A stretch of DNA of 64,000 nucleotides from a virus. Positions 1 to 64,000 of the stretch are shown piece after piece. The notes below the pieces were generated by a model. That model saw nothing but the letters and a program-made list of their open reading frames with translations. It ran no database searches and had not been told where the DNA came from. The stretch covers positions 1 to 64,000 of IMG/VR virus record IMGVR_UViG_3300036770_006296, one strand, 5' to 3'. Numbering within the stretch: position 1 is the stretch's first letter; the number at the start of each line of letters is the position of its first letter. A program made the position numbers and the translations under genes.

Positions 1-3000
1 AAAATCAGTTAACCACATTTAATGGTGTTAATTACCAGGTTGGTATATTTGATAAGAAGGGGGATTACTTAATAGATTATTATAAAAATCCAGAAACACA
101 AATAGGATTCGAAGATTTTATAACTAATGGATTTAGAAATAATGGTGTGTTAAGCTACAAGCTTTTAAATCTAGAATTCTTGTTCAATGATAACGATTCT
201 ACTAACTACACTATAAATAGATATTTTGGTTTATATGTTAATGCACCAGAAATAGCTAAATTTAAGATAGACGGAGACGCTCTTTATAAAAGTCAGGGCT
301 CGTCAGGTAATACCCCAGTACCAGAAAAAAATAATAAAGGATACTACTTCCAAGAAACTTCGTATTACCAATATAATGATAACGGGGTAAGATTATATTT
401 AGAACCTAATTACATCACAGGAATTATACCAAACTCCGATGATGTAAACATACTCGAGGAGACAAAACTTTTTTGGATAAAAGATAAGAATGATAATTTT
501 CACTCATTAAAAAGATATGAAGATTATGGGAATTCTTCACCAGATCCTTTGTATTCTGTTTACGGGATAAACGGATATGAGAACCAATTAGTAATACAGG
601 ATACTTCCATAGATTTATCACTGCTATCGGGAAAGGACACAGACACAAAAAAACAATATCCAGCAGTAACTACTGGGCAAAAAGGGAGAGGGTATAGTGT
701 TATTAGAATAGCGGGAGAGCTAAATAACTATAACGAGAATTCATTTATATTTTATAATCCTCTAGGGTATCATGGATTACCTGGAGCTAAATATGACATA
801 ATAAGAGCATCAGATCTTTCCTCCACTATTGATGAGTGGGGGCCAGGAAGTTTCTATGCTCAGGATGGAGTTTACTACTACCACCCATTTGGGACGAATG
901 AAAAAATTGCCGAGGCTTTAACTGGGATTTTTAACAGCTTTAATTATAACTCTTTCGAAGCATTTAATTCAGGAGATGAAGTTGTAATAAGAACCAATGC
1001 TACAGGTGTACAGGAAAACACTAAGTATTATTTAGACTTTTTCCAAAACTTTACAACACTCCAAAGAATGCCAGACCTGAAAAGGGGTATAGTGTTTATA
1101 AACGAAAAAGATGTCTGTGACATAAATCAAAGACAATCCTTTCTTGGAGGATCTAATTATTCCAATACAAGAGTTAAAGTTAAAATAGAGGATGCAAATA
1201 AGATAGAGGTAGGTAAAACTTTTATAGAAACTATAAAAAGTACATCTACTGATTCATTTAATAATATACCAGAATACTCTAATAAGGGAGCTTCGGTTGT
1301 TGTTGGAAAATATAGATTTGTTGATCAATATGCTAGGGATGAGAAAGGTGAAATAGTAGGACTTAAAGATTTTGAAACCCATGCCACTCTTGAAATAGCT
1401 AATTTTACTGAATCTATAGCTTTTGGTACATCAGGGTCTATTTCTGCCTTTAATACTTATGACGTTTCTCTAGGTATTTTTTCTTTCTATGGATTAAGAG
1501 AAATCGATATGGATTTCTGGTATAGCCAATATGGATATACACCAACCCCTGAATATTATAAACATTTAGATGTGCAACCTTCTGGGATAACTAAAATAAT
1601 TCCAGGAAAAACTTATTTTGTTTCTAATGGAGCATTCATAGATTATGATGGAAACACGATAGCTGGCCCTGATTTCTTTGAAGGTGTAGTAGGTGAGGAA
1701 GAATACACATTAGCGACAGGATCGACTGGAGCAGAGTCTAATGTTTTCCCTACTCTATCATCTAGAGGCAACATTACAGTTGGAGTTACTCCTAGTAATT
1801 TCGATTATTCTTTTTATCCAGATTTAGATGCCTTTCCTGGATTTTATGGAATACAATCTCTTCAGTTTATCGATAATGAGATAGGGCTAGATACAAAATA
1901 CAAGCAGTTAAATTTCGGTAAACTAAATTCTGAATATGACTACACACAGGACAACTATAATCCAGCGTTTGCCACAAACAGTAGAGTTAGTCCTTATATA
2001 ACTAAATGGGTCTATAGGGGAGGAACAGATGTTAGAGGAAACGGATACAGATTAAATGCTAACATAGCTTTTAGTCCTTTAAATTTTTCACCCAGCTTCT
2101 TCAGGAGATCACAGGATCCTCAGTACTTTACCCACGAATGGTATCAGTTACAAAAACCTCCTTATTCTTTCCCCGAAGAAAGCTTACATTCGGATAAGAA
2201 CTATTTGGCTAGAGAGATCAATCAGTCGTTCTTGTCTAATGCAAATCCAGCTTTAAGGGATTATTTCCTTGATTATTTTTCTATAGAGGGTGACGACCTA
2301 GCACAATATTATACAGGAAGCACAACAATAAACAAAATAGGACTAACTGAAAGATATTCAGTGTTTGATTTTAATACTGGCAGTAAATTTTCGGAGACAT
2401 TATTTAGAGGAGCTAAAGTAAGGATTAAAAGAACCTTTACCGACTATGCTCAGGGTGAATCTACTAAATACGTTGAGGACGATAGATTTTACGATGACTA
2501 CAAGTTTTCTTGTGTTATCGTGCCAATAAGAAATATAGTAGATGAGATACAAACTCCTGTTAAAGTAAAAGTAATAGAGAATAGAACATTTAAGAATATA
2601 ACTTTTATTGTTGAGGTTTTAATTGATGATGCTAGAGTTTTAAATTTTGAAGATATAAGTCCAGAAAATCAGTATTTAGATTTGGATTATTTCTTATTAT
2701 ACTCCCTAAAGGATAAGCTAGACAGTTCTTATTTTTCTACCGTTGTTAGTACTTCTCTTCCTTCTGGATTAGTAGAATTACCAACAGTGGGGGATATAAA
2801 ATTATCTTCTGCTCTCAATATATCATCTGCACCTAATATACAGGGATTATTTTCGACCGTTAATTCGGGTACAGTAGGAAACGAGGGTGAAATTTATATC
2901 ATCCCTAATCCTGATTATGAAACTGACCTAAGAGACGAGGTAAACTTTACTTATCTCCCGTCTGTTCAACCTGATCCCGTTTCTGGACCAGACTCTACTA

Positions 3001-4784
3001 GTCCTGGATCTTTCTATGGAATTGCTGGTCCTTCACCTTACAGCGGCTACACTCTTCCTTTTCCTACTGGTGTTGGACAGAGTGTTATAAATTTCACTAA
3101 TACACAGCCAGGATATGAGTTTAATTTTAGTGATATCGGTATCCCCGGTCCTGTTAATATACCAACCATAGCAAACTATTCATCGCTTTTAAATATTCCT
3201 ATTTACCAAAGACAGGGAGGAATTGGCTACTGGGAAAATATATTGGAAAAAATATCTTTTGCTAATCTTTCCTTATGGGTAAATACAGGATATCCTTACA
3301 TAGACTATTTAACTTATGAATGGGATGAATCAACAGGTACTACAAAGGTATTAGAGAATCAGTTTGTTTTAGAGTTTATAAAACCTTCATTCTTTGAACA
3401 GGACACTGTTATTGTTCCTGTAGAAATAACTGATAAACCTCAGGAGCTAAGCGTGTTTAATGTAGGATACGAAACCGAAGATGTTGAGGGGGAGAGCGAG
3501 CTTTATAGATATGGAGGCGAATACGTCCCTAGCTTTAGAGAGGTTTTAAATTTTGAGAATGTAAAATATGATGTTCCTGAATGGACAATACCGAACTATA
3601 ATACATTTACCGTAAAGATAATTGAAAAGCCTGAAAAATCATCATCTTATGATATTGGATCTACAAGCTGTTTAGAAATAAATAGTGTATCACAAGAAGA
3701 AATAAATTTAATTAAGGGAGTAACTTATTATTTTGATCTTAGTGATTCTAGTAATACAGGATATCAGATATATTTTTCAGAAGGACAAATTGGTAACGAC
3801 ATCTCCAATGATTCAATAACACAGGGATATACATTAGTTGGTACGCCAGGAACTACAGGAGCTTATGTAGAATTTAATGTACCTTATGATTTACCATCTC
3901 CTGTCTATTACGTAGCAGAGGGCGGAAAATACATGGGTGGAAATATAAAAGTAATAGATTCTATAGAGTACTCCTACTGTTCTTTTGGACCATATAAAGA
4001 TAATTTTGGGGTATCTAGAAATGTTAATTATTATAAGTATTCTCCTCAGTGGATATTTAGAATAGGACAGAATTCTCCTTACAACCCGGTTTACAACATC
4101 ATAGGTGAAACCCCAGTAGATAAAAGGAATCTTTCTATTTTTGAAAGCTCATGGGATCCTGGCTTTTATAGAGAATATACGGGTCCTACTGGATATGTAA
4201 ACCTACCAGGTACAAGAGTAATGAAGGAACAGAAATCTTTCTTTGGTAGCAAATTTATGCAGACCCCAGATTTAATAAATTCTCAAAAGCAGTTAGTATA
4301 TCCACAGTCCTTAAAAGATGTTCTTGATCTAAATTATAATAACTATCCTAACTATGAAATACTATGGGAAAATAACCCGATTGAATTAAAAGGTGTTATT
4401 TTAATGGATAGAATGTTAAATAGATATTTCCTAGAAAATGGAGGAAAAGAATCGTTTAATAAATTTATAATTCCTGAATTTGGATTTGGTAGTACATCCG
4501 ATATCGATGATGATTTTAAAGAATATATGAATCAAAATATAATTCCTATATTCCAATCCAAACTAAACAGAGGATATCTTAAAAAAATACCAATCACTGC
4601 AAACGAGACACTAGTGCCGGTGATAGGAAATTTAGCAGACTATCAGAAATTGATTAATGGATATTTCAATTCGGGGGAGGTCAGATACACTAAAGTAAAT
4701 GATCTAAGATATGAATTTAGAATTCCTAAAGATCCTTCTTTTAACTATTCTGTCTGTTTCTCTATAGATATAGGAAAAATTTAA
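1..4784 (+). CDS. Large virion structural protein, 5' end outside window
   Basis: The reading frame is open from base 3 without a stop, so the gene begins before the window; the GTG at 147 is only an internal codon. At least 1,590 residues are visible. The protein is rich in Tyr, Phe, Asn, Ser and Gly with few charged clusters and no catalytic motif, as expected for a beta-rich tail or baseplate component. It is followed after 43 bases by a collagen-repeat fibre gene and lies in a run of virion-type genes. I do not recognise the family. Tail sheath, baseplate wedge or adhesin are all possible. Structural role is an inference from size, composition and neighbours. Confidence 0.6.
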   Translation, partial: NQLTTFNGVNYQVGIFDKKGDYLIDYYKNPETQIGFEDFITNGFRNNGVLSYKLLNLEFLFNDNDSTNYTINRYFGLYVNAPEIAKFKIDGDALYKSQGSSGNTPVPEKNNKGYYFQETSYYQYNDNGVRLYLEPNYITGIIPNSDDVNILEETKLFWIKDKNDNFHSLKRYEDYGNSSPDPLYSVYGINGYENQLVIQDTSIDLSLLSGKDTDTKKQYPAVTTGQKGRGYSVIRIAGELNNYNENSFIFYNPLGYHGLPGAKYDIIRASDLSSTIDEWGPGSFYAQDGVYYYHPFGTNEKIAEALTGIFNSFNYNSFEAFNSGDEVVIRTNATGVQENTKYYLDFFQNFTTLQRMPDLKRGIVFINEKDVCDINQRQSFLGGSNYSNTRVKVKIEDANKIEVGKTFIETIKSTSTDSFNNIPEYSNKGASVVVGKYRFVDQYARDEKGEIVGLKDFETHATLEIANFTESIAFGTSGSISAFNTYDVSLGIFSFYGLREIDMDFWYSQYGYTPTPEYYKHLDVQPSGITKIIPGKTYFVSNGAFIDYDGNTIAGPDFFEGVVGEEEYTLATGSTGAESNVFPTLSSRGNITVGVTPSNFDYSFYPDLDAFPGFYGIQSLQFIDNEIGLDTKYKQLNFGKLNSEYDYTQDNYNPAFATNSRVSPYITKWVYRGGTDVRGNGYRLNANIAFSPLNFSPSFFRRSQDPQYFTHEWYQLQKPPYSFPEESLHSDKNYLAREINQSFLSNANPALRDYFLDYFSIEGDDLAQYYTGSTTINKIGLTERYSVFDFNTGSKFSETLFRGAKVRIKRTFTDYAQGESTKYVEDDRFYDDYKFSCVIVPIRNIVDEIQTPVKVKVIENRTFKNITFIVEVLIDDARVLNFEDISPENQYLDLDYFLLYSLKDKLDSSYFSTVVSTSLPSGLVELPTVGDIKLSSALNISSAPNIQGLFSTVNSGTVGNEGEIYIIPNPDYETDLRDEVNFTYLPSVQPDPVSGPDSTSPGSFYGIAGPSPYSGYTLPFPTGVGQSVINFTNTQPGYEFNFSDIGIPGPVNIPTIANYSSLLNIPIYQRQGGIGYWENILEKISFANLSLWVNTGYPYIDYLTYEWDESTGTTKVLENQFVLEFIKPSFFEQDTVIVPVEITDKPQELSVFNVGYETEDVEGESELYRYGGEYVPSFREVLNFENVKYDVPEWTIPNYNTFTVKIIEKPEKSSSYDIGSTSCLEINSVSQEEINLIKGVTYYFDLSDSSNTGYQIYFSEGQIGNDISNDSITQGYTLVGTPGTTGAYVEFNVPYDLPSPVYYVAEGGKYMGGNIKVIDSIEYSYCSFGPYKDNFGVSRNVNYYKYSPQWIFRIGQNSPYNPVYNIIGETPVDKRNLSIFESSWDPGFYREYTGPTGYVNLPGTRVMKEQKSFFGSKFMQTPDLINSQKQLVYPQSLKDVLDLNYNNYPNYEILWENNPIELKGVILMDRMLNRYFLENGGKESFNKFIIPEFGFGSTSDIDDDFKEYMNQNIIPIFQSKLNRGYLKKIPITANETLVPVIGNLADYQKLINGYFNSGEVRYTKVNDLRYEFRIPKDPSFNYSVCFSIDIGKI

Positions 4785-4801
4785 TAGAGGGATGGATTTT
4801 T

Positions 4802-4810
4802 GATATATAA
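4802..4810 (+). promoter_or_regulatory. Late-promoter-like GATATATAA
   Basis: The motif starts 26 bases before the ATG of the fibre gene at 4828. It resembles the T4 late -10 box TATAAATA and recurs at the same distance before many genes here. Confidence 0.5.
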
Positions 4811-4827
4811 TGTAACTATAAAAAGAG

Positions 4828-7596
4828 ATGCCACAGATTAATATACTAAATATTTTACAAGGAGACGCACAGTCTACCATAGTTGATAAATTAAATTATA
4901 ACTTCGATCAAATACTTAGTGCAGGTGGAGGACCACAAGGAGCCCAAGGATTGATAGGTCCTACGGGACCCATAGGACCTCAGGGTCCACAGGGGGTTCA
5001 GGGAGTTCAAGGGCCTTCTGGAACTAAATGGTTCGTACAAGACACGTCACCTGCATCTGGAGGCATAACCGGGGCTAACCCGTGGACATTTCCGACACTT
5101 GGTGATTATTGGTTAGATCCGGACTCGGCAAATCAGGATGTTTATGTGTTCACTGCCACTGGATGGGTTAATACTGGATATGGATTAAATGCAGGGGAGC
5201 TATTTCAAAATGTAACTCCTATTAATATAATTGGTGGAGCAACTGCACAAGCTATATTAATAGCAGGTGCAACTTCAGGTGATAAGGGACTAGTTCTATC
5301 TGATTCTACTATTAATGGATACACTCCAGGTGGAACTGCAATAGACAATCTAAACTTCGAAAATGCAAAGTTAAAGATTGCTACTAAAGATGCCAGAACA
5401 AAACTAATAAGCTTTGCTAGATCTACTTTCGACATAAGCCCAAGTGGATCCGGTTCGACCGGAAGTTTTTACAATCCGTATTTTTCTTGGGATCTTTCTG
5501 TTAATCCATCTGGATCTACCGGCGTAGGATTAGGATTTTATAATCTTAGCTTCGTAAATCCAAAGGGATCTATAGGAATAGTATCCAATGGAGCAACTGC
5601 TGAATCCGGTATAAATATGCTGAGCAGTAGCGAGATAACTGCAACTTCATCTAGTGATAATATCTTACTTAAGACATCTTCAATTAATAAAGGAACTTTT
5701 ATAGATGCCAGTACTAATGGCGGATTTTTAGAGCTTTCTAATAATACATCAACCCCGGTTAATCAAGCTGACGCCCCTATTTTTGCTAACTCTACTGGTG
5801 TAGGATTAGGACTAGGGACAGGACAGTTTAAACATGTTGGTGTTTCTGTTGATAATCGAAGATTGGCCGTTAATGGTAACGTAAGTATAGGAACAGGATC
5901 TGCTCCTCATACATCTTCCTTATTTGTGGGGGAATCAGGAACACCTAATTATAATAAAGGTGTTTTATTTGCAGAGGGACATGCTATGTTCGGATATACA
6001 AACCCGACCGGAGATAGCTCAGGCGGATTACAAACTACTGGCCCTTCTGAATTAGCCGGAAGATATCCTCAGTTATTTGTTACATCCCCTAACTATGGTC
6101 CTGGTATACAAATAAAAACTAAGGGTGCTAATTACTCACCTAGAACTATAATAGGTGACGGCATCTTTGACGGATCTGGAACCGGCCCTAGTATAGTCCA
6201 AGAATTTTTTGCAGGGACTGGGTATAATCTAGGCTCATTTAATCAACCTTTAATAAATTACACACAGAAGATATCAAATGTCTCTAACTCTGGGGCTTCT
6301 GGTCCTGTTTTTTCAGTTACGACATTTGTAAACGGCGGTGTTTATAATTATGTTAATGCAGCATACAGAACTCTTATAGAAACTAAAAATTCTAATAGGA
6401 GATTAGAAATCATGTCCAATGGTACTGGTGGAGGAAACACCATTACTATGGGAACAATAAATAGCTCCTTATTATCAATCTATGGAGCTTCTGGAAGTAC
6501 AACAGGAGGAGTTTCTATCGGTGTTAACTCAAATATATCTCCAGAATTAGCTTCTCTAACAGGTGCAACATTTAGAGTAAACAATAGAGCTAATCACAGC
6601 TTATATGTTACAGGGGTTCAAACAATAGGTACAGATGATCCTCGTTCTTTATTTAATCTCGGAGCGACAGGAAATAATGCTGCTGTTGGCGGAAACTCTT
6701 TACTAAAAGTACACAGAAATTTATATTCAACAACTGTTACGCCATTTGGAAAGGGTACTTTTGCAGGGGGTCTTTCTGTAAACAATTATCCGAATGGAAT
6801 AGAAATAACTTCTATCGTTCCTCTCAATCCTTCTACAGGTCCTAGTGCTAATGATTCGGTTGCTATTGCTGTAGGTGCATCTACCGGAACATCACCTTTT
6901 ACTCAAGCCAACACTACTGGATTCTTCGTTTCCAATTTAGGTACAAACATATCAATAGGTCAGTCGATAGATTATAGCGCTGCGATAGGGGTATCTGGAG
7001 CTGGATCGGATTTTGCTATTAAAGCAAAAGGAGCAGTTGGAGTAACTGGTAACGTTTCAGTAAAAGGTGATGTTGGTATAACTGGTGGCGTTGGTGTAGA
7101 GCTAACAGGTGGTGAATTTTTTGATTGTTTCGGTACAACAGCATCAAATCCAGATATACGAATTACTTCTACTGGAAGGGTGTACAATCCAACTAAAAGT
7201 TTACATCATAACACAACAACAGATCCACCGGGAGGTGTCGTCTATGTAGGACCAGGAGACGAAGTTATTTCATCTGGGGTTTTTAGTTACACCTCATCTG
7301 GAACAGTCGCTGGTACATGGATGAAAGTCGGTCAAGTGATACATGTAGCTGGTAGATGGTCTAGGACCGGATCAGATCAATTTTACCTTCCCGTTCAACC
7401 ACAAGCAGGTTCTTCAATTGGTACTCTATTCGGAGTTTGTTACCTTGCCATATCTCAGCCAAATACTTGCTATGGTGTTAGAGCAATAGCTACCCCTGGT
7501 CCTCCACCGACATTTAATGCACAAATATATAATAACGGGTTGGGTCTTCCGGCTAATGATGATTACTATTTTACTCTTCAATACGTAATAGCATAA
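4828..7596 (+). CDS. Collagen-repeat tail fibre protein
   Basis: A 922-residue protein. Residues about 35-67 hold Gly-X-Y triplets (GPQGAQG, GPTGPIGPQGPQG), a trimerising collagen-like segment common in phage fibres. The long remainder is Gly, Ser, Thr and Asn rich with repeated short beta-type stretches. The N-terminus (MPQINILNILQGD) would be the attachment side. The C-terminal 100 residues look like a compact tip domain (WMKVGQVIHVAGRWSR). It follows the large structural gene and has its own late-promoter-like element. A long side or tail fibre or adhesin is the best reading; receptor specificity cannot be seen. Confidence 0.7.
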   Translation: MPQINILNILQGDAQSTIVDKLNYNFDQILSAGGGPQGAQGLIGPTGPIGPQGPQGVQGVQGPSGTKWFVQDTSPASGGITGANPWTFPTLGDYWLDPDSANQDVYVFTATGWVNTGYGLNAGELFQNVTPINIIGGATAQAILIAGATSGDKGLVLSDSTINGYTPGGTAIDNLNFENAKLKIATKDARTKLISFARSTFDISPSGSGSTGSFYNPYFSWDLSVNPSGSTGVGLGFYNLSFVNPKGSIGIVSNGATAESGINMLSSSEITATSSSDNILLKTSSINKGTFIDASTNGGFLELSNNTSTPVNQADAPIFANSTGVGLGLGTGQFKHVGVSVDNRRLAVNGNVSIGTGSAPHTSSLFVGESGTPNYNKGVLFAEGHAMFGYTNPTGDSSGGLQTTGPSELAGRYPQLFVTSPNYGPGIQIKTKGANYSPRTIIGDGIFDGSGTGPSIVQEFFAGTGYNLGSFNQPLINYTQKISNVSNSGASGPVFSVTTFVNGGVYNYVNAAYRTLIETKNSNRRLEIMSNGTGGGNTITMGTINSSLLSIYGASGSTTGGVSIGVNSNISPELASLTGATFRVNNRANHSLYVTGVQTIGTDDPRSLFNLGATGNNAAVGGNSLLKVHRNLYSTTVTPFGKGTFAGGLSVNNYPNGIEITSIVPLNPSTGPSANDSVAIAVGASTGTSPFTQANTTGFFVSNLGTNISIGQSIDYSAAIGVSGAGSDFAIKAKGAVGVTGNVSVKGDVGITGGVGVELTGGEFFDCFGTTASNPDIRITSTGRVYNPTKSLHHNTTTDPPGGVVYVGPGDEVISSGVFSYTSSGTVAGTWMKVGQVIHVAGRWSRTGSDQFYLPVQPQAGSSIGTLFGVCYLAISQPNTCYGVRAIATPGPPPTFNAQIYNNGLGLPANDDYYFTLQYVIA

Positions 7597-7601
7597 AATT
7601 T

Positions 7602-7817
7602 ATGAATAAAGAATGGTTCATACAAAGATATTCGGATATACACGATGATCTGAATAGACTTGAAAGAGAGATAGAAGAGCATTTGAAAGATAAAAAAGAT
7701 CTATTAGAAAACGATCAAAAATTGGAAGACCTAAAAATAAAAACAATTGAGACAATAGATCTACTAAATAAAACAAGAGAAGATGAAAGAAGAATCTTTA
7801 ATTACCAAAATTCTTAA
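7602..7817 (+). CDS. Small coiled-coil protein
   Basis: 71 residues, nearly all charged with heptad-like hydrophobic spacing (DDLNRLEREIEEHLKDKK), so a helical coiled coil is likely. It starts 6 bases after the fibre gene and overlaps the next gene by 35 bases, which suggests translational coupling. No family recognised. A fibre chaperone or a partner of the membrane protein that follows is possible, but only from position. Confidence 0.6.
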   Translation: MNKEWFIQRYSDIHDDLNRLEREIEEHLKDKKDLLENDQKLEDLKIKTIETIDLLNKTREDERRIFNYQNS

Positions 7818-8580
7818 AAGAAAAGATATAGTGCTTGTTGCAGTTATTGCAATATTGCTCTTATTGCTATTTAGACAGTGTAGTAGCAACGCAGATCTTA
7901 AGTCTCAGATGTTTATACAGAATCACAATCTAGATGCACTAAAAGACACTGTAAGGCTTCAAAAAAACAGAGCGGGTGAGGACATGTATGTTAGAAAAAC
8001 CCTTCTTGCTTCTAAGAAAAATTTAGAGGATCTAAATAAGAATCTTGCGGAGGAGCTTAAAAAAGTTAAAGGACAGGTTATTGTTATACATGACGTAGAA
8101 ACTGTTGTTGAGACGGACACTCAATATGTTAATAATTATTTAACTGTTTATGCTGACGGTAGCTATAGTCTAGACTGGAAATTTGATAGTACATTTTCGG
8201 AAAATAACTATAGAAAATTCTCGGGTAACAGCTTCTTCAAAATAGATTCAACCACTAACAAGGTGATCCCTGGTACAACTAGAATCAACGAGGATGAGAT
8301 GGGATTTTCTTTTGTAACTGGGATAAGAGAAAAAAATAAATCTTTAGAGATTTTTGTAACTCCTAAATATCCAGGGATGAAGATAACAGATATTGAAGGA
8401 GCAATTATCGATCCTTATAAATCTACTGTTCTAAAGAACATGTTTCCTAGTAAGAAATTCTCCGTTGGTCCTTATGTTGGGGTTGGTTTAGGTGCTGGTT
8501 ATGGTATAAACGGAAAACCAATAATGGGTGCAATGTTTAACGTCGGGGTGGGTATACAATATTCTATCATTAAATTTTAA
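7783..8580 (+). CDS. Envelope-spanning protein, spanin-like
   Basis: 265 residues. Residues about 16-32 form a transmembrane helix (IVLVAVIAILLLLLF) after a basic N-terminus, so it is inner-membrane anchored. Residues about 38-95 are a helical coiled coil. The C-terminus (from about 228) is a Gly-rich alternating pattern, SVGPYVGVGLGAGYG and MFNVGVGIQYSIIKF, ending in Phe like an outer-membrane beta-barrel signal. Such an inner-helix, coil, outer-strand layout would fit a unimolecular spanin or an envelope bridge used in lysis. Bacteroidetes phages carry proteins of this layout. The function is inferred from topology only. Confidence 0.55.
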   Translation: MKEESLITKILKRKDIVLVAVIAILLLLLFRQCSSNADLKSQMFIQNHNLDALKDTVRLQKNRAGEDMYVRKTLLASKKNLEDLNKNLAEELKKVKGQVIVIHDVETVVETDTQYVNNYLTVYADGSYSLDWKFDSTFSENNYRKFSGNSFFKIDSTTNKVIPGTTRINEDEMGFSFVTGIREKNKSLEIFVTPKYPGMKITDIEGAIIDPYKSTVLKNMFPSKKFSVGPYVGVGLGAGYGINGKPIMGAMFNVGVGIQYSIIKF

Positions 8581-8582
8581 GC

Positions 8583-8592
8583 GATATATAAA
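8583..8592 (+). promoter_or_regulatory. Late-promoter-like GATATATAAA
   Basis: The element begins only 12 bases before the ATG at 8595, closer than the usual 25-29 bases. If used as a -10 box, the transcript would be nearly leaderless. Confidence 0.35.
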
Positions 8593-8594
8593 CC

Positions 8595-10928
8595 ATGGCT
8601 TATACCTCGACAGAAAGATTTATAAAGTTTGGTAGTTACTTATTAATGGAGTATGACTACACGACTGCACCAACTCCAGAGATTTATTATGTTAACACGG
8701 GTAATCCTGCTATAGGATACGAGAAGATTGTTAATGGATACTTCAATAATTCGGTTCAGATATTAAATAACCCAGCATCCGAATTCACAACTGGAAACGT
8801 AAGAGATCTTAGTGTTGTTCAAACAGATAAAAATAGATTTGTAACATTAGATCAGGATTATTTAGTTCCTTATCTAGACACGGATCCTAAATTAACTTCA
8901 GTAAACAATCTGCCGGTAGTATTTCCTTCCAATATAGGGGTTTACTATGACACTATAAAATTTCATATAGTAGCAGGATACAATTTCGAAAACATAGATG
9001 GCATAATAATAAAAGGAGAATTTCAGGAGAGGACAGGAAAGAAAGCAACTATATTTCAGAGATTAATAACTAAATCTGACACTTCTTCTGTGGTGCTTAA
9101 TCCTAATCCTATCTATTTAGGTGGTGCTCTTTATGATCATTATATAGAGGTAAAGATTCCTGCTTATGCTAATATGGTTTATGAGTTTGATATATTAGCA
9201 AACACTCCAGCACAGGCAAACACTTTAGCAGCTAAGATATCTTCAGACGGAAATGGATTTTTAAAGGACGCTCCGATAAATGTTTCCTTGTATGAGATAA
9301 CACAGTCTGTTCTTAAAAATGGATATGAAAATTATATAGCGCAGTTAAGGAGTTCTTTGTCTGTAATACCCAAGGATAATTTTTCTTCCTTAGCTGCTGT
9401 TATCCAACAGAATCAATTCTATAATTATCTAGAATTTTATCCAACTTGGGATGGAAATTTTTTAGAAGATTTTCTAAACGCTGAAGGTAAGGTTGGAAAC
9501 ATTTATTATGTGATAAATGAAATAGAAGTTAAAGAGCAAGTTGGACTAACATATATTACAACATATAGCTTCAGTAACACACAGACACAAGATTTCAATG
9601 CTCCTAGTATATTTAGACCTATTCTTATAAATCCGTTGACCACTTCTTTCTTAGTTAACTACACTATGAGATTAGTTAACAGAGGAAATCAGAATCAAAT
9701 AATCAGAAGATCGTCTATTAGTTCTTTTGATGTAAACAAATACGGGAAAGAAAACAACGTTATCTCTCTTACTACTGGAGCTTATTCACAGAAGGTTTAT
9801 AATAAAATAGTTCAAGCACCAAACGTTGTATCTGGCGGAATTATGCCAAATCCTGCTGCTCCTATAGAAAAAAGAATTCCAGTTTTTTATAAGGATAACA
9901 ACATATCAATAACAAAAGAAACACTGGTAATAGATAGGAATGGTGATTTGATATCAGAAACATCCGTTCCTGGTGCAACCCAAATATTTGGACAGGGTAA
10001 AGGAAAAATAGTTGTTGATCCTTTTGATAACTTCTATAAGTTTACAGTCTATAATTACAAGGAAGGAACATCTCCTGAAATAATAGATCTAGGAACATCT
10101 CTAAGCTATTATATAGTTTTTCTTGATAGCAGCGGACAAAGTGTAAGAGTTGAAAATATAAAAAATAAATCTACCGTTTCTAATCCTTCTGCTGGACAGA
10201 TAGCATTTAAAGTTGTAGACACTAATTCTAAAAAAGTATTAGGGTTTACATCCAGAGATTTTTATATTATAACAAAAACACCCGATGGAACTGAAACTAA
10301 GCTATATTCTGGATCTTGGGAAACCCAGGCAGAATACATAGCAAGAACAAGTGTTACCACTGGAGAAGTTACACCAGCTACAGGTGGAGTTACAGGAGCT
10401 ACTGTTGTTACTACTACAGACGTGGCAGTTACCGGATCGACTGGAACAACCGGGACCAGTACCACTGAAGGAAATCAGAGAATTTCTAAAGTTCCTTTAA
10501 CAAAACTAGTTAATCTTAAAAAGCCTTATCCTTTAGGAAGTAGTTCTATTTTAAGTGTTAAACCTGCATCTCTCTTAAATACAACAGGAGGTTTCGTAAA
10601 AACTGGAAAAGGTGAAACTACTACGCCTTTAAAAAGCAGCGTACAGGCTAATAATATAAACATTGATGCTTTGGCGGATTCTATATCAGGAAGAGAATCT
10701 CAGGGCTTAAACGTGCAGAAGGTTGTTAATTATTATTTTACTCCAGGAGCTCCAGGTGCTAATTTATTTAAAGGACTTAAAGCAGCTCAGTTCTTAACAG
10801 CAGCTCTTCAAGTTCACCCAAAACTAGAAAATGGGGCATTCGACCAAAAATATATACAATACTGTAACGCTTTAGGGTTCCCAGTTACTGATGATCCTAA
10901 TTCTGCTAAAAATAATCCTAATAAATGA
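8595..10928 (+). CDS. Putative baseplate or tail structural protein
   Basis: 777 residues without enzymatic motifs and rich in Asn, Thr, Tyr and Ile. Residues about 590-635 form a Thr/Gly linker (TGGVTGATVV, TGSTGTTGTS) separating a large N-terminal part from a C-terminal helical part. The next gene overlaps its stop by 4 bases (ATGA) and encodes a tail-tube-like protein, so both probably belong to the baseplate or tail. An NGYF-containing stretch near the N-terminus (VNGYFNN) echoes one near the C-terminus of the first gene in the window (INGYFNS), which may mean a shared module. Family not recognised. Confidence 0.5.
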   Translation: MAYTSTERFIKFGSYLLMEYDYTTAPTPEIYYVNTGNPAIGYEKIVNGYFNNSVQILNNPASEFTTGNVRDLSVVQTDKNRFVTLDQDYLVPYLDTDPKLTSVNNLPVVFPSNIGVYYDTIKFHIVAGYNFENIDGIIIKGEFQERTGKKATIFQRLITKSDTSSVVLNPNPIYLGGALYDHYIEVKIPAYANMVYEFDILANTPAQANTLAAKISSDGNGFLKDAPINVSLYEITQSVLKNGYENYIAQLRSSLSVIPKDNFSSLAAVIQQNQFYNYLEFYPTWDGNFLEDFLNAEGKVGNIYYVINEIEVKEQVGLTYITTYSFSNTQTQDFNAPSIFRPILINPLTTSFLVNYTMRLVNRGNQNQIIRRSSISSFDVNKYGKENNVISLTTGAYSQKVYNKIVQAPNVVSGGIMPNPAAPIEKRIPVFYKDNNISITKETLVIDRNGDLISETSVPGATQIFGQGKGKIVVDPFDNFYKFTVYNYKEGTSPEIIDLGTSLSYYIVFLDSSGQSVRVENIKNKSTVSNPSAGQIAFKVVDTNSKKVLGFTSRDFYIITKTPDGTETKLYSGSWETQAEYIARTSVTTGEVTPATGGVTGATVVTTTDVAVTGSTGTTGTSTTEGNQRISKVPLTKLVNLKKPYPLGSSSILSVKPASLLNTTGGFVKTGKGETTTPLKSSVQANNINIDALADSISGRESQGLNVQKVVNYYFTPGAPGANLFKGLKAAQFLTAALQVHPKLENGAFDQKYIQYCNALGFPVTDDPNSAKNNPNK

Positions 10929-11476
10929 TTTTAAATGTCAGGCAAAACGGCTTCATATTTAATTTCCCTAAGGGATTTATTTTACCAGAAGTCGTTCAAA
11001 AATATGAAAAGTATATCAATAGGATGCCTATTCCTTATGATACTGTAGATAGCTTTATAAACGCTACGATACAGCAGGTTAACTTCCCAACTCTAAGAAC
11101 TATAGATTCAGTAGAACAGATTAGACCAGGTGGATTTAAGCAGACTTATAAAAGTGCAACAACTCTTCAGAATTTAATTCAGAGAGACTTCACAGTAACT
11201 TTTAAGCTAGGCGAGGGATTTATAAACTATTGGGTTTTATATGAGAACATTATAAAGTTCCTAGACTTCCAAAATCCTAATGAATATCTTCCGGATTTTA
11301 GATTATTGCTTTTAGATAATGATGGTATAGTTATGGCTAGTGTACTTTTACAACAGCCGATATACACATCATTGTCGGAGATACAATTAAATTATGCTAG
11401 TACTACTCCTCAATTTTCCACTTTTAGTATAGGCTTTAAATGCAACTACATTAATCTTAATCTTGAAATCGGATAG
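10925..11476 (+). CDS. Tail-tube-fold protein, possibly baseplate
   Basis: 183 residues, close to the length of the T4 tube protein gp19. The order of features fits the tube fold: an N-terminal strand region, a central helix (FINYWVLYENIIKFLD), then strands with LLLLDNDG and a final FSTFSIGFKCNYINL. This resembles the C-terminal beta-sandwich ending of tail tube, gp48 and gp54 proteins. The start overlaps the previous stop (ATGA), showing coupling. Being next to baseplate-like genes I favour a baseplate tube-initiator type, but the main tube protein cannot be excluded. Confidence 0.4.
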   Translation: MILNVRQNGFIFNFPKGFILPEVVQKYEKYINRMPIPYDTVDSFINATIQQVNFPTLRTIDSVEQIRPGGFKQTYKSATTLQNLIQRDFTVTFKLGEGFINYWVLYENIIKFLDFQNPNEYLPDFRLLLLDNDGIVMASVLLQQPIYTSLSEIQLNYASTTPQFSTFSIGFKCNYINLNLEIG

Positions 11477-12149
11477 AATAATAGGTATAGATTTTTCGTT
11501 GAATTCCCCTGGTATTTGTATATTGGAAGAAACATCTTGTAAATGGGTTAGTCTACACAGAACTAAAAACATTATAGATAAGATGCTGAAAAAAGAGGGA
11601 TCGCCTTTTCATGTGTTGAATGATAGTAAATCAATAGATATAAATATAATCGAGAAAAAAGAATTTAAAGGCGAATATCACATAATAGAAAGGGACAAAA
11701 TAGTAAATGCAGTTTATTTTTCTGAAAAACTAATAGATTTAATTGATCCATATTTAAGTGAGAAAACTATAGTTGGTATGGAGGGACTTTCGTTTGGATC
11801 TTCAGGTAATTCTCTTATTGATATTTCTATGACTACTGCTTTGGTTAGATCTGCTATAATAAAAAAGATAGATCCTAATAATTTTTTTGTCCTATCACCT
11901 ACGACAATTAAAAAATATGCTTTAAAGGGAAACTCTAAGAAGGATGAATTATATAATACATTAATAGAGAAAAGAATGGATGACGATAGGCTTAAGCCAT
12001 TTTTGAGTATTTTGAAAGAATATAGGGATTCGTGGGTAAAAGGAACTAATAAAGTGGAAGGACCTTGTTCTGATTTAGTAGATGCAACATGGATATCTTT
12101 ATTCGTTGAGGAAAATTTAGAGAAACTTTTATCTGGTAAGAAGGTATAA
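11463..12149 (+). CDS. RuvC-like RNase H-fold nuclease
   Basis: 228 residues, with a TTG start that overlaps the previous gene by 14 bases. The acidic residues of the RuvC fold are in order: Asp in GIDFS (about residue 10), Glu in GMEGLSF (about 107), and Asp pair in SDLVDATWIS (about 203-207), with a Lys-rich segment KKYALKGNSKKDEL before the last. RuvC enzymes cut Holliday junctions. T4 itself uses the unrelated gp49 for this. Its place directly before gp32, primase and UvsY/UvsW genes supports a role in resolving recombination or packaging intermediates. The TTG start is the only plausible one upstream of the first motif. Confidence 0.7.
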   Translation: MKSDRIIGIDFSLNSPGICILEETSCKWVSLHRTKNIIDKMLKKEGSPFHVLNDSKSIDINIIEKKEFKGEYHIIERDKIVNAVYFSEKLIDLIDPYLSEKTIVGMEGLSFGSSGNSLIDISMTTALVRSAIIKKIDPNNFFVLSPTTIKKYALKGNSKKDELYNTLIEKRMDDDRLKPFLSILKEYRDSWVKGTNKVEGPCSDLVDATWISLFVEENLEKLLSGKKV

Positions 12150-12189
12150 GTATTAAATAATAAGTAATAATTTAAATAATTTAAGTATC

Positions 12190-13155
12190 ATGGAAGAAAA
12201 TTTTGACATTTTTAATCTGGACAATGAGGCATTTGTTAAACAAGAAGTTAAAAAGGACGAGGATGAATCCCTCTATAAGCCTTACCCCGAATTAGGTAAA
12301 GATGGGGTTTACAAATCTTTGGTTAGATTTTTACCAAACATTACAAATCCAAAAAAATCGAAAATTCACCAATACTACGTTTGGTTGAAAGACCCGGTAG
12401 ATGGAACAAATCACAAAGCTATTTGTCCATCAACAGTGGGAAAAAAATCAATTCTTAAAGACCTCTTCTGGAAGCTTAAGAATTCTCCTTCTGCTAAAGA
12501 TCAAGAGATTTCTAAATCTTTCTCTAGAAAAGAAGATTTTTATTCTTTAATTCAGGTAGTTAAAGACGCAAACCGTCCAGACCTTGAAGGTAAGATTATG
12601 ATCTTCAAATTCGGTAGAAAAGTTAACGATCTTATTGAACAGCAAATTAAACCAGAATTTGGTAATCCTTCAAATCCTTATGATTTGTTTGAGGGTAAGA
12701 ACTTTGGTATTCAAGTAAGAAAAGTAGGGGAGTGGAACAACTATGATCTTTGCCAATTCGTTGGAGATAAAATGCCAATCATGATTGACGGAGAAGCAGT
12801 AGAGAAAACAGAGAAGGGAAGAGATATCGTAACTAAATATCTTAAGACAGGTCCTTTGGATCTAGAAAAATATGACTATAGTGATTGGTCTGATGAAGAA
12901 TCTGAAAAGATCATGAGAATTGTTAGAAATACTATTCCTGATGGAAGAATGGTTTCTGAGATTATCGGATCTAGCTCTGATTCTAAAACATCTTCAGCAC
13001 CAACGGTTTCCGCAGATGATTTCTATGAGCAAGCTAATTCAAGATCAACCACATCAACAACTGATGATGATGTTGAGGAAGCACCTGCAAAACCTGCTAA
13101 GTCCTCACCTAAAAAATCAGCACCGTCTCTTGACGATCTTTATAACGATCTATAA
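12190..13155 (+). CDS. 32: Single-stranded DNA-binding protein, gp32-like
   Basis: 321 residues (T4 gp32 has 301). It has the gp32 core VRFLPN (about residue 46), LVVKD-like IQVVKDANRPDLEGKI followed by KFGRKV, and the acidic C-terminal tail ending SLDDLYNDL, nearly the same as the T4 tail that recruits replication partners. The Ser/Thr-rich linker before the tail is also kept. The T4 zinc ligands (His-Cys3) are not: only one Cys (ICPST) lies in that region. It coats ssDNA in replication and recombination; the primase follows after 18 bases. Its own AT-rich leader (12150-12189) could serve autoregulation as in T4, but that is not shown. Confidence 0.85.
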   Translation: MEENFDIFNLDNEAFVKQEVKKDEDESLYKPYPELGKDGVYKSLVRFLPNITNPKKSKIHQYYVWLKDPVDGTNHKAICPSTVGKKSILKDLFWKLKNSPSAKDQEISKSFSRKEDFYSLIQVVKDANRPDLEGKIMIFKFGRKVNDLIEQQIKPEFGNPSNPYDLFEGKNFGIQVRKVGEWNNYDLCQFVGDKMPIMIDGEAVEKTEKGRDIVTKYLKTGPLDLEKYDYSDWSDEESEKIMRIVRNTIPDGRMVSEIIGSSSDSKTSSAPTVSADDFYEQANSRSTTSTTDDDVEEAPAKPAKSSPKKSAPSLDDLYNDL

Positions 13156-13173
13156 TTAAAATAATGGATTGTT

Positions 13174-14247
13174 ATGGAATCAAAGGCTATAAGTGGTCTA
13201 TCAGTAGATAGAGTAAAAGGAATAGTATCTTCCGCTCTACTTAAGTTCTTTGGAAACGATTCTCAGAGATTAAAAATCTATCAAGGGGGCAACAGATTAA
13301 ATTTCTGTTGCCCTTATTGTGGAGACTCTAAGGATGCTAAAAAGAAAAGAGGTAATCTATATCTAGACACTTTAACTTACAAATGTTATAATGGAGGTTG
13401 TGGTATTTTCAAAAATCTCAACCAATTCACAAGAGATTTTGAAATACAATCAATGCTTTCTTCTGATGAAATATCGGAGATAGCAGAAATCTCTAGAAAT
13501 TCCACTATAAGGAAAAAGATAAGAAACTCCCTGGATTATTTCTTTGCTGAAAATTACAAAGATATACTTGTTGATCGCGAGGAGTTTAAAGAAAAACTTG
13601 GCTTGATTGAAACGCAAGGAACATACGGGGAGAAGTGGTTAAAGGAAAGGAATCACATTGCCGATGATAAATTTCTATGGGATCCTTATAGGAGAAATCT
13701 CTATCTTTTAAATTTATCTGGAGACGAGAAAAAGATTTTAGGTCTCCAGATTAGACCTGTCGTAAAAAAGAATGGGGGAAGTAAATACTACACATATAAG
13801 TTAAGTGGCATTTATAAGAATCTATTAAAAATAACAGATCCTGACACAATCTTAAAAGCCGAAGAGGTTGATCCAATATCTAATGTTTTTGGATTTTCTA
13901 CTGTCGATCTAGATTCTATGATAACAACTTTTGAAGGTCCATTGGATGCTTGGCTTTGTCCTAATGCAATAGCTTTATGTTCAATAAACAATCCATTCCC
14001 TTTTGATGTGTCCAATAAAAGATGGATGCTAGATGGTGACGATATTGGAAGACAAAAAGCTAGGGAGTTTTTAGAAAAGGGTGAACAGGTTTTTCTTTGG
14101 GGGAGATTTATAAAAGAATGTGATTTACCAGAAAGAAGCAAATGGGATTTAAATGATGTGGTTAACTATGTCAGATCCACCGGAAAAAAGATAAGGAGAT
14201 TAGATAATTACTTTTCTTCCGATAAATGGGATATTATAGATATATGA
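13174..14247 (+). CDS. 61: DNA primase, gp61-like
   Basis: 357 residues (T4 gp61 has 342). An N-terminal zinc-binding module has CCPYC at about residues 45-49 and two further Cys at about 71 and 76 (KCYNGGCG). A TOPRIM catalytic domain follows with the Glu in TFEGPLDAW (about 252) and the DGDDIG acidic motif (about 288). It makes the short RNA primers for lagging-strand synthesis with the replicative helicase, which is not in this window. It sits between gp32 and the UvsY/UvsW genes. A 10-bp perfect hairpin lies inside the gene 113 bases from the start. Confidence 0.88.
   Translation: MESKAISGLSVDRVKGIVSSALLKFFGNDSQRLKIYQGGNRLNFCCPYCGDSKDAKKKRGNLYLDTLTYKCYNGGCGIFKNLNQFTRDFEIQSMLSSDEISEIAEISRNSTIRKKIRNSLDYFFAENYKDILVDREEFKEKLGLIETQGTYGEKWLKERNHIADDKFLWDPYRRNLYLLNLSGDEKKILGLQIRPVVKKNGGSKYYTYKLSGIYKNLLKITDPDTILKAEEVDPISNVFGFSTVDLDSMITTFEGPLDAWLCPNAIALCSINNPFPFDVSNKRWMLDGDDIGRQKAREFLEKGEQVFLWGRFIKECDLPERSKWDLNDVVNYVRSTGKKIRRLDNYFSSDKWDIIDI
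13287..13313 (+). other. Perfect hairpin inside primase gene
   Basis: GGGCAACAGA and TCTGTTGCCC pair perfectly over 10 bp around a 7-base loop (TTAAATT). The downstream bases TTATTGT are only a weak U tract. It could attenuate transcription or fold in the mRNA near the start of the gene. Confidence 0.4.
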
Positions 14248-14435
14248 AAAAGGCTAAGAAGAACAACAACAAGATAAAATTTCCTATTGATATTAAAGGA
14301 GATTTAGAGCTACCTGAATTTGATATTTCTGAAAACTTTTCGATTCCTAAACTAAAAAATAAGATAAGTTCCGAAGTGAAAGAAATATCTAAAACTAAAA
14401 AAAATAATAAATGTCAGAGCAACAGCCTAATGTAG
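14244..14435 (+). CDS. Small basic hypothetical protein
   Basis: 63 residues. I place the start at the ATG whose last bases overlap the primase stop (ATGA, 14244-14247). It is Lys and Asn rich with a central acidic/aliphatic segment (DLELPEFDISENF). It ends inside the next gene by 25 bases. No family recognised. The tight overlaps on both sides are the main evidence that it is translated. Confidence 0.5.
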   Translation: MKKAKKNNNKIKFPIDIKGDLELPEFDISENFSIPKLKNKISSEVKEISKTKKNNKCQSNSLM

Positions 14436-14878
14436 ATAAAAAAGATTTCGCTAGGGATTTTCAGCTAGAGAGAGAAGAATGGACGGAGAAAATAAGAGTT
14501 CTCTCCGTCAGAATGAAAAATATAAAAGAGCTAGCGGAGGTTCAAGTCGAATTGTATTCAAGCAGACAAATGCTTCTTGAAATGTATTCTAAGCTGGGTC
14601 AAGTGATGGTAAAATTAAACTCTAAATACAGAAGAGATAAAGCTGAAAGACTAAGATATTATTCGGAGTCGGTTCAGGTTAAATACGGGGCAAACGAAAA
14701 GACACCTTTAATAGAGGGAGACCTTTCTGAGCTAAAAGAAAGAATGGATCTTGTCGATGGACAAATCTCTTTTTTCAACGAGACTATGAAAACCGTGGAT
14801 CACATGCTCTACGGGGTGAAGTCAAGAATATCACTGGAAGAATATTTAAGATCTGGTGCTGTTAGAAATAATTACTAA
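14411..14878 (+). CDS. uvsY: UvsY-like recombination mediator
   Basis: 155 residues (T4 UvsY has 137), all-helical. The arrangement fits UvsY: an N-terminal helix pair, a basic ERLRYYSE motif (T4 has RLDYYSG) and a C-terminal helical region ending MLYGVKSRISLEEYLRSG, similar in spacing to T4 DAIKSRG...MRAFEAG. UvsY loads the UvsX recombinase on gp32-coated ssDNA. The gene directly precedes uvsW (2-base gap), a neighbour relation also seen in T4. Recognition rests on pattern and context, since sequence similarity is modest. Confidence 0.6.
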   Translation: MSEQQPNVDKKDFARDFQLEREEWTEKIRVLSVRMKNIKELAEVQVELYSSRQMLLEMYSKLGQVMVKLNSKYRRDKAERLRYYSESVQVKYGANEKTPLIEGDLSELKERMDLVDGQISFFNETMKTVDHMLYGVKSRISLEEYLRSGAVRNNY

Positions 14879-14880
14879 TA

Positions 14881-16422
14881 ATGTTAAGATTTGTAGTAAG
14901 TGAAGATAATAATTGGTTAAGCTTAGTAGACTATTCAGAAGATTTTGAAAGAAAACAGATAGAAATATCTTTAACTAAGAAAATACACAACCATTTTTTT
15001 CATCCCCTTGTTAAGAAAAAACATTGGGATGGGTCTATATGCTTTGTGGATAAAAAATTACCCGTCTGGAGAGTTCCTATAGGTCTTTGGTCTGAGGTAT
15101 ATCAGATCTGCGAAAAATACAAGATAGAAGTAAACATTGAGGGATTAGAGAGATTAATAGATTCGGGTTTCACTCTAGAATCTTATACTGATTGGTGTAA
15201 CGAGTTCTTTAAAGATGGTGTCGGTGGAGATCCTAATAAAATGCCTAGGGATTACCAAATAGAAACAGCTTGGAAGATAATAAAATTTAAACTTTCAGTT
15301 TCAGAAGTTGCAACAAGCTCAGGTAAAACATTAATTGCTTTTATGGTAATGGCTTACCTAAAAGAGGTAATGAAAGTTAAGAAATTCTTAATGATTGTTC
15401 CTAATACGAATCTTGTTATACAGGGATCTGAAGATTTTGAAGAATATGGACTTGAAAAATTAGAGGACTGTGAAATTCAACAGATACATGGAGCAAATAA
15501 GAAAAAAATATCAGGGGGATTAATGATAGGAACATATCAATCCCTTGTAAAAATGGAACCCGAATTTTTTGATGATGTTGAAGCAGTTTTTGTTGATGAG
15601 TGTCACCAGGCACAAAGCGCATCTATAAAAAAGGTTGTTGCTGTATGTAAGGATTCTAAATGGAGATTTGGTTTATCCGGAACACTAGCAAATAAAAACA
15701 CTGCAGAATATTTGACCATCCAGCAATTCCTCGGTCCTCTTATAATGGAGATATCTCCTAAGTTTTTATTCGATAACAAATATGCTACCCCAGTTTCGAT
15801 TAAGATCGTAAAAATGGACTGGATGGATGACGAGATAAAAGAAAAGCTATCATCCCTTAAAGAGAACAAGACTGAAATGGAAGGTAATGAGATCTTTAAT
15901 CTGGAAAGAAAATTAGTTGTTGGTTCAGATAAAAGACTTAACTATATAATAGATTTTGTTCTCAAAACATCAAAGAACTCATTAATACTTTTCCAATCTG
16001 TTGGAGAAGGCTACGGCAAGAAGATTTATGATGGAATAAGGGAAAGAACTAATGATAGGGAGGTCTACTATATTGATGGGGATACCGATCCTGACAAAAG
16101 AGACATATTTACTAAGAGGATGGAGGAAGGAGTTAACAAAATAATGGTTGCTTCTTTTGGTACTATGTCCACTGGTATATCAGTAAAAAACATTCACAAT
16201 ATATTCTTAACCGAATCATATAAGTCGGAGGTACTTATAAAGCAGAGTTTAGGAAGGGGCATGAGATTGTTCGAGGGTAAGGAGAAAGTTAACATAATAG
16301 ATTTCGTAGATGATTTTGCTTGGGGCGGAAAAGAGAACTATTTGCTAAAGCATTCGAAGGAAAGAATAGAAATTTATAAAAGGGAACATTTCGATTATAA
16401 AATTTATAATGTCAAAATTTAG
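14881..16422 (+). CDS. uvsW: UvsW-like superfamily 2 helicase
   Basis: 513 residues (T4 UvsW has 503). An N-terminal wedge-like domain is followed by the Q-motif region MPRDYQIETAW (about residue 121), Walker A ATSSGKT (about 144-150), DECH (about 239-242), the SAT-like motif LSGTLAN, and the C-terminal RecA domain with GTMSTGISVKN and QSLGRGMR. It is an ATP-dependent branch-migration helicase that unwinds R-loops and stalled forks. It is coupled to the UvsY-like gene. Length and every helicase motif are intact. Confidence 0.9.
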   Translation: MLRFVVSEDNNWLSLVDYSEDFERKQIEISLTKKIHNHFFHPLVKKKHWDGSICFVDKKLPVWRVPIGLWSEVYQICEKYKIEVNIEGLERLIDSGFTLESYTDWCNEFFKDGVGGDPNKMPRDYQIETAWKIIKFKLSVSEVATSSGKTLIAFMVMAYLKEVMKVKKFLMIVPNTNLVIQGSEDFEEYGLEKLEDCEIQQIHGANKKKISGGLMIGTYQSLVKMEPEFFDDVEAVFVDECHQAQSASIKKVVAVCKDSKWRFGLSGTLANKNTAEYLTIQQFLGPLIMEISPKFLFDNKYATPVSIKIVKMDWMDDEIKEKLSSLKENKTEMEGNEIFNLERKLVVGSDKRLNYIIDFVLKTSKNSLILFQSVGEGYGKKIYDGIRERTNDREVYYIDGDTDPDKRDIFTKRMEEGVNKIMVASFGTMSTGISVKNIHNIFLTESYKSEVLIKQSLGRGMRLFEGKEKVNIIDFVDDFAWGGKENYLLKHSKERIEIYKREHFDYKIYNVKI

Positions 16423-16429
16423 GAAATAG

Positions 16430-16438
16430 GATATATAG
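16430..16438 (+). promoter_or_regulatory. Late-promoter-like GATATATAG
   Basis: The element begins 29 bases before the ATG at 16459 and directly follows the replication block, marking the change to tagged late genes. Confidence 0.45.
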
Positions 16439-16458
16439 AGTAGAAATAAAGCACTTTG

Positions 16459-17064
16459 ATGTATAAAATTAAAAACTTCAAGGATTTTTGCCAAATTAAT
16501 GAGTCTAATGAGGATCTTTTCTTCAGAAGACATTTGGGAAGTAATGCCTCTACTTATGAAGATAGAGCTAAGAACCACTATGATTTAGGCAGTAATCCCA
16601 CTGTCCTACAGAAAACTCGAGACTTTTTCCAAAAAATGGAAAATAGAATAAACAGAGCGGCAGAAATAGGAAAGCAACAGGTAAGGCAAAACAGAGCGAC
16701 AAGAACTCACGGAGGTCCAGACACAGGATTTGAGATACTCTTTGGGGCTTTATCAGTTGTGCCCAATGTATTAAAAAGAGTATTTGGTCCTACTAAATAT
16801 GAATTCACTAAAAAATCTCCTAGCGATGAGAAAGTGGATATAGAATTCATGAGGCACACAAATGAAGACTTTGCACAAAATGAACTTCCTGCTATAAAAA
16901 CGGAAGATCAATTAGCAGATCATATAGGTGATCTTTATAATAGAGGTGACGTAGTAATGGGACAAGTTCCTGTATTAGATGATATAGCTAGAAATAGGGT
17001 AAATCTCTATTATCAACATCAGGCAAATCCAGCTCAGCCTATATTCCAAACAAATAATGTATAA
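16459..17064 (+). CDS. Tagged putative head-packaged protein
   Basis: 201 residues from the ATG at 16459; a TTG one codon upstream is less likely. The N-terminus YKIKNFKDFCQINES is a variant of the capsid-targeting-like tag, with the expected cut after INE. The mature part is basic in its first half (RNRATRTHGG) and contains a hydrophobic stretch ILFGALSVVPNVL, then a mixed C-terminal half. No family recognised. A late-promoter-like element lies just upstream and another tagged-like gene just downstream. Packaging in the head is an inference from the tag. Confidence 0.55.
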   Translation: MYKIKNFKDFCQINESNEDLFFRRHLGSNASTYEDRAKNHYDLGSNPTVLQKTRDFFQKMENRINRAAEIGKQQVRQNRATRTHGGPDTGFEILFGALSVVPNVLKRVFGPTKYEFTKKSPSDEKVDIEFMRHTNEDFAQNELPAIKTEDQLADHIGDLYNRGDVVMGQVPVLDDIARNRVNLYYQHQANPAQPIFQTNNV

Positions 17065-17067
17065 AAA

Positions 17068-17913
17068 ATGAAAAAATTCTCTTCAGCAGTAGAAAAAAAG
17101 AAGCAAGAACTAAAAGAAAGCCAAGTAGTTAATGAAAGAAACATGTACCTTGAGTTCTCTAAAAAATATCACAAAAAACATGGGGTTTCAGGACCTTTCG
17201 ATAAAAAATTCCAAGGAGATAAAAAAGCTCAGGAAGAATACATGGAAGGCCTATCTAAAGCTTGGAGTGATTATAAAAAAGAGAAGGGTATAAAACCTAA
17301 ATCTACTGGATCAAAATTTGACTTTGCTAAAAAGAAAATAAATGAGTCTAAAGCTCTTGAAATGGCTAAGAGCATGATAGGTGACGGAGGAGATCCTAAT
17401 TATCATTTCGTAACAATGTGTGACGACTTCTATTTTGAAAAAGGCGGGGAAATGATCAGATACAGTAAAGACATGATGTCCGCTCCACTTAAAGTGAAAA
17501 CCACTCCAGATTTAGGAGCTTACACTTTTGGGCCTTTTGCTAATTTAGATGAGTCTAAAATGTTTGCAGCAAGTATAGAATTAGACGAGATCAATGGTCC
17601 TAGAATGGTAACAATCGAAGACAGAAAAACCGGAGACGTCTATTGTAAATATTTAACTTGTAAGATGCAGCCAGTCTGGAACGAGATAGAGGAAGAAGAA
17701 ATAGAGGACGAGGAAGAACTTGAAGATCCAAATTCTGGGTATACTTACGGAGAGGAGCATGATGGTCACCCGGAGGAAACAGAAGACAGCTACGACGATG
17801 AAGATGAGGATGAAGATGATGAGTACGCTGCTACTATTCCTCAAGGGGATGACGATGAGGTCGAAGATGAAATTGAAGACGACGAAGACGAGGACGAATA
17901 CGACGAGGAATAA
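17068..17913 (+). CDS. Acidic-tailed protein, possible core protein
   Basis: 281 residues. The N-terminal third is Lys-rich and helical. Two stretches resemble protease sites of the [I/L]xE type: QELKES near residue 15 and KKINES near residue 92. The last 60 residues are almost all Glu and Asp, with a few Tyr and Gly. Scaffold or core proteins of T4 heads (gp22, gp67, gp68) are also strongly charged and processed, so a prohead core role is possible. It lies 3 bases after the previous tagged gene. Function is not established. Confidence 0.5.
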   Translation: MKKFSSAVEKKKQELKESQVVNERNMYLEFSKKYHKKHGVSGPFDKKFQGDKKAQEEYMEGLSKAWSDYKKEKGIKPKSTGSKFDFAKKKINESKALEMAKSMIGDGGDPNYHFVTMCDDFYFEKGGEMIRYSKDMMSAPLKVKTTPDLGAYTFGPFANLDESKMFAASIELDEINGPRMVTIEDRKTGDVYCKYLTCKMQPVWNEIEEEEIEDEEELEDPNSGYTYGEEHDGHPEETEDSYDDEDEDEDDEYAATIPQGDDDEVEDEIEDDEDEDEYDEE

Positions 17914-17918
17914 TAAAA

Positions 17919-18362
17919 ATGTTTGGCCCTATACAAAGTACCGCACTTTATCCGGTTTTACAACACTACACAGGATGTAAGATACATTCAATCTCACCAG
18001 ATGGGGATGATTTTTCATTTAGAACATTTCTAGGGGAAAGAGGAATACTTACTGAGGATACTACCGGAAATTGGAACATTACTATAGGAAAAGAGCTTGT
18101 ATACACGATCGAAAAGGATATCTTTAAGGTATTGATTAAGCCAGATAAAAAAAGCTCTTTAGAAGACTATATAGACATATTAAATGACTTAAATAACAAT
18201 CCAGACGTAAGCTATAGATCCAGGATTTTGGTAGCAAATATCATGAAATTTTTAGAGGAATATATAATAAGTTCTGATTTTGTCCCAAAGAAAAATTTAA
18301 GGATAGGACATCTTTTGATTTGTAATTTAAAAGGTAGAAAAATTATTAATTGTTTAAACTAA
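17919..18362 (+). CDS. Hypothetical protein
   Basis: 147 residues, beta-rich first half and helical second half (SSLEDYIDILNDLNNNPDV). It has no tag, no membrane segment and no recognisable motif. It starts 5 bases after the acidic protein and its stop overlaps the next start (TAATG), so it is part of the same transcription unit. Confidence 0.55.
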   Translation: MFGPIQSTALYPVLQHYTGCKIHSISPDGDDFSFRTFLGERGILTEDTTGNWNITIGKELVYTIEKDIFKVLIKPDKKSSLEDYIDILNDLNNNPDVSYRSRILVANIMKFLEEYIISSDFVPKKNLRIGHLLICNLKGRKIINCLN

Positions 18363-20365
18363 TGGCTGGAATAAAATATTTAACGGACATATACGAAAAA
18401 AAAGGAAAGTCCTTTATTGAAAGCCTTTTCAATAAAAATTTAACTGTAACGGAAAATCTAGACGGTCCTTCTTTTTCTTTTGAAAGAGATTTTACTGGCG
18501 ATAACATATCTTTCTATAAAAAGGATCAAGATAATCCTATAACCAAGGTGGATAGGATATTAATGAGATATTACGAAAAGCCCATAAGCTATATAGAATC
18601 TCTATCTCTTGAAATCACAGATCAACTTCCTAAGGGATGGAGATTCGGAATGGTTTACTTTCCTAACAAAAAGCCAGTCAGAATTGAATACGATAGGATA
18701 CCAAAGAATCATCTTGTTTTAACACATGTTGTTGTTAGGGATGAATTTGGTGATATCATTAAAAATTTACAGGATAGGAATGAGCTCGATGAATGGGCGG
18801 ACAAGCTAGGAGTTGAAAGATCACCTATTATATTCCAAGGTAAACTTGATAGGGATCAAAAGATAGCTATAATGGATTTCCTTTCCACCCCATTAGCAGA
18901 TCTTAAAAATAAATTCCAGACCTCTAGTTTTAGTAACTATCTAATTTCAATCTTAAATAAAAAAGTAGAAAGAACAACACTTGGTAAGGATTTACAAGGT
19001 GAGATAGATTCCCTAGTTTTTAGATTCGAGGATGAAGACGGAAAAGAGGAAACTGTTTTAGCAAAAATGGTTGACCCTATTTTTCATGAGATAAACAGAA
19101 GCAGAAAAGTTACTCAAACATCTTATTTTCCTAGTGATGTTTATTCTTTGTGTCTTATAGATGTAATGAATTTTATACTAGAGACAGGAGTAGAAAACTT
19201 TATGGCTGAAGGCAATGATCCAGAGGAAAGATACATCAGTTTTGTTTTTGATGTATTTAAGAAGTTTGTATACGAGGAGGGTGAGAAATATGTAGGTGCA
19301 GATTTTCAAAAACCAGAATACTTGAAAACCGAAGGATTTGAAATAAATAAGGATTTAATAACTGACGAAGAAATTTTAAAGTCTATAGAAGACGACGAAG
19401 TTTATATAGACATTCTACAAATGATCCTTAACTCTTTTAGAAAGCTTAAAAGAAAACCACATGGATTTTTTACAGAGGGGCTAATCCAGCAATTTAATAT
19501 GCTAGTTGAAGATATTGCTAGCTATATAAACGCCAAAAAGAAAGATTTAGTTGAAGAGTCTTTAGGAGTTCCCAGCTTTGTTTGGTTTAAAAAAGTCGGT
19601 AGTAAATTTAATCCGATAATGAGTGACGAGGATGAAATAGACGAACTAGAAGAAATCATAGAAGGTTCTTCTTCTGGAGATGTTCTACCTCTTAATGAAT
19701 CTGAAATCCCAGAGACTATAACTGAAGACGAGAAGAAAGAAGACGCTTCAGAATTTTTCTCATTTAAGGATTTTAAAAAGGTAGTAGCTACACACAAAGA
19801 AAAAAAGAAGATAAAGATATTAAACGAGAATAGCCAGAAGGTAAATATTGTAATAGGTAAATTTCAGCCATTTAACAATGGGCATTTAAAAATGTGTACA
19901 AGATTAAAGAAGGAAAACAATTTACCGGTATTTCTATGTGTAGTACATCCTGGAAGTGAGCCAGGATCTAAATATCCATTCTCTGAGGATTTAATAAAAA
20001 AATCTATAGGTGCTTTAACATCAGAGAACAACAAACTTTTTGCTGGATATGAAATAATTCCGTCCAACCTTTTGGAGGATGCTCTAAATGCAGTAGTAAA
20101 ACATGCTAATCCTGCTTCTATATGTATAGGGGAAAGGGATTTTGAAAATATGATTCTTCAAAGAGAATGGGTAAGAAATAAATATGATTTAGAAGGAGGA
20201 GATATAGAAATATACAAAACACCGCAATGGTCAAATAATAATGATATTAGAACCTATATAAAAGATGGGGATTTCCAGCAATTTAAAAGTAAAGTCCCTA
20301 AATCTGTAGCGGTTCTTTTCAATGAATTTACTAAACAAATAAACGGATCCGAGAAGGATATATAA
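18362..20365 (+). CDS. Ligase-like domain fused to NMNAT-like nucleotidyltransferase
   Basis: 667 residues from the ATG at 18362, which overlaps the previous stop; a TTG 12 bases upstream is less likely. Residues about 25-240 resemble the adenylyltransferase domain of RNA ligases: TENLDGPSFSF at the KxDG position, then GEIDSLVFRF like motif IV and LAKMVDP like motif V. The catalytic Lys is replaced by Asn (about residue 32), so ligase activity is doubtful. The C-terminal domain starts at GKFQPFNNGHL (about 499), the HxGH class of NMN or cytidylyl transferases with Asn for the first His, and has NNDIRTYI at the ISSTxIR position. The middle is acidic linker. Possibly acts in NAD or RNA metabolism; the substrate is unknown. 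Confidence 0.65.
   Translation: MAGIKYLTDIYEKKGKSFIESLFNKNLTVTENLDGPSFSFERDFTGDNISFYKKDQDNPITKVDRILMRYYEKPISYIESLSLEITDQLPKGWRFGMVYFPNKKPVRIEYDRIPKNHLVLTHVVVRDEFGDIIKNLQDRNELDEWADKLGVERSPIIFQGKLDRDQKIAIMDFLSTPLADLKNKFQTSSFSNYLISILNKKVERTTLGKDLQGEIDSLVFRFEDEDGKEETVLAKMVDPIFHEINRSRKVTQTSYFPSDVYSLCLIDVMNFILETGVENFMAEGNDPEERYISFVFDVFKKFVYEEGEKYVGADFQKPEYLKTEGFEINKDLITDEEILKSIEDDEVYIDILQMILNSFRKLKRKPHGFFTEGLIQQFNMLVEDIASYINAKKKDLVEESLGVPSFVWFKKVGSKFNPIMSDEDEIDELEEIIEGSSSGDVLPLNESEIPETITEDEKKEDASEFFSFKDFKKVVATHKEKKKIKILNENSQKVNIVIGKFQPFNNGHLKMCTRLKKENNLPVFLCVVHPGSEPGSKYPFSEDLIKKSIGALTSENNKLFAGYEIIPSNLLEDALNAVVKHANPASICIGERDFENMILQREWVRNKYDLEGGDIEIYKTPQWSNNNDIRTYIKDGDFQQFKSKVPKSVAVLFNEFTKQINGSEKDI
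20357..20365 (+). promoter_or_regulatory. Late-promoter-like GATATATAA before cassette A
   Basis: The element overlaps the end of the preceding gene and starts 26 bases before the ATG at 20383. Confidence 0.5.
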
Positions 20366-20382
20366 GTTAATTAAAAAGATGA

Positions 20383-21243
20383 ATGAAAAGAATATTATCC
20401 TTTAATGACTTTGCAATTTTTGAATATAACACTTTTAACTACACTCCAGGAGATAAGTTAAATGAAGCTATATACCTAGACGAAAGAGAGAAAAGACCAG
20501 TAGACGAAGCGGCACTCAAGAAAATGAAAGCCTGCGTGTTTTTCTTAAACGGATCTTATCCGTTTTTTTCATCAATGCTATCTAGATTGATAATCAGAGA
20601 AAACAGAAATCTTAGATTTAAAACAATGGCAACTGACGGTGTTAGTATACACTATGATCCTGATTTTGTAAATGAGCACAGCGATGCAGAGATAATGTGG
20701 GTAATAGCACATGAGGTTTTACATAATACTCTACTTCACTTCCTAAGATGCCCTAAAGATAAAACTAAAGCGGGTGTATGGAATGTTGCAGCAGATTATG
20801 CACTTAACCAGGTATTAACTCCGATAGACCCAGGAACAATAAACACCGCTAAACCTGAACCTGTATCTAAGGGAGGAGTAGGAAAAATGGTGAAGGGTTC
20901 TTTATATCCAGGATGCGGGCACGTTTCTTACGATCGTGAGTTTGTTAACAGAAGTGCAGAATGGATATACGAAAAACTTTTAGCTAATGGATATGTTCCT
21001 GAGCCAGGTGAAGATACACCACCACCCCCACCACCCCCACCACCTCCACAGGATCCTGTAGTTGGTGATATCATATATGATAAAGATAATGATTCTTATG
21101 GTATAATTAAATCTATAGACGATTCTTCAGGCGAGCTTGAGTATGATCCTATACCTAAAAATAAGGTTAAAGAATACTTACAAAGAAAAGCTAAGGGTGA
21201 GAATATATTGGGAGACGATATAGAAAAAGAATTAGACTTCTAA
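20383..21243 (+). CDS. Cassette A zinc metallopeptidase-like protein (DUF2201 N-terminal type)
   Basis: 286 residues. It starts with the tag-like KRILSFNDFAIFEYN. The catalytic-type motif HEVLHNTLLH is at about residues 110-119, followed by WNVAADYALNQ, the pattern of the metallopeptidase domain (DUF2201 N-terminal) that normally sits with a VWA-like domain. Here the VWA parts are separate downstream genes. A poly-Pro linker (about 209-221) leads to a small C-terminal beta domain (VGDIIYDKDNDSYGII). ATG 20383 is chosen because it begins the tag; another ATG lies 4 bases upstream out of frame. Paralogue at 49247. A terminator-like hairpin sits 164 bases into the gene. Confidence 0.75.
   Translation: MKRILSFNDFAIFEYNTFNYTPGDKLNEAIYLDEREKRPVDEAALKKMKACVFFLNGSYPFFSSMLSRLIIRENRNLRFKTMATDGVSIHYDPDFVNEHSDAEIMWVIAHEVLHNTLLHFLRCPKDKTKAGVWNVAADYALNQVLTPIDPGTINTAKPEPVSKGGVGKMVKGSLYPGCGHVSYDREFVNRSAEWIYEKLLANGYVPEPGEDTPPPPPPPPPPQDPVVGDIIYDKDNDSYGIIKSIDDSSGELEYDPIPKNKVKEYLQRKAKGENILGDDIEKELDF
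20547..20569 (+). terminator. Terminator-like hairpin inside a gene
   Basis: AAACGGAT and ATCCGTTT form an 8-bp stem with a CTT loop, followed directly by a run of T, giving seven T in a row. It lies about 190 bases after the late-promoter-like element, inside the metallopeptidase gene, so it may act as an attenuator or end upstream transcripts. Confidence 0.45.
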
Positions 21244-21256
21244 TTTAATACGTTCT

Positions 21257-22240
21257 ATGAAAGCTAAGATAACTGACGTTAAAATACAAAAACTCCAGGA
21301 AGATGGAGGAGGGGGAGGAGGAAAGGGCCCAAGGAATCCTAAAAATGTAGAAGTTTGGCCAGGAGATGTTAATGATGTACCGGATAGGGACGAAGATGGA
21401 AACATCAAAGGAGATGACGTAGAAGGAGATTTTAAAAGATATTCCGGACCTAAAACAGATCCTGGATATAATCCAGGAGAAGTACTTAGACCTGGAGAAT
21501 TAGGGGATGTTGGAGATGGTGGAAATATAGACCCAGATAAGATAGCTGAGGAATGGGATGATATAACTAGAATAGCAACCACGGGAGGAAGTGCTCAACC
21601 ACCTCCTTCTATAAGAAGAGCTTTAACTAAACTAAAAGAGCCTGTTATTGACTGGAGAGCTGAGTTGGATAAATTTATAGATCAGGCAATATCCAAATCT
21701 AAGTACACATTGCCGGTTAGAAGATTTTTAGGAGCTGGGAAAGCACAGTATGGATATAAGAAATATAAAGAGGATTTTCAAAATATAGTTATTGCTATAG
21801 ATACATCCGGTTCTATTATTGATCCTTTATTAAAACAATTTATTTCAGAGGTCATTAAAATAACCGAAATATACAAACCCGATGAAACGACAATAATATA
21901 TTGTAGCGACAATATAGATAATATAGATACATTCGGTGTGGGTGAAGAGCCAGATTTAAATAAGATAGCATCAACTGGAGGAAACTATGAAGGATTCCAT
22001 CCACCTTTTAAATGGGTACAAAAAAATATGATTGACGAGGGAAAAACACCTTCGGTTTTTATTTATTTTACTGATGGATATGCAGATTTTCCACCACCCG
22101 AATATTATGATATAGAGAATTATTCAGATAGGTGTATTTGGGTACTCATTTCTTTTAATGATGAACCATTTCCTAGACCCGTTCCTTTTGGTGAAAGAAT
22201 AGATATAGTTTTAGCCAATAATAACGTAAAAAGAATTTAA
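21257..22240 (+). CDS. Cassette A VWA-domain protein, first copy
   Basis: 327 residues. The N-terminus MKAKITDVKIQKLQED is followed by a poly-Gly run (residues about 17-22) and an acidic, Pro/Gly-rich low-complexity region to about residue 110. The VWA-like domain follows a conserved block (YTLPVRRFLGAGKAQYGYKK) and carries the MIDAS-type motif DTSGSI at about 182, STGGNYEGF and YFTDGYAD. Such domains bind a metal ion and a protein ligand, usually working with MoxR AAA+ ATPases. LQE/D near the N-terminus could be a processing site. The next gene is a tandem duplicate with nearly the same layout. Confidence 0.75.
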   Translation: MKAKITDVKIQKLQEDGGGGGGKGPRNPKNVEVWPGDVNDVPDRDEDGNIKGDDVEGDFKRYSGPKTDPGYNPGEVLRPGELGDVGDGGNIDPDKIAEEWDDITRIATTGGSAQPPPSIRRALTKLKEPVIDWRAELDKFIDQAISKSKYTLPVRRFLGAGKAQYGYKKYKEDFQNIVIAIDTSGSIIDPLLKQFISEVIKITEIYKPDETTIIYCSDNIDNIDTFGVGEEPDLNKIASTGGNYEGFHPPFKWVQKNMIDEGKTPSVFIYFTDGYADFPPPEYYDIENYSDRCIWVLISFNDEPFPRPVPFGERIDIVLANNNVKRI

Positions 22241-22243
22241 TCT

Positions 22244-23251
22244 ATGAAAGCAAAAATAACAGGCGTAAGAATTCAGCAAATGAAAGAATCCGGTGGTGGT
22301 GGTGGGGGAGGAGACGTAGAGGGGGACGACTTCGGTATCAGAAATCCTGAAAATGTCGACGAGTGGAAAGACGATGTTCCTGATGGGGATACTCCTGAAA
22401 GAGACAAAGATGGTAAAATAAAAGAGGAGGATTCCGAGTTCAAAAGATCTGATAGATCCGGAGGTGGTGGAGGTCCAGCTCCTGACGGATACAATCCTGG
22501 TGAAGTTCTTAGACCTGGGGAGTTGGGGGATCTTGGTGGAGACAGTGGACTTAACGGAGAAGCATTAGCTGAAGAATGGGAAGATATTACTAGAATAGCT
22601 GCAGCAGCGGGTAACGTTCCAGCATCTATAAAAAGAGCACTGACCAAAGTTAAAAGACCTGTTATTGATTGGAAGGCTGAATTAGCTAAGTATATAGACG
22701 AGGCAATAGCTAAATCTAAATATACATTACCAGCTAGAAGATTTTTAGGAGCGGGAAAAGCACAATATGGATATAAGAAATACAAAGAGGATTTCGAAAG
22801 CGTGGTTGTTGCAATAGATACTTCCGGATCTATCACTAGAGAAATGATAGAACAATTTTTAGGGGAGGTTATGAATATAACACAAGCATATACCCCTAAG
22901 AAAACCATTATATTATACTGCGACACCCAAGTTTACGAGCCGGATATATTAGAGCCAGGAGACACTCCTGATTTTAATAAAATAGCCGGAGGTGGTGGAA
23001 CATATTTTTGGCCTCCATTCAAATGGGTAGAAAGAAATTTAATAGAAGAAGGCGAAAAACCGACAGTATTTATATACTTTACTGACGGTGAAGCAAACTT
23101 CCCGTCTGCGGATGACTATGAGATTTCTCAATATGAAAATAGATGTATTTGGGTATTTCTCACATTTAATGATGAACCCTATCCAAACCCGCAACCTTTT
23201 GGCGAGAGAATAGACATAGTACTTGCCAATAAGAATGTAAAAAGAATATAA
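22244..23251 (+). CDS. Cassette A VWA-domain protein, second copy
   Basis: 335 residues, clearly a tandem duplicate of the gene at 21257: same N-terminus (MKAKITGVRIQQMKES), poly-Gly run, acidic linker, RRFLGAGKAQYGYKKYKEDF block and MIDAS-type motif DTSGSI at about residue 192. Differences are concentrated in the MIDAS flank (ITREMIEQF) and in the second metal loop (GGGGTYFWPPF in place of STGGNYEGF), so the two copies may bind different partners. It begins 4 bases after the first copy and is followed by the MoxR gene with its own promoter-like element. Confidence 0.75.
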   Translation: MKAKITGVRIQQMKESGGGGGGGDVEGDDFGIRNPENVDEWKDDVPDGDTPERDKDGKIKEEDSEFKRSDRSGGGGGPAPDGYNPGEVLRPGELGDLGGDSGLNGEALAEEWEDITRIAAAAGNVPASIKRALTKVKRPVIDWKAELAKYIDEAIAKSKYTLPARRFLGAGKAQYGYKKYKEDFESVVVAIDTSGSITREMIEQFLGEVMNITQAYTPKKTIILYCDTQVYEPDILEPGDTPDFNKIAGGGGTYFWPPFKWVERNLIEEGEKPTVFIYFTDGEANFPSADDYEISQYENRCIWVFLTFNDEPYPNPQPFGERIDIVLANKNVKRI

Positions 23252-23257
23252 AAAGTA

Positions 23258-23266
23258 GATATATAA
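23258..23266 (+). promoter_or_regulatory. Late-promoter-like GATATATAA before MoxR gene A
   Basis: The element starts 27 bases before the ATG at 23285, in a 33-base A-rich spacer. Confidence 0.5.
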
Positions 23267-23284
23267 AGAAAATAAAAAAATAAA

Positions 23285-24889
23285 ATGGGCAAAAGAATTT
23301 ATAATTTTAACGAGTTTGTCAATGAATCCTATATGAGTGAGGGATTTTTCTCTGATTTGGGATCGAAAATATCATCATGGGCAAAAAGTTTATATAATGC
23401 AGTTAAGTCAGGATTAGTTAGATTGATATCATCAGGACCTAAGAAAGGAACCCCTAGGGTGGCATTGTTTGACGATAGCAAGAGTGATTCAATCTTAAAT
23501 CAGGTTAACAATTTCTACAAAGGTACTGAATTCTATAATATGAATAACCTTGAGATCCCTGAGACCCTTGAAGAAAGCTTCTTATGGGAAGATGCAGTTC
23601 CTTTAACTTATCCTATAGAAGACGACGTACCAAACTATTCTGAACAGGAGATAAAAGAGACTATTAAAAGAAACATGAGAGATATCTTTAGAATTGCAGA
23701 TGAAATGGAAGCAGCTAAAGAATCTGGAGCATCTGATGACGAGTTAGATGATATTTACAGAGGAATTCTAGATGTTAAACCAATATTCATATACGGAGCT
23801 CCAGGGATTGGTAAAACTCAAATAGTAGCCCAAGTTTGTGACGAATTAGGAAAAGAATTATACGGACATAAACTATCTTTAGTTAACGTAGATGGTGAGA
23901 ACGCAGAGCCTGTTGATTTTGCTGGGGTACCTAGTGTAGTAGATATTGAATCACCAAATGAAGAAAACCCAATTGGAAGAGGTGTTACCAGATCTAATAT
24001 TAATGTTGATATACTCCCTTATGATAACGGAAAAAATCAAAAAGGGGGAATCCTATTCATCGACGAGTTAAACCGTATGCCTAAAGAAGTTATTAAGATA
24101 TTTATGAAACTTGCTCAGTCCAGAAGAATCGGTAACAATTATAAGGTTCCTTCTAGATGGTATATCGTTGCAGCAGGTAACCGAAAAGAAGATGATAGAG
24201 GAAATATCGAAGAATTAGGTACTGCTCTTAGAGACAGATTCGAAGCTGTTAACTTTGTACCAACTATAAAAGGATTTAGAGGATATATCGAGGGAAGCAG
24301 ATACAAAGACGTTGTTCTTCCAGAGCTTCTAGATTTCTTAGAATTCCAGCCAGTATACTTCCATAATTTGGATCCGGCTCTTAAGAAAACAAAATATCCA
24401 ACTCCTAGGGCTTGGGTAGATGCTTCGAACTCTTTAAGAAGAGTTATTAGAGAATTGGAAGCTAAAGGAGTTACAAAGATTCCGGAAGATGTGATAAGAA
24501 AAGAATTCTCTAAAAATGTTGGATATGATGCAACATCAGCTTTCTTGAATTTCTACAAGATTGCTAAAGATATTCCAGTAAAAGATCTTATTCTACCTTA
24601 CACGGATCCCGATAAAGCTCCAGTTCCTGCGGATAAAGGGGATAGACCAGATTATACACACGCTTTATTTGGAGCGGTTATGAGAAAAAGCACAGAGATG
24701 CAATTAACACCTAAAGAGGTTTGTAATTATGCTAAATGGTTAGAAAGAATTGATAAAGAGGAAGAAGGAGCAGCACAGATTACAACTTTCTTTAAGCTTC
24801 ATCCAGAATTGGCAAAAGATCCTGCAATGTACTCTTGCTTAGGACCTTTGGCTGATAAATGGGGAGCTAAAGTTGGACAAGAGTTCTAA
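23285..24889 (+). CDS. Cassette A MoxR-type AAA+ ATPase, tagged
   Basis: 534 residues. Residues 1-15 are the tag (KRIYNFNEFVNES, cut expected after VNE). Then comes a region with GFFSDLG and GPKKGTP shared with its paralogue at 47757. The AAA+ core has Walker A GAPGIGKTQ (about 172), Walker B ILFIDELNR (about 256), sensor AAGNRKE (about 298) and the arginine-finger type RDRFEAVNF (about 317), followed by the MoxR-type helical lid with YPTPRAW. MoxR ATPases remodel client proteins with VWA partners. All catalytic motifs are intact. The tag suggests that it enters the capsid. Confidence 0.85.
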   Translation: MGKRIYNFNEFVNESYMSEGFFSDLGSKISSWAKSLYNAVKSGLVRLISSGPKKGTPRVALFDDSKSDSILNQVNNFYKGTEFYNMNNLEIPETLEESFLWEDAVPLTYPIEDDVPNYSEQEIKETIKRNMRDIFRIADEMEAAKESGASDDELDDIYRGILDVKPIFIYGAPGIGKTQIVAQVCDELGKELYGHKLSLVNVDGENAEPVDFAGVPSVVDIESPNEENPIGRGVTRSNINVDILPYDNGKNQKGGILFIDELNRMPKEVIKIFMKLAQSRRIGNNYKVPSRWYIVAAGNRKEDDRGNIEELGTALRDRFEAVNFVPTIKGFRGYIEGSRYKDVVLPELLDFLEFQPVYFHNLDPALKKTKYPTPRAWVDASNSLRRVIRELEAKGVTKIPEDVIRKEFSKNVGYDATSAFLNFYKIAKDIPVKDLILPYTDPDKAPVPADKGDRPDYTHALFGAVMRKSTEMQLTPKEVCNYAKWLERIDKEEEGAAQITTFFKLHPELAKDPAMYSCLGPLADKWGAKVGQEF

Positions 24890-25162
24890 ATGAAAAAATA
24901 TAGTCAAATAAAGGAGGGTCATACCTATAAGTATGACCTTTCTAATAGTAAGAAACTTCTAGAGGAAGCCATGGAAAAGATAAACATGGTTAAAGAAGAA
25001 TTTTCTAAGCTAGATGATATAGACTTACAAGAACTCGAGGAAGGTTGGAATCTTATAGATAAATACTACGGAAACGTTGTTAGAGGAGAGATATTCAAAA
25101 GAAATAAAAAAAGGTATATCCCAAACACTTCTGCAGTTTTTCCAAGAAAAGGAGATAGTTAA
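24890..25162 (+). CDS. Small hypothetical protein after MoxR gene A
   Basis: 90 residues, starting directly after the MoxR stop with no spacer. The N-terminus MKKYSQIKEG is a short variant of the tag (IKE/G). The middle is a helical, charged segment (SKKLLEEAMEKINMVKEEFSK) and the C-terminus is basic (FKRNKKRYIP). No family recognised. It may be a partner of the MoxR protein, as judged by position only. Confidence 0.5.
   Translation: MKKYSQIKEGHTYKYDLSNSKKLLEEAMEKINMVKEEFSKLDDIDLQELEEGWNLIDKYYGNVVRGEIFKRNKKRYIPNTSAVFPRKGDS
24917..24938 (+). other. Hairpin at start of gene, terminator-like
   Basis: GGTCATAC and GTATGACC form a perfect 8-bp stem with a CTATAA loop, followed by TTTCT. It is 28 bases after the MoxR stop codon, inside the next gene. 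It may end part of the MoxR transcripts; the U tract is short. Confidence 0.35.
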
Positions 25163-25164
25163 CT

Positions 25165-25701
25165 ATGAAACATATAAAATTATTTGAGCATTTTTTAATG
25201 GAAGAGGATGGATTCGGTAGAGACTTCTTTGTTAAAAGGAAGGACGGAAAAGTTTCCAAATACTATTTTAAAATAGAAGGTGAGGAAGAAAATCTAGGAT
25301 TCATTATCAATATAGGCAAACTTTCACGAGGATCTTCTATAGATGAAGCAGAAAATAGCTATTGTGTTGTATCGGCAGAACCAATTAAAATCGGAATACT
25401 TGATGACTATTTAGTAAATGATACAGATTATAAGTCTAGAGAGGATGACGATTTTAATCTCACTAGATCAGAGTTTATGAGATTTTATAGAATCTTAAGT
25501 GAAACAATAAAAGACTATTTACAAAATAATCCTAAGGTCTCTAAAATCTATGACGAGATTACAATGAATCTAAATGTAGATTTCTCTGAGTATAAAGACA
25601 GGGTAGAAACATTAATGGGAGAATGGAGCTACGAAAAATGGAGCGTTCAGGAAGGACCGGATGATGAAACTTTAATTTATACTAGAAGGGACCATGACTA
25701 A
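25165..25701 (+). CDS. Tagged hypothetical protein
   Basis: 178 residues. The N-terminus KHIKLFEHFLMEEDG matches the tag with cut expected after LME. The mature part is a mixed alpha/beta protein with a beta-rich half (DFFVKRKDGKVSKYYFKIEG) and a helical half. No family recognised. It lies 2 bases after the preceding gene and overlaps the next by 8 bases, so it is co-expressed with cassette A. Confidence 0.55.
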   Translation: MKHIKLFEHFLMEEDGFGRDFFVKRKDGKVSKYYFKIEGEEENLGFIINIGKLSRGSSIDEAENSYCVVSAEPIKIGILDDYLVNDTDYKSREDDDFNLTRSEFMRFYRILSETIKDYLQNNPKVSKIYDEITMNLNVDFSEYKDRVETLMGEWSYEKWSVQEGPDDETLIYTRRDHD

Positions 25702-26005
25702 TAATATTCTTTCATATAAAGAATTTATAAATGAATCCAGGATTCCAATAGCTTGGGCTAAGCCATCGGCTACAACAATAAAGGTTCTTTCTTTTATAGG
25801 GGAGAAAGAAAAAGTAACCAAAAGAGAACTCACGGAATTCATAGATAGCATACCGGAAGACGCTTCTGGAAAAAAGCCTTCTATGAACTGGGTTAGGGGT
25901 CAAAAAAAGTATATCAAATATAAAGTCCAAGAGGAGGAAGCAAACTATTTCTCACTAACAACTCTAGGTAAAAGAATCCTAAAAGCATCTAGCGTAAACG
26001 AATAA
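25694..26005 (+). CDS. Tagged small protein, winged-helix-like
   Basis: 103 residues. The tag is nearly ideal: NILSYKEFINES, cut expected after INE. The remaining 88 residues look like a winged-helix fold: TIKVLSFIGEKEKVTKRELTEFID, then a recognition-helix-like MNWVRGQKKYIK, and a wing-like segment ending YFSLTTLGKRILK. If so, it could bind DNA, and the tag would deliver it with the genome. This is inferred from pattern only. Confidence 0.5.
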   Translation: MTNNILSYKEFINESRIPIAWAKPSATTIKVLSFIGEKEKVTKRELTEFIDSIPEDASGKKPSMNWVRGQKKYIKYKVQEEEANYFSLTTLGKRILKASSVNE

Positions 26006-26036
26006 ATCTTATATTTTTTACTAAATCCTTTAAAAA

Positions 26037-26069
26037 ATGAAACATTTTAATAGATTTGCAGTAGAATAA
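26037..26069 (+). other. Ten-codon open frame consisting of the tag alone
   Basis: ATG to TAA reads MKHFNRFAVE, which matches the tag and stops exactly at the Glu where cleavage would occur. It may be a remnant of a lost tagged gene, a free peptide, or chance: a TAGATTTG sequence resembling a host -7 box lies within it (26051-26058) and could be the promoter of the next gene. Confidence 0.3.
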
Positions 26070-26083
26070 TAAAATATTTAACA

Positions 26084-26263
26084 ATGGAAAATTACGAAAA
26101 AATCAAGGAATTAGTAGAAAGCATGTCTAAAGATATGGAAGCTTTTTACGTAAAAGGTAACAAGTCTGCTGGTACACGTGTAAGAACAGCTTGTCAAGAG
26201 CTTAAGAAATTAGCTCAAGATTTAAGAGTTAACGTACAAGAAACTAAAAACACCAAAGCTTAA
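26084..26263 (+). CDS. Histone H1-like (Hc1 family) DNA-binding protein
   Basis: 59 residues. The sequence MENYEKIKELVESMSKDMEAF followed by KGNKSAGTRVRTACQELKKLAQDLR fits the small bacterial histone H1-like proteins of Bacteroidetes, in which a helix pair is joined by GNKAAGxRARKAS. Here two usual Lys/Arg positions are less basic (VRTACQ). Such proteins bind and compact DNA. In a phage it could condense the genome or manipulate host chromatin. The start follows an A-rich leader without Shine-Dalgarno sequence. It is a useful sign of a Bacteroidetes host. Confidence 0.7.
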   Translation: MENYEKIKELVESMSKDMEAFYVKGNKSAGTRVRTACQELKKLAQDLRVNVQETKNTKA

Positions 26264-26268
26264 TCTTT

Positions 26269-26499
26269 ATGAGTTACTATATTTGTAAAGTTAGCTTTTT
26301 TACTGGTGAGGTTTCTAAAAGTACTGGTAAGGCAAAGGCATCTAGATCTGAAATACTTGTAGAGGCGGAGAGTGTAACTGATGCTGAAGCAACTCTTCAC
26401 AAGCACTTAGCTGGTGATAATGCAACTGCTCATTTAGATTTCGAGGTTACTTCAGTAGCACAGTCTAAAATCGAGTCTGTAGTACAGATTAGAGGTTAA
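26269..26499 (+). CDS. DUF4494-like small protein
   Basis: 76 residues beginning MSYYICKVSF, with LVEAESVTDAEATL and FEVTSVAQSKIESVV. This order (CKV strand, VxAxSxTdAEa helix, final strand ending in a hydrophobic tail) resembles the Bacteroidetes DUF4494 family. Function is unknown. It follows the histone-like gene by 5 bases and is followed by an intrinsic terminator. Confidence 0.55.
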   Translation: MSYYICKVSFFTGEVSKSTGKAKASRSEILVEAESVTDAEATLHKHLAGDNATAHLDFEVTSVAQSKIESVVQIRG

Positions 26500-26509
26500 A
26501 AAACATAAT

Positions 26510-26540
26510 CCCCGATGATATATAATCTATCGGGGATTTT
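26510..26540 (+). terminator. Intrinsic terminator with promoter motif in its loop
   Basis: CCCCGAT and ATCGGGG form a 7-bp GC-rich stem ending in ATTTTTGT, 10 bases after the stop at 26499. The 12-base loop is GATATATAATCT and so contains the late-promoter-like motif (26517-26525). Confidence 0.8.
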
Positions 26541-26564
26541 TGTATTCCCTAATTAAATTAAACT

Positions 26565-26738
26565 ATGGGAAAACCTAAAAAAAAATCTGCGGAGACCAGT
26601 TCATATGAACCTCCTGTTTCGCCAGTAAAAATACCAAAGGGGGATACTGGGTTTAATATAGTTAAAAATAATTACAGAAGATTTATTTGGACCTGGAATC
26701 AATACACGGATAAAAAACCCAAGTTTCAAAAAACGTAG
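26565..26738 (+). CDS. Small basic hypothetical protein
   Basis: 57 residues starting MGKPKKKSAETSS, with a Lys-rich N-terminus and an aromatic stretch YRRFIWTWNQYTD. It lies between the terminator at 26510 and the gene at 26743. If the promoter motif within the terminator loop is active, this is the first gene it would serve (40 bases further on). No family recognised. Confidence 0.5.
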   Translation: MGKPKKKSAETSSYEPPVSPVKIPKGDTGFNIVKNNYRRFIWTWNQYTDKKPKFQKT

Positions 26739-26742
26739 TAAT

Positions 26743-27087
26743 ATGCCAGCAGTTTCTAAAACACAACAGAGATTAATGGGACAAGCTCACGGAGTCAGAA
26801 AATTCTTGGACACCAATGGGAAAGAGGGTTTGAACCCAAGAAAGATTGATTCAGCATACAGAGAAACTATAGTGGAGATAGCTAAGAACATGAAGAAAAA
26901 AGCTCTTAAGGATTACGCTAGCACTAAACACGCTAACCTTCCGGAAGAAGTTGAGGAAGTAGAAGAGGGAATTGCTACTATAATACCACATCTTAGTCCT
27001 GAGTCTAATAAGCCTAAGAAATCTAAAGCAAGAAAGATGCAGAATCTTTCCGATTATAGAGAATTTGTAACTAAAATAAAAAAATAA
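26743..27087 (+). CDS. DUF3008-like small virion-associated protein
   Basis: 114 residues. The N-terminus MPAVSKTQQRLMGQAHGV is of the MPAxSKxQQ type seen in many myovirus small proteins (DUF3008-like), often near head genes. The rest is basic and helical, then an acidic stretch and a basic C-terminus ending LSDYREFVTKIKK. That final YREFV echoes the tag, here at the C-terminus. Function unknown. It ends 1 base before the next gene. Confidence 0.5.
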   Translation: MPAVSKTQQRLMGQAHGVRKFLDTNGKEGLNPRKIDSAYRETIVEIAKNMKKKALKDYASTKHANLPEEVEEVEEGIATIIPHLSPESNKPKKSKARKMQNLSDYREFVTKIKK

Positions 27088-27088
27088 T

Positions 27089-27556
27089 ATGAGTGAAGAT
27101 TGCGGATGTGGCGGAGTCACAGATAATATCAGAAGCTATGATTCACATAGAGCTTCTAAATACGACCAAGATCCTTTAGTTGGTAAGAGAGTTTCTCTTA
27201 TAGATGGAAGAAGCGGAAGAGTTGATGATTCTATTAGAAACAGCGTTGGTGAGGTGATAGGATATGTTATAGAAGGTGAAAGAGGTATGTATAGGGTGTT
27301 TAAGGATAAGATCTCTAGCGAGCTTGAAGAAAGCGGAGGTGCCATGGCTTCTTTAGCTGGAACCCCTGGAATGGGTAACGTTGTGCCTCCTGGACCAGGG
27401 AGAACTGGATCAGGAGATCAATTTCCTAGTTTAACTGTGGGTACACCTGCAGCTAAAAAAAAGAAGAAAAAGGTTTCTAAAGAAACACCTAATCCAATAA
27501 GTAATTCGTTGATGGATTTTAAAACATTCCAAAGAGCATCGAAATCGAACCAATAA
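27089..27556 (+). CDS. Hypothetical protein with Cys-Gly N-terminus
   Basis: 155 residues. It starts MSEDCGCGG, has a small beta-rich region (GKRVSLIDGRSGRVDD), a Gly/Pro-rich linker (LAGTPGMGNVVPPGPG), a poly-Lys run (AAKKKKKKVSK) and a C-terminus LMDFKTFQRASKSNQ that again resembles the tag pattern in C-terminal position. No enzymatic motif. Position among tagged genes suggests a virion or core protein. Confidence 0.45.
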   Translation: MSEDCGCGGVTDNIRSYDSHRASKYDQDPLVGKRVSLIDGRSGRVDDSIRNSVGEVIGYVIEGERGMYRVFKDKISSELEESGGAMASLAGTPGMGNVVPPGPGRTGSGDQFPSLTVGTPAAKKKKKKVSKETPNPISNSLMDFKTFQRASKSNQ

Positions 27557-27581
27557 TATTTATTTTTCTTAATTTAGCTAT

Positions 27582-27968
27582 GTGCAAAGAATTAAGATAA
27601 TACAGGAAGAATATGCTAATGATCCTTGGAAGGTTTTAGTATGTTGTATATTACTTAATCAAACTAGTAATAAACAAGTAAGACCTTTAATAGAAAATTT
27701 CTTTAAAAAATGGCCAAATTCTAAATCCTTGATATGGGAGGATGATTTGGTCATTTCCGATTTTATAAAAACCACAGGATTCCAAAATGTGAAAGCAAAG
27801 AGAATAAAAAATTTCTCCAGTGCATGGGAATCAGGAGTAAGAGATCCTTTTAAATTTCCTGGTATAGGAGATTATGGAAGGGAAGCCTGGAGGATCTTTG
27901 TAACCAAAGACATATCATTTATTCCTAAGGATAAGAAGCTTAAAATGTATTTAGAATCGATTCAGTAA
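27582..27968 (+). CDS. MBD4-like helix-hairpin-helix DNA glycosylase
   Basis: 128 residues from a GTG start (the overlapping ATG frame stops after six codons). It matches the glycosylase domain of MBD4 in order: IIQEEYANDPWKVLV, ILLNQTSNKQV, TTGFQNVKAKRIKNFS, then the hairpin FPGIGDYGREAWRIF (about residue 94), and PKDKKLKMYLES, where the Asp (about 117) is in the position of the MBD4 catalytic Asp. MBD4 removes T or U from mismatches with G. The protein is close to the minimum size of the domain. It would guard phage DNA against deamination or act on host DNA. Confidence 0.72.
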   Translation: MQRIKIIQEEYANDPWKVLVCCILLNQTSNKQVRPLIENFFKKWPNSKSLIWEDDLVISDFIKTTGFQNVKAKRIKNFSSAWESGVRDPFKFPGIGDYGREAWRIFVTKDISFIPKDKKLKMYLESIQ

Positions 27969-27978
27969 TATATACTAC

Positions 27979-28560
27979 ATGAATCATTTATTTACGTTTC
28001 AACAGCTTTTTGAAAAGCTTCAAATGGTAACAGCTAACTGGGCAATAGTAAGCAACGAATCTTCTTTTGAAAAGAAAGACGAGAATGGATATTTAGTTTT
28101 TAGTAAAAATGGAACATTCTCAATTATATACAACAAGAAAAAGGAGAACGAAGAAGCTAGAATAGAATTTTATTCTAGTAAAGAAAATTCAACAGATAAA
28201 AAATCAGTTTGTGAGTGTAAAATAACTACTACTTCAGGATCTGACAGAGTAAAAAAAGGATTTCCTGATATCACGCCAGATAATATGTGGGATATATTGG
28301 TGACTTTCTTTGATTACAGTGATCTTGAGAAAGTAGATAAAAATGCGGTAGATGTATTTATGATGGGATTCACTAAATCTATCAAAGAGGTTAATAAGAG
28401 TGAGGAAAAAGATCAGCTATCCCCATCATTTAAAGTTTTCTATAAATATTTAAGCGAGTGGAGCAAGAAATCTAAAGAAATTCCTCCGGTTACCACTGAC
28501 GAGTATAATTTCATGGATATAGTAAACAAATTTGCTTCCTATTTTAAATCAAACAAATAA
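27979..28560 (+). CDS. Hypothetical protein with weak tag
   Basis: 193 residues. The N-terminus NHLFTFQQLFEKLQ is a weak variant of the tag (LFE/K). The rest is mixed, with a beta-rich middle (GTFSIIYNKKKENEEARIEFYSS) and helical C-terminal part. No family recognised. An AATATATAC element lies just upstream (27966-27974). Its stop touches the stop of the convergent minus-strand gene. Confidence 0.5.
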   Translation: MNHLFTFQQLFEKLQMVTANWAIVSNESSFEKKDENGYLVFSKNGTFSIIYNKKKENEEARIEFYSSKENSTDKKSVCECKITTTSGSDRVKKGFPDITPDNMWDILVTFFDYSDLEKVDKNAVDVFMMGFTKSIKEVNKSEEKDQLSPSFKVFYKYLSEWSKKSKEIPPVTTDEYNFMDIVNKFASYFKSNK

Positions 28561-28866
28561 TTAGATTGATTCTTTCTTTTTGAGTTGTTCTAGATAGTCT
28601 TTCCAGACAAGTCCGCCCTCTTTAATTCCTGCTTTTTGAAATTTATGTAGCTCTGCTCTTTTAGACATTATATAGGAAGCTATAATTGCGTCCTTCAATT
28701 CTATTTCTTTACGATCTAGCATTTCCTGAACCTTTTTAATTGATTTCATTGCTTCATCCCTGTTAGCAAATCTAAGGCCTGGAGTATACTTCCTTTCTCC
28801 GTCAAAAGGATTTACGTCTTTTAGGTATACATCCTCGAATAATTTGAAAGATAGAATTTTTTTCAC
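28561..28866 (-). CDS. Tagged minus-strand small protein
   Basis: 101 residues from a GTG start at 28866. The N-terminus KKILSFKLFEDVY is a short form of the tag (LFE/D). The rest is basic and helical (MLDRKEIELKDAIIASYIMSKRAELHKFQKAG). It is one of only two genes on this strand and is convergent with the gene ending at 28560; no terminator is visible between them. A GAATATATAA element lies 13 bases upstream of its start. Function unknown. Confidence 0.5.
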   Translation of the reverse strand: MKKILSFKLFEDVYLKDVNPFDGERKYTPGLRFANRDEAMKSIKKVQEMLDRKEIELKDAIIASYIMSKRAELHKFQKAGIKEGGLVWKDYLEQLKKKESI

Positions 28867-28869
28867 CTA

Positions 28870-28879
28870 TTATATATTC
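28870..28879 (-). promoter_or_regulatory. Late-promoter-like GAATATATAA (minus strand)
   Basis: The element begins 13 bases upstream of the GTG start at 28866, one of the close-spaced examples. Confidence 0.35.
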
Positions 28880-28918
28880 CTTTTTGAAACCTCTTCCCTA
28901 TAACACTATAAAATAGAT

Positions 28919-30325
28919 ATGATCATAGATATTGAGAATACAGGAAATGGATTATCTGTTTCACATTACACTGAGGAAGGGGAAGTTAATTTATTGAAAA
29001 TTCAGGTACCAAAGCATCTACAATTTGTTTGGCAAAAAACATCGGAGAACGACAAAAGTAAAGATAAGGAATGGAGGTCATGGGACAATTTTCCTGTGAA
29101 GAAAGTCACCACTAGCAAGTTTGACAAATATAGAGTGGTAGAAATATTAGAAGCGATAGATCCCGAAATAACAAAACCACTTTGGGATTACCAAACTCCT
29201 AAAAAATACTTTGTCGATATAGAGGTTGAGATCACTGACAATCGTGCGGATTCTTTAGATACTGAAAATTCTAAGAACCGGGTGCTTTCAATAGGGATGG
29301 CTTCTTCTCACGGAAAGATTCTGGTTATTGGACTCGAAGATATTCCGCAGGATAAAATATTAAAAATAGAAAAAAGGATAAAGGAACACTTTAAGGATCA
29401 GCCAGGAGAATGGACTTTTAATTATAGGAAGTTCGAGACTGAGTTCGATATGCTTTACACTTTCTTCTCTAAGCTAGTTCCTAAAATGCCTTTAATAACT
29501 GGATGGAACTGGTTTGGGTATGACTGGCCTTATCTTATCAATCGAGCAAAAAGATTAGGAATAGATCCAAAGATAGCTTCACCCAGTGGGATTCTCTTAG
29601 GAATGAACCAGATTCCGATGCACATACTAATGGTTGACTACCTGGACATCTATAAGAAATGGGATAGGGTTATAAAAATCAGAGAATCTAACTCATTAGA
29701 CTATGTTGCTAATCAAGCTATAGGGATAAAAAAGATTTCTTATAACGGAACATTAAAAGATTTATATGAATCAGATTTTGAGACATTTATCTTTTATAAC
29801 GCAGTCGACTGTGCTTTAGTTCATTATATAGATAAAAGGCTGGACACGCTTTCAACTTTCTTTAAAATTGCCGAAGTTAGTAGAGTGGAAATAAACAGAG
29901 CCCTATCACCTGTGTGGACCACTGAGGTACTGATGCTAAGAAAATTCCTGGAAAGAAAAAGAGTTATTGTCAACGAGAGAAAAGGAGAATCACATGTAAA
30001 GTTTGAAGGAGCTTATGTTAAGAAGCCAGAAAAAGGATTATATGAATGGATCGCTTGTTTTGACTTTGCCTCACTATATCCTAACACGATGATGCAATGG
30101 GGAATTTCACCAGAGGCTTATATTGGGAAGAATTTAAAAGAAATACCAGAAGGTGCAATTAAAACATCTTCAGGTGCGGTGTTTTACAACAAAGATGGGC
30201 AAGAACCTATACTAAGAGAAATATTAAAAGGACTTTATGCACAAAGGAAAGCTACTAAGAAAAAATATTTTGAGTGTGAAAAGGAAATAGAAAAAATTAA
30301 AAAAGCAATAAAATCAAAATCATAA
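28919..30325 (+). CDS. 43: Family B DNA polymerase, N-terminal part (exonuclease and palm start)
   Basis: 468 residues. All three proofreading motifs are present: VDIEVE (Exo I, about residue 99), GWNWFGYDWP (Exo II, about 197) and YNAVDCALVHYID (Exo III). Polymerase motif A is DFASLYP (Asp about 382). The gene ends after LYAQRKATKKKYFECEKE, the first helix of the fingers (T4 has VFNQRKEHKGYM). Motifs B and C are missing and lie in a separate gene at 46516, about 16 kb away. Together 857 residues (T4 gp43 has 898). The break is at the fingertip, so the two products probably assemble into one enzyme. No intein remnant is visible. Confidence 0.88.
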   Translation: MIIDIENTGNGLSVSHYTEEGEVNLLKIQVPKHLQFVWQKTSENDKSKDKEWRSWDNFPVKKVTTSKFDKYRVVEILEAIDPEITKPLWDYQTPKKYFVDIEVEITDNRADSLDTENSKNRVLSIGMASSHGKILVIGLEDIPQDKILKIEKRIKEHFKDQPGEWTFNYRKFETEFDMLYTFFSKLVPKMPLITGWNWFGYDWPYLINRAKRLGIDPKIASPSGILLGMNQIPMHILMVDYLDIYKKWDRVIKIRESNSLDYVANQAIGIKKISYNGTLKDLYESDFETFIFYNAVDCALVHYIDKRLDTLSTFFKIAEVSRVEINRALSPVWTTEVLMLRKFLERKRVIVNERKGESHVKFEGAYVKKPEKGLYEWIACFDFASLYPNTMMQWGISPEAYIGKNLKEIPEGAIKTSSGAVFYNKDGQEPILREILKGLYAQRKATKKKYFECEKEIEKIKKAIKSKS

Positions 30326-30328
30326 ATT

Positions 30329-30793
30329 ATGGCAAACACAGATAACAAATGTTCAGATCTTCCGGTGGAGGATTTTTACACAGGGTCGGAAGACACTTTA
30401 GGATTAGTTTATAACAAACAAAAAGAACTTCAGGAAAGATATGGGTTCGATTTCAAGGATTGGTCCATCAAGCAAATAGCAGATTTTTGGATGGTCAATA
30501 AGCATGCTCTTGGCGACGAGTTGAACGAAATGTTTGATGCACTAGGAGGAATCAATGATGGTATAGGATCTGCTGGTTGGAAATACTGGAAAGGTGACAA
30601 CAAAAAAACGGAGACTATGAAAATCTCAGATCTTTCAGAAGCCGACAAATTAGAGCTATATTATGAATGGATAGATGGATTACATTTTTACATGAATTTC
30701 GCTATTTCTATCGGTATGACAAGTAAGGATATTGTTAATCTTTATATGGCAAAAAATTCTGAAAATCACGACCGTCAGGAGAGAGGATACTAA
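30329..30793 (+). CDS. Dimeric dUTPase-like (MazG-fold) nucleotide hydrolase
   Basis: 154 residues. It has the helical all-alpha NTP pyrophosphatase pattern: [18 protein letters not shown] (about 88), [21 protein letters not shown] (about 112-131), and the C-terminal [18 protein letters not shown], which corresponds to the KN..N..RQ ending of type 2 dUTPases. Metal-binding acidic residues lie in the EWID motif. It likely converts dUTP to dUMP, feeding dTMP synthesis and keeping uracil out of DNA. It starts 3 bases after the polymerase fragment and precedes nrdB. Confidence 0.75.
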
Positions 30794-30794
30794 T

Positions 30795-30802
30795 ATATAT
30801 AA
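30795..30802 (+). promoter_or_regulatory. ATATATAA element before nrdB
   Basis: A weaker copy of the repeated motif, without the leading G, lies 18 bases before the ATG at 30813. Confidence 0.25.
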
Positions 30803-30812
30803 TAAAAAATTC

Positions 30813-31793
30813 ATGGAAAAATTACTAACACCAAACCCTAGGAGATTCTCATTGTTTCCTGTTCAGCACCACGATATGTGGACAATGTATAAAACTGCAG
30901 AAGCATCTTTTTGGACTGCTGAGGAAATAGATCTAGCTCAAGATATAACGCACTGGAGAGATAAATTAAACGATAATGAGAGATATTTTATTAAGCATGT
31001 TATTGCTTTCTTTAATAACTCCGATGGGATTGTTAATGAAAATCTAGCTGCAAACTTTTTTAATCAAGTACAATACCCAGAGGCAAGATGCTTTTATGGA
31101 TTTCAATTAGCAATAGAGAACATTCACGGAGAAACCTATTCTCTTCTTATTGATTCCTATATAAGAGACGAAGAAGAAAAGGAACATCTATTTAATGCTA
31201 TCGATACTGTTCCTTCAGTCAAAAGAAAAGCTGATTGGGCTATGAAATGGATAGAGAAAGGGTCATTCATAGAAACATTAATTGCTTTTGCTGCGGTGGA
31301 AGGAATCTTCTTCTCCGGATCATTTTGTTCCATCTTCTGGTTAAAGAAAAGAGGACTAATGCCGGGTCTATGTTTTGCTAATGAACTAATATCTAGGGAT
31401 GAAGGATTGCATTGTGATTTTGCTTGTTTACTTTACACTAGCCACATCGAAAACAAACTTCCGGAAGAAACAGTTGTCGAGATAATTAGTGAAGCTGTAG
31501 AGATCGAAAAAGAGTTTGTTACTTCGTCATTACCTGTAAGACTTATTGGAATGAATTCTGATCTTATGTGCCAATATATAGAATTTGTTGCAGATCGTCT
31601 ACTAATTTCTCTAGGATGTAATAAGATATACAACACTAAATGTCCTTTTGATTTCATGGTTAACATAGCCCTTGAAAACAAGGGTAACTTCTTTGAAGGA
31701 AGAGTGGGTTCATACCAAAAATCCGGTGTTATGGACAGTACTAAAGATAATAAGGATTCTGGCAAAGCCTTTACAATGGATGCTGACTTTTAA
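30813..31793 (+). CDS. nrdB: Ribonucleotide reductase beta subunit
   Basis: 326 residues from the ATG at 30813. An in-frame start 81 bases upstream would overlap the dUTPase gene and add residues without family similarity. The start of the family pattern is [31 protein letters not shown]. The di-iron ligands lie in the helices with [16 protein letters not shown] and DEGLHCDF. It supplies the radical for class I ribonucleotide reduction together with NrdA at 32278. The two subunit genes are separated by a small collagen-repeat gene. Confidence 0.92.
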
Positions 31794-31815
31794 TTTAGTA
31801 ACAGATCCCAATCGA

Positions 31816-31825
31816 ATATATATAA
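31816..31825 (+). promoter_or_regulatory. Late-promoter-like ATATATATAA
   Basis: The element lies 28 bases before the GTG start at 31844, which suggests late expression of the fibre-like gene inside the nrd region. Confidence 0.4.
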
Positions 31826-31843
31826 GGCATATAATTAACAACT

Positions 31844-32170
31844 GTGGCTCAGAAAACTAGATCTCAATTTAAAGTAATATTTTCTCAGGGAAATATCCCA
31901 ACTCAGCAGGATTTCCATGACTTTATAGATAGTTATTGGAACTTGCCTGATGATGGTTCTTTTACTGGGATAACTGGACCTTCCGGACCTACTGGTGCTA
32001 CTGGGTTCGGTGTACAAGGAGCAACCGGGCCAACAGGATCTACTATGCTAACATCAGTACCTAGCGCAACTTCCTCAACAGGAACAACTGGAAATTACGC
32101 AGCTGCTTCCGGATCCTTTTATTTTCATGATGGATCTCAATGGTGGGTTATCAATGGTACTGGTTTCTGA
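31844..32170 (+). CDS. Short collagen-repeat virion protein
   Basis: 108 residues from a GTG start. The N-terminus (QKTRSQFKVIFSQGNIPTQQDFHDFIDSYWNL) is followed by Gly-X-Y repeats (GPSGPTGATG, GATGPTGST), then a Ser/Thr-rich part and a short C-terminal domain (GSFYFHDGSQWWVINGTGF). This looks like a short fibre or decoration protein. It has its own late-promoter-like element although it lies between nrdB and nrdA. Confidence 0.6.
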   Translation: MAQKTRSQFKVIFSQGNIPTQQDFHDFIDSYWNLPDDGSFTGITGPSGPTGATGFGVQGATGPTGSTMLTSVPSATSSTGTTGNYAAASGSFYFHDGSQWWVINGTGF

Positions 32171-32277
32171 TTTTTATTTATTGGTATCCTCAAAGGGATA
32201 AAACCAACGATTTTAAAAAAAAATTAAAACAAGGGAAACTAATTGTCGATTAAAAAATAAAAAAATAAACTTGTAAA
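32171..32277 (+). other. Intergenic leader of nrdA
   Basis: 107 bases, very A-rich near the start codon. It contains an imperfect inverted repeat (TTGGTATCC and GGGATAAAACCAA, about 32181-32207). No late-promoter-like motif is seen. It may hold an early or middle promoter for nrdA, which cannot be identified with confidence. Confidence 0.3.
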
Positions 32278-34644
32278 ATGGAAGTAATAAAAAGAGATGG
32301 CTCTAGAGAAAGAGTAAAACTGGACAAGATCCTTAGTAGGGTTAAGAAACAGTGTTATGGATTAAATATGGATTATATAGAGCCGATGGAGATAGCCAAA
32401 AAGGTTATTCATGGTCTTTATGACGGAATTACATCTATTGAATTAGATACATTGGCGGCGGAAACAGCTGCAGCACTAACTCCGACACACCCAGATTATT
32501 CTATACTCGCTTCTAGAATTTGTGTTACCTCCTTACATAAAAGAACACCAAAAAGTTTTTCACAGGTTATTGAGCAACTCTATAATTACATTGATCCTAG
32601 AACAGGATTAAAAGCACCTATGATTGCTGATGATGTCTACGAGATCATCATGAATAATTCAAAAGATATAGATTCTCAAATAATAACAGATAGAGATTTA
32701 GAATACGATTATTTTGGATTTAAAACTCTAGAAAAATCATATCTATTAAAAATAGATGGTCTTCCCGCAGAAAGACCGCAGCAAATGTTAATGAGAGTAG
32801 CTATAGGAATTCATAAAAATGATTTGCCCTCCGCTTATAAGACCTATGATTTAATGAGTCAGGGATATTTTACTCACGCGACACCTACATTGTTTAACTC
32901 TGGTACTAGGAGACCTCAACTTTCTTCTTGTTTTTTAGTTTCGATGGATGATGATTCAATCCAAGGGATTTATAAAACACTCTCTGATGTAGCTCAAATT
33001 TCTAAGAATGCGGGAGGTATTGGATTACACATACACAACGTAAGAGGTACAGGAGCTTACATTAGAGGCACTAACGGAACATCTAATGGTATTATTCCGA
33101 TGCTTAAGGTTTTCAATGAGACTGCAAGATACGTTGACCAAGGAGGAGGAAGAAGAAAAGGATCATTTGCTGTTTATCTAGAGCCTTGGCACTGTGACGT
33201 TGAAGATTTTTTAAATCTTAGAAAAAATCACGGTAAGGAAGAAATGAGAGCCCGGGATCTTTTCTTGGCTTTATGGACTCCTGATTTATTTATGGAAAGA
33301 GTAAAAGAAAATGGAGACTGGACATTGTTTTCACCAGATGAGGCACCAGGATTAGACGATGCTTATGGAGAAGAGTTCAATAAGCTTTATACTAAATATG
33401 AAAACGAAGGAAAGGGAAGAAAGACAGTAAAAGCCCAAGACCTTTGGTATAAAATTATTGAAGCACAAATAGAAACAGGAACTCCTTATATTCTTTACAA
33501 GGATTCTGCAAATATTAAATCTAATCAGAAAAATTTAGGAACTATTAAATCTTCCAATCTTTGCACCGAGATCATCGAGTACTCAGATTCAAAAGAAACT
33601 GCAGTTTGTAATTTAGCTTCTATTGCACTGCCTAAATTTATTACCCCTGGTAAGAAACCTAAATACGATCTTAATGCACTTAAAGATATAGCTTACACGG
33701 CTACAATAAATCTTAATAGAGTAATAGACGTTAATTATTATCCTACTAAAGAGACCAAGACTTCTAATATGAAGCACAGACCTATAGGTATAGGCGTACA
33801 GGGATTAGCAGATACTTTTGCTATATTAAAAATACCTTTCGATTCCGAAGAAGCTAAACAATTAGATAGGGATATTTTTGAAGCTATTTATTATGGCGCT
33901 ATGTGTGCATCAGTGGATCTTGCAGAAAAAGAGGGAGCATACCAATCTTTTAAAGGATCTCCTCTATCTAAAGGACTATTCCAGTTTGATTTATGGAATG
34001 AATCTCCAAGCACAAGATGGGATTGGGAAGCTTTAAGAGAAAGAGTAAAAACACACGGAGCTAGAAACTCATTATTGCTTGCCCCGATGCCTACAGCATC
34101 TACAAGTCAAATACTAGGTAACAATGAATGTTTTGAACCATTTACATCTAATATCTACATTAGAAAAACACTATCCGGAGAATTTCCAGTAGTTAACAAG
34201 CACTTAGTTAAAGAGTTAGTCAAACTAGGTATGTGGAGTGAATCACTTAGAGATAAGATAATTATCAATAACGGATCGGTCCAGGACATAAAAGAAATTC
34301 CAGACGAAATTAAGGAAATTTATAAGACTGCTTGGGAAATGAGCCAAAAGGTTATTATAGACCACGCAGCAATAAGAGCACCTTTCATTTGTCAAAGTCA
34401 AAGTATGAACTTATTTGTACAGGACGCAAATTTTGCTAAACTCTCTTCCGCACATTTTTATGGATGGTCTAAAGGATTAAAAACCGGAAGCTATTATATC
34501 AGAACTAAAGCTGCTACAACTGCTATAAAAGGATTAGGGATAGATACTAATAAGCAGGAAGATATAAAATCAGAGGATGAAAATTACAGCGACTTAGTTT
34601 GTAGTATAGATAATCCTGAAGATTGTCAAGCCTGCGGATCATAA
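32278..34644 (+). CDS. nrdA: Ribonucleotide reductase alpha subunit
   Basis: 788 residues. An N-terminal ATP-cone-like region ([17 protein letters not shown]) is followed by the catalytic barrel with [16 protein letters not shown] (active-site Cys), NLCTEI with the second region Cys, and [20 protein letters not shown]. The C-terminus ends DCQACGS, the CxxC pair that exchanges electrons with thioredoxin or glutaredoxin. It reduces ribonucleoside diphosphates with NrdB. Full length for a class Ia enzyme; the ATP cone suggests dATP feedback control. Confidence 0.95.
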
Positions 34645-34652
34645 ATAATATT

Positions 34653-35312
34653 ATGGAAGGAAAAAAGAATACCACTAAAAAAATAACAAACTTTAAAGAT
34701 TTCGTAAAAGATCACGGAGACATTGATGGTAAAGAAAATCTTGAAGAAATACCTTGTATAATTTTAGCTGGTCCTCCTGGGTGTGGCAAAGGAACACAAT
34801 CGAAAATAATATCTAAAGGTATGAGATGGAAACACGTTTCTACTGGCGATATATTAAGAGCTTCTGATGATAAAGAAATTAAAAAGATGATGAAGACTGG
34901 GGAATTACTTCCTGACGAATTAGTAGGAAAAGAACTAATCTCCTATCTTAAAGATTACTCTAAGCATCACGATCCTAAAGGATTTATATTTGATGGATAT
35001 CCAAGAAATCTTGCACAGAGAGATATTTTTGAAGAAATATGTAGAGTAAACAAATTAAAGCTTGTATATGTTTTCTTTTTAAACGGACCTGAGGATTTAT
35101 TAAAGAAGAGAATTATTAACCGAGGTAAATCATCGGGAAGATCAGACGACAAAAGCGAGAAAGCTTTTGAAAAAAGAATGAAAGAATATAATGAGCAGAC
35201 ACTTCCTATGATAGAATCAATGAGAAATGGTGGGAACTTTCTAGAAATATCTGCTACTAAAGATCTCGAGGATGTTTCTTCTTTAATATTTAAGAAATTG
35301 AATGAAATTTAA
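34653..35312 (+). CDS. adk: Adenylate kinase-like, with N-terminal extension
   Basis: 219 residues from the ATG at 34653; an upstream in-frame codon overlaps nrdA. Residues 1-35 are an extension with KKITNFKDFVKDHGD, a degenerate version of the tag without the cleavable Glu at the expected place. The kinase starts at IILAGPPGCGKGTQS (P-loop, about 40-47), then STGDILR, FDGYPRNLAQRD and a short lid KKRIINRGKSSGRSDDKSEK. It interconverts adenine nucleotides and may supply NTP pools. Bacterial adenylate kinases lack the extension, so it may be added for packaging. Confidence 0.85.
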   Translation: MEGKKNTTKKITNFKDFVKDHGDIDGKENLEEIPCIILAGPPGCGKGTQSKIISKGMRWKHVSTGDILRASDDKEIKKMMKTGELLPDELVGKELISYLKDYSKHHDPKGFIFDGYPRNLAQRDIFEEICRVNKLKLVYVFFLNGPEDLLKKRIINRGKSSGRSDDKSEKAFEKRMKEYNEQTLPMIESMRNGGNFLEISATKDLEDVSSLIFKKLNEI

Positions 35313-35348
35313 TTTATAAACTAGTCTATAACTATTAAAAACAATAAA

Positions 35349-36581
35349 ATGGATAATGTCGAAAAAGAATCCCCTGTTGAAAATCGGGAAATAAATCAAC
35401 CAACACAACCAACTATCTGTTTAACTATGATAGTTAAAAACGAATCTCAAGTAATTAGAAGATGTATAGATTCGGTAAAAGATTATATCAGCTATTGGGT
35501 TATTGTAGACACAGGATCTACTGACGGAACACAAGATCTCATTAAAGAAATCATGGCTGAGTATAACATTCCCGGTGAACTACACGAAAGACCTTGGGTT
35601 GATTTTGGACACAATAGAACTGAAAATCTACGATATGCTAAGGATAAGGCAGATTACCGATTAATAATAGATGCGGATGATGTACTTTTCGTTGAAAATC
35701 CTGAAGTTAATCCATTCTTAAATGTAACCAAGGATTTCTATAAAATAAAAATAAGATTAGGTTCATTAGCATATTATAGATCTCAACTAATCAGAGGGGA
35801 TCAAGATTGGAAATATGTTGGTGTTTTACACGAATATCTTTCTGGACCAGAAGACATGGATCTCGAGGAGGACTTTTTAGAAGGAGTAGAAATGCACGCT
35901 TCAGTTTCGGGACACAATAGAGACATTAAAGGTAAAGACAAATACTATAATGATGCTTTAATTTTCGAAAAGGCTATTTTAACTACACCAAAAGAAGAAC
36001 TTCCCATAGATTTAGAAAGAAGATATGTCTTCTATATGGCACAAAGCTATAGAGATGCTGGAATGCACGAAAGATCTATCGAAGCTTATCAAAGAAGAGC
36101 TGATCTAGGAGGATGGAACGAAGAAGTTTATATTTCTAAATATTGGATTGCTAGACAAAAGCAGACAATGCAAAAACCCGACGAGGAAATAATTGATGCT
36201 TATTTAAAAGCTTGGGAATACAGACCAAATAGACTTGAATCATTATATCACCTTATTAAATTTCTAGGAAGTAGAAAGAGATATGCTTTAGCTTTTGCTC
36301 TGTCTGCAATAGGAATGAAAACTGGACCATGCTCAGATATCCTTTTCGTCGAAGATGAAATTTGGAAATGGAGAATGCCTGATGAATATTCAGTACTTGC
36401 TTACTATAACGGAAATGCAGAGGAAGCACGTAAGACTACAAGTATTATAATTAATTCCCCAGTATTCCAAAAAATAACTAAGGGTGAGCAAGATAGAATC
36501 CTTAAGAATTTGGATTTCTATAAAAAAGCTATAGACCGAAATACAGAAGAAGAGCCTAAAGAGGAATTACAGGAATCTTAG
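35349..36581 (+). CDS. Glycosyltransferase family 2 with helical repeat region
   Basis: 410 residues. The GT-A core starts LTMIVKNESQVIRRCIDSV (about residue 26), continues VIVDTGSTDGTQDLI and has the metal-binding IDADD (about 106-110). The C-terminal half is helical with TPR-like repeats (RRYVFYMAQSYRDAGMHERSIEAYQRR). Phage enzymes of this type may modify virion proteins or the host surface; DNA-base glycosylation is another option. The acceptor is unknown. It has no tag and no late-promoter-like motif in its leader. Confidence 0.75.
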   Translation: MDNVEKESPVENREINQPTQPTICLTMIVKNESQVIRRCIDSVKDYISYWVIVDTGSTDGTQDLIKEIMAEYNIPGELHERPWVDFGHNRTENLRYAKDKADYRLIIDADDVLFVENPEVNPFLNVTKDFYKIKIRLGSLAYYRSQLIRGDQDWKYVGVLHEYLSGPEDMDLEEDFLEGVEMHASVSGHNRDIKGKDKYYNDALIFEKAILTTPKEELPIDLERRYVFYMAQSYRDAGMHERSIEAYQRRADLGGWNEEVYISKYWIARQKQTMQKPDEEIIDAYLKAWEYRPNRLESLYHLIKFLGSRKRYALAFALSAIGMKTGPCSDILFVEDEIWKWRMPDEYSVLAYYNGNAEEARKTTSIIINSPVFQKITKGEQDRILKNLDFYKKAIDRNTEEEPKEELQES

Positions 36582-36589
36582 AGAATGTA

Positions 36590-36598
36590 GATATATAA
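36590..36598 (+). promoter_or_regulatory. Late-promoter-like GATATATAA
   Basis: It starts 25 bases before the ATG at 36615, in the 33-base spacer. Confidence 0.5.
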
Positions 36599-36614
36599 CA
36601 TAAAAAGTTATATA

Positions 36615-37097
36615 ATGAGAATTCTAAGATTTGTGGATTTTTTAAATGAGTCTGTTTATAACGTAGGAATTCCTCTTTACAGAGGATCTAGCTTCCAACC
36701 GGAAAGAACAATAAAAAGGAATAAGTTTATTGGGGAGCTTCAGGATTTCCTTACTCAAGTTGCTAACGGTACGCTTTCTGAAATCACAGTAATAGCTGAA
36801 ATACCAACACAAGGTAAGAACGCACCACAATATCTAAAAGATATTTATGCTGAAATGGGATACGATCCTAGCAGAGATCAGGAAGATATGTATGACCCAG
36901 AGACTGATGTTTACATGGGAGATAGAAGCAGAACAGCAGATGAACCTTCTAGAAATATATTCGTAGACTCTGAGTTTATTGTTAAAGATGTTGATCAGAC
37001 AAAAGGAGTTATTATTGCAGTTCCTTATTCTTTAAAAAGAAAGAATGTTACTGTAGAATTAACCCCCGATATGATTGACGAGGCTTACGTTAAATAA
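36615..37097 (+). CDS. Tagged hypothetical protein with LYRG motif
   Basis: 160 residues. The tag RILRFVDFLNES is ideal (cut expected after LNE). Just after it is GIPLYRGSSF, which resembles the first Arg motif of ADP-ribosyltransferases; a late EL or SEF segment could give the acidic motif, but no clear STS motif is seen. T4 packages a tagged ADP-ribosyltransferase (Alt) in its head, so this is a tempting but weak analogy. Otherwise the protein is unrecognised. Confidence 0.55.
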   Translation: MRILRFVDFLNESVYNVGIPLYRGSSFQPERTIKRNKFIGELQDFLTQVANGTLSEITVIAEIPTQGKNAPQYLKDIYAEMGYDPSRDQEDMYDPETDVYMGDRSRTADEPSRNIFVDSEFIVKDVDQTKGVIIAVPYSLKRKNVTVELTPDMIDEAYVK

Positions 37098-37115
37098 TTT
37101 AGCACTTACTAATAC

Positions 37116-37475
37116 ATGGATTTTGATGATTTTTATATAGCAAAAATCGGAGACCATACTTTCATATTAGAAGATTGCAAAGACTTTCCAAAAGGACTTT
37201 CAGAAAGAGAGCATCTCCTCGAAAATGAGGGGATGCTTTTTAAGTTTAATGATCCTGGACATAGGTCCTTTCATATGAAAGGATGTTTAATACCTTTAGA
37301 TATTATCTTTATTAAAAAAGGAAGAGTTGAAAAAATATACCACAACTGTAATCCATGTGAGCTTAATGAGTGTGATCAATTTGAACACGAAGATGCTGAT
37401 ACAGTAGTCGAGCTTATGGGAGGAACTTGCAAGAAAAATAACATCAACGAGGGGCTCATCTACAGGCTCATGTAA
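37116..37475 (+). CDS. DUF192-family protein
   Basis: 119 residues. It has the DUF192 order: GMLFKFNDPG (about 39), the hallmark SFHMKGCLIPLDIIFIKKG (about 53-70), then IYHNCNPCELNECDQF and VVELMGGTCKKNNI. DUF192 proteins form a small beta barrel and have no settled function; they occur in bacteria and many phages. Two extra Cys clusters (CNPCELNEC) could bind metal. A strong terminator-like hairpin lies 95 bases into the gene. Confidence 0.75.
   Translation: MDFDDFYIAKIGDHTFILEDCKDFPKGLSEREHLLENEGMLFKFNDPGHRSFHMKGCLIPLDIIFIKKGRVEKIYHNCNPCELNECDQFEHEDADTVVELMGGTCKKNNINEGLIYRLM
37210..37241 (+). terminator. Terminator-like hairpin inside DUF192 gene
   Basis: AGCATCTCCTC pairs with GAGGGGATGCT over 11 bp (one G-T pair) around a 6-base loop, followed by a T run (TTTTTAAG). 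It has all signs of an intrinsic terminator but lies within coding sequence. Confidence 0.5.
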
Positions 37476-37510
37476 GAAACTTTTCTCCCTTATTCATTTA
37501 TAATCAATAT

Positions 37511-39298
37511 ATGTCATCAAAAAAAGAGATACAAGTTCTCTCTGAAAGAGAACACATTTTATTGAGACCTACTGTTTATGTAGGTAGTGTTAAGCCAACT
37601 GACGAAAAGGTTCCTATAATAAGAAATAACACACTTTTTATTGAATCTAAGAAGATTTCGGTGGGAATGTATAAGTTATTTGACGAAGTGTTTTCTAATG
37701 CGTTAGACGAAGCTAAAAGGATGAAAGGCAAGATGAAGACCATTGGGATATGGGTTCATTCTAAAGATAACAAAATATCAATTACTGACACAGGTAATGG
37801 ATTTTATAAAGGGACCGAAATTAACAAAGTTAGTGGTAAAACTAATATTGAAACAGCAGTTTCCCAATTAAGAGCTGGGTCTAATTTTGAAAATGATGAT
37901 ATCGAAGAATCCCTAGTTGGTACTAATGGTATGGGGGTTAGTCTTGTCAATGTGCTCTCTAAATATTTTTCCATAGAAACTATAAATGATAAGTATCATT
38001 ATTTTCAAGAATGGAAAGATTACGAAGGCAGCAGTCCAAAAATAACTAAGAACACAATAAAGTCTAAAACCGGAACAACTGTGACTTTTAAACCTCTCTC
38101 AGAAGTTTTCGGAGGCGATAAATGGGACAAAGAAGTTCTATCATCCATATTGATTCTTAAATATGACCTCATAAAAAGAGACCCGATACTTAGTAATTTA
38201 ACTATAAATGTTAACTGGGATGGAGAGGATATAGATTTAAACACAAGATTTATATCTGAGGACTCTTTTAAGATTAACACTGATATAGGACAGATAACCA
38301 TTTGGGAAAAATATGAGGGATCTGGATCTATTAGTTTTGTTAATTCCGCTATGTGCACTGGAATACATCAGAAGATAGTAAATGACTTTGTAAACTCTAA
38401 GTTGGAAGACACATTAGGACATCATTTTTATGACGCAATGATCGTTTTGAATCTTCCTCCTAAGTATGTTAAATTTGGAGACCAGAACAAAACTAGGTTT
38501 GTAACAACAAGAGAGGAGATAGAAAATCTTCTTATGAACAAATTCGGATCTAAACTCCAGGGATTTTTCAAAACTGAAATTTTTGAAAGGATCTTAAAAA
38601 AAGTGGAGGAGAGAAAGAATGATGGATATGTAAAAAAGTTAAGAGCAGAAAAAAGGAAGGTTAATTTAAAACATTCCCATAAATATTTTCCAGCACAGAA
38701 ATCATTAGCTGAGAATCTTTTTATAGTTGAGGGATTATCTGCGATGGGATCTATACTTCAAAAAAGAAATCCTAAGGAAGACGGGGTATATGCTCTAAAA
38801 GGAAAAATAAAAAACTGTAAAAATATAGGAGATCTATCTGACAACAAAGAGATATTAGAACTAATGCAAATATTAGGTCTTGATCCCACTGCTAGAAACA
38901 TAGAGACAGTAGGATATAAAAGAATTGTTATAGCTACAGATCCAGATCCAGATGGATCACACATTACTTCCCTACTTATAAATCTTTTCTATAAATGGTT
39001 TCCTATGATTATAAGATCAAGGAGACTTAGTTTTTTAAAGATCCCTTTAGTTTCTGTTGGAGATTCTAAAAAAAGAAAATACTATTGGGATATGGATGAA
39101 TTCAAAAAAGCAAAGCCTAGCGGAAATATTAGATATCTAAAAGGACTAGGATCTCTTTCACTAGATGATTGGGAATGGGTGATGAGTGATAAAACACTTA
39201 TATCAATAGAAGAAAGCGAGGATAGTAAAGAAAAACTAGAAATGGCTTTTGGAGATTCATCAGAATTAAGAAAAAAATGGCTTTCGAATGTTAAGTAG
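37511..39298 (+). CDS. 39: Type II DNA topoisomerase, ATPase and TOPRIM subunit
   Basis: 595 residues. The GHKL ATPase has EVFSNALDEAKR, ITDTGNGF (about 92) and LVGTNGMGVSLVN. The transducer is followed by TOPRIM with IVEGLSAMGS (about 406) and ATDPDPDGSHI (about 477). In T4 this subunit is split into gp39 and gp60; here both parts are in one chain. It works with the gp52-like subunit at 44339 to relax and decatenate DNA at replication. Motifs are intact; the C-terminus is short as in T4-type enzymes. Confidence 0.92.
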   Translation: MSSKKEIQVLSEREHILLRPTVYVGSVKPTDEKVPIIRNNTLFIESKKISVGMYKLFDEVFSNALDEAKRMKGKMKTIGIWVHSKDNKISITDTGNGFYKGTEINKVSGKTNIETAVSQLRAGSNFENDDIEESLVGTNGMGVSLVNVLSKYFSIETINDKYHYFQEWKDYEGSSPKITKNTIKSKTGTTVTFKPLSEVFGGDKWDKEVLSSILILKYDLIKRDPILSNLTINVNWDGEDIDLNTRFISEDSFKINTDIGQITIWEKYEGSGSISFVNSAMCTGIHQKIVNDFVNSKLEDTLGHHFYDAMIVLNLPPKYVKFGDQNKTRFVTTREEIENLLMNKFGSKLQGFFKTEIFERILKKVEERKNDGYVKKLRAEKRKVNLKHSHKYFPAQKSLAENLFIVEGLSAMGSILQKRNPKEDGVYALKGKIKNCKNIGDLSDNKEILELMQILGLDPTARNIETVGYKRIVIATDPDPDGSHITSLLINLFYKWFPMIIRSRRLSFLKIPLVSVGDSKKRKYYWDMDEFKKAKPSGNIRYLKGLGSLSLDDWEWVMSDKTLISIEESEDSKEKLEMAFGDSSELRKKWLSNVK

Positions 39299-39317
39299 AG
39301 TTATCTAACAATAAGTA

Positions 39318-39326
39318 GATATATAC
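39318..39326 (+). promoter_or_regulatory. Late-promoter-like GATATATAC
   Basis: It starts 13 bases before the ATG at 39331, a close-spaced example. Confidence 0.35.
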
Positions 39327-39330
39327 AAAG

Positions 39331-40077
39331 ATGATTTTAAGGTTAAAAGATTTTGTTAGTGAGCAAGAAAACGTAGGAGCTGAAACTCCTCAAAGCTCTC
39401 TTTCTACTAGTTCTAGTAAGAACCTAAAGATAAATTGGACTAAGCCAGACCTAGCTATGGAGATTGATCACTATGACGATAAAGCAAAATTAGAGTTTTA
39501 TCAGCACAACATAACTATAGGAAACAAGGACATTGGTAAAACATCCCCAAGAGCAACTAAATTTTATAAATATATTTCAGAGCCTTTTAGAAAGGGTCAC
39601 TTTGAAAATATTCCAATAGTTTCTGAAGGGAGCTTTGATGTTAACAGTATACAGAACTTTATGGTTTATGAATACGACAACATCGTAAACGGAGCATACG
39701 GAAGAGCATATGGTGATGTACTTATAAAAACAACCGAAGAATTAAAGAAAAGTGGATCTATAAGTTTACCTGCTCCGATCGTAATAAAATTTATAAACTT
39801 CGGAGAAACTAGAACATCAGAGGAAGCAAGCTATTATCTATTCTCCGGAAACAGAGTCGCTAACTTGGCTCTTCAATATAACATACCTATAAAAGCATGG
39901 GTTGTTGACCTAATTCCTTCCAGAAGGGATGTTAGACAATTTGCAGATCAATCTGGTGCTTCTGCAAATCCTACTAAATTTAAGAAGCTTCTTAGAAGAG
40001 AAACAGGGAAAGAAAACATCGACGACTTAAATGCTAGGGAAAGATTCAAAATCATCCAATCCCTTAAGAATTTTTAA
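39331..40077 (+). CDS. Tagged protein, possibly ParB/sulfiredoxin-like
   Basis: 248 residues. The tag is ILRLKDFVSEQ (cut expected after VSE), followed by a Ser/Thr-rich linker. The body ends with PIVIKFINF, then YLFSGNRVANLALQYNIPIKAWVVDL (residues about 173-198), which resembles the GNHR-type turn and following helix-strand of ParB or sulfiredoxin-like domains. The C-terminus is basic and helical. Nucleotide binding or nuclease action is possible but not shown. It is between the topoisomerase and UV endonuclease genes. Confidence 0.5.
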   Translation: MILRLKDFVSEQENVGAETPQSSLSTSSSKNLKINWTKPDLAMEIDHYDDKAKLEFYQHNITIGNKDIGKTSPRATKFYKYISEPFRKGHFENIPIVSEGSFDVNSIQNFMVYEYDNIVNGAYGRAYGDVLIKTTEELKKSGSISLPAPIVIKFINFGETRTSEEASYYLFSGNRVANLALQYNIPIKAWVVDLIPSRRDVRQFADQSGASANPTKFKKLLRRETGKENIDDLNARERFKIIQSLKNF

Positions 40078-40091
40078 TCTACCTTTATGGT

Positions 40092-41009
40092 ATGAAATAC
40101 AACACTAGAATGGGTTATTGTTGTCTTTGTCTTTCATTAGAAAAAGAAAAAGTCACAACAAACAGAGGAATGGTAAAAAAGACGTTCCTAGAAAAGGGAC
40201 TTCCTTACGTCTCTGAACTTGCTGTAAAGAACACGGAAGATCTTATAAGAATAATAAATTTTAACGCCAAAAGTGGAATTAGAATGTATAGGATGAGTTC
40301 TGATATGTTCCCTTGGATGTCTGAATATGAAATATCTGATCTACCGGACTACGAAATCATAGATCTTAACCTTAAAATAGCTGGAGATATAGCTAGGGCT
40401 ATGGACCAGAGACTAAGCTTCCATCCGTCTCCATATTGTGTAATTGCTTCAGAAAATCCATCTGTTGTTGAAAAATCTATAAAGGAACTCAGACAACACG
40501 CAGAGATAATGGATCTAATGGGATTAGAAAGAAGCCACAAGTATCCAATAAACATACATATAAACACAACTAAGCCTTCCAAGGAAGATGCTGCTAAAAG
40601 ATTTTTAAAATCTTTTGAACTACTTCCTGAGGGGGTAAAGAAGAGATTGGTTGTTGAAAATGACGATAAGAAAAGCCAGTTCACTCCTACTGATTTGTAT
40701 AATATGATATATAAAGAGTCAGGGATTCCTATAACATATGATTTTTTACATCATAAATGTAATCCGGACGAGATATCTGAAGAAGAAGCTTTAGATCTTT
40801 GTATATCAACATGGCCCGAAAATACAATAGCTCTAACTCATTTTTCAGATTCTAGAAAACTTTACGAAGATTCTGGTGCTAAAGAGGTAGCACACTCCGA
40901 TTGGATTTGGAGTAAAATAGAAACTTATGGTCGAGTTTTCGATATAGAATTAGAGGTCAAGATGAAAGATCTTGCCTTACTGAAATATTTAGAGGAATGG
41001 AAGGAATAG
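40092..41009 (+). CDS. uvsE: UV damage endonuclease (UvsE/UvdE family)
   Basis: 305 residues (bacterial UvsE is of similar size). It has the TIM-barrel pattern of the family: GYCCLCLS near the start, RMYRMSSDMFPW, RLSFHPSPYCVIASENPSVV, NIHINTTKPSKEDA, LVVENDDKKSQFT, PITYDFLHHKCNP and LTHFSDSR, giving the His, Glu and Asp ligands of the metal cluster. It nicks DNA 5' of UV photoproducts. It has no tag. An imperfect long hairpin (40118-40161) lies at the start of the gene. Confidence 0.85.
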   Translation: MKYNTRMGYCCLCLSLEKEKVTTNRGMVKKTFLEKGLPYVSELAVKNTEDLIRIINFNAKSGIRMYRMSSDMFPWMSEYEISDLPDYEIIDLNLKIAGDIARAMDQRLSFHPSPYCVIASENPSVVEKSIKELRQHAEIMDLMGLERSHKYPINIHINTTKPSKEDAAKRFLKSFELLPEGVKKRLVVENDDKKSQFTPTDLYNMIYKESGIPITYDFLHHKCNPDEISEEEALDLCISTWPENTIALTHFSDSRKLYEDSGAKEVAHSDWIWSKIETYGRVFDIELEVKMKDLALLKYLEEWKE

Positions 41010-41212
41010 AAGAAATAGATTTATCCAAATCTAAATGGAACCCAGAAAATGAGATTTATCTCATGTCTGTCGTAGAAGGTATAAAAGAAAATTATCCTCA
41101 GATAGATCTGGACGAAGAGCTAAAAGAATCTGGTTATTCAATAGACGAATTAGCAGATTCTAAAATTATTGTTTCATTTATGAAAAAGCTCAATGAAAAA
41201 TATCCAGATTAA
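40997..41212 (+). CDS. Small acidic hypothetical protein
   Basis: 71 residues, helical and acidic (DLDEELKESGYSIDELADSK). It overlaps the UvsE stop by 13 bases and its own stop overlaps the next start (TAATG). No family recognised; translational coupling supports that it is expressed. Confidence 0.5.
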   Translation: MEGIEEIDLSKSKWNPENEIYLMSVVEGIKENYPQIDLDEELKESGYSIDELADSKIIVSFMKKLNEKYPD

Positions 41213-41346
41213 TGCTTGTGCTATTAAAAAGGATATCTTTTATGGCTCTTGCTTTAGCTAGCGGGTTTTTTATCTATGCTCTTTTATTTCTGATAGAGTT
41301 TCCTAAAATAATTTCTGGTATTTTTTATTCTTTTAAAAAACATTAA
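41212..41346 (+). CDS. Small single-pass membrane protein
   Basis: 44 residues starting at an ATG that overlaps the preceding stop. Almost the whole protein is a hydrophobic segment (FMALALASGFFIYALLFLIEF) with a basic C-terminus. It lies 2 bases before the DnaJ gene. Function unknown. Confidence 0.45.
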   Translation: MLVLLKRISFMALALASGFFIYALLFLIEFPKIISGIFYSFKKH

Positions 41347-41348
41347 AG

Positions 41349-42386
41349 TTGATTAATTACTACGAAATTTTAGGCGTCCAAGAAAATGCCGACCAGGAGT
41401 CTATAAAGAAAGCTTACAGACAAATGGCTAAGAAATTCCACCCCGACCGGAACAAAGATCAAGGGGCGGAGGAAAGGTTCAAGAAAATTACAGAAGCTTA
41501 TGAAAACATAGGAGATCCTACTAAGAGGAGAGAATATGACAATAAGAGAAATTTTAAAGATCATTTCTTCGGCGGGTTTGAAAATTTTAATCACTGGAAT
41601 CAAAAAGATCCTTTTGCAAGCCACTATAATCCAGGATTTCCTCAAGATCCTAAGGGAGGACACATTAGTATCACGCTAAAAGTGACATTGAATGATGTGC
41701 TAAATGGAGTAGAGAAGAAAATCAAATTAAAAAGAGATAAAAAATGTAAATCATGTGAAGCCACGGGAGCAGAAGGAGGTGCGTCCTTTCAAACTTGCGG
41801 AAATTGTAACGGAACTGGACAAATTACAATAAATAAAACCAATGGATTTGTACAGATTCATTCAGTTACCGTTTGTAATATTTGTAGAGGCAATGGGAAA
41901 ACTATACTGGAATATTGTATGAGCTGTCTAGGTAAGGGATTGATAGCAGAAGATGATCTGATTGATATAAATATACCCGCAGGATCTTCAGATGGAATGC
42001 AATTTGTAGTGGCAAATAAAGGAAACGAGGGTAAAGGAAACGGATTACCAGGGGATCTTTATGTGAAGATAAGTGAGATCGAGAATGAAAATTTTGTGAG
42101 AAGAGGAATCGATCTTATATCAGCAAAACAAATAACCTTTATAGACGCTGTTCTTGGAACTAATATAGATGTTGAGATGCCGGACGGGGAGGAATTAAAA
42201 GCTATTATTTCCCCAGGTACAATTCCGGGTACCATCCTTAAATTTTCTCAAAAAGGAATACCTAATATGGGATACGGAGGCAGGGGAGATTTCTTGGTGG
42301 AAATAAACGTAAAGATTCCTTCAGATCTTAATAAGGAAGAAATAAGATTCATGGAGGAGTTAAGAGAGTACGATATGTTTAAATAA
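41349..42386 (+). CDS. dnaJ: DnaJ-type Hsp40 co-chaperone
   Basis: 345 residues from a TTG start (INYYEILGV follows at once, as expected for the J domain). The HPD motif is in AKKFHPDRNKD (about residue 31). Four CxxCxGxG-type zinc motifs follow the Gly/Phe region (CKSCEATG, CGNCNGTG, CNICRGNG, CMSCLGKG), then the C-terminal substrate-binding domains. It would recruit host DnaK, perhaps for replication or virion assembly. Phage genomes seldom carry a full-length copy of this kind. All motifs are intact. Confidence 0.9.
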   Translation: MINYYEILGVQENADQESIKKAYRQMAKKFHPDRNKDQGAEERFKKITEAYENIGDPTKRREYDNKRNFKDHFFGGFENFNHWNQKDPFASHYNPGFPQDPKGGHISITLKVTLNDVLNGVEKKIKLKRDKKCKSCEATGAEGGASFQTCGNCNGTGQITINKTNGFVQIHSVTVCNICRGNGKTILEYCMSCLGKGLIAEDDLIDINIPAGSSDGMQFVVANKGNEGKGNGLPGDLYVKISEIENENFVRRGIDLISAKQITFIDAVLGTNIDVEMPDGEELKAIISPGTIPGTILKFSQKGIPNMGYGGRGDFLVEINVKIPSDLNKEEIRFMEELREYDMFK

Positions 42387-42395
42387 ATTTAATTA

Positions 42396-42722
42396 ATGAT
42401 GGAATTCTTTTTTTATATACTTGCAGTTTGGGGACTAACCCACATACTAGTAGCATCCAAAATAATGGAACCCACTAGAAATTGGCTTCTTATAAAAGCT
42501 CCCTTTTTTGGAGATATGCTTAATTGCTACCAGTGCACCTCCTTTTGGTCATCTATGATTTTATACTTTATGTTTAACGACTTAAATGTGGGGGGACTCT
42601 ACTTTTATCTTAATGGAATCAAAATAGGATTTGATTTCTTATTAATTTCTTTTATTGGATCTGGTATAGTGTCATTTATATCCATAATAATGTCAATCCT
42701 GATAAATAAATCTAAAGGATAG
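42396..42722 (+). CDS. Membrane protein, DUF1360-like
   Basis: 108 residues with an N-terminal helix (FFFYILAVWGLTHILVAS), the motif LNCYQCTSFWSSM, and two C-terminal hydrophobic stretches. The C-x-x-C-x-x-F/W pattern after a first membrane helix is that of DUF1360 membrane proteins found in phages and Firmicutes. The role is unknown; a holin-like function is possible but cannot be supported. Confidence 0.5.
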   Translation: MMEFFFYILAVWGLTHILVASKIMEPTRNWLLIKAPFFGDMLNCYQCTSFWSSMILYFMFNDLNVGGLYFYLNGIKIGFDFLLISFIGSGIVSFISIIMSILINKSKG

Positions 42723-42727
42723 GTTTC

Positions 42728-42736
42728 GATATATAC
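42728..42736 (+). promoter_or_regulatory. Late-promoter-like GATATATAC
   Basis: It starts 12 bases before the ATG at 42740, a close-spaced example. Confidence 0.35.
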
Positions 42737-42739
42737 ATT

Positions 42740-44287
42740 ATGGAAAGAAAAGTATTATCATTTAGCCAATTTTTAAATGAACAAGAAACCGGAACAACCG
42801 GAGCCACAGGATCTTCAGATTCGGGAAATCTAGGTAGACCTGAAACGGAAAGAGAAGCAAAATCAAGGATCGCAAAAAATATAGTACAATCTGTTTTTGG
42901 CGATATAGGAGGAAGTGGTGGTGTTGATAGTTATATCGACCAAACTAAAGAGGTAAAAGAATCTTTACCTTACAAAGGATGCGGAGTATCTGATCCATAT
43001 AAATTAGAGAAGACCCCTCTTTCTGTAATGACTATTAAGCTGCTTCTTAATTATTTACAAGAGAAAAAAGTTGGTGACTATACAAGAGTTATAAACGAAC
43101 TAAATGAGAAGAGAGCGGTAATAATTGGTATAAGAAATAGAATAGCAACAAAAAAGGAAAGTGCAAATCAAGATAGATTTTGTGATGCCTTATATTTCAT
43201 ACCTGGCAATGCAAAAGATGGAACTGAAAGTGCTGGCGCTACTGGAGCTACCGGAGCTACTGGAGCATCGTCTGGTTTTATGCAACAAAAGAAAAATGAA
43301 TCTCTATCCCTTTACGACTACATAGAACAAAGAATAACGGAATTAGAAACGGTTTCTGAATCTGGACTTTGGACATTTGAGGATTTTGCTCGGATGAACG
43401 GGGAAAGAGAATTTTTAATTAAAAATAGGGATCTTTTAGAGTCCGGAGAAATATCGGAGAATGATTTCGTAGAGTTATACGAGGATTTCTTAGGGATAGG
43501 CGGATTCTTTAAAGGAGCTTGGGATAAAGGAAAACAAGCGGTTAACTGGGTAGGTAAGAAACTTGGATTGGTCGACGATAAACCTAAAACCGGGAAAGTT
43601 GATATGGATAGTGAGGACGATACTAAATCTTCTTCACAAAAACAATCTGGTGCTGCCGGTGCTACTGGTGCTACTGGTGCTACTGGTCCAACTCCCCCAT
43701 CTGACTTAGGTGATAAAATTGAACCATACCAAATAACAACAGTTGCTAGTTTAGCTTACTATGGTAAAAAGCCTATGAATCCTAAAGGTGTAGGTATTAA
43801 GCTACCTGGGGATACTCTTTATGTATTACAGGAAAGTACATTAGGAGGAAAAACTAAATATAAGATGATGGTGGAGGCCGAAAAAATTAAAGTAGGCAGA
43901 TATCCTATAGGGGTTACTAAATATGAAACCTATAAACCAGCTGAAACATATACCGAAAGTTGTGGAATGCAAATACACAGATCCTCAACTAAAGGCGTAG
44001 GGGTTTGTATAGGACCCTGGTCAGCAGGATGCCAAGTATTTTCTGATTATGCTGAATGGCAAGAATTTATATCTAAAGCTGAAAAGGAATCGATGAATGC
44101 CTCAAAATTCCTATATGGATTGATCCAACTGGATGACATACCAGAGGAAGTATTAAAGTCTGCAATAATTGGTTTACCGTATAGCCCTCAACAAGAACAA
44201 CAACCTGTTGCTCAAAACGTTACAGGCGGAACTCAAGTAAAAGGATCAGGAAAAGACGTAAGAAAGGTCGGTTTTAACGAGGAATAG
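42740..44287 (+). CDS. Tagged YkuD-like cell-wall enzyme with Gly-Ala-Thr repeats
   Basis: 515 residues. The tag is ERKVLSFSQFLNEQ (cut expected after LNE). Two short collagen-like blocks (GATGATGATGAS near 175, GATGATGATGPT near 310) separate a helical N-terminal part, a middle part with GGFFKGAWDKGKQAVNWVGK, and a C-terminal domain. That domain has MQIHRSSTKGVG and PWSAGCQVF (about residues 413-435), the His and SxGC pattern of YkuD-type L,D-transpeptidase or peptidase domains that act on peptidoglycan. A packaged or tail-borne cell-wall enzyme is likely; the tag favours the head. Confidence 0.6.
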   Translation: MERKVLSFSQFLNEQETGTTGATGSSDSGNLGRPETEREAKSRIAKNIVQSVFGDIGGSGGVDSYIDQTKEVKESLPYKGCGVSDPYKLEKTPLSVMTIKLLLNYLQEKKVGDYTRVINELNEKRAVIIGIRNRIATKKESANQDRFCDALYFIPGNAKDGTESAGATGATGATGASSGFMQQKKNESLSLYDYIEQRITELETVSESGLWTFEDFARMNGEREFLIKNRDLLESGEISENDFVELYEDFLGIGGFFKGAWDKGKQAVNWVGKKLGLVDDKPKTGKVDMDSEDDTKSSSQKQSGAAGATGATGATGPTPPSDLGDKIEPYQITTVASLAYYGKKPMNPKGVGIKLPGDTLYVLQESTLGGKTKYKMMVEAEKIKVGRYPIGVTKYETYKPAETYTESCGMQIHRSSTKGVGVCIGPWSAGCQVFSDYAEWQEFISKAEKESMNASKFLYGLIQLDDIPEEVLKSAIIGLPYSPQQEQQPVAQNVTGGTQVKGSGKDVRKVGFNEE

Positions 44288-44313
44288 AAACTTTAATCCA
44301 TTATCCCAGTATA

Positions 44314-44331
44314 ATTTTCATCAGTGAAAAT
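44314..44331 (+). other. AT-rich hairpin before gp52-like gene
   Basis: ATTTTCA and TGAAAAT form a 7-bp stem with a TCAG loop, ending 8 bases before the GTG start at 44339. It could affect translation of the topoisomerase subunit. Confidence 0.25.
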
Positions 44332-44338
44332 ATTTTAA

Positions 44339-45754
44339 GTGGATAAGAGGATAACAATTTCAGATCAGATAAATCAGGATTACCGTAAGTACGCATTATA
44401 CGTTATTCAAAGCAGAGGCATTCCTAATTTCTATGATGCACTAACACCTGTACAAAGACTAATTCTTCAGAATTCCCCGAGTAACTTCAAAAAAACAGTA
44501 GGTGTAATAGGTGAAGTTTTTAGTACTGGCTTATACCATCATGGTGATTCTTCAATGGCTCAAGCCATATCCAAGTTAGCGAGGCCTTTTTCGTGTGCTG
44601 AACAGATATTATTGGGAGATGGATTTTTTGGAAGTCCAGTCAATCCAGTTCCATCTGCTCCTAGATACACCCAGGTAAAAATCTCTAATAAGTATAAAGA
44701 GATAATAGAAAAATATAAGGATCTAAATGTACCCAACGAGGAGGGTGGATTTGATTGGATCCATGTTGACTATCCTGTGGGTCTTTCCACTCACATTGTT
44801 GGGATAGCAGTTGGATATAAATCTAACGTGCTTCCACGAAAGCCTGAAGATATAGTTGCATACATAACAGGAAATAAATCTAAGAAATTAAAACCATATT
44901 TTAGGGGATTTAAAGGAAAGGTAACAAGAATGGATTCTCTTAAATCAGCTTGGCTTATAGAAGGGGACACTGAAATAGATGTTACAACTAGAACATTCAA
45001 GATAAACTCTATATCACCCCTTCAGAGATATGAATCTTTTTTTATTAGGCTCAACAACATTCTGGAAAGAAAATCCCTTAATTACAAGATGGATAATTTC
45101 TCAACTGATGAAGTTAAGATCACGATAAAGTTTAGGTGCACAGATCAGGAATTCAAGGAAGTCTCAGATCTAATAGCTAAAGAAACAAAACAGATAGTTA
45201 CTGAAAATATAGTTTTCGTGCGGGATGGATCGGTCTTGGAATATGATTGTATAGAAGATTATTTAGAAGACTTCATTGTACACAGGGAAAGAACTATTTT
45301 AAAAAGATATGAGAGGGATCTACTTTATCTTGACGATGAATTAGAATTTTTAGAAGCTAAGCTTAAATTTCTTATTTTTATGCAGGAAAGGAAGAGAGGA
45401 GTTGATGAGGTTTCAGCATTTCTTAGCGATTATAAAAGGGAAATATCCAGAAGGCTAGAATCCATATCTTTAATAAAGCTAACAAAGGAGGAAATAATTA
45501 AGACAAAAGAAGAAATTAATTCAATAAAATCTGATATAAAGATTAAGAATCAAGAAATAAAGAAACAAAGAGATAGAGTTAAAGTTATCGAAAAAGAAAA
45601 TTCTTTATTAAAAAAGAAAACGACTTCAAGAACAACTTCGCTCTTAGGAGAATTAAAAGAAGAATTTCATAATGGAATAAGAATATTTGATCCAGAAGAA
45701 GAAATAATAGAAGAAGTAGAACAAGAAAACGAATTAAATATAGAAAATGAGTAA
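44339..45754 (+). CDS. 52: Type II DNA topoisomerase, DNA-cleaving subunit
   Basis: 471 residues from a GTG start (T4 gp52 has 442). It contains the GyrA/ParC-type winged-helix region: RGIPNFYDALTPVQRLIL, YHHGDSSMAQAISKLARPF, and the catalytic Tyr in SAPRYTQVKIS (about residue 110). A tower-like region and a long coiled coil (LTKEEIIKTKEEINSIKSD) follow, then an acidic C-terminus. It pairs with the gp39-like subunit at 37511. It overlaps the clamp gene by 8 bases. Confidence 0.9.
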   Translation: MDKRITISDQINQDYRKYALYVIQSRGIPNFYDALTPVQRLILQNSPSNFKKTVGVIGEVFSTGLYHHGDSSMAQAISKLARPFSCAEQILLGDGFFGSPVNPVPSAPRYTQVKISNKYKEIIEKYKDLNVPNEEGGFDWIHVDYPVGLSTHIVGIAVGYKSNVLPRKPEDIVAYITGNKSKKLKPYFRGFKGKVTRMDSLKSAWLIEGDTEIDVTTRTFKINSISPLQRYESFFIRLNNILERKSLNYKMDNFSTDEVKITIKFRCTDQEFKEVSDLIAKETKQIVTENIVFVRDGSVLEYDCIEDYLEDFIVHRERTILKRYERDLLYLDDELEFLEAKLKFLIFMQERKRGVDEVSAFLSDYKREISRRLESISLIKLTKEEIIKTKEEINSIKSDIKIKNQEIKKQRDRVKVIEKENSLLKKKTTSRTTSLLGELKEEFHNGIRIFDPEEEIIEEVEQENELNIENE

Positions 45755-46514
45755 GAAACAAGCAACTTGGAATTTTAGGATTACTAATCCTGCCAATTTT
45801 ATGTCTTTCCTTAAAAAATTAAAATTGGTAGACAAAAGCGTTCCTCTAGAAATAGAAGGAGGTAATTTATTTGCTAAAGTAAGAACACCAGATAAATCTG
45901 TTATTAAGTATGTCAGTGTGGATATTAATGATATACTGGAAGGAGATTTTCCTCCAAATAGATTAAAAATAGGTATTCTTGAGATAAGTAAGTTAATCGA
46001 TGTGTTTAAATATTTTGGACCGGAAGAAGAACTTAACTTGACAGTTGATTCCCAGCCTTATGATTCAGATCTAATCGCAACGGGATTAAAATTCTCTTCT
46101 TCATCATTAAACATATTTGTTAAATGTGCAGATATAAGTTTACTTGCTTATATAGACGATAATATACAAAGGCAGATACATTCAACTGAAGGATCGGAAG
46201 TTAATTTTGAAATATCAAAAGAAAACTTCCAAAAAGTATCTTCATTAACGGGGATAGAATCTAACTCTGAAGAACTCCTAAATTTTGATATCGAAGAAAA
46301 TGGGGTGACTATCAGAGGAAATTCATTCCAATACAATTTAATAAAAGGCAAAAAGCCTAATGGATTTTCTAGCTCTAGTGTTTATACAATCTACAAAAAC
46401 CAATTCTCTTATATAGATCAGGAAAATTCGGAGATACACTTCCATGACAATAGAATATTAGTTAAATCAACCGAATCTGATTCTATAATAGCAATAGGTT
46501 TAGTAGAGGTATAA
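45747..46514 (+). CDS. 45: Sliding clamp, gp45-like
   Basis: 255 residues (T4 gp45 has 228). Two repeated halves of clamp-like pattern can be seen, with the second starting near VNFEISKENFQKVSSLTGIES, which matches the EIKAEDLQQLLRVSRGL position in T4 gp45. The C-terminal strand is SIIAIGLVEV. It tethers the polymerase and takes part in T4-type late transcription. It lies 1 base before the C-terminal polymerase gene, so the clamp and the second half of its polymerase are made together. Assigned mainly by pattern and context. Confidence 0.65.
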   Translation: MSKKQATWNFRITNPANFMSFLKKLKLVDKSVPLEIEGGNLFAKVRTPDKSVIKYVSVDINDILEGDFPPNRLKIGILEISKLIDVFKYFGPEEELNLTVDSQPYDSDLIATGLKFSSSSLNIFVKCADISLLAYIDDNIQRQIHSTEGSEVNFEISKENFQKVSSLTGIESNSEELLNFDIEENGVTIRGNSFQYNLIKGKKPNGFSSSSVYTIYKNQFSYIDQENSEIHFHDNRILVKSTESDSIIAIGLVEV

Positions 46515-46515
46515 G

Positions 46516-47685
46516 ATGGAAGAAATAGATTACATGTCAATGAGCTTGGAAGAGCTCAATCAAAAACTGCAGGAGTTCCAAAAAAAATCCTCCGATTTTT
46601 ACAATACTGAACAGGGCATTAAACTAACTCTTAATAGTATATACGGAGCGACGGGAAATCAATACTTTGCTCTTTTCAATCCGGACGTAGCAGAGAGTGT
46701 AACTCTACAAGGTCAAGATATATGGAAATTTGCAGAGAAAATAGTTAACAAGTACTTCAATGAGATGTGGCACCTTGACACTGAGCTTCATGAGAAGATG
46801 GGTGTTAGGAACGTAAGAAAGATTACTCTTGATTTTATTATATACGGGGACACTGACTCTAACTATATAAACCTTGGAGCAGTAATGGACTCTTGTGAAT
46901 TTGATTACGATCCTTTTGATTTCGTAAAAAAACTCAACGATTATAGGCTCAAGGACTACATAAAAAAATGTTACGACATCTATTCTAAGAAATGGAATAC
47001 TGAGAACTATCAAGACTTTGAACTGGAAAGTTTATCTTATGCAGGTATATTCTTAGGAAAAAAGAAATACGTACTACACATAGCATGGCAAGATCCTAAT
47101 AAGGATTTATTCCCTAGACTATCTAAAATTAAATCCACAGGTATCGAATTAGCACAGGGAGGTACTGCTCCTTTTGCTAGGGAGAAACTAACATTCCTCC
47201 TTAGACATATCTTTGAAAAGGGTAAGTCATTTGATATAAGGGAATTTGTAAAGATACTGAAGGATATCAAGAATGAATTTAAAGTACAAAGTCCGGATCA
47301 AATATCAATAGGTACTTCAGTTAACAATATAGAAAAGTTCATAGTAAATGATACAAGTAAGTTCGAGGTTGCTAAGGGATGTCCAATGCACGTTAGAGCT
47401 GCTGGATATCATAACTATATCTTGAATAATTCTAAACATAAAGCAAAGTACAGCTTAATAAGATCCTCTGAGAAGATAAAATACTATTACGTTAAAGTTA
47501 ACAACGAAAGGGAGAATAACGTATTCGGATATCTTAATGGTTCTTATCCCTACGAGTTTGCTCCTCCTGTTGATTTCGACGAGCAGTTTAATCGAGTTAT
47601 CCTTGATCCTATAAATAGATTCATTGAAGCTATGGGATATACACCGCTTTCTCCTAATCTTTTACTAGTTAGGGCTCTTTTTTAA
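46516..47685 (+). CDS. 43: Family B DNA polymerase, C-terminal part (fingers to thumb)
   Basis: 389 residues. It starts with a helix (MSLEELNQKLQEFQKKSSD) matching the second finger helix of T4 gp43, then motif B KLTLNSIYGATGN (about residue 36) and motif C YGDTDSNY (about 110), followed by palm and thumb (KKKYVLHIAW). It lacks exonuclease and motif A, which are in the gene at 28919. Each half has motifs the other lacks, so both are needed for an active enzyme. Neither half shows decay. The C-terminus ends LLLVRALF, possibly a clamp contact. Confidence 0.88.
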   Translation: MEEIDYMSMSLEELNQKLQEFQKKSSDFYNTEQGIKLTLNSIYGATGNQYFALFNPDVAESVTLQGQDIWKFAEKIVNKYFNEMWHLDTELHEKMGVRNVRKITLDFIIYGDTDSNYINLGAVMDSCEFDYDPFDFVKKLNDYRLKDYIKKCYDIYSKKWNTENYQDFELESLSYAGIFLGKKKYVLHIAWQDPNKDLFPRLSKIKSTGIELAQGGTAPFAREKLTFLLRHIFEKGKSFDIREFVKILKDIKNEFKVQSPDQISIGTSVNNIEKFIVNDTSKFEVAKGCPMHVRAAGYHNYILNNSKHKAKYSLIRSSEKIKYYYVKVNNERENNVFGYLNGSYPYEFAPPVDFDEQFNRVILDPINRFIEAMGYTPLSPNLLLVRALF

Positions 47686-47728
47686 TTCTTTGCATATTAC
47701 CATAATGTTTTTTTGCTGCTTCTAGTTG

Positions 47729-47737
47729 GATATATAA
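47729..47737 (+). promoter_or_regulatory. Late-promoter-like GATATATAA before cassette B
   Basis: It starts 28 bases before the ATG at 47757. A T7G run (47708-47715) lies 13 bases upstream of it, which could serve as a -35-like region. Confidence 0.5.
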
Positions 47738-47756
47738 GATATCTAAAAAAATAAAG

Positions 47757-49250
47757 ATGTCTAAAAGAATAAAAAATTTCTCAGATTTTGTTAATGAATC
47801 ATACAGTCCTTCAAAATTAGACGAAGGGTTTCTTTCAACTATAAAGGATTATGCAAAAAGATTTTTTGGTTGGACTGGTAAATTTTTAAAGAGTCTAGCA
47901 CAGGGATTAATAGAGCCTATTCCTTATGGTCCTAAGAAAGGACTTCCTACTATTATGCTTTTCTTACCTGAAAATGGGTCTATCTACAAACAGATGACAG
48001 AATTTGAAATGGGTGTTAATCCTATAAAAGAAGCAAGGATACCTTTGGAATATACAGGAGAAGATCAGAGTGTAAGAAACATCTCTGCTGATCAATTAAA
48101 GCAAGATGTAATAAGATTATATAGAAGTAAAGAAAGAGGTGGTAGGGCTAAGCCTATCTTTATTTACGGAGCTCCTGGTATTGGTAAAACAGAAATAGTC
48201 GGACAAGCAGCTGATGAATTGGGTGTTCCGGTAATGAAGCTAGATTTACAATTTATGAATCCGGAGGATTTCTTAGGTATTCCTAGTAGACACGATATAG
48301 AGCCAGTTCAGGTAGAAGGTGGAAAATTGATTAGTTCAGGTAAAGGATTTACAAGATCTAATCCACCAATTTTACTTCCAACTGACAACGGTAATGAAGA
48401 TAGAGGAGGTATAATATTTATGGATGAGATGAACAGAGCTAATAAAGCAGTTCTTAACTCCATTATGCAATTTGTACAAAAAGGAGAAATAGGTCCTTAT
48501 AAATTACCAGATAGATGGGTGATTGTAGCAGCTGGTAACAGACCAGAAGAAGCTGAAGGTGTTGCTGATTTCGACTTTGCATTAGCAGACCGATTCACTA
48601 TTAAAAACTACGTCCCTACAATCGAGGGATATGCTTCTTGGGCTGATAAGAACGAAAAGATCCTTCCAGAGTTAGTTACTTTCTTAACGTTTAACCAAGA
48701 TTACTTCCATAATCTAGATGCCGATAAAAAATCTCTTAACTATCCTACGCCTAGATCTTGGACCGACGGAGCATTAATACTCCACGACGAGATCCAATAT
48801 AAAGGAGTAGATTCTTGGAGAGATATTTCTAGGCAAGATATATTAGACATCTTCTACGATCAAGTTGGTCCCGAAGCAGCTGGTAAATTTGTAGCTTACT
48901 TAGACATTTTAAGAAAAGTTACGGATTCTGATATGGAAGATATGATCAACAATCCTATGTCTGCTAAAATGGTACCAGAGGCACAATCCACAAAGAGCGT
49001 ACTTTATGGACTTATAGAAATGGTGATGAAGAGAGTTAAATCGTATGACACACAGAAATTCTATAACGTTATGGAGTATTTCAATAGATACAACGAGCTG
49101 GAACCGCTAAGCTGGCTATATAAAGATATCTTATCTAAATATCCTCAGTTCAAATTTGGAGGAAGTTCTAACACTCCGGAGGATGAATTAAAACACAAAG
49201 CAGCCTTAATGATTACAAAAGGAGCTAAAGATAAAGGTCTACAAGGATGA
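47757..49250 (+). CDS. Cassette B MoxR-type AAA+ ATPase, tagged
   Basis: 497 residues, a paralogue of the gene at 23285. The tag is KRIKNFSDFVNES (cut expected after VNE); then come DEGFLSTIKD and GPKKGLPTIMLF, shared with the paralogue. AAA+ motifs: Walker A GAPGIGKTE (about 138), Walker B IIFMDEMNR (about 219), sensor AAGNRPEEA, arginine finger ADRFTIKNY, and lid YPTPRSW. All are intact. It opens cassette B and overlaps the metallopeptidase gene by 4 bases (ATGA). Confidence 0.85.
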   Translation: MSKRIKNFSDFVNESYSPSKLDEGFLSTIKDYAKRFFGWTGKFLKSLAQGLIEPIPYGPKKGLPTIMLFLPENGSIYKQMTEFEMGVNPIKEARIPLEYTGEDQSVRNISADQLKQDVIRLYRSKERGGRAKPIFIYGAPGIGKTEIVGQAADELGVPVMKLDLQFMNPEDFLGIPSRHDIEPVQVEGGKLISSGKGFTRSNPPILLPTDNGNEDRGGIIFMDEMNRANKAVLNSIMQFVQKGEIGPYKLPDRWVIVAAGNRPEEAEGVADFDFALADRFTIKNYVPTIEGYASWADKNEKILPELVTFLTFNQDYFHNLDADKKSLNYPTPRSWTDGALILHDEIQYKGVDSWRDISRQDILDIFYDQVGPEAAGKFVAYLDILRKVTDSDMEDMINNPMSAKMVPEAQSTKSVLYGLIEMVMKRVKSYDTQKFYNVMEYFNRYNELEPLSWLYKDILSKYPQFKFGGSSNTPEDELKHKAALMITKGAKDKGLQG

Positions 49251-50308
49251 GAAAGCTAAACGAAAACAAATATAAAACCGGAAAAGTAATAACATCTTTC
49301 TCTAATTATGTTAGATTCATAAACGAATCATCCTTATATGATCCGGATGAGGTCAACAAAAAAATAAGAAGGGTTATACTTTGGTTAAATATAAACCAGG
49401 GATTTTATGCTGAGCTTCTTAGCCATGTAAATATATTTGGATCTAGCGATCTTAATCCTAAAACAATGTGTACAAACGGTAGGGATATAATATTCCATCC
49501 TGAATTTGTTATGAGACAATCTGAGCCAGCTTTGAGATTTGTCCTTTGTCATGAAATATTACATTGCATAGGTGATCATATGAATAGGAGAGGAAGCAGA
49601 GATCCTATGGGATGGAACATAGCTTGTGACTATGCAATAAATCCATTACTCAAGGATGAAGCCGGATTCGAATTTCCCGTAGATGAAAACGGTAATAGAG
49701 AAGGATTATATGATTCAAGGTTCGAAGGGATGAGGGCAGAAGACATATATGATGCACTAGAAGAATCAGGAGAACTGAAAAAATTAATAGGAGACTCTAA
49801 AGTACAAAAGACTGTAGAGACTACAGGTAAAGTTGAAGATGAGGATAAAGAATTAGCAGACCCTGACGAAGAAATGGTGATACAAAAAGGGGATGACCCA
49901 GGAGAAGAGGGAGAAGATGGAGAACCAGGAGAAGATGGAGAACCAGGAGAAGATGGAGAGCCAGGAGAAGATGGAGAACCAGGAGATCAGCCAGGAGATC
50001 AGCCAGGAGATCAACCAGGAGATCAACCAGGAGATCAACCAGGAGATCAACCAGGAGACCAGCCAGGAGATCAACCAGGAGATCAACCAGGAGATCAACC
50101 AGGAGATCAACCAGGAGATCAACCAGGAGATCAACCAGGAGATCAACCAGGAGATCAACCAGGAGATCAACCAGGAGATCAACCAGGAGATCAACCGGGT
50201 GGAGATAAAAAGAGTCTTCCAAGAGTTGGCCAGAAGGTAATAACAAAAGACGGAAGGGAAGGAACTATAACTAAGGTTTATCCTAACGGAGATATAGAAA
50301 TTTCTTAA
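49247..50308 (+). CDS. Cassette B zinc metallopeptidase-like protein with PGDQ repeats
   Basis: 353 residues, a paralogue of the gene at 20383. The tag is longer: ITSFSNYVRFINES ends at residue 28. The zinc motif HEILHCIGDH is at about residues 102-111, followed by WNIACDYAINP. From about residue 218 come four GEDGEP units and then about 18 copies of PGDQ (245-317), in place of the poly-Pro linker of the paralogue. The C-terminal small beta domain (VGQKVITKDGREGTITKVY) is kept. The repeat probably acts as a long acidic, flexible spacer. Confidence 0.75.
   Translation: MRKLNENKYKTGKVITSFSNYVRFINESSLYDPDEVNKKIRRVILWLNINQGFYAELLSHVNIFGSSDLNPKTMCTNGRDIIFHPEFVMRQSEPALRFVLCHEILHCIGDHMNRRGSRDPMGWNIACDYAINPLLKDEAGFEFPVDENGNREGLYDSRFEGMRAEDIYDALEESGELKKLIGDSKVQKTVETTGKVEDEDKELADPDEEMVIQKGDDPGEEGEDGEPGEDGEPGEDGEPGEDGEPGDQPGDQPGDQPGDQPGDQPGDQPGDQPGDQPGDQPGDQPGDQPGDQPGDQPGDQPGDQPGDQPGDQPGDQPGGDKKSLPRVGQKVITKDGREGTITKVYPNGDIEIS
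49908..49978 (+). repeat. 18-bp tandem repeat, about four copies
   Basis: GGAGAAGATGGAGAACCA-type units code for GEDGEP within the metallopeptidase linker. Copies differ by single bases (GAACC or GAGCC). Confidence 0.8.
49979..50196 (+). repeat. 12-bp tandem repeat, about 18 copies
   Basis: CCAGGAGATCAA units (a few with CAG or GAC) code for PGDQ. Units are nearly identical in DNA, so recent expansion or slippage is likely, and length may vary between isolates. Confidence 0.9.
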
Positions 50309-50310
50309 TT

Positions 50311-51249
50311 ATGTTTATAAAAAACGGAGATTATTCAGTAGTATCTGACGACAAGAATAAAGAAAATGGAAAACCTGGGGATCAAAGAAAATCTTCTGGA
50401 GGAGAGGCCGAATTTTCAGATACCCCTGAGACAATGACTGACATACCTAAAGTGGGTCAAGAAACTCCTGGTATAAAAACATTCAGAGATTTTGAGGGAC
50501 CACAAGATTCCAAGGAAAAAGCTAAAGAGATAAAACCTAATAAGCCATCTAAAATATTTAAGGGTGATCTTCCAAAAAGAAATTGGCAGGATATAGCTAA
50601 TCAGGCTATGTCTAGAAATAAAGTTAGTGACAAAGCTAAAAGACTAATAAAAGCTTTAAAAACCAGTGAGCCTTTAGTTGATTGGAAGAAAGAGCTTAAA
50701 AAATTCTTTGATAACACTTTTAAATCCGATGAATGGGTTCTTCCTAATAAAAGATTCCTTGCTGGAGGTGACATGATATACGGGAGAAGAAACGTAGGTG
50801 ATGACACTTTAAAAACTATAGTTGCCGCAGTTGATACATCTTCATCTATTTCAAAAGAACAGATAAAGGTATTTATCAACGAAATAATGTATCTCACAAA
50901 AACATTTGATGCTGATAAAACTATAATCATATACTGTAGTGATCATATAGACAATATTGATATAGTTAAAAAGGGAGGATCTCCAGATCTAACAAAGATA
51001 GCTTCAACCGGTGGAAACGCGGAAGGATTTATACCGCCATTTCAGTGGGTAGAAAAAAATAAGATCAAGCCATCCGCATTTATTTATTTAACAGACACAG
51101 GAGGAGAAATGCCAGACCCTAGTAAATATGGTATAAATAAATACAGAAAGAAGGTGCTTTGGTTTATATGTTCTCCTGAAATGTATAATCCACCATCCTT
51201 CGGCAAGATACTTTTTGCCCCTGTGGGATCCATAAAAGTTAAAAGATAG
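50311..51249 (+). CDS. Cassette B VWA-domain protein
   Basis: 312 residues, a paralogue of the two VWA genes of cassette A. It lacks a clear tag and the poly-Gly run, starting MFIKNGDYSVVSDDK with a low-complexity acidic region. It has the shared block WVLPNKRFLAGGDMIYGRR, the MIDAS-type motif DTSSSISKEQ (about 175), STGGNAEGFIPPF and YLTDTGGEMP. It starts 2 bases after the metallopeptidase gene. It probably forms a complex with the MoxR and peptidase proteins of cassette B. Confidence 0.75.
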   Translation: MFIKNGDYSVVSDDKNKENGKPGDQRKSSGGEAEFSDTPETMTDIPKVGQETPGIKTFRDFEGPQDSKEKAKEIKPNKPSKIFKGDLPKRNWQDIANQAMSRNKVSDKAKRLIKALKTSEPLVDWKKELKKFFDNTFKSDEWVLPNKRFLAGGDMIYGRRNVGDDTLKTIVAAVDTSSSISKEQIKVFINEIMYLTKTFDADKTIIIYCSDHIDNIDIVKKGGSPDLTKIASTGGNAEGFIPPFQWVEKNKIKPSAFIYLTDTGGEMPDPSKYGINKYRKKVLWFICSPEMYNPPSFGKILFAPVGSIKVKR

Positions 51250-51250
51250 T

Positions 51251-52108
51251 ATGAAAAATTTAGTAGGATTTAATCTTTTTGAAAGTTATAGTTTTGATTA
51301 TAACGATGCTTTTTTAAATAAGGACTACGAAAAACATCTGAATATTGCTTTCATGGGAATGGCTAGAGCTAACGAGGATAAAAATTTCTTAAGATGGCTT
51401 CTATATTATTCTTATTTGGATGCTATTTATAGCTTAGGTTTAACGAGGTCTGACTATGAATACATGGGTAAACTTGTAGATAAACCATATCCCGAAGGTT
51501 TTTTAACTAGCTTCGATTTCAAGACAGAGCTAGACTCACTTGGAATGAAGAGTGTGTCTTGGCTTAGTAAGAATTTTTTAGCTGAAAAAATAAAAAGATT
51601 ACCGGCAGAAACCCCAGTGATAGGGATGGAAACAAAAAATATTTTGGCTTCTTCTATACGAGAGTCTATAATAAATGCAACAACCGATATTTTCTTACCT
51701 TCTAACATTAATAACATACAGAAGTTAAAATATCTAGATTATGTAAAAAAATACACAAAGGAATCATACTTTAATTCTTTGCTTGTTGATGATATAGTAG
51801 TTAGTCAAATAGATAAAAATTTTAAATCAGCTTCTGATCTTTATAAGGGAATGGAATTCTCAATTGATTTAGGGAAAAGACTATTTAATTTTCTTAAGAT
51901 ATTTTCTATTCACAATATGGAATATTTTAAGAATATTCCACTCCCTGAGAGGATGGCAAATTATGTAGTTTTATACTTCAAAGAGTCTGAAGATTCGTTT
52001 AAAGCTGCAGATGAACTTAGAAAATCTAATGTAGGGATATATAACAGAATAAAAGATCTTTTACCTAATATAGACACTGCAGCAGATCTAGGAGATCTAG
52101 GATTTTAA
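51251..52108 (+). CDS. Hypothetical protein with short tag
   Basis: 285 residues. The N-terminus KNLVGFNLFESYS is a short form of the tag (LFE/S). The rest is mainly helical, with many Tyr, Phe and Lys residues and no membrane segment or motif. It begins 1 base after the cassette B VWA gene and so is likely co-expressed with it. It may be a substrate or partner of the cassette; that is from position only. Confidence 0.5.
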   Translation: MKNLVGFNLFESYSFDYNDAFLNKDYEKHLNIAFMGMARANEDKNFLRWLLYYSYLDAIYSLGLTRSDYEYMGKLVDKPYPEGFLTSFDFKTELDSLGMKSVSWLSKNFLAEKIKRLPAETPVIGMETKNILASSIRESIINATTDIFLPSNINNIQKLKYLDYVKKYTKESYFNSLLVDDIVVSQIDKNFKSASDLYKGMEFSIDLGKRLFNFLKIFSIHNMEYFKNIPLPERMANYVVLYFKESEDSFKAADELRKSNVGIYNRIKDLLPNIDTAADLGDLGF

Positions 52109-52127
52109 AAATAAATAAAACAAAAAG

Positions 52128-52574
52128 ATGACTTTCGACGAATTCAAAGACAAAGGAACAGAATTAGAAATGGACCTAGATATGGTTACAAGAAAAACCA
52201 AATCTTTAGGATCATCATCTGATATTGATGATCATTTCATAAACCTTCTTTTATTCCAAGCACAGCTTAAAATAATGCACTGGGGTACAGAATCATATGC
52301 TCAGCACAACGCATTCGGAGATACTTATGGAAGTATCGATGAAGGCTTAGATGCTTTAGTAGAATCATATCAAGGATATCACGGAAGAATAGATTTCGGG
52401 TGTGGATGTGAGTTTATAAGTTTTAAAAACGTTGAGTGCGACTCTTGGCTTAATTCTATGCTAGAATGTCTAGATAACTTAAGGGGAATGTTAAAAGAAT
52501 CAGATTTACAAAATCTTATTGATGAGCTAATAGCAGCAGTTTCTAAACTTAAATATCTATTAACTCTTAAATAA
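52128..52574 (+). CDS. Ferritin/Dps-like helical protein (DUF5856-like)
   Basis: 148 residues, all-helical. The segment NLLLFQAQLKIMHWGTESYAQHNAFGDTYGSIDEGLDALVESYQGYHG resembles the first helices of Dps-type proteins, which have QxxxxHW and later H and D/E ligands; similar phage proteins are known as DUF5856. An additional GCGCEF lies near residue 88. It might bind iron or DNA. T4-type phages of several hosts carry such proteins without known role. The N-terminus MTFDEFKDKGTE is only loosely tag-like. Confidence 0.55.
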   Translation: MTFDEFKDKGTELEMDLDMVTRKTKSLGSSSDIDDHFINLLLFQAQLKIMHWGTESYAQHNAFGDTYGSIDEGLDALVESYQGYHGRIDFGCGCEFISFKNVECDSWLNSMLECLDNLRGMLKESDLQNLIDELIAAVSKLKYLLTLK

Positions 52575-52576
52575 CA

Positions 52577-52608
52577 TTTTTTTCATAGGGGGTATTTTTA
52601 TATCTTTG
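52577..52608 (+). promoter_or_regulatory. Bacteroidetes-type promoter candidate
   Basis: TTTTTTTC, 16 bases, then TATCTTTG (TAnnTTTG -7 box). The ATG of the next gene is at 52626. The same layout and spacing occur at 54328. Confidence 0.5.
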
Positions 52609-52625
52609 TTAAAACATTGTACGCT

Positions 52626-53633
52626 ATGAAAATAATGAATTTTAGTCAATTTATAAACGAGAGCTATTCAGAATTCAATGAATTGCCTAAAGCTGTTAAG
52701 GACTTCTTTATTGATGGTGCTAGAAAAAATATCCTCTCGAAGGTTATAGGACTTAGAAATTTTTCTATATCCCTTGAAGGCGATAGAATTTATTTTACTA
52801 TAAATGGCAGAAAGATATTGTTCCCGTTTGTTAATTATATAGACGGAGAAGTCGTACCAAATACTAATAATCTTAAAAACCTTACATTAGTTGAGAACTT
52901 TTATAGGGATTTAGGATTGAACTATTCAACTGGAAAGTATCACCAAGATATAAAGAAAAGAATAGAAATTGAGGAGGGAACTTATACCCCTATCGAGGGT
53001 GTTGACTATAGGATAATGGATAGCGGAGAAAAATGGAATTTTATACGTAGTGTAGACCTAAATCTAGAAGCAATAATCTATATAATGTTCAATTCTTTAA
53101 GAGAAGTGGTAAAGGAGGATATTCCAGTTCTAAACCCCTTCACTGATATAGATTTAAATAATAATCCTTTAATTAAAATATTAGAAAAGCTTGGAGCTTA
53201 TATAGATACAAGCGAAGCTAGAAGGAAAAAAGGAATACTAAGATTTTCTATTAAAGACCTTAACTATGGTTTGATAATTCAGCCTAATGGTTATATCAGA
53301 AGGGACCTTGGAGATAAAACACCTGTTCTTAGCTCCAAGATGGAGATATCAGGTCCCATGTATACTGAGGATGATTTAAATCTGAAGCTTAGCTATTTAA
53401 TAGGATATCTTATGAAGGATTTACTTGTTTACAAGTTCAATGTTCCAGTAAAAGATGCAAACAAACTATGTAAATCTTATGTTTCTGGCGATCTGGATTC
53501 ATATAGTAATTTACTCTCGCAGATAGCATCAACGAATCCTCAGATCTCTGCCATGATGCCAGACCCTAACGCCGTATTAGATCCAGAGGTTAAAAAGGGT
53601 GCGTCTATGTTAAGCCGCTTCGGTTTGTTCTAA
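52626..53633 (+). CDS. Tagged hypothetical protein
   Basis: 335 residues from the ATG at 52626; an in-frame TTG 9 bases upstream is less likely. The tag KIMNFSQFINES is ideal (cut expected after INE), and the mature part is a mixed alpha/beta protein with no recognised motif. Segments such as KWNFIRSVDLNLEAIIYIMF suggest a large soluble domain. It is preceded by a host-type promoter rather than the late-type element, which is unusual for a tagged gene. Confidence 0.55.
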   Translation: MKIMNFSQFINESYSEFNELPKAVKDFFIDGARKNILSKVIGLRNFSISLEGDRIYFTINGRKILFPFVNYIDGEVVPNTNNLKNLTLVENFYRDLGLNYSTGKYHQDIKKRIEIEEGTYTPIEGVDYRIMDSGEKWNFIRSVDLNLEAIIYIMFNSLREVVKEDIPVLNPFTDIDLNNNPLIKILEKLGAYIDTSEARRKKGILRFSIKDLNYGLIIQPNGYIRRDLGDKTPVLSSKMEISGPMYTEDDLNLKLSYLIGYLMKDLLVYKFNVPVKDANKLCKSYVSGDLDSYSNLLSQIASTNPQISAMMPDPNAVLDPEVKKGASMLSRFGLF

Positions 53634-53682
53634 TTGAAACTTAACCAATCAACATCCGTATAAAAGACATATTTTTTAGATT

Positions 53683-54042
53683 ATGTCATTTCACAAAAGG
53701 TACTATAATTGGGACAAAATAATGGACTACGCTAAAACCCACGATTTTAATGGTTTTGATTTATGGATATCAAAACCAGAGGCTCATATACTTCAGGACA
53801 ATGAATCTAATGATTTCTTCAAAGCATATTTTTGTTATGAAAGCGACGACAGCAGAAACACTCTTTTTGATTGTCTTAAATCAGAGCCTACTGAATTTGT
53901 AAGGGATATTATAAAGTGTATAAATGTCGTAATGGATAAAAGAAATCAAGAAATACACAAAGAGTCTATTGAAATTTATCGAGATCTGTTTATAGTTAAA
54001 TGGGACACATTAGCAGATAAATATAAATCATTAATATTTTAA
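53683..54042 (+). CDS. Hypothetical protein
   Basis: 119 residues, helical, aromatic-rich N-terminus (FHKRYYNWDKIMDYAK), no Cys motif, tag or membrane segment. It lies between two small genes in the 52-57 kb block. No family recognised. Confidence 0.5.
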   Translation: MSFHKRYYNWDKIMDYAKTHDFNGFDLWISKPEAHILQDNESNDFFKAYFCYESDDSRNTLFDCLKSEPTEFVRDIIKCINVVMDKRNQEIHKESIEIYRDLFIVKWDTLADKYKSLIF

Positions 54043-54047
54043 ATAAG

Positions 54048-54305
54048 ATGGAAGAAAAAACACTAAAAGTAGATCTTAGTTCTACACCTTGGATTAAATG
54101 CGAGGGAGGTAATATGTTATGGGAATCATCCATGCTTTTTAAAAGACTGTCCCCACTTATGAGCCCTTCTGGGAAGGAAGAGCTTATGCCCGCCGAGGTA
54201 ATTACTTGTAAGAAATGCGGTAAAGTTCCTAAATTTTTCTTTGATGCTGCTAAGGGTATTCCTGAAGAGCTTAAATCAACATGTCACACCGACATAATAT
54301 CATAA
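54048..54305 (+). CDS. Small zinc-ribbon-like protein
   Basis: 85 residues with Cys in WIKCEGG, LFKRLSPLMSPSGKEELMPAE, then ITCKKCGKVPKFF and a later Cys-His pair (STCHTD). The layout (single Cys, then CxxC) resembles small phage zinc-ribbon proteins of unknown role. It begins 5 bases after the preceding gene. Confidence 0.5.
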   Translation: MEEKTLKVDLSSTPWIKCEGGNMLWESSMLFKRLSPLMSPSGKEELMPAEVITCKKCGKVPKFFFDAAKGIPEELKSTCHTDIIS

Positions 54306-54327
54306 AATAAACATTTTTACAGAATCG

Positions 54328-54359
54328 TTTTTTTCTTGTATCCATTTACTCTACCTTTG
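54328..54359 (+). promoter_or_regulatory. Bacteroidetes-type promoter candidate
   Basis: TTTTTTTC, 16 bases, then TACCTTTG. The next ATG is at 54381. It is the twin of the element at 52577 with identical spacing. Confidence 0.5.
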
Positions 54360-54380
54360 GGTAAACTAAAAATAAAAAAA

Positions 54381-54710
54381 ATGGAAAGAAAAGAAATGAA
54401 AGTCATGCTGACTAACTACGCAGCTAAAGCTGGTAAATTTGCCTTAATAGGGGGAATCTTTATTTTAGGATACGTTTGCTCCGATGTTTATCACAGGATA
54501 ATTAAAGCAGAATCACAAAAAACTGAGGAGGCTTCAATCCCTAAGTTAACCAAAAAGATTGATAAGATATCAGTAGCCATAAACGAAAGAAATGAGCTAA
54601 TGATTATCGACCGTACAGATGGTAGCTATGAGATTTACCAGGACTCAATAGGTCGATGTATATTTAATCTTTATGCAAACGGTATCCAAACTAAATACCA
54701 GAATCCATGA
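54381..54710 (+). CDS. Small membrane protein
   Basis: 109 residues from the ATG at 54381, chosen because it follows the promoter and an A-rich leader; an upstream in-frame start would overlap the promoter. A transmembrane segment (FALIGGIFILGYVCSDVYH) is followed by a soluble domain (ELMIIDRTDGSYEIYQD). It overlaps the next gene by 4 bases (ATGA), which codes for a lytic transglycosylase, so a role in lysis or envelope passage is possible. Confidence 0.5.
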   Translation: MERKEMKVMLTNYAAKAGKFALIGGIFILGYVCSDVYHRIIKAESQKTEEASIPKLTKKIDKISVAINERNELMIIDRTDGSYEIYQDSIGRCIFNLYANGIQTKYQNP

Positions 54711-55237
54711 AAACCTATTCTTTAGTATTAAAGATAGGATTAGTAGGCATTTTAACAGTCCCATTAAGGCTATATTTTGAGTCTAATGAGATAAAAAGGA
54801 TAAATTATAATGTAAACCATGGGAGCGTTATTTTAAACGCTCCTACGGCTGTTAAAATGTTTAATTCTATCGAGGTATACTCCAAAAAATATGATATACC
54901 TTTAAAGTATGCGTTGGGTATTGCCTATGCAGAAACAAGATATCAAGGACCTTTTCATTGGTCTTATAACCCTCAGCAAAAATCTTCCGCAGGAGCATTA
55001 GGTCCTATGCAAATAATGCCAGGCACCGCTAATTATGTATGGGGAAGGCAAATACCGAAGGATCAATTGATTTCTGATATCGATTTTAATGTTGAAACTT
55101 CAATGAAGGTTTTGAGAAGACTACACGACAAGTATGGCAATTGGAAGCTAGTTTTTGGGTGCTATAATACTGGAAGACCTTGCATCAATGGTTATGCTGA
55201 AAAAGTTTATAATTTTAATCCAAAATCTAAAAAATGA
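54707..55237 (+). CDS. Lytic transglycosylase (SLT domain), membrane-anchored
   Basis: 176 residues. An N-terminal hydrophobic segment (LVLKIGLVGILTVPLRLYF) is a signal anchor or signal peptide. The SLT domain has the catalytic Glu in IAYAETRY (about residue 78), then GALGPMQIMPGTANY and FGCYNTGRP. It would cleave peptidoglycan glycan strands as an endolysin or during entry. A perfect 8-bp inverted repeat lies within the gene at 54822-54843. It overlaps both neighbours by 4 bases. Confidence 0.8.
   Translation: MKTYSLVLKIGLVGILTVPLRLYFESNEIKRINYNVNHGSVILNAPTAVKMFNSIEVYSKKYDIPLKYALGIAYAETRYQGPFHWSYNPQQKSSAGALGPMQIMPGTANYVWGRQIPKDQLISDIDFNVETSMKVLRRLHDKYGNWKLVFGCYNTGRPCINGYAEKVYNFNPKSKK
54822..54843 (+). 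other. Perfect inverted repeat in lytic transglycosylase gene
   Basis: GGAGCGTT and AACGCTCC flank a 6-base loop (ATTTTA). There is no T run after it, so termination is unlikely; an mRNA structure near the gene start is possible. Confidence 0.3.
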
Positions 55238-55935
55238 AATATGTATCGATTGATTTAGAAACAACTGGACTTTCGTCGGAGAAGCACCAGATTCTTACGT
55301 TCTCTGGTATATTAGAGGACACAACAAAACTACTGAGCTATGATGATGCTCCTAAATTTAACATCTACGTGCTTAGGGAAGACATAACAGGAAGTCCTTT
55401 TGCTATAAACATGAATTCTGAAATTATAGAGAGAATTTCTAAATACATGAACACTAAAGAGCAATCTGAAAAAATGATACAAAGGAGGATCGTTGATGGC
55501 GTTTTTCTCTATGAGCACGAAATACCTTTTTATCTTTATTTATGGTTCTTAGTTTACCACGAGGGTAAAGAAGAGTTCGAGGAATTATTGGATTCAGAAG
55601 ATTGGGGAAATAGAAAAAACCCGCGTCTCATCAGTAAAACAAATGACATAAAGCAAAGTAACAGCAATCAAAAAATAGGATGTAACGTAGCTGGTAAGAA
55701 CTTTTCTAGCTTTGATAAAAAATTCATTGATAAGATTGAAAAAATTTACGATTTTATCTATTTTAGACAAAGAGTATTGGATCCTAGCGCACTCTATATA
55801 GATTGGGAAACCGATGCAACATCACCGGATCTTAGTACTTGTAAAAAAAGAGCAGGTCTGGATGAATTTGTTTCACATGAATCATTAGATGATGCTTGGG
55901 ACGTGATACAATTATTTAGAAAAAAATATAAATGA
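55234..55935 (+). CDS. DEDD-family 3'-5' exonuclease
   Basis: 233 residues. ExoI motif SIDLETTGL lies at residues 5-13, ExoII-like NVAGKNFSSFDKKF near 151, and ExoIII-like SHESLDDAWDVIQLF near 213, with the His and Asp spacing of DEDDh enzymes such as DnaQ and T4 DexA. It starts within the last codons of the transglycosylase gene (ATGA). It may degrade host DNA or RNA or trim ends during repair. Confidence 0.75.
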   Translation: MKYVSIDLETTGLSSEKHQILTFSGILEDTTKLLSYDDAPKFNIYVLREDITGSPFAINMNSEIIERISKYMNTKEQSEKMIQRRIVDGVFLYEHEIPFYLYLWFLVYHEGKEEFEELLDSEDWGNRKNPRLISKTNDIKQSNSNQKIGCNVAGKNFSSFDKKFIDKIEKIYDFIYFRQRVLDPSALYIDWETDATSPDLSTCKKRAGLDEFVSHESLDDAWDVIQLFRKKYK

Positions 55936-55965
55936 AATGTTTTATTGAATTATAGAAGTTAAAAG

Positions 55966-56205
55966 ATGAGAATAATAGAAGACTCCCGATTTATTTTAAT
56001 ATTTTTAGCAACAGTGACCCTTATTCTGCTAATGATATCCAAAAGGGGAAAGTGTGAGTACAGAGTAATTCTTAAAGATAAGGAGGTTATTCTGTCAAGG
56101 AGAGTAAATTTTTACGAGAATGGATACGTCGATATAAGAAAATGTGACGGGAATTCTATAATAATCTATGATAGAGAGATAGACACAGTAAAAATAATAA
56201 AATAA
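55966..56205 (+). CDS. Small membrane-anchored protein
   Basis: 79 residues with one hydrophobic helix (FILIFLATVTLILLMIS) followed by a basic, beta-rich tail (YRVILKDKEVILSRRVNF). No family recognised. It is followed after 1 base by another membrane protein. Confidence 0.45.
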   Translation: MRIIEDSRFILIFLATVTLILLMISKRGKCEYRVILKDKEVILSRRVNFYENGYVDIRKCDGNSIIIYDREIDTVKIIK

Positions 56206-56206
56206 C

Positions 56207-56443
56207 ATGCTCAATATAATTGCATACGTAGGATCTTTTTTTATACTCGTCTCCTTCATGCTAAAGGATCAGATAAAACTGAGAATATTGAACTCCATAG
56301 GAGCTTCTATATTTGTTTATTATTCTTTTTCCAAAGGTGATTATCCTGTTATCTTCATTAACACATCTATAGTTTTAATAAATATTGTTTATATACTAAA
56401 AAACACCCGATGGAAAAAAGATATCAAGAATGTAATCCATTAG
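56207..56443 (+). CDS. Small multi-pass membrane protein, YgjV-like
   Basis: 78 residues with about three hydrophobic stretches (LNIIAYVGSFFILVSFML, IGASIFVYYSF, VIFINTSIVLINIVYIL). The order of a first helix, KxRILNSIGA and a final NxxYxxK segment resembles half of YgjV-type inner membrane proteins. Function unknown. It overlaps the next gene by 34 bases. Confidence 0.45.
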   Translation: MLNIIAYVGSFFILVSFMLKDQIKLRILNSIGASIFVYYSFSKGDYPVIFINTSIVLINIVYILKNTRWKKDIKNVIH

Positions 56444-56643
56444 AAAAATTATGGAGAAGGAGACATTATCTAAAAATACCCTTTAGATGGATTGGGTGGA
56501 AACTTTTTTCTAAAGATAAGCAATTAAACGGAAAAACCACATGGAGACTTCTAATAGGGATGGCACAAAGTGATATGCGTTGGTACTATACAGAGGATGA
56601 GCTGGGTGATGTATTTGAGAAGAGGATAAAAAAGAAGAAATGA
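56410..56643 (+). CDS. Small basic hypothetical protein
   Basis: 77 residues, rich in Arg, Lys and Trp (LEKLWRRRHYLKIPFRWIGWKLF), no transmembrane segment. It overlaps both neighbouring genes (34 and 4 bases). No family recognised. Nucleic acid or membrane binding is possible from its composition only. Confidence 0.45.
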   Translation: MEKRYQECNPLEKLWRRRHYLKIPFRWIGWKLFSKDKQLNGKTTWRLLIGMAQSDMRWYYTEDELGDVFEKRIKKKK

Positions 56644-57206
56644 AAGTATATTTAGTAGAAAGTATGCTTAAAGGCGGAAGATATTTTAATGACGAAAATT
56701 CATTAATAAATTTTTTAGCAGCAGAAAAGAATAAGAAAAAAACAACCACAGAATACAACGTAAAAGTAATAGAGGGGGATGTAGTTAAAGAGTGTATTGG
56801 GGAGCTTTACTTAAATGATATCTCGTCTAGTAATATAGAAAAAGCAGAAGATAAAGTACTTCTTAGTATGCTAGAAGATTTTAAGAATCTTTTCAAAGAA
56901 TTAGCACCAAATAATTATAAAAAAGACAAATTTTTAGTTAGTCTGGGGATTATTCCTATTAATAAAAAGGAGATTAATAAATTCTTCAAAAAATGGGAAA
57001 TTTATTTGGTTTATGAGGTATCTAGTAAGATTGAGTGGTATCGATGTATACTGGGGATTTATTCGTACGAAAAAGTTGAGCCTTATCACATAAGAGAATT
57101 TATATACAAGAACGGCACTAACAATCTTGGGAGATGTAAAACTTCTGAAGAAACTGTAAAAAATTTCAATAAGGCGAAATCTGAATCCACTAAAAAGCCC
57201 TCATAA
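56640..57206 (+). CDS. Hypothetical protein
   Basis: 188 residues, mixed and Lys-rich, with WYRCILGIYSYEKVEPYHIREF near the C-terminus and no recognised motif. It begins with an ATGA overlap. Its stop codon lies inside the loop of a bidirectional terminator (57192-57217). Last gene of the + strand block before the divergent region. Confidence 0.5.
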   Translation: MKVYLVESMLKGGRYFNDENSLINFLAAEKNKKKTTTEYNVKVIEGDVVKECIGELYLNDISSSNIEKAEDKVLLSMLEDFKNLFKELAPNNYKKDKFLVSLGIIPINKKEINKFFKKWEIYLVYEVSSKIEWYRCILGIYSYEKVEPYHIREFIYKNGTNNLGRCKTSEETVKNFNKAKSESTKKPS

Positions 57207-57217
57207 GAGGGCTTTTT
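57192..57217. terminator. Bidirectional intrinsic terminator
   Basis: AAAAAGCCCTC and GAGGGCTTTTT form an 11-bp stem with loop ATAA. With T runs on both strands, it would end both the + strand gene before it and the minus-strand gene at 57239. Confidence 0.9.
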
Positions 57218-57238
57218 CATTTTCATTTATTATCTGGA

Positions 57239-57775
57239 TTAATAACCACCTCCGAAGATGTGAGTTTTGTAGTATGATCTATCTTTCTTAATGGCTGGGT
57301 GTTGTTTTCCACCTTCCCATTTTGATTTTTTAAGCATTTCTCTAATTTTTGGATCATTTTTAATATCTTCAGCAACTTTAGAAGTTAGTTCTTCTTGTCT
57401 GTCGATAAGGGTCGGATCTTTCTTGATCATTTCTTTAACTCTCTGCTCAGCTTCAGTTTTAATCCATTGCTTATTAGTTCTCCAACCTTCTAGCCAAGTA
57501 CCTCCCAAAGCTAATGTAACAAGTCCTGCAATTACGCTAGGGAAAAGAATAAAGAAATCTGTGATTGTTAAAAGTCCATCAGATCCTAAAAATTCATAAA
57601 CTCTTCCTTCGTGCATTCCTTCTTCTTCCAAGTCAGATTGCACCATTCTTAAAAGTTCTTCCGGATCCACTCCCATTCTAGCAGCAGCGTCTCTCACAAA
57701 GTTTTTAGATACTGGTTTTAATCCTTCGTTCATTCCTTTTCCTAGGAAATTTTCGAATTGTTCTATATTTATCAT
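57239..57775 (-). CDS. Tagged membrane protein on the minus strand
   Basis: 178 residues. The N-terminus INIEQFENFLGKGMNEG is a variant of the tag with a longer spacing (cut perhaps after MNE). A hydrophobic region lies at about residues 68-92 (ITDFFILFPSVIAGLVTLALGG), followed by a Lys/Glu-rich helical part and a basic C-terminus ending in GGGY. It has its own divergent late-promoter-like element and shares the terminator at 57192. Function unknown; a packaged membrane-active protein is possible. Confidence 0.55.
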   Translation of the reverse strand: MINIEQFENFLGKGMNEGLKPVSKNFVRDAAARMGVDPEELLRMVQSDLEEEGMHEGRVYEFLGSDGLLTITDFFILFPSVIAGLVTLALGGTWLEGWRTNKQWIKTEAEQRVKEMIKKDPTLIDRQEELTSKVAEDIKNDPKIREMLKKSKWEGGKQHPAIKKDRSYYKTHIFGGGY

Positions 57776-57794
57776 CTTGTTATGCTTTTTATAA

Positions 57795-57803
57795 CTATAT
57801 ATC
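57795..57803 (-). promoter_or_regulatory. Late-promoter-like GATATATAG (minus strand)
   Basis: It starts 28 bases upstream of the minus-strand ATG at 57775. The same motif on the + strand at 57831 makes a divergent pair. Confidence 0.5.
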
Positions 57804-57830
57804 TCTTCCTAGGTAAGATTTTAATGTATG

Positions 57831-57839
57831 GATATATAA
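57831..57839 (+). promoter_or_regulatory. Late-promoter-like GATATATAA
   Basis: It starts 27 bases before the ATG at 57858 and would drive the rightward tagged gene block. Confidence 0.5.
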
Positions 57840-57857
57840 GGTAAATAATATATAGTT

Positions 57858-58013
57858 ATGAAATTTAAAAATTCATGGAAATCCAACACTAAACAATGGG
57901 ACAAGCTTCAAATAAATGTTAGAGTTGGAGCAGTTACAGTATTTAGTCTCGACCTTGACTGGTCTAAAAGAAAGTTTGCTCTTTCTATAATGAACTTTAA
58001 AATAAGCAACTAA
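57858..58013 (+). CDS. Small hypothetical protein
   Basis: 51 residues, MKFKNSWKSNTKQWDKL at the start and a beta-type middle (INVRVGAVTVFSLDLDW). It has the usual distance to the promoter-like element and ends 1 base before the next gene. No family recognised. Confidence 0.5.
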   Translation: MKFKNSWKSNTKQWDKLQINVRVGAVTVFSLDLDWSKRKFALSIMNFKISN

Positions 58014-58014
58014 A

Positions 58015-58521
58015 ATGAGTTCAATAAAAAGATTTGAACAGTTTCTTAATGAAGAAAAATGGATCAAAGGCGCTATAGAACATCCAGGAGCTCTTAGAAG
58101 ACATTTTCATAAGAAGGAGGGAGAAAAGATCACTAAAACTGAAATAGGTGATGAAATTGCCGATCTTATGAGAAAAGATATGGACAAGAAAAAACCTGGT
58201 GCTCAGTTAGGTAAAAGAGATGCTACTCTTTACAAAAGACTTCAATTAGCAAAAACCCTCAGAGGTATGAATGAGGATCACGATGAGATGGATAATTATA
58301 TGTTCTTTGCAAATGTTTCTAATATAAAAAGAATGTGTGAGGAGATATTACAAATGGATCCTTCACAAGTTGATTCGCTTCTTAGTGACGGACACGGATG
58401 GGCTACTGATCACATAGCAACTTCTAAAGATGATGTTGAAGAAGTTTATGGATTTTTAAAATCCTCAATGGAATTACATCATGATGAAGAGGGAATGATC
58501 TCCGATGGAGAGGAATGTTAA
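58015..58521 (+). CDS. Tagged small protein with WIKGAIEHPGAL motif
   Basis: 168 residues. The tag is IKRFEQFLNEE (cut expected after LNE). Directly after it comes KWIKGAIEHPGALRRHFHKKEGEKI, a motif of the W-I-x-x-A-I-x-x-P-G-A-L type met in many phage small proteins of unknown role, with KRLQLAKTLRGM later. The C-terminus is acidic (HHDEEGMISDGEEC). Basic then acidic halves could bind DNA and protein inside the capsid. Inferred. Confidence 0.55.
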   Translation: MSSIKRFEQFLNEEKWIKGAIEHPGALRRHFHKKEGEKITKTEIGDEIADLMRKDMDKKKPGAQLGKRDATLYKRLQLAKTLRGMNEDHDEMDNYMFFANVSNIKRMCEEILQMDPSQVDSLLSDGHGWATDHIATSKDDVEEVYGFLKSSMELHHDEEGMISDGEEC

Positions 58522-58537
58522 GATAAAAAATAAAAAA

Positions 58538-60694
58538 ATGAAATACCTTTCTTTATTTGATGATTATAAATTATCCGAAGAAGAATCCTACCTGTTTGAT
58601 AATGATTCATTGTTTGAGTCTAAAATAAACCAGATGATGTCACTTAGACAAAATGGGTGTGCAGCTGGTATGGATCTTAATGAATTTAAGTCAGCTTTTA
58701 GAAGAGATTCTTTACTTGAGAATAGGGGATATGAAGAATCTGAGGCCTTATTAGAAAAAGCCCATAGCGTATATGAACTAGGAATGCTACAAGAATCTAA
58801 ATCACATTGGTTTGATGATGATAAACCCCTTATGTATGAACACTCCAAGGGGGTTATTTCTTATCTAGAATTTGAAGGTAATATACTTTTATTTAAAGAG
58901 GGTGAAGCTTTTGCAATCACTGAAAAATCGCTAAGGATGCTTAAAGATAACGATCAATCAATCAATGAGGATCTTTTTAATGAAGTGATAGGAGGTAAAT
59001 TATATGAGTATTCATTTAGCGATTTCTGTGGAGATGTGTGGAGTGGAGTAAAATCAGGAGCTAAATGGGTAGACAGAAACATAGTGCAGCCTGCTAAAAA
59101 AGTTGTTACTGAATATGTAATAGATCCTTTAAAACAATTGTGGGATAATCTAACTGATGGCGCTAAAAAACTTTACCAATTTGCCAAGAAAGTTATGAAT
59201 GCTATAGCATCTTTTGTTTCTGAGAATTGGCAAGACATTCTATTCTATGTTTCTGTCGCTTTACAGGTTATTGCCGGTATAATAGCTTTTATTCCTGCAG
59301 CTGGTCAAGTCGCAGGACCTGTTCTGTTGATAATAGCAGGAGCTATACAAATAGGAACCGGAGCGTATGATATTTACGAAGGTGTAAAAATAACGAGAGA
59401 GTGCCCAACTGATCCTATAAAAAAAGCTGCACCGGAATTTATAAAAGGTGGAGCTAAACTTCTGGGAGGTGGTGTTAGTTTGTTATTAGGTATACACGAT
59501 GTATCTACTAGTGCTAAAGCAGCAATACCAGGAGCAGCAGCTACCAGTACTGCAGTTGCAGTTCCTGCAAAGGCTTGGGTTAAAACAACTACTGCAGGAT
59601 TAAGCAAGGCTGGAGCAGCTGTGGGTATGTTCGAAACCCTTATTAAATTTTTAATTGATTCTGCTGGAACTGCTGCTAGTAAAGCCGTTACCAAAAAAGT
59701 AGCAACTACCGGCGGAAAATATGTTGCACAGAAAACTTCACTACTAGCTGGTGAAGCCCTAACTAAAGCAGGAGCTGAGATACTGGGAAAAAAATTAGGG
59801 GATAAAGCTAATGAATCTGCAATTCCTATGTTATGTATAGCTGGACAATACGCTTTAGGGTGGTTATGGGACATTATATTATCTGCAGTTTCTGGAATAG
59901 GTAAATTAATTAATGGCATACTGGATTTACCAACTAGAACAGTTAAAGCCATAGACAATTTTAATAGAGAATATTCCGATAGTGCATTTGGATGGATAGT
60001 AGGAGGAGCATTAAAGCTTTTTGTGAAACCAGTTGCTAAAGTTCTCTCCTGGTTTTGTGAAAATAAAATAAAACCCTTAGTTAAGCCCGTTACTGACTGG
60101 ATGATTGGATTAGGTAAACATAACAAATCCATAAAGCAATCAGTGGAGGGTAACGCATCTTTAAAAGCTGCAGTTAGCGGAGGAAAAATACCTCAACCTA
60201 AGGGAGGAATACCACAAGAAAAAGTTACTGTAACAGAAAAAGATAAAAGTAATCTTGCTAAAATAATGGCGTCTGAATCTGGGAAAGCTTCAGATAAATC
60301 CATAGCTAAATCAAGTGGATTTTACAATGAAAAATTCAAGAAAATTCAATCGGATATACAATCGAAGATTAAGAAACAACAGGAAAAACTTTATAAAGAT
60401 AAATTCCCAGGCATTTTAAAGAATGAAGCTAAAGGTAAATGGCACACCCTAAAGGATGGAACTTTATGTTTCGAATTTAAATCAGATTCTGCAAAAGGCT
60501 CTGTAATACTTTATAATAACGGCAGGTATATGGTTAGCGACGGTCCTAATAAAGGGGCCAAAGGAAACTATACAGCAAAAAATAATATCGATATACAACC
60601 ACCTAAAGGAGGATTTAAGAATCCAAAGAAGGAAGGCAAGAAGAACGAATCTAGAAACTATATAAGAACTTTCGAATCCTTCTCTTTCTCCTAA
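58538..60694 (+). CDS. Large tagged protein with hydrophobic core, first of tandem pair
   Basis: 718 residues from the ATG at 58538, chosen because MKYLSLFDD also starts the next paralogue; an upstream frame overlaps the previous gene. The tag is FDDYKLSEEES. A hydrophobic region at about 231-280 (ILFYVSVALQVIAGIIAFIP, VLLIIAGAIQIGTGAY) is followed by Ala/Gly-rich stretches and amphipathic helices. The C-terminus has a beta-type domain (GSVILYNNGRYMVSDGPNKG) and ends KNESRNYIRTFESF. It looks like a pore or channel protein that would be released from the head at infection; this is inference. Confidence 0.6.
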   Translation: MKYLSLFDDYKLSEEESYLFDNDSLFESKINQMMSLRQNGCAAGMDLNEFKSAFRRDSLLENRGYEESEALLEKAHSVYELGMLQESKSHWFDDDKPLMYEHSKGVISYLEFEGNILLFKEGEAFAITEKSLRMLKDNDQSINEDLFNEVIGGKLYEYSFSDFCGDVWSGVKSGAKWVDRNIVQPAKKVVTEYVIDPLKQLWDNLTDGAKKLYQFAKKVMNAIASFVSENWQDILFYVSVALQVIAGIIAFIPAAGQVAGPVLLIIAGAIQIGTGAYDIYEGVKITRECPTDPIKKAAPEFIKGGAKLLGGGVSLLLGIHDVSTSAKAAIPGAAATSTAVAVPAKAWVKTTTAGLSKAGAAVGMFETLIKFLIDSAGTAASKAVTKKVATTGGKYVAQKTSLLAGEALTKAGAEILGKKLGDKANESAIPMLCIAGQYALGWLWDIILSAVSGIGKLINGILDLPTRTVKAIDNFNREYSDSAFGWIVGGALKLFVKPVAKVLSWFCENKIKPLVKPVTDWMIGLGKHNKSIKQSVEGNASLKAAVSGGKIPQPKGGIPQEKVTVTEKDKSNLAKIMASESGKASDKSIAKSSGFYNEKFKKIQSDIQSKIKKQQEKLYKDKFPGILKNEAKGKWHTLKDGTLCFEFKSDSAKGSVILYNNGRYMVSDGPNKGAKGNYTAKNNIDIQPPKGGFKNPKKEGKKNESRNYIRTFESFSFS

Positions 60695-60695
60695 G

Positions 60696-60705
60696 GAATA
60701 TATAA
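60696..60705 (+). promoter_or_regulatory. Late-promoter-like GAATATATAA
   Basis: It starts 25 bases before the ATG at 60721, which supports that start over the ATG at 60712. Confidence 0.45.
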
Positions 60706-60720
60706 AGTAAAATGATAAGA

Positions 60721-62823
60721 ATGAAATACCTATCACTATTTGATGATTTTGACCAAATTGAAGAATCATACTCCTTTGATAACGATTCCTTATTAGAATC
60801 AAAATTGAATCAGATGAGTTCGCTAAAAGAAAGCTGCATGGCAGCATGGGACTTTGGAACATTTAGTGATTTTTTCAATGGATTCATTAATGAGAGCGTA
60901 TCTGATATCGAAAGAGAATTACTTTTAGAAAAAGCATATTACACATATGAGTTAGGCGTATTATACGAGCACAATAAAGATTGGTTTAATAGCAAGGATA
61001 ATATCTACTATCTGGAAGACAATTCTAATGATGTACCAAGGGCTATTCTTTTTAAAGATAATAGATTACATATAATATCCGGTGAAACTATATCCAAATT
61101 AAAAGAGGGATTAGATACTCTTAATGAGGGATTTTTTGGGGATTTAATAGACGGAGCAGCCAATCTAATAGGAAAAGGAGTAAAGGCAGTTAAAGGAGCT
61201 GTTAAAAAATACGTAGTGGAACCCGTCAAGAAAGCAGCTGCTTATGTTGGTGACAAGGTATCTAAAGCTTGGGATGCTTTATCAAGTGGAGCTAAAGCCG
61301 TTTGGGAATTTGGTAAAAAAATAGCTTCTGCAGTTGCTGCTTTTGTTAGCGAGGATCCAATAAATGCAATAGCAATAGGATTAATGATTATATCTGGTAT
61401 AATCTCTTTTATACCTGCTGCAGGTACAGTTATTGGACCAGTCCTCATGGTGATAGCAGGAGTTTTACAGCTATATACAGGAGGAAGAGATTTAGTAAAA
61501 GCTAGTAAAGAGGTGGGATCAGCAGAAAAGGTTGTTGATATATTAAAAGGAGGCACCAAAATTATATTTGGGTCTGCTAGCTTATTGTTAGGAATAAAAG
61601 ATATTGTAACATCAGCTGCATCTGCCCTTCCCGGAATGGGAGCAACCGGCGTTGCTATAAAATCATCAGTTACTAGCTGGGCAACAAACTTCAGTAAAAC
61701 TGCTTTTGGCGCACCTGCAAGTAAAGGAATAGGAGCAGCTTTAGGATGTTCCGCTTGGATTTCTGAATTTTTCTCTACCCTCTGTCTTAATGCTCCCTTT
61801 ATGAAAAAATTTGTAGATGTGGCAGCAGATGGTTCTAAGGTTATAAATAAAAAATGGCTGGATGTAGGAACCAAAATTGCTAATGCAGGAGCAGGAAAGG
61901 GTGTAGAAGCCGTAACTGCTACAGATAAAAAACAAAATGCAAGTCTAGATTTAGACTCATATAACAATCATTTGGACGAAGATAAAGGCGGGGGATCATG
62001 GGGATTCGGAGAACTTGTAGTAAACTTCCTAGCCTATGTGGGAAAAGCATGTTTCTCGTGGTTATTTAAAGCTATTACCGGTGCTTTATCAGGGATAGGC
62101 AAGCTTATAAATGGAATAATGGATCTTCCCTCGAGAATAACAAAGGGAATAGATTCATTTAGAGAAAAATATAAATCATCCTTCATAGGAGGTATTCTAT
62201 CAGGGGCTCTTGCAACATTTGTAAGACCTTTTTCTAGCGTTGCATCTAAAGTGATAGATGGATATGTTAAACCAATAGTTAAACCGGTTACAGGTTGGAT
62301 GATAGATCTTGGTAAAAAAGAGGCATCTATTTCAGCTAAAATAAAAGCTAATCCAGTACTGGCAAAACCTCCTATACCAGGAGTAAAAGACCCAGGTAAA
62401 GTAACTATCCCACAGAAAAAAGTTGAGATATCACCTAAAGATCAGGCAGCTATAAAGAAAATCGGAGTTACTGGAGTAAAAACAATGGTTAAATCTGGAG
62501 GTGGATCGGAAAAAATGGTGGAAAAGATCAACAAAGCTCAGGATGAATTCAAAAAGAAATTTCCTGGGGTTTCTAAAGAAAAAGGATCCTGGGGACAAAG
62601 TCCTAGCGGTAAAGCAACTTACACCATAAAATCAAAAGAAGCAGAAGGCTCAGTTACCCTGTTCAATGACGGTAAATACACAGTTGTAACAGGTCCCAAC
62701 AAAAAAGCTAGAGGGGAATTTAAAGCCGACAAGGGAATAAAATTGATGGAGCCTAAGGATGGATGGAAGAAAAAGAATGAATCTAGAAGATATGTTCTAC
62801 CTATAAATTCTTTCTTGGGTTGA
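60721..62823 (+). CDS. Large tagged protein with hydrophobic core, second of tandem pair
   Basis: 700 residues, a paralogue of the gene at 58538. The tag region is KYLSLFDDFDQIEES. The hydrophobic region lies at about 214-255 (AIAIGLMIISGIISFIPAAG, VIGPVLMVIAGVLQLYTG), then Ala/Gly-rich helices, a second region with FLAYVGKACFSWLFKAITGAL, and the same C-terminal domain (GSVTLFNDGKYTVVTGPNKK) with end KNESRRYVLPINSF. ATG 60721 is preferred to ATG 60712 by paralogue alignment and promoter distance. Probably a virion protein; membrane insertion is inferred. Confidence 0.6.
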   Translation: MKYLSLFDDFDQIEESYSFDNDSLLESKLNQMSSLKESCMAAWDFGTFSDFFNGFINESVSDIERELLLEKAYYTYELGVLYEHNKDWFNSKDNIYYLEDNSNDVPRAILFKDNRLHIISGETISKLKEGLDTLNEGFFGDLIDGAANLIGKGVKAVKGAVKKYVVEPVKKAAAYVGDKVSKAWDALSSGAKAVWEFGKKIASAVAAFVSEDPINAIAIGLMIISGIISFIPAAGTVIGPVLMVIAGVLQLYTGGRDLVKASKEVGSAEKVVDILKGGTKIIFGSASLLLGIKDIVTSAASALPGMGATGVAIKSSVTSWATNFSKTAFGAPASKGIGAALGCSAWISEFFSTLCLNAPFMKKFVDVAADGSKVINKKWLDVGTKIANAGAGKGVEAVTATDKKQNASLDLDSYNNHLDEDKGGGSWGFGELVVNFLAYVGKACFSWLFKAITGALSGIGKLINGIMDLPSRITKGIDSFREKYKSSFIGGILSGALATFVRPFSSVASKVIDGYVKPIVKPVTGWMIDLGKKEASISAKIKANPVLAKPPIPGVKDPGKVTIPQKKVEISPKDQAAIKKIGVTGVKTMVKSGGGSEKMVEKINKAQDEFKKKFPGVSKEKGSWGQSPSGKATYTIKSKEAEGSVTLFNDGKYTVVTGPNKKARGEFKADKGIKLMEPKDGWKKKNESRRYVLPINSFLG

Positions 62824-62840
62824 AAACAATTTATTAATTA

Positions 62841-62849
62841 GATATATAA
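62841..62849 (+). promoter_or_regulatory. Late-promoter-like GATATATAA
   Basis: It starts 25 bases before the ATG at 62866. Confidence 0.5.
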
Positions 62850-62865
62850 AACATAAAAAAACAAA

Positions 62866-64000
62866 ATGAAAAAACAAGTATTATCTTTCAACGAATTTAT
62901 ATTCGAAGCTTATAATTCAGTATCTAGAATAATGGAAGGAGAAGTATCCGGAGCTGAAGAATTGATAGAAGCTATAAGTAAATTGGACAAAGCCGGATTA
63001 TCAGCAGAGGCCAAGAAACAGTTAGGCAATTTATCAGGAATAGCTAAAGCAGTTCAAACTACTGAAAATCCAAATGCCGAGAAACATCTAGGAGAAGGCT
63101 TACTAGGGGTTTTGGATAATCTAACAACAACCGGTGTTGAAATAACAGGTATCGTATCAAAGGTTAATACTATTACCTATGACAATCTAATTGCTGGGCA
63201 TGTTTTACTGGAGGATGATAAAAGAGTTAATCTATTGGATTTCTTATATCTTATTAATAGTGAAAACTGTTACAGTAAAATCAATATAGGAGCTTTTGAG
63301 GAAGATGGAAAATTAGAATGGAGCAAGATTCAAACTGATAGAAGATTTACCTTAGCAATGGAGGATTACAGGAAAACAGCAGGTGGCAAAAGATTGAAAC
63401 CTGGAGCAGCTAAATTTGGCAACTTTATTGGATCTTTCTTTTCAAGAGACCCTAATGTTGAGAAAAAAACTAAAGATAGTGTTTACTTAACAGGATCTGG
63501 ATTATTAGGAAATGAAGTTATAACAGGTATCGAAAGCGGAGTTATAAAGACAGAAAAATCTGTTTCCACTTATAAAGATATGGCTCTTGGAGGTAAAAGT
63601 AAAAAAGGAAGAGATAAAAAAGGGTTTTCTAATATTGGAGGAGATAAGAGCGTAATTACTGGATATAATATTGCTCTTCCTTTAGGTGCTGAACTAACGC
63701 CCAATCAAAAATTCCCAACTAAAGGAGCTACTAAAGTATCTAAGAATCCTAAGGCTTACTTTAGTCTTGTTCTTTATACTATGGGACAATCAGAAAAATC
63801 AAATAGAGAAATACCATTTAGTGATTTAGTACTCATAGAAAAAATGAGACCTACTGGCGAAACTATCGTTGAATATACGCTTGATATGTACAACAATGAC
63901 GAAAATGGTAAGCCTCTATTATTTGCTGTGGATTCATCAGTACTTACTGCAGCAGGGAAGGACAACATTAAAGCTGCCATAGAGCAATTTTATGCAATTG
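62866..64000 (+). CDS. Tagged protein, 3' end outside window
   Basis: 378 codons are visible and the frame is open to the end of the window. The tag KKQVLSFNEFIFEAYN is close to the T4 internal protein tag (cut expected after IFE, giving an Ala N-terminus as in T4). The mature part is rich in Gly, Lys and Ser with helical N-terminal part (AEELIEAISKLDKAGLSAEAKKQL) and beta-rich later parts. No family recognised. Third large tagged gene in a row, each behind a late-promoter-like element. Confidence 0.6.
   Translation, partial: MKKQVLSFNEFIFEAYNSVSRIMEGEVSGAEELIEAISKLDKAGLSAEAKKQLGNLSGIAKAVQTTENPNAEKHLGEGLLGVLDNLTTTGVEITGIVSKVNTITYDNLIAGHVLLEDDKRVNLLDFLYLINSENCYSKINIGAFEEDGKLEWSKIQTDRRFTLAMEDYRKTAGGKRLKPGAAKFGNFIGSFFSRDPNVEKKTKDSVYLTGSGLLGNEVITGIESGVIKTEKSVSTYKDMALGGKSKKGRDKKGFSNIGGDKSVITGYNIALPLGAELTPNQKFPTKGATKVSKNPKAYFSLVLYTMGQSEKSNREIPFSDLVLIEKMRPTGETIVEYTLDMYNNDENGKPLLFAVDSSVLTAAGKDNIKAAIEQFYAI

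Follow-up and report, generated by a model that had tools for sequence, protein, structure and literature searches.

A predicted head-targeted MoxR ATPase and metallopeptidase module in an uncultured giant phage

Why would a phage set a metallopeptidase, VWA proteins, and a MoxR-class ATPase side by side, and in which cell would they work? The locus that raises this question lies in a window of 64,000 nucleotides, positions 1 to 64000 of a 206,617-base IMG/VR virus record (G000). An initial annotation had proposed that the ATPase and the peptidase are carried in the phage head, delivered with the DNA, and turned on host proteins at once after entry. We examined the genes, their signals, and their relatives in other phages. 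Sequence comparison gives good support to a reading of the ATPase and the peptidase as head-targeted cargo that is made late and processed by a protease; their injection and action on host proteins are an extension that we infer.

The four genes and a diverged second set

Pfam and PHROG matches place a metallopeptidase (MP), two VWA genes, and a MoxR AAA+ gene at 20383 to 24889, where they had been annotated (cassette A), and a second set lies downstream (cassette B). The features are as follows.

20383..21243, + strand: MP, DUF2201_N zinc family, 286 amino acids (PF13203, E value of 2.7e-18)
20710..20724, + strand: HEVLH motif of MP, residues 110 to 114 (HExxH in all aligned MP homologues)
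21257..22240, + strand: VWA1, DUF2201 VWA-like, 327 amino acids, untagged (PF09967, 1.7e-12)
22244..23251, + strand: VWA2, DUF2201 VWA-like, 335 amino acids, untagged, MIDAS DTSGS (PF09967, 1.1e-18)
23285..24889, + strand: MoxR-like AAA+ ATPase of cassette A, 534 amino acids (PF07728, 1.9e-9; phrog_1297, 8.5e-46)
23795..23818, + strand: Walker A GAPGIGKT of the cassette A MoxR (alignment)
24890..25162, + strand: small ORF, 90 amino acids, no family, outside the machine (syntenic in relatives)
25165..25701, + strand: tagged ORF, 178 amino acids, tag MKHIKLFEHFLMEE (tag search; syntenic in relatives)
25694..26005, + strand: tagged ORF, 103 amino acids, YKEFINE/S (tag search), just beyond the annotated interval
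47757..49250, + strand: MoxR-like ATPase of cassette B, 497 amino acids, tagged (FSDFVNE/S, LDE/G; phrog_1297, 4.6e-52)
49247..50308, + strand: metallopeptidase of cassette B, 353 amino acids, tagged (YVRFINE/S; PF13203, 1.8e-24)
50311..51249, + strand: VWA of cassette B, 312 amino acids, untagged (PF09967, 8.1e-14)

Here and below, a slash marks a predicted prohead-protease cut. The annotated interval, which runs to 25701, also takes in the two small ORFs that are not parts of the machine; the tag of the 178-residue product makes it likely to be another head cargo. Cassette B, at 47757 to 51249, is a diverged set with the order MoxR, MP, VWA.

The family assignments are firm for the peptidase (67 bits against a curated cutoff of 23.2) and for VWA1 and VWA2 (48 and 67.9 bits against 26.4). 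For the MoxR proteins, the AAA_3 and bpMoxR Pfam matches fall below their cutoffs and the AAA_5 match lies above its own; the phrog_1297 and NorQ fold matches are strong, and a VWA partner lies in the neighborhood of the MoxR gene in both cassettes and in the relatives read. The PHROG family of the peptidase carries the name "HNH endonuclease." MP consists of the tag, the peptidase core, and a C-terminal region with beta strands. Its best sequence and fold matches are to selecase and are weak (E values of 0.05 and 0.011), and its model also weakly matches thermolysin-type peptidases; confidence in the MP and MoxR models is modest (pLDDT of about 63), and their fold matches serve as supporting evidence only. 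Selecase, the minigluzincin MJ1213 of M. jannaschii, differs in being a stand-alone archaeal peptidase, and the match to it is below significance. For the cassette A MoxR model, the fold search ranked NorQ bound to the VWA domain of NorD first (7.7e-8); the NorQ-NorD system differs in inserting metal into nitric oxide reductase, in having no peptidase, and in not being viral.

Loss of the catalytic residues in close relatives was what the initial annotation had named as evidence against its proposal. Alignments with related contigs showed no such loss, and the HExxH, MIDAS, and Walker residues are intact. The cassette A MoxR keeps the Walker A and B, sensor, and arginine residues of AAA+ proteins (GAPGIGKT, FIDE, AAGN, and ALRDRF), which have equivalents in cassette B, and the VWA MIDAS reads DTSGS across related virus contigs and DTSSS in cassette B of G000.

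The tandem VWA pair is real in G000 but is a genome-specific duplication, since the other clade members have a single VWA. VWA2 is the orthologue of that single gene (80 to 84% identity in the three closest contigs and 72% in L021), whereas VWA1, 63% identical to VWA2, is an extra copy seen in G000 only. The peptidase and the VWA are separate ORFs in both cassettes and throughout the clade, in line with the proposed split of a DUF2201-type chain; the single chain is the usual, not the universal, DUF2201 architecture. An apparent MP-VWA fusion in G006, G007, and G009 (a shared open frame of 612) was rejected after ORF reading showed separate genes. The two parts form one chain in phAPEC6 and in the 462-kb phage LR756500, the nearest named relative.

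Expression signal, head tags, and predicted processing sites

The initial annotation had placed the cassette under late-promoter-like elements, which is right in substance, although the element is not the T4 box: a search for the T4 late box TATAAATA as the promoter showed no enrichment (11 copies against 12.9 expected). The element is instead GATATATA, present in 49 copies in the record, 32 of them no more than 60 nt upstream of a gene on its strand against 2.1 expected, and nearly all 12 to 14 or 19 to 29 nt before the start. Three copies precede cassette genes.

20357..20364, + strand: GATATATA before MP, 26 nt upstream of the ATG
23258..23265, + strand: GATATATA before the cassette A MoxR, 27 nt upstream of the ATG
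47729..47736, + strand: GATATATA before the cassette B MoxR, 28 nt upstream

The element precedes 16 of 39 tagged genes but only 16 of 256 others (Fisher, 5.8e-8). It also stands before tail-fibre genes, a peptidoglycan-binding (lysin-like) gene, and the protease gene of the related contig G003, and before none of 11 non-late genes checked, mostly of replication and nucleotide metabolism. From the kinds of gene that it marks, we infer that GATATATA is a late promoter.

The head tag resembles the capsid targeting sequence (CTS) of T4. The pattern [IVLM]xx[FY]xx[FY]x0-4E is found at 36 of 295 ORF N termini against 2 internal stretches, and shuffles gave a mean of 4.1 and a maximum of 10 (n = 200). 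A PWM search of the 206.6-kb record returned about 57 tagged proteins against 1.4 expected, a list in which a few short or minus-strand ORFs look spurious. By both measures, the tag on MP and the ATPase belongs to a set far above chance; other examples are KRIYNFNEFVNE/S and KHIKLFENF. The exact T4 spacing [FY]xx[FY][ILVM]xE occurs at 13 N termini against 1.3 expected and is the fit of both MoxR proteins and of the MP of cassette B. In the cassette A MP, the aromatic pair (F7, F10) is present and the linker to the site is longer; in the cassette A MoxR, the tag is borne by an N-terminal region of about 113 residues that is modeled as disordered. The N terminus of T4 IPIII, MKTYQEFIAE/A, matches the tag geometry, and in the T4 CTS, residues 4 and 7 matter for targeting and residues 8 and 10 for processing (PMC9026906). 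Neither cassette has a recognizable tag on its VWAs.

T4-type prohead proteases cut after Glu (PMC5694885), and candidate sites of this kind follow the tags. The motif [ILMV]xE/[AGS] is found behind the tag in 21 of 36 tagged proteins, against 41 of 256 untagged ones (Fisher, 1.7e-7). It is both short and permissive, occurring about 2.3 times per 500 amino acids across the proteome. The candidates in cassette A are as follows.

20383..20466, + strand: predicted propeptide of MP, tag MKRILSFNDFAIFEY..., ending at LNE/A (residue 28)
23285..23341, + strand: MoxR tag MGKRIYNFNEFVNE/S and second site MSE/G (residue 19)
23564..23578, + strand: third candidate MoxR site, LEE/S (residue 97), before the folded AAA core

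The MP site is kept in all six cassette A sequences (LNE/A, with INE/A in G006), and the linker between tag and site varies. In MoxR, E/G followed by a hydrophobic residue is found in 14 of 14 homologues, including those of LR756500 and the Prevotella Lak phage, and in G008 the tag site directly abuts the helix after E/G. Most MoxR homologues have a comparable third candidate near residues 90 to 125, at the end of the disordered region. The folded core of the clade's ATPases holds at most one further site, so the core should survive the protease, unlike a degraded scaffold protein.

Searches for gp21 and gp23 gave no match in G000, a record without a head module that begins in tail-fibre genes. 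The link between tag and protease was therefore made through the relative G003, which has cassette A with a MoxR that is 82% identical. At the start of G003, a single gene joins a Peptidase_S77 domain (E value of 2.9e-12) to a coiled-coil scaffold. Its gp23-type major capsid protein (1.9e-37) holds SLNE/SAGAYN in its N-terminal part, likely a maturation site and of the same form as the tag sites, and several genes after the capsid protein gene are tagged. An S77-family match in G008 (L033) belongs to a separate small ORF, 137 amino acids in length, and does not serve here as evidence for a prohead protease. Among named phages, the closest capsid proteins are those of LR756500, Lak, Tenacibaculum, Flavobacterium, and Chryseobacterium phages, and PAU, from which the host is probably a member of the Bacteroidota. 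With the tags, the conserved predicted sites, and the T4-type protease in G003, MoxR and MP are very probably targeted to the prohead, as had been proposed for them.

Relatives of the module in other phages

The initial annotation knew of no described system of this kind, which was too strong. A MoxR-vWA pair in which the vWA has an N-terminal peptidase was reported in group 2.2 jumbo phages by Iyer et al. in 2021 (PMC7824862); its genes are adjacent and of the same families as those here, and the view that MoxR, VWA, and peptidase form one module is supported. A tblastn search found relatives of the MoxR in 650 phage records and of the VWA in 282; at the nucleotide level, BLASTN with the cassette as query matched no named phage. 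Ten named phages were searched for the two genes: five have both, four have neither, and Flavobacterium phage MaF61 has no phrog_1314 match and a marginal ATPase match.

The gp265 and gp264 proteins of phAPEC6 resemble the cassettes in family (phrog_1297 and phrog_1314), in gene adjacency, and in their intact motifs. They differ in that peptidase and VWA form one chain and neither protein has a tag or an N-terminal extension, whereas G000 has two cassettes, each with separate MP and VWA genes and with a tag on MP and MoxR. The list of 62 virion proteins of phAPEC6 includes its MoxR, gp265c (6 peptides, 19% coverage), and lacks the partner gp264; replication proteins are on it as well, so contamination is possible (PMC7247149).

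The Schitoviridae homologues, N4 gp24/gp25 among them, likewise pair a MoxR-like ATPase with a peptidase-VWA protein, and differ in being fused where read and, in N4, expressed from middle transcripts. N4-type phages are podoviruses, and we know of no such head tag in them. N4 gp24 and gp25 are core genes of N4-like phages (PMC4193335); beyond core and middle status, the literature searched held nothing on their function.

The fused MP-VWA of LR756500 bears the tag (MKYIKSYENFIFEN), but the fused protein of LR756501 and LR756502 does not. The tag thus seems to have been acquired by one lineage of an older module; the split would then have kept it on the peptidase half and freed the VWA from it. 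Since homologues in phAPEC6, the two huge phages, and N4 are untagged, the core function needs no packaging. The pair as a phage module is already known; new here are the head tag, the MP/VWA split, and the second tagged copy in cassette B. In the literature, we found no description of a MoxR-peptidase pair marked as head cargo.

A proposed route and its alternatives

We propose that a MoxR-class AAA+ ATPase, a gluzincin-type peptidase, and one or more VWA cofactors would be made late in infection, and that T4-type capsid targeting sequences would bring the ATPase and the peptidase to the prohead core. A gp21-type prohead protease would cut off the tags; in the ATPase, the cut might take away the entire disordered stretch of about 95 residues. 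The processed MoxR and MP would be retained in the head. The VWA, which is untagged, may be packaged or not: it could enter bound to the ATPase or come from another source. MoxR and MP would most likely leave the head with the DNA and assemble with VWA in the new cell, where the machine would use ATP to remodel or cleave target proteins.

T4 packages and delivers CTS fusion proteins (PMC9026906). The steps up to recruitment are based on sequence evidence; those that would come after it, from packaging and persistence in the mature head to ejection and action on a target, are proposed by analogy with T4. The likeness to the T4 internal proteins and Alt extends to the N-terminal propeptide, the aromatic-xx-aromatic-aliphatic-x-E motif, late-type expression, and a gp21-type protease (here in a relative). 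T4 cargo differs in consisting of small proteins and an ADP-ribosyltransferase, as opposed to an AAA+ motor with a peptidase among about 57 tagged proteins. On balance, MoxR and MP are probably present in the mature virion, and the chance that they act after ejection falls a little short of even. The full account, a late, head-targeted, tag-cleaved, and ejected machine, seems to us evenly poised. A bolder version is rather unlikely: the virion would carry two paralogous, tag-delivered, ATP-driven protease machines among several dozen tagged proteins, which, once ejected, would come together in the cytoplasm to unfold and cut host proteins, perhaps those of defense, before any phage gene is expressed.

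The main rival is a role in head assembly, in which the tagged ATPase and peptidase would remodel or trim head proteins in the prohead before DNA packaging and any copies in the virion would be spent. An AAA+ motor needs ATP, which is at hand at the prohead stage and not in the DNA-filled head, and this favors assembly, as do the late expression indicated by GATATATA, the like recruitment of T4 core proteins to the prohead, and the proposal of Iyer et al. that the fused jumbo-phage pair serves virion assembly with peptidolytic processing (PMC7824862). Neither gene was found, however, in PAU, PTm1, pT24, or MA9V-1, which share the capsid lineage, and cassette B is lost in G003, so such heads do not need the machine; a helper role would be compatible with these absences. 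The S77 prohead protease already present in G003 and the middle expression of the N4 homologues (PMC4193335) also count against an assembly factor, which we consider unlikely.

An ordinary intracellular chaperone-peptidase pair, never packaged and with an N-terminal motif of some other role, would fit the middle-expressed N4 core genes (PMC4193335), the untagged VWAs, and the hundreds of phages with homologues, of which those read outside the lineage are untagged. It fits poorly with the tag geometry, the coupled protease sites, the late element, the protease-bearing relative, and the MoxR found in phAPEC6 virions (PMC7247149), and we judge it improbable. A mixed case, in which MoxR and MP alone are packaged, the VWA is left behind in the producing cell, and the pair, once injected, uses newly made or host VWA, would explain why both cassettes tag MoxR and MP and not VWA, and accords with the release of VWA from the tag of an LR756500-like fusion. 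MoxR ATPases normally need a VWA partner, however, as in NorQ-NorD and RavA-ViaA, and NorQ-NorD is the top fold match here. Piggyback entry of the VWA is also plausible, given that the vRNAP subunits of SPN3US enter the prohead only when assembled (PMC5694885), and the mixed case is likewise improbable.

In the tagged lineage, the MoxR-peptidase-VWA module is linked with the head, and its role becomes accessible to experiment. With the tag and GATATATA as markers, a list of predicted head cargo can be drawn up from sequence for an uncultured giant-phage clade. Were the pair delivered, it would amount to an injected machine resembling an AAA+ protease, and we found no such effector described in the literature.

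Possible exchange between the cassettes and loss of cassette B

The motif IDNIDxxxxGxxPDLxKIASTGGNxEGF is common to VWA1 of cassette A (window 21257-22240) and the VWA protein of cassette B, rather than to VWA2. Because this stretch of VWA1 matches cassette B, the sequences hint at recombination between the two cassettes. In G003, a related virus contig with cassette A, cassette B has been deleted, leaving a remnant (L031:9932-10372, on that contig) in which the MoxR tag and N-terminal region are joined to the VWA end. Thus, cassette B is dispensable in G003. In the window, a long array of PGDQ repeats lies N-terminal to the C-terminal region of the cassette B peptidase (49247-50308). PHROG family 1314 is named "HNH endonuclease," a label present on many GenBank records; it looks wrong, because the members here are DUF2201 peptidase-VWA proteins.

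Split polymerase and small-protein array

Two genes, 16 kb apart, make up a split family B DNA polymerase.

Family B DNA polymerase parts
Window 28919-30325: phrog_262 profile positions ~111-497
Window 46516-47685: phrog_262 profile positions ~493-840

The whole 206,617-base record (G000) also has at least eight small proteins in tandem (77253-81444, minus strand), most of which start with MTREEFI or similar.

Late-promoter candidate and head-tagged proteins

GATATATA, found 49 times in G000, precedes tagged, tail-fibre and lysin-like genes at a short and narrow spacing and is a candidate late promoter of this virus's clade. Approximately 57 proteins of G000 carry the head tag.

Examples (G000 positions)
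4802, 8583, 20357, 23258, 47729, 164912: GATATATA copies
36615, 42740, 52617, 58015, 64988, 131895: head-tagged proteins
34623: head-tagged nucleotide-kinase-like P-loop protein, tag behind an internal Met
132766: head-tagged P-loop protein

This number of tagged proteins suggests that the virus packages a very large cargo, to which the two P-loop proteins would belong.
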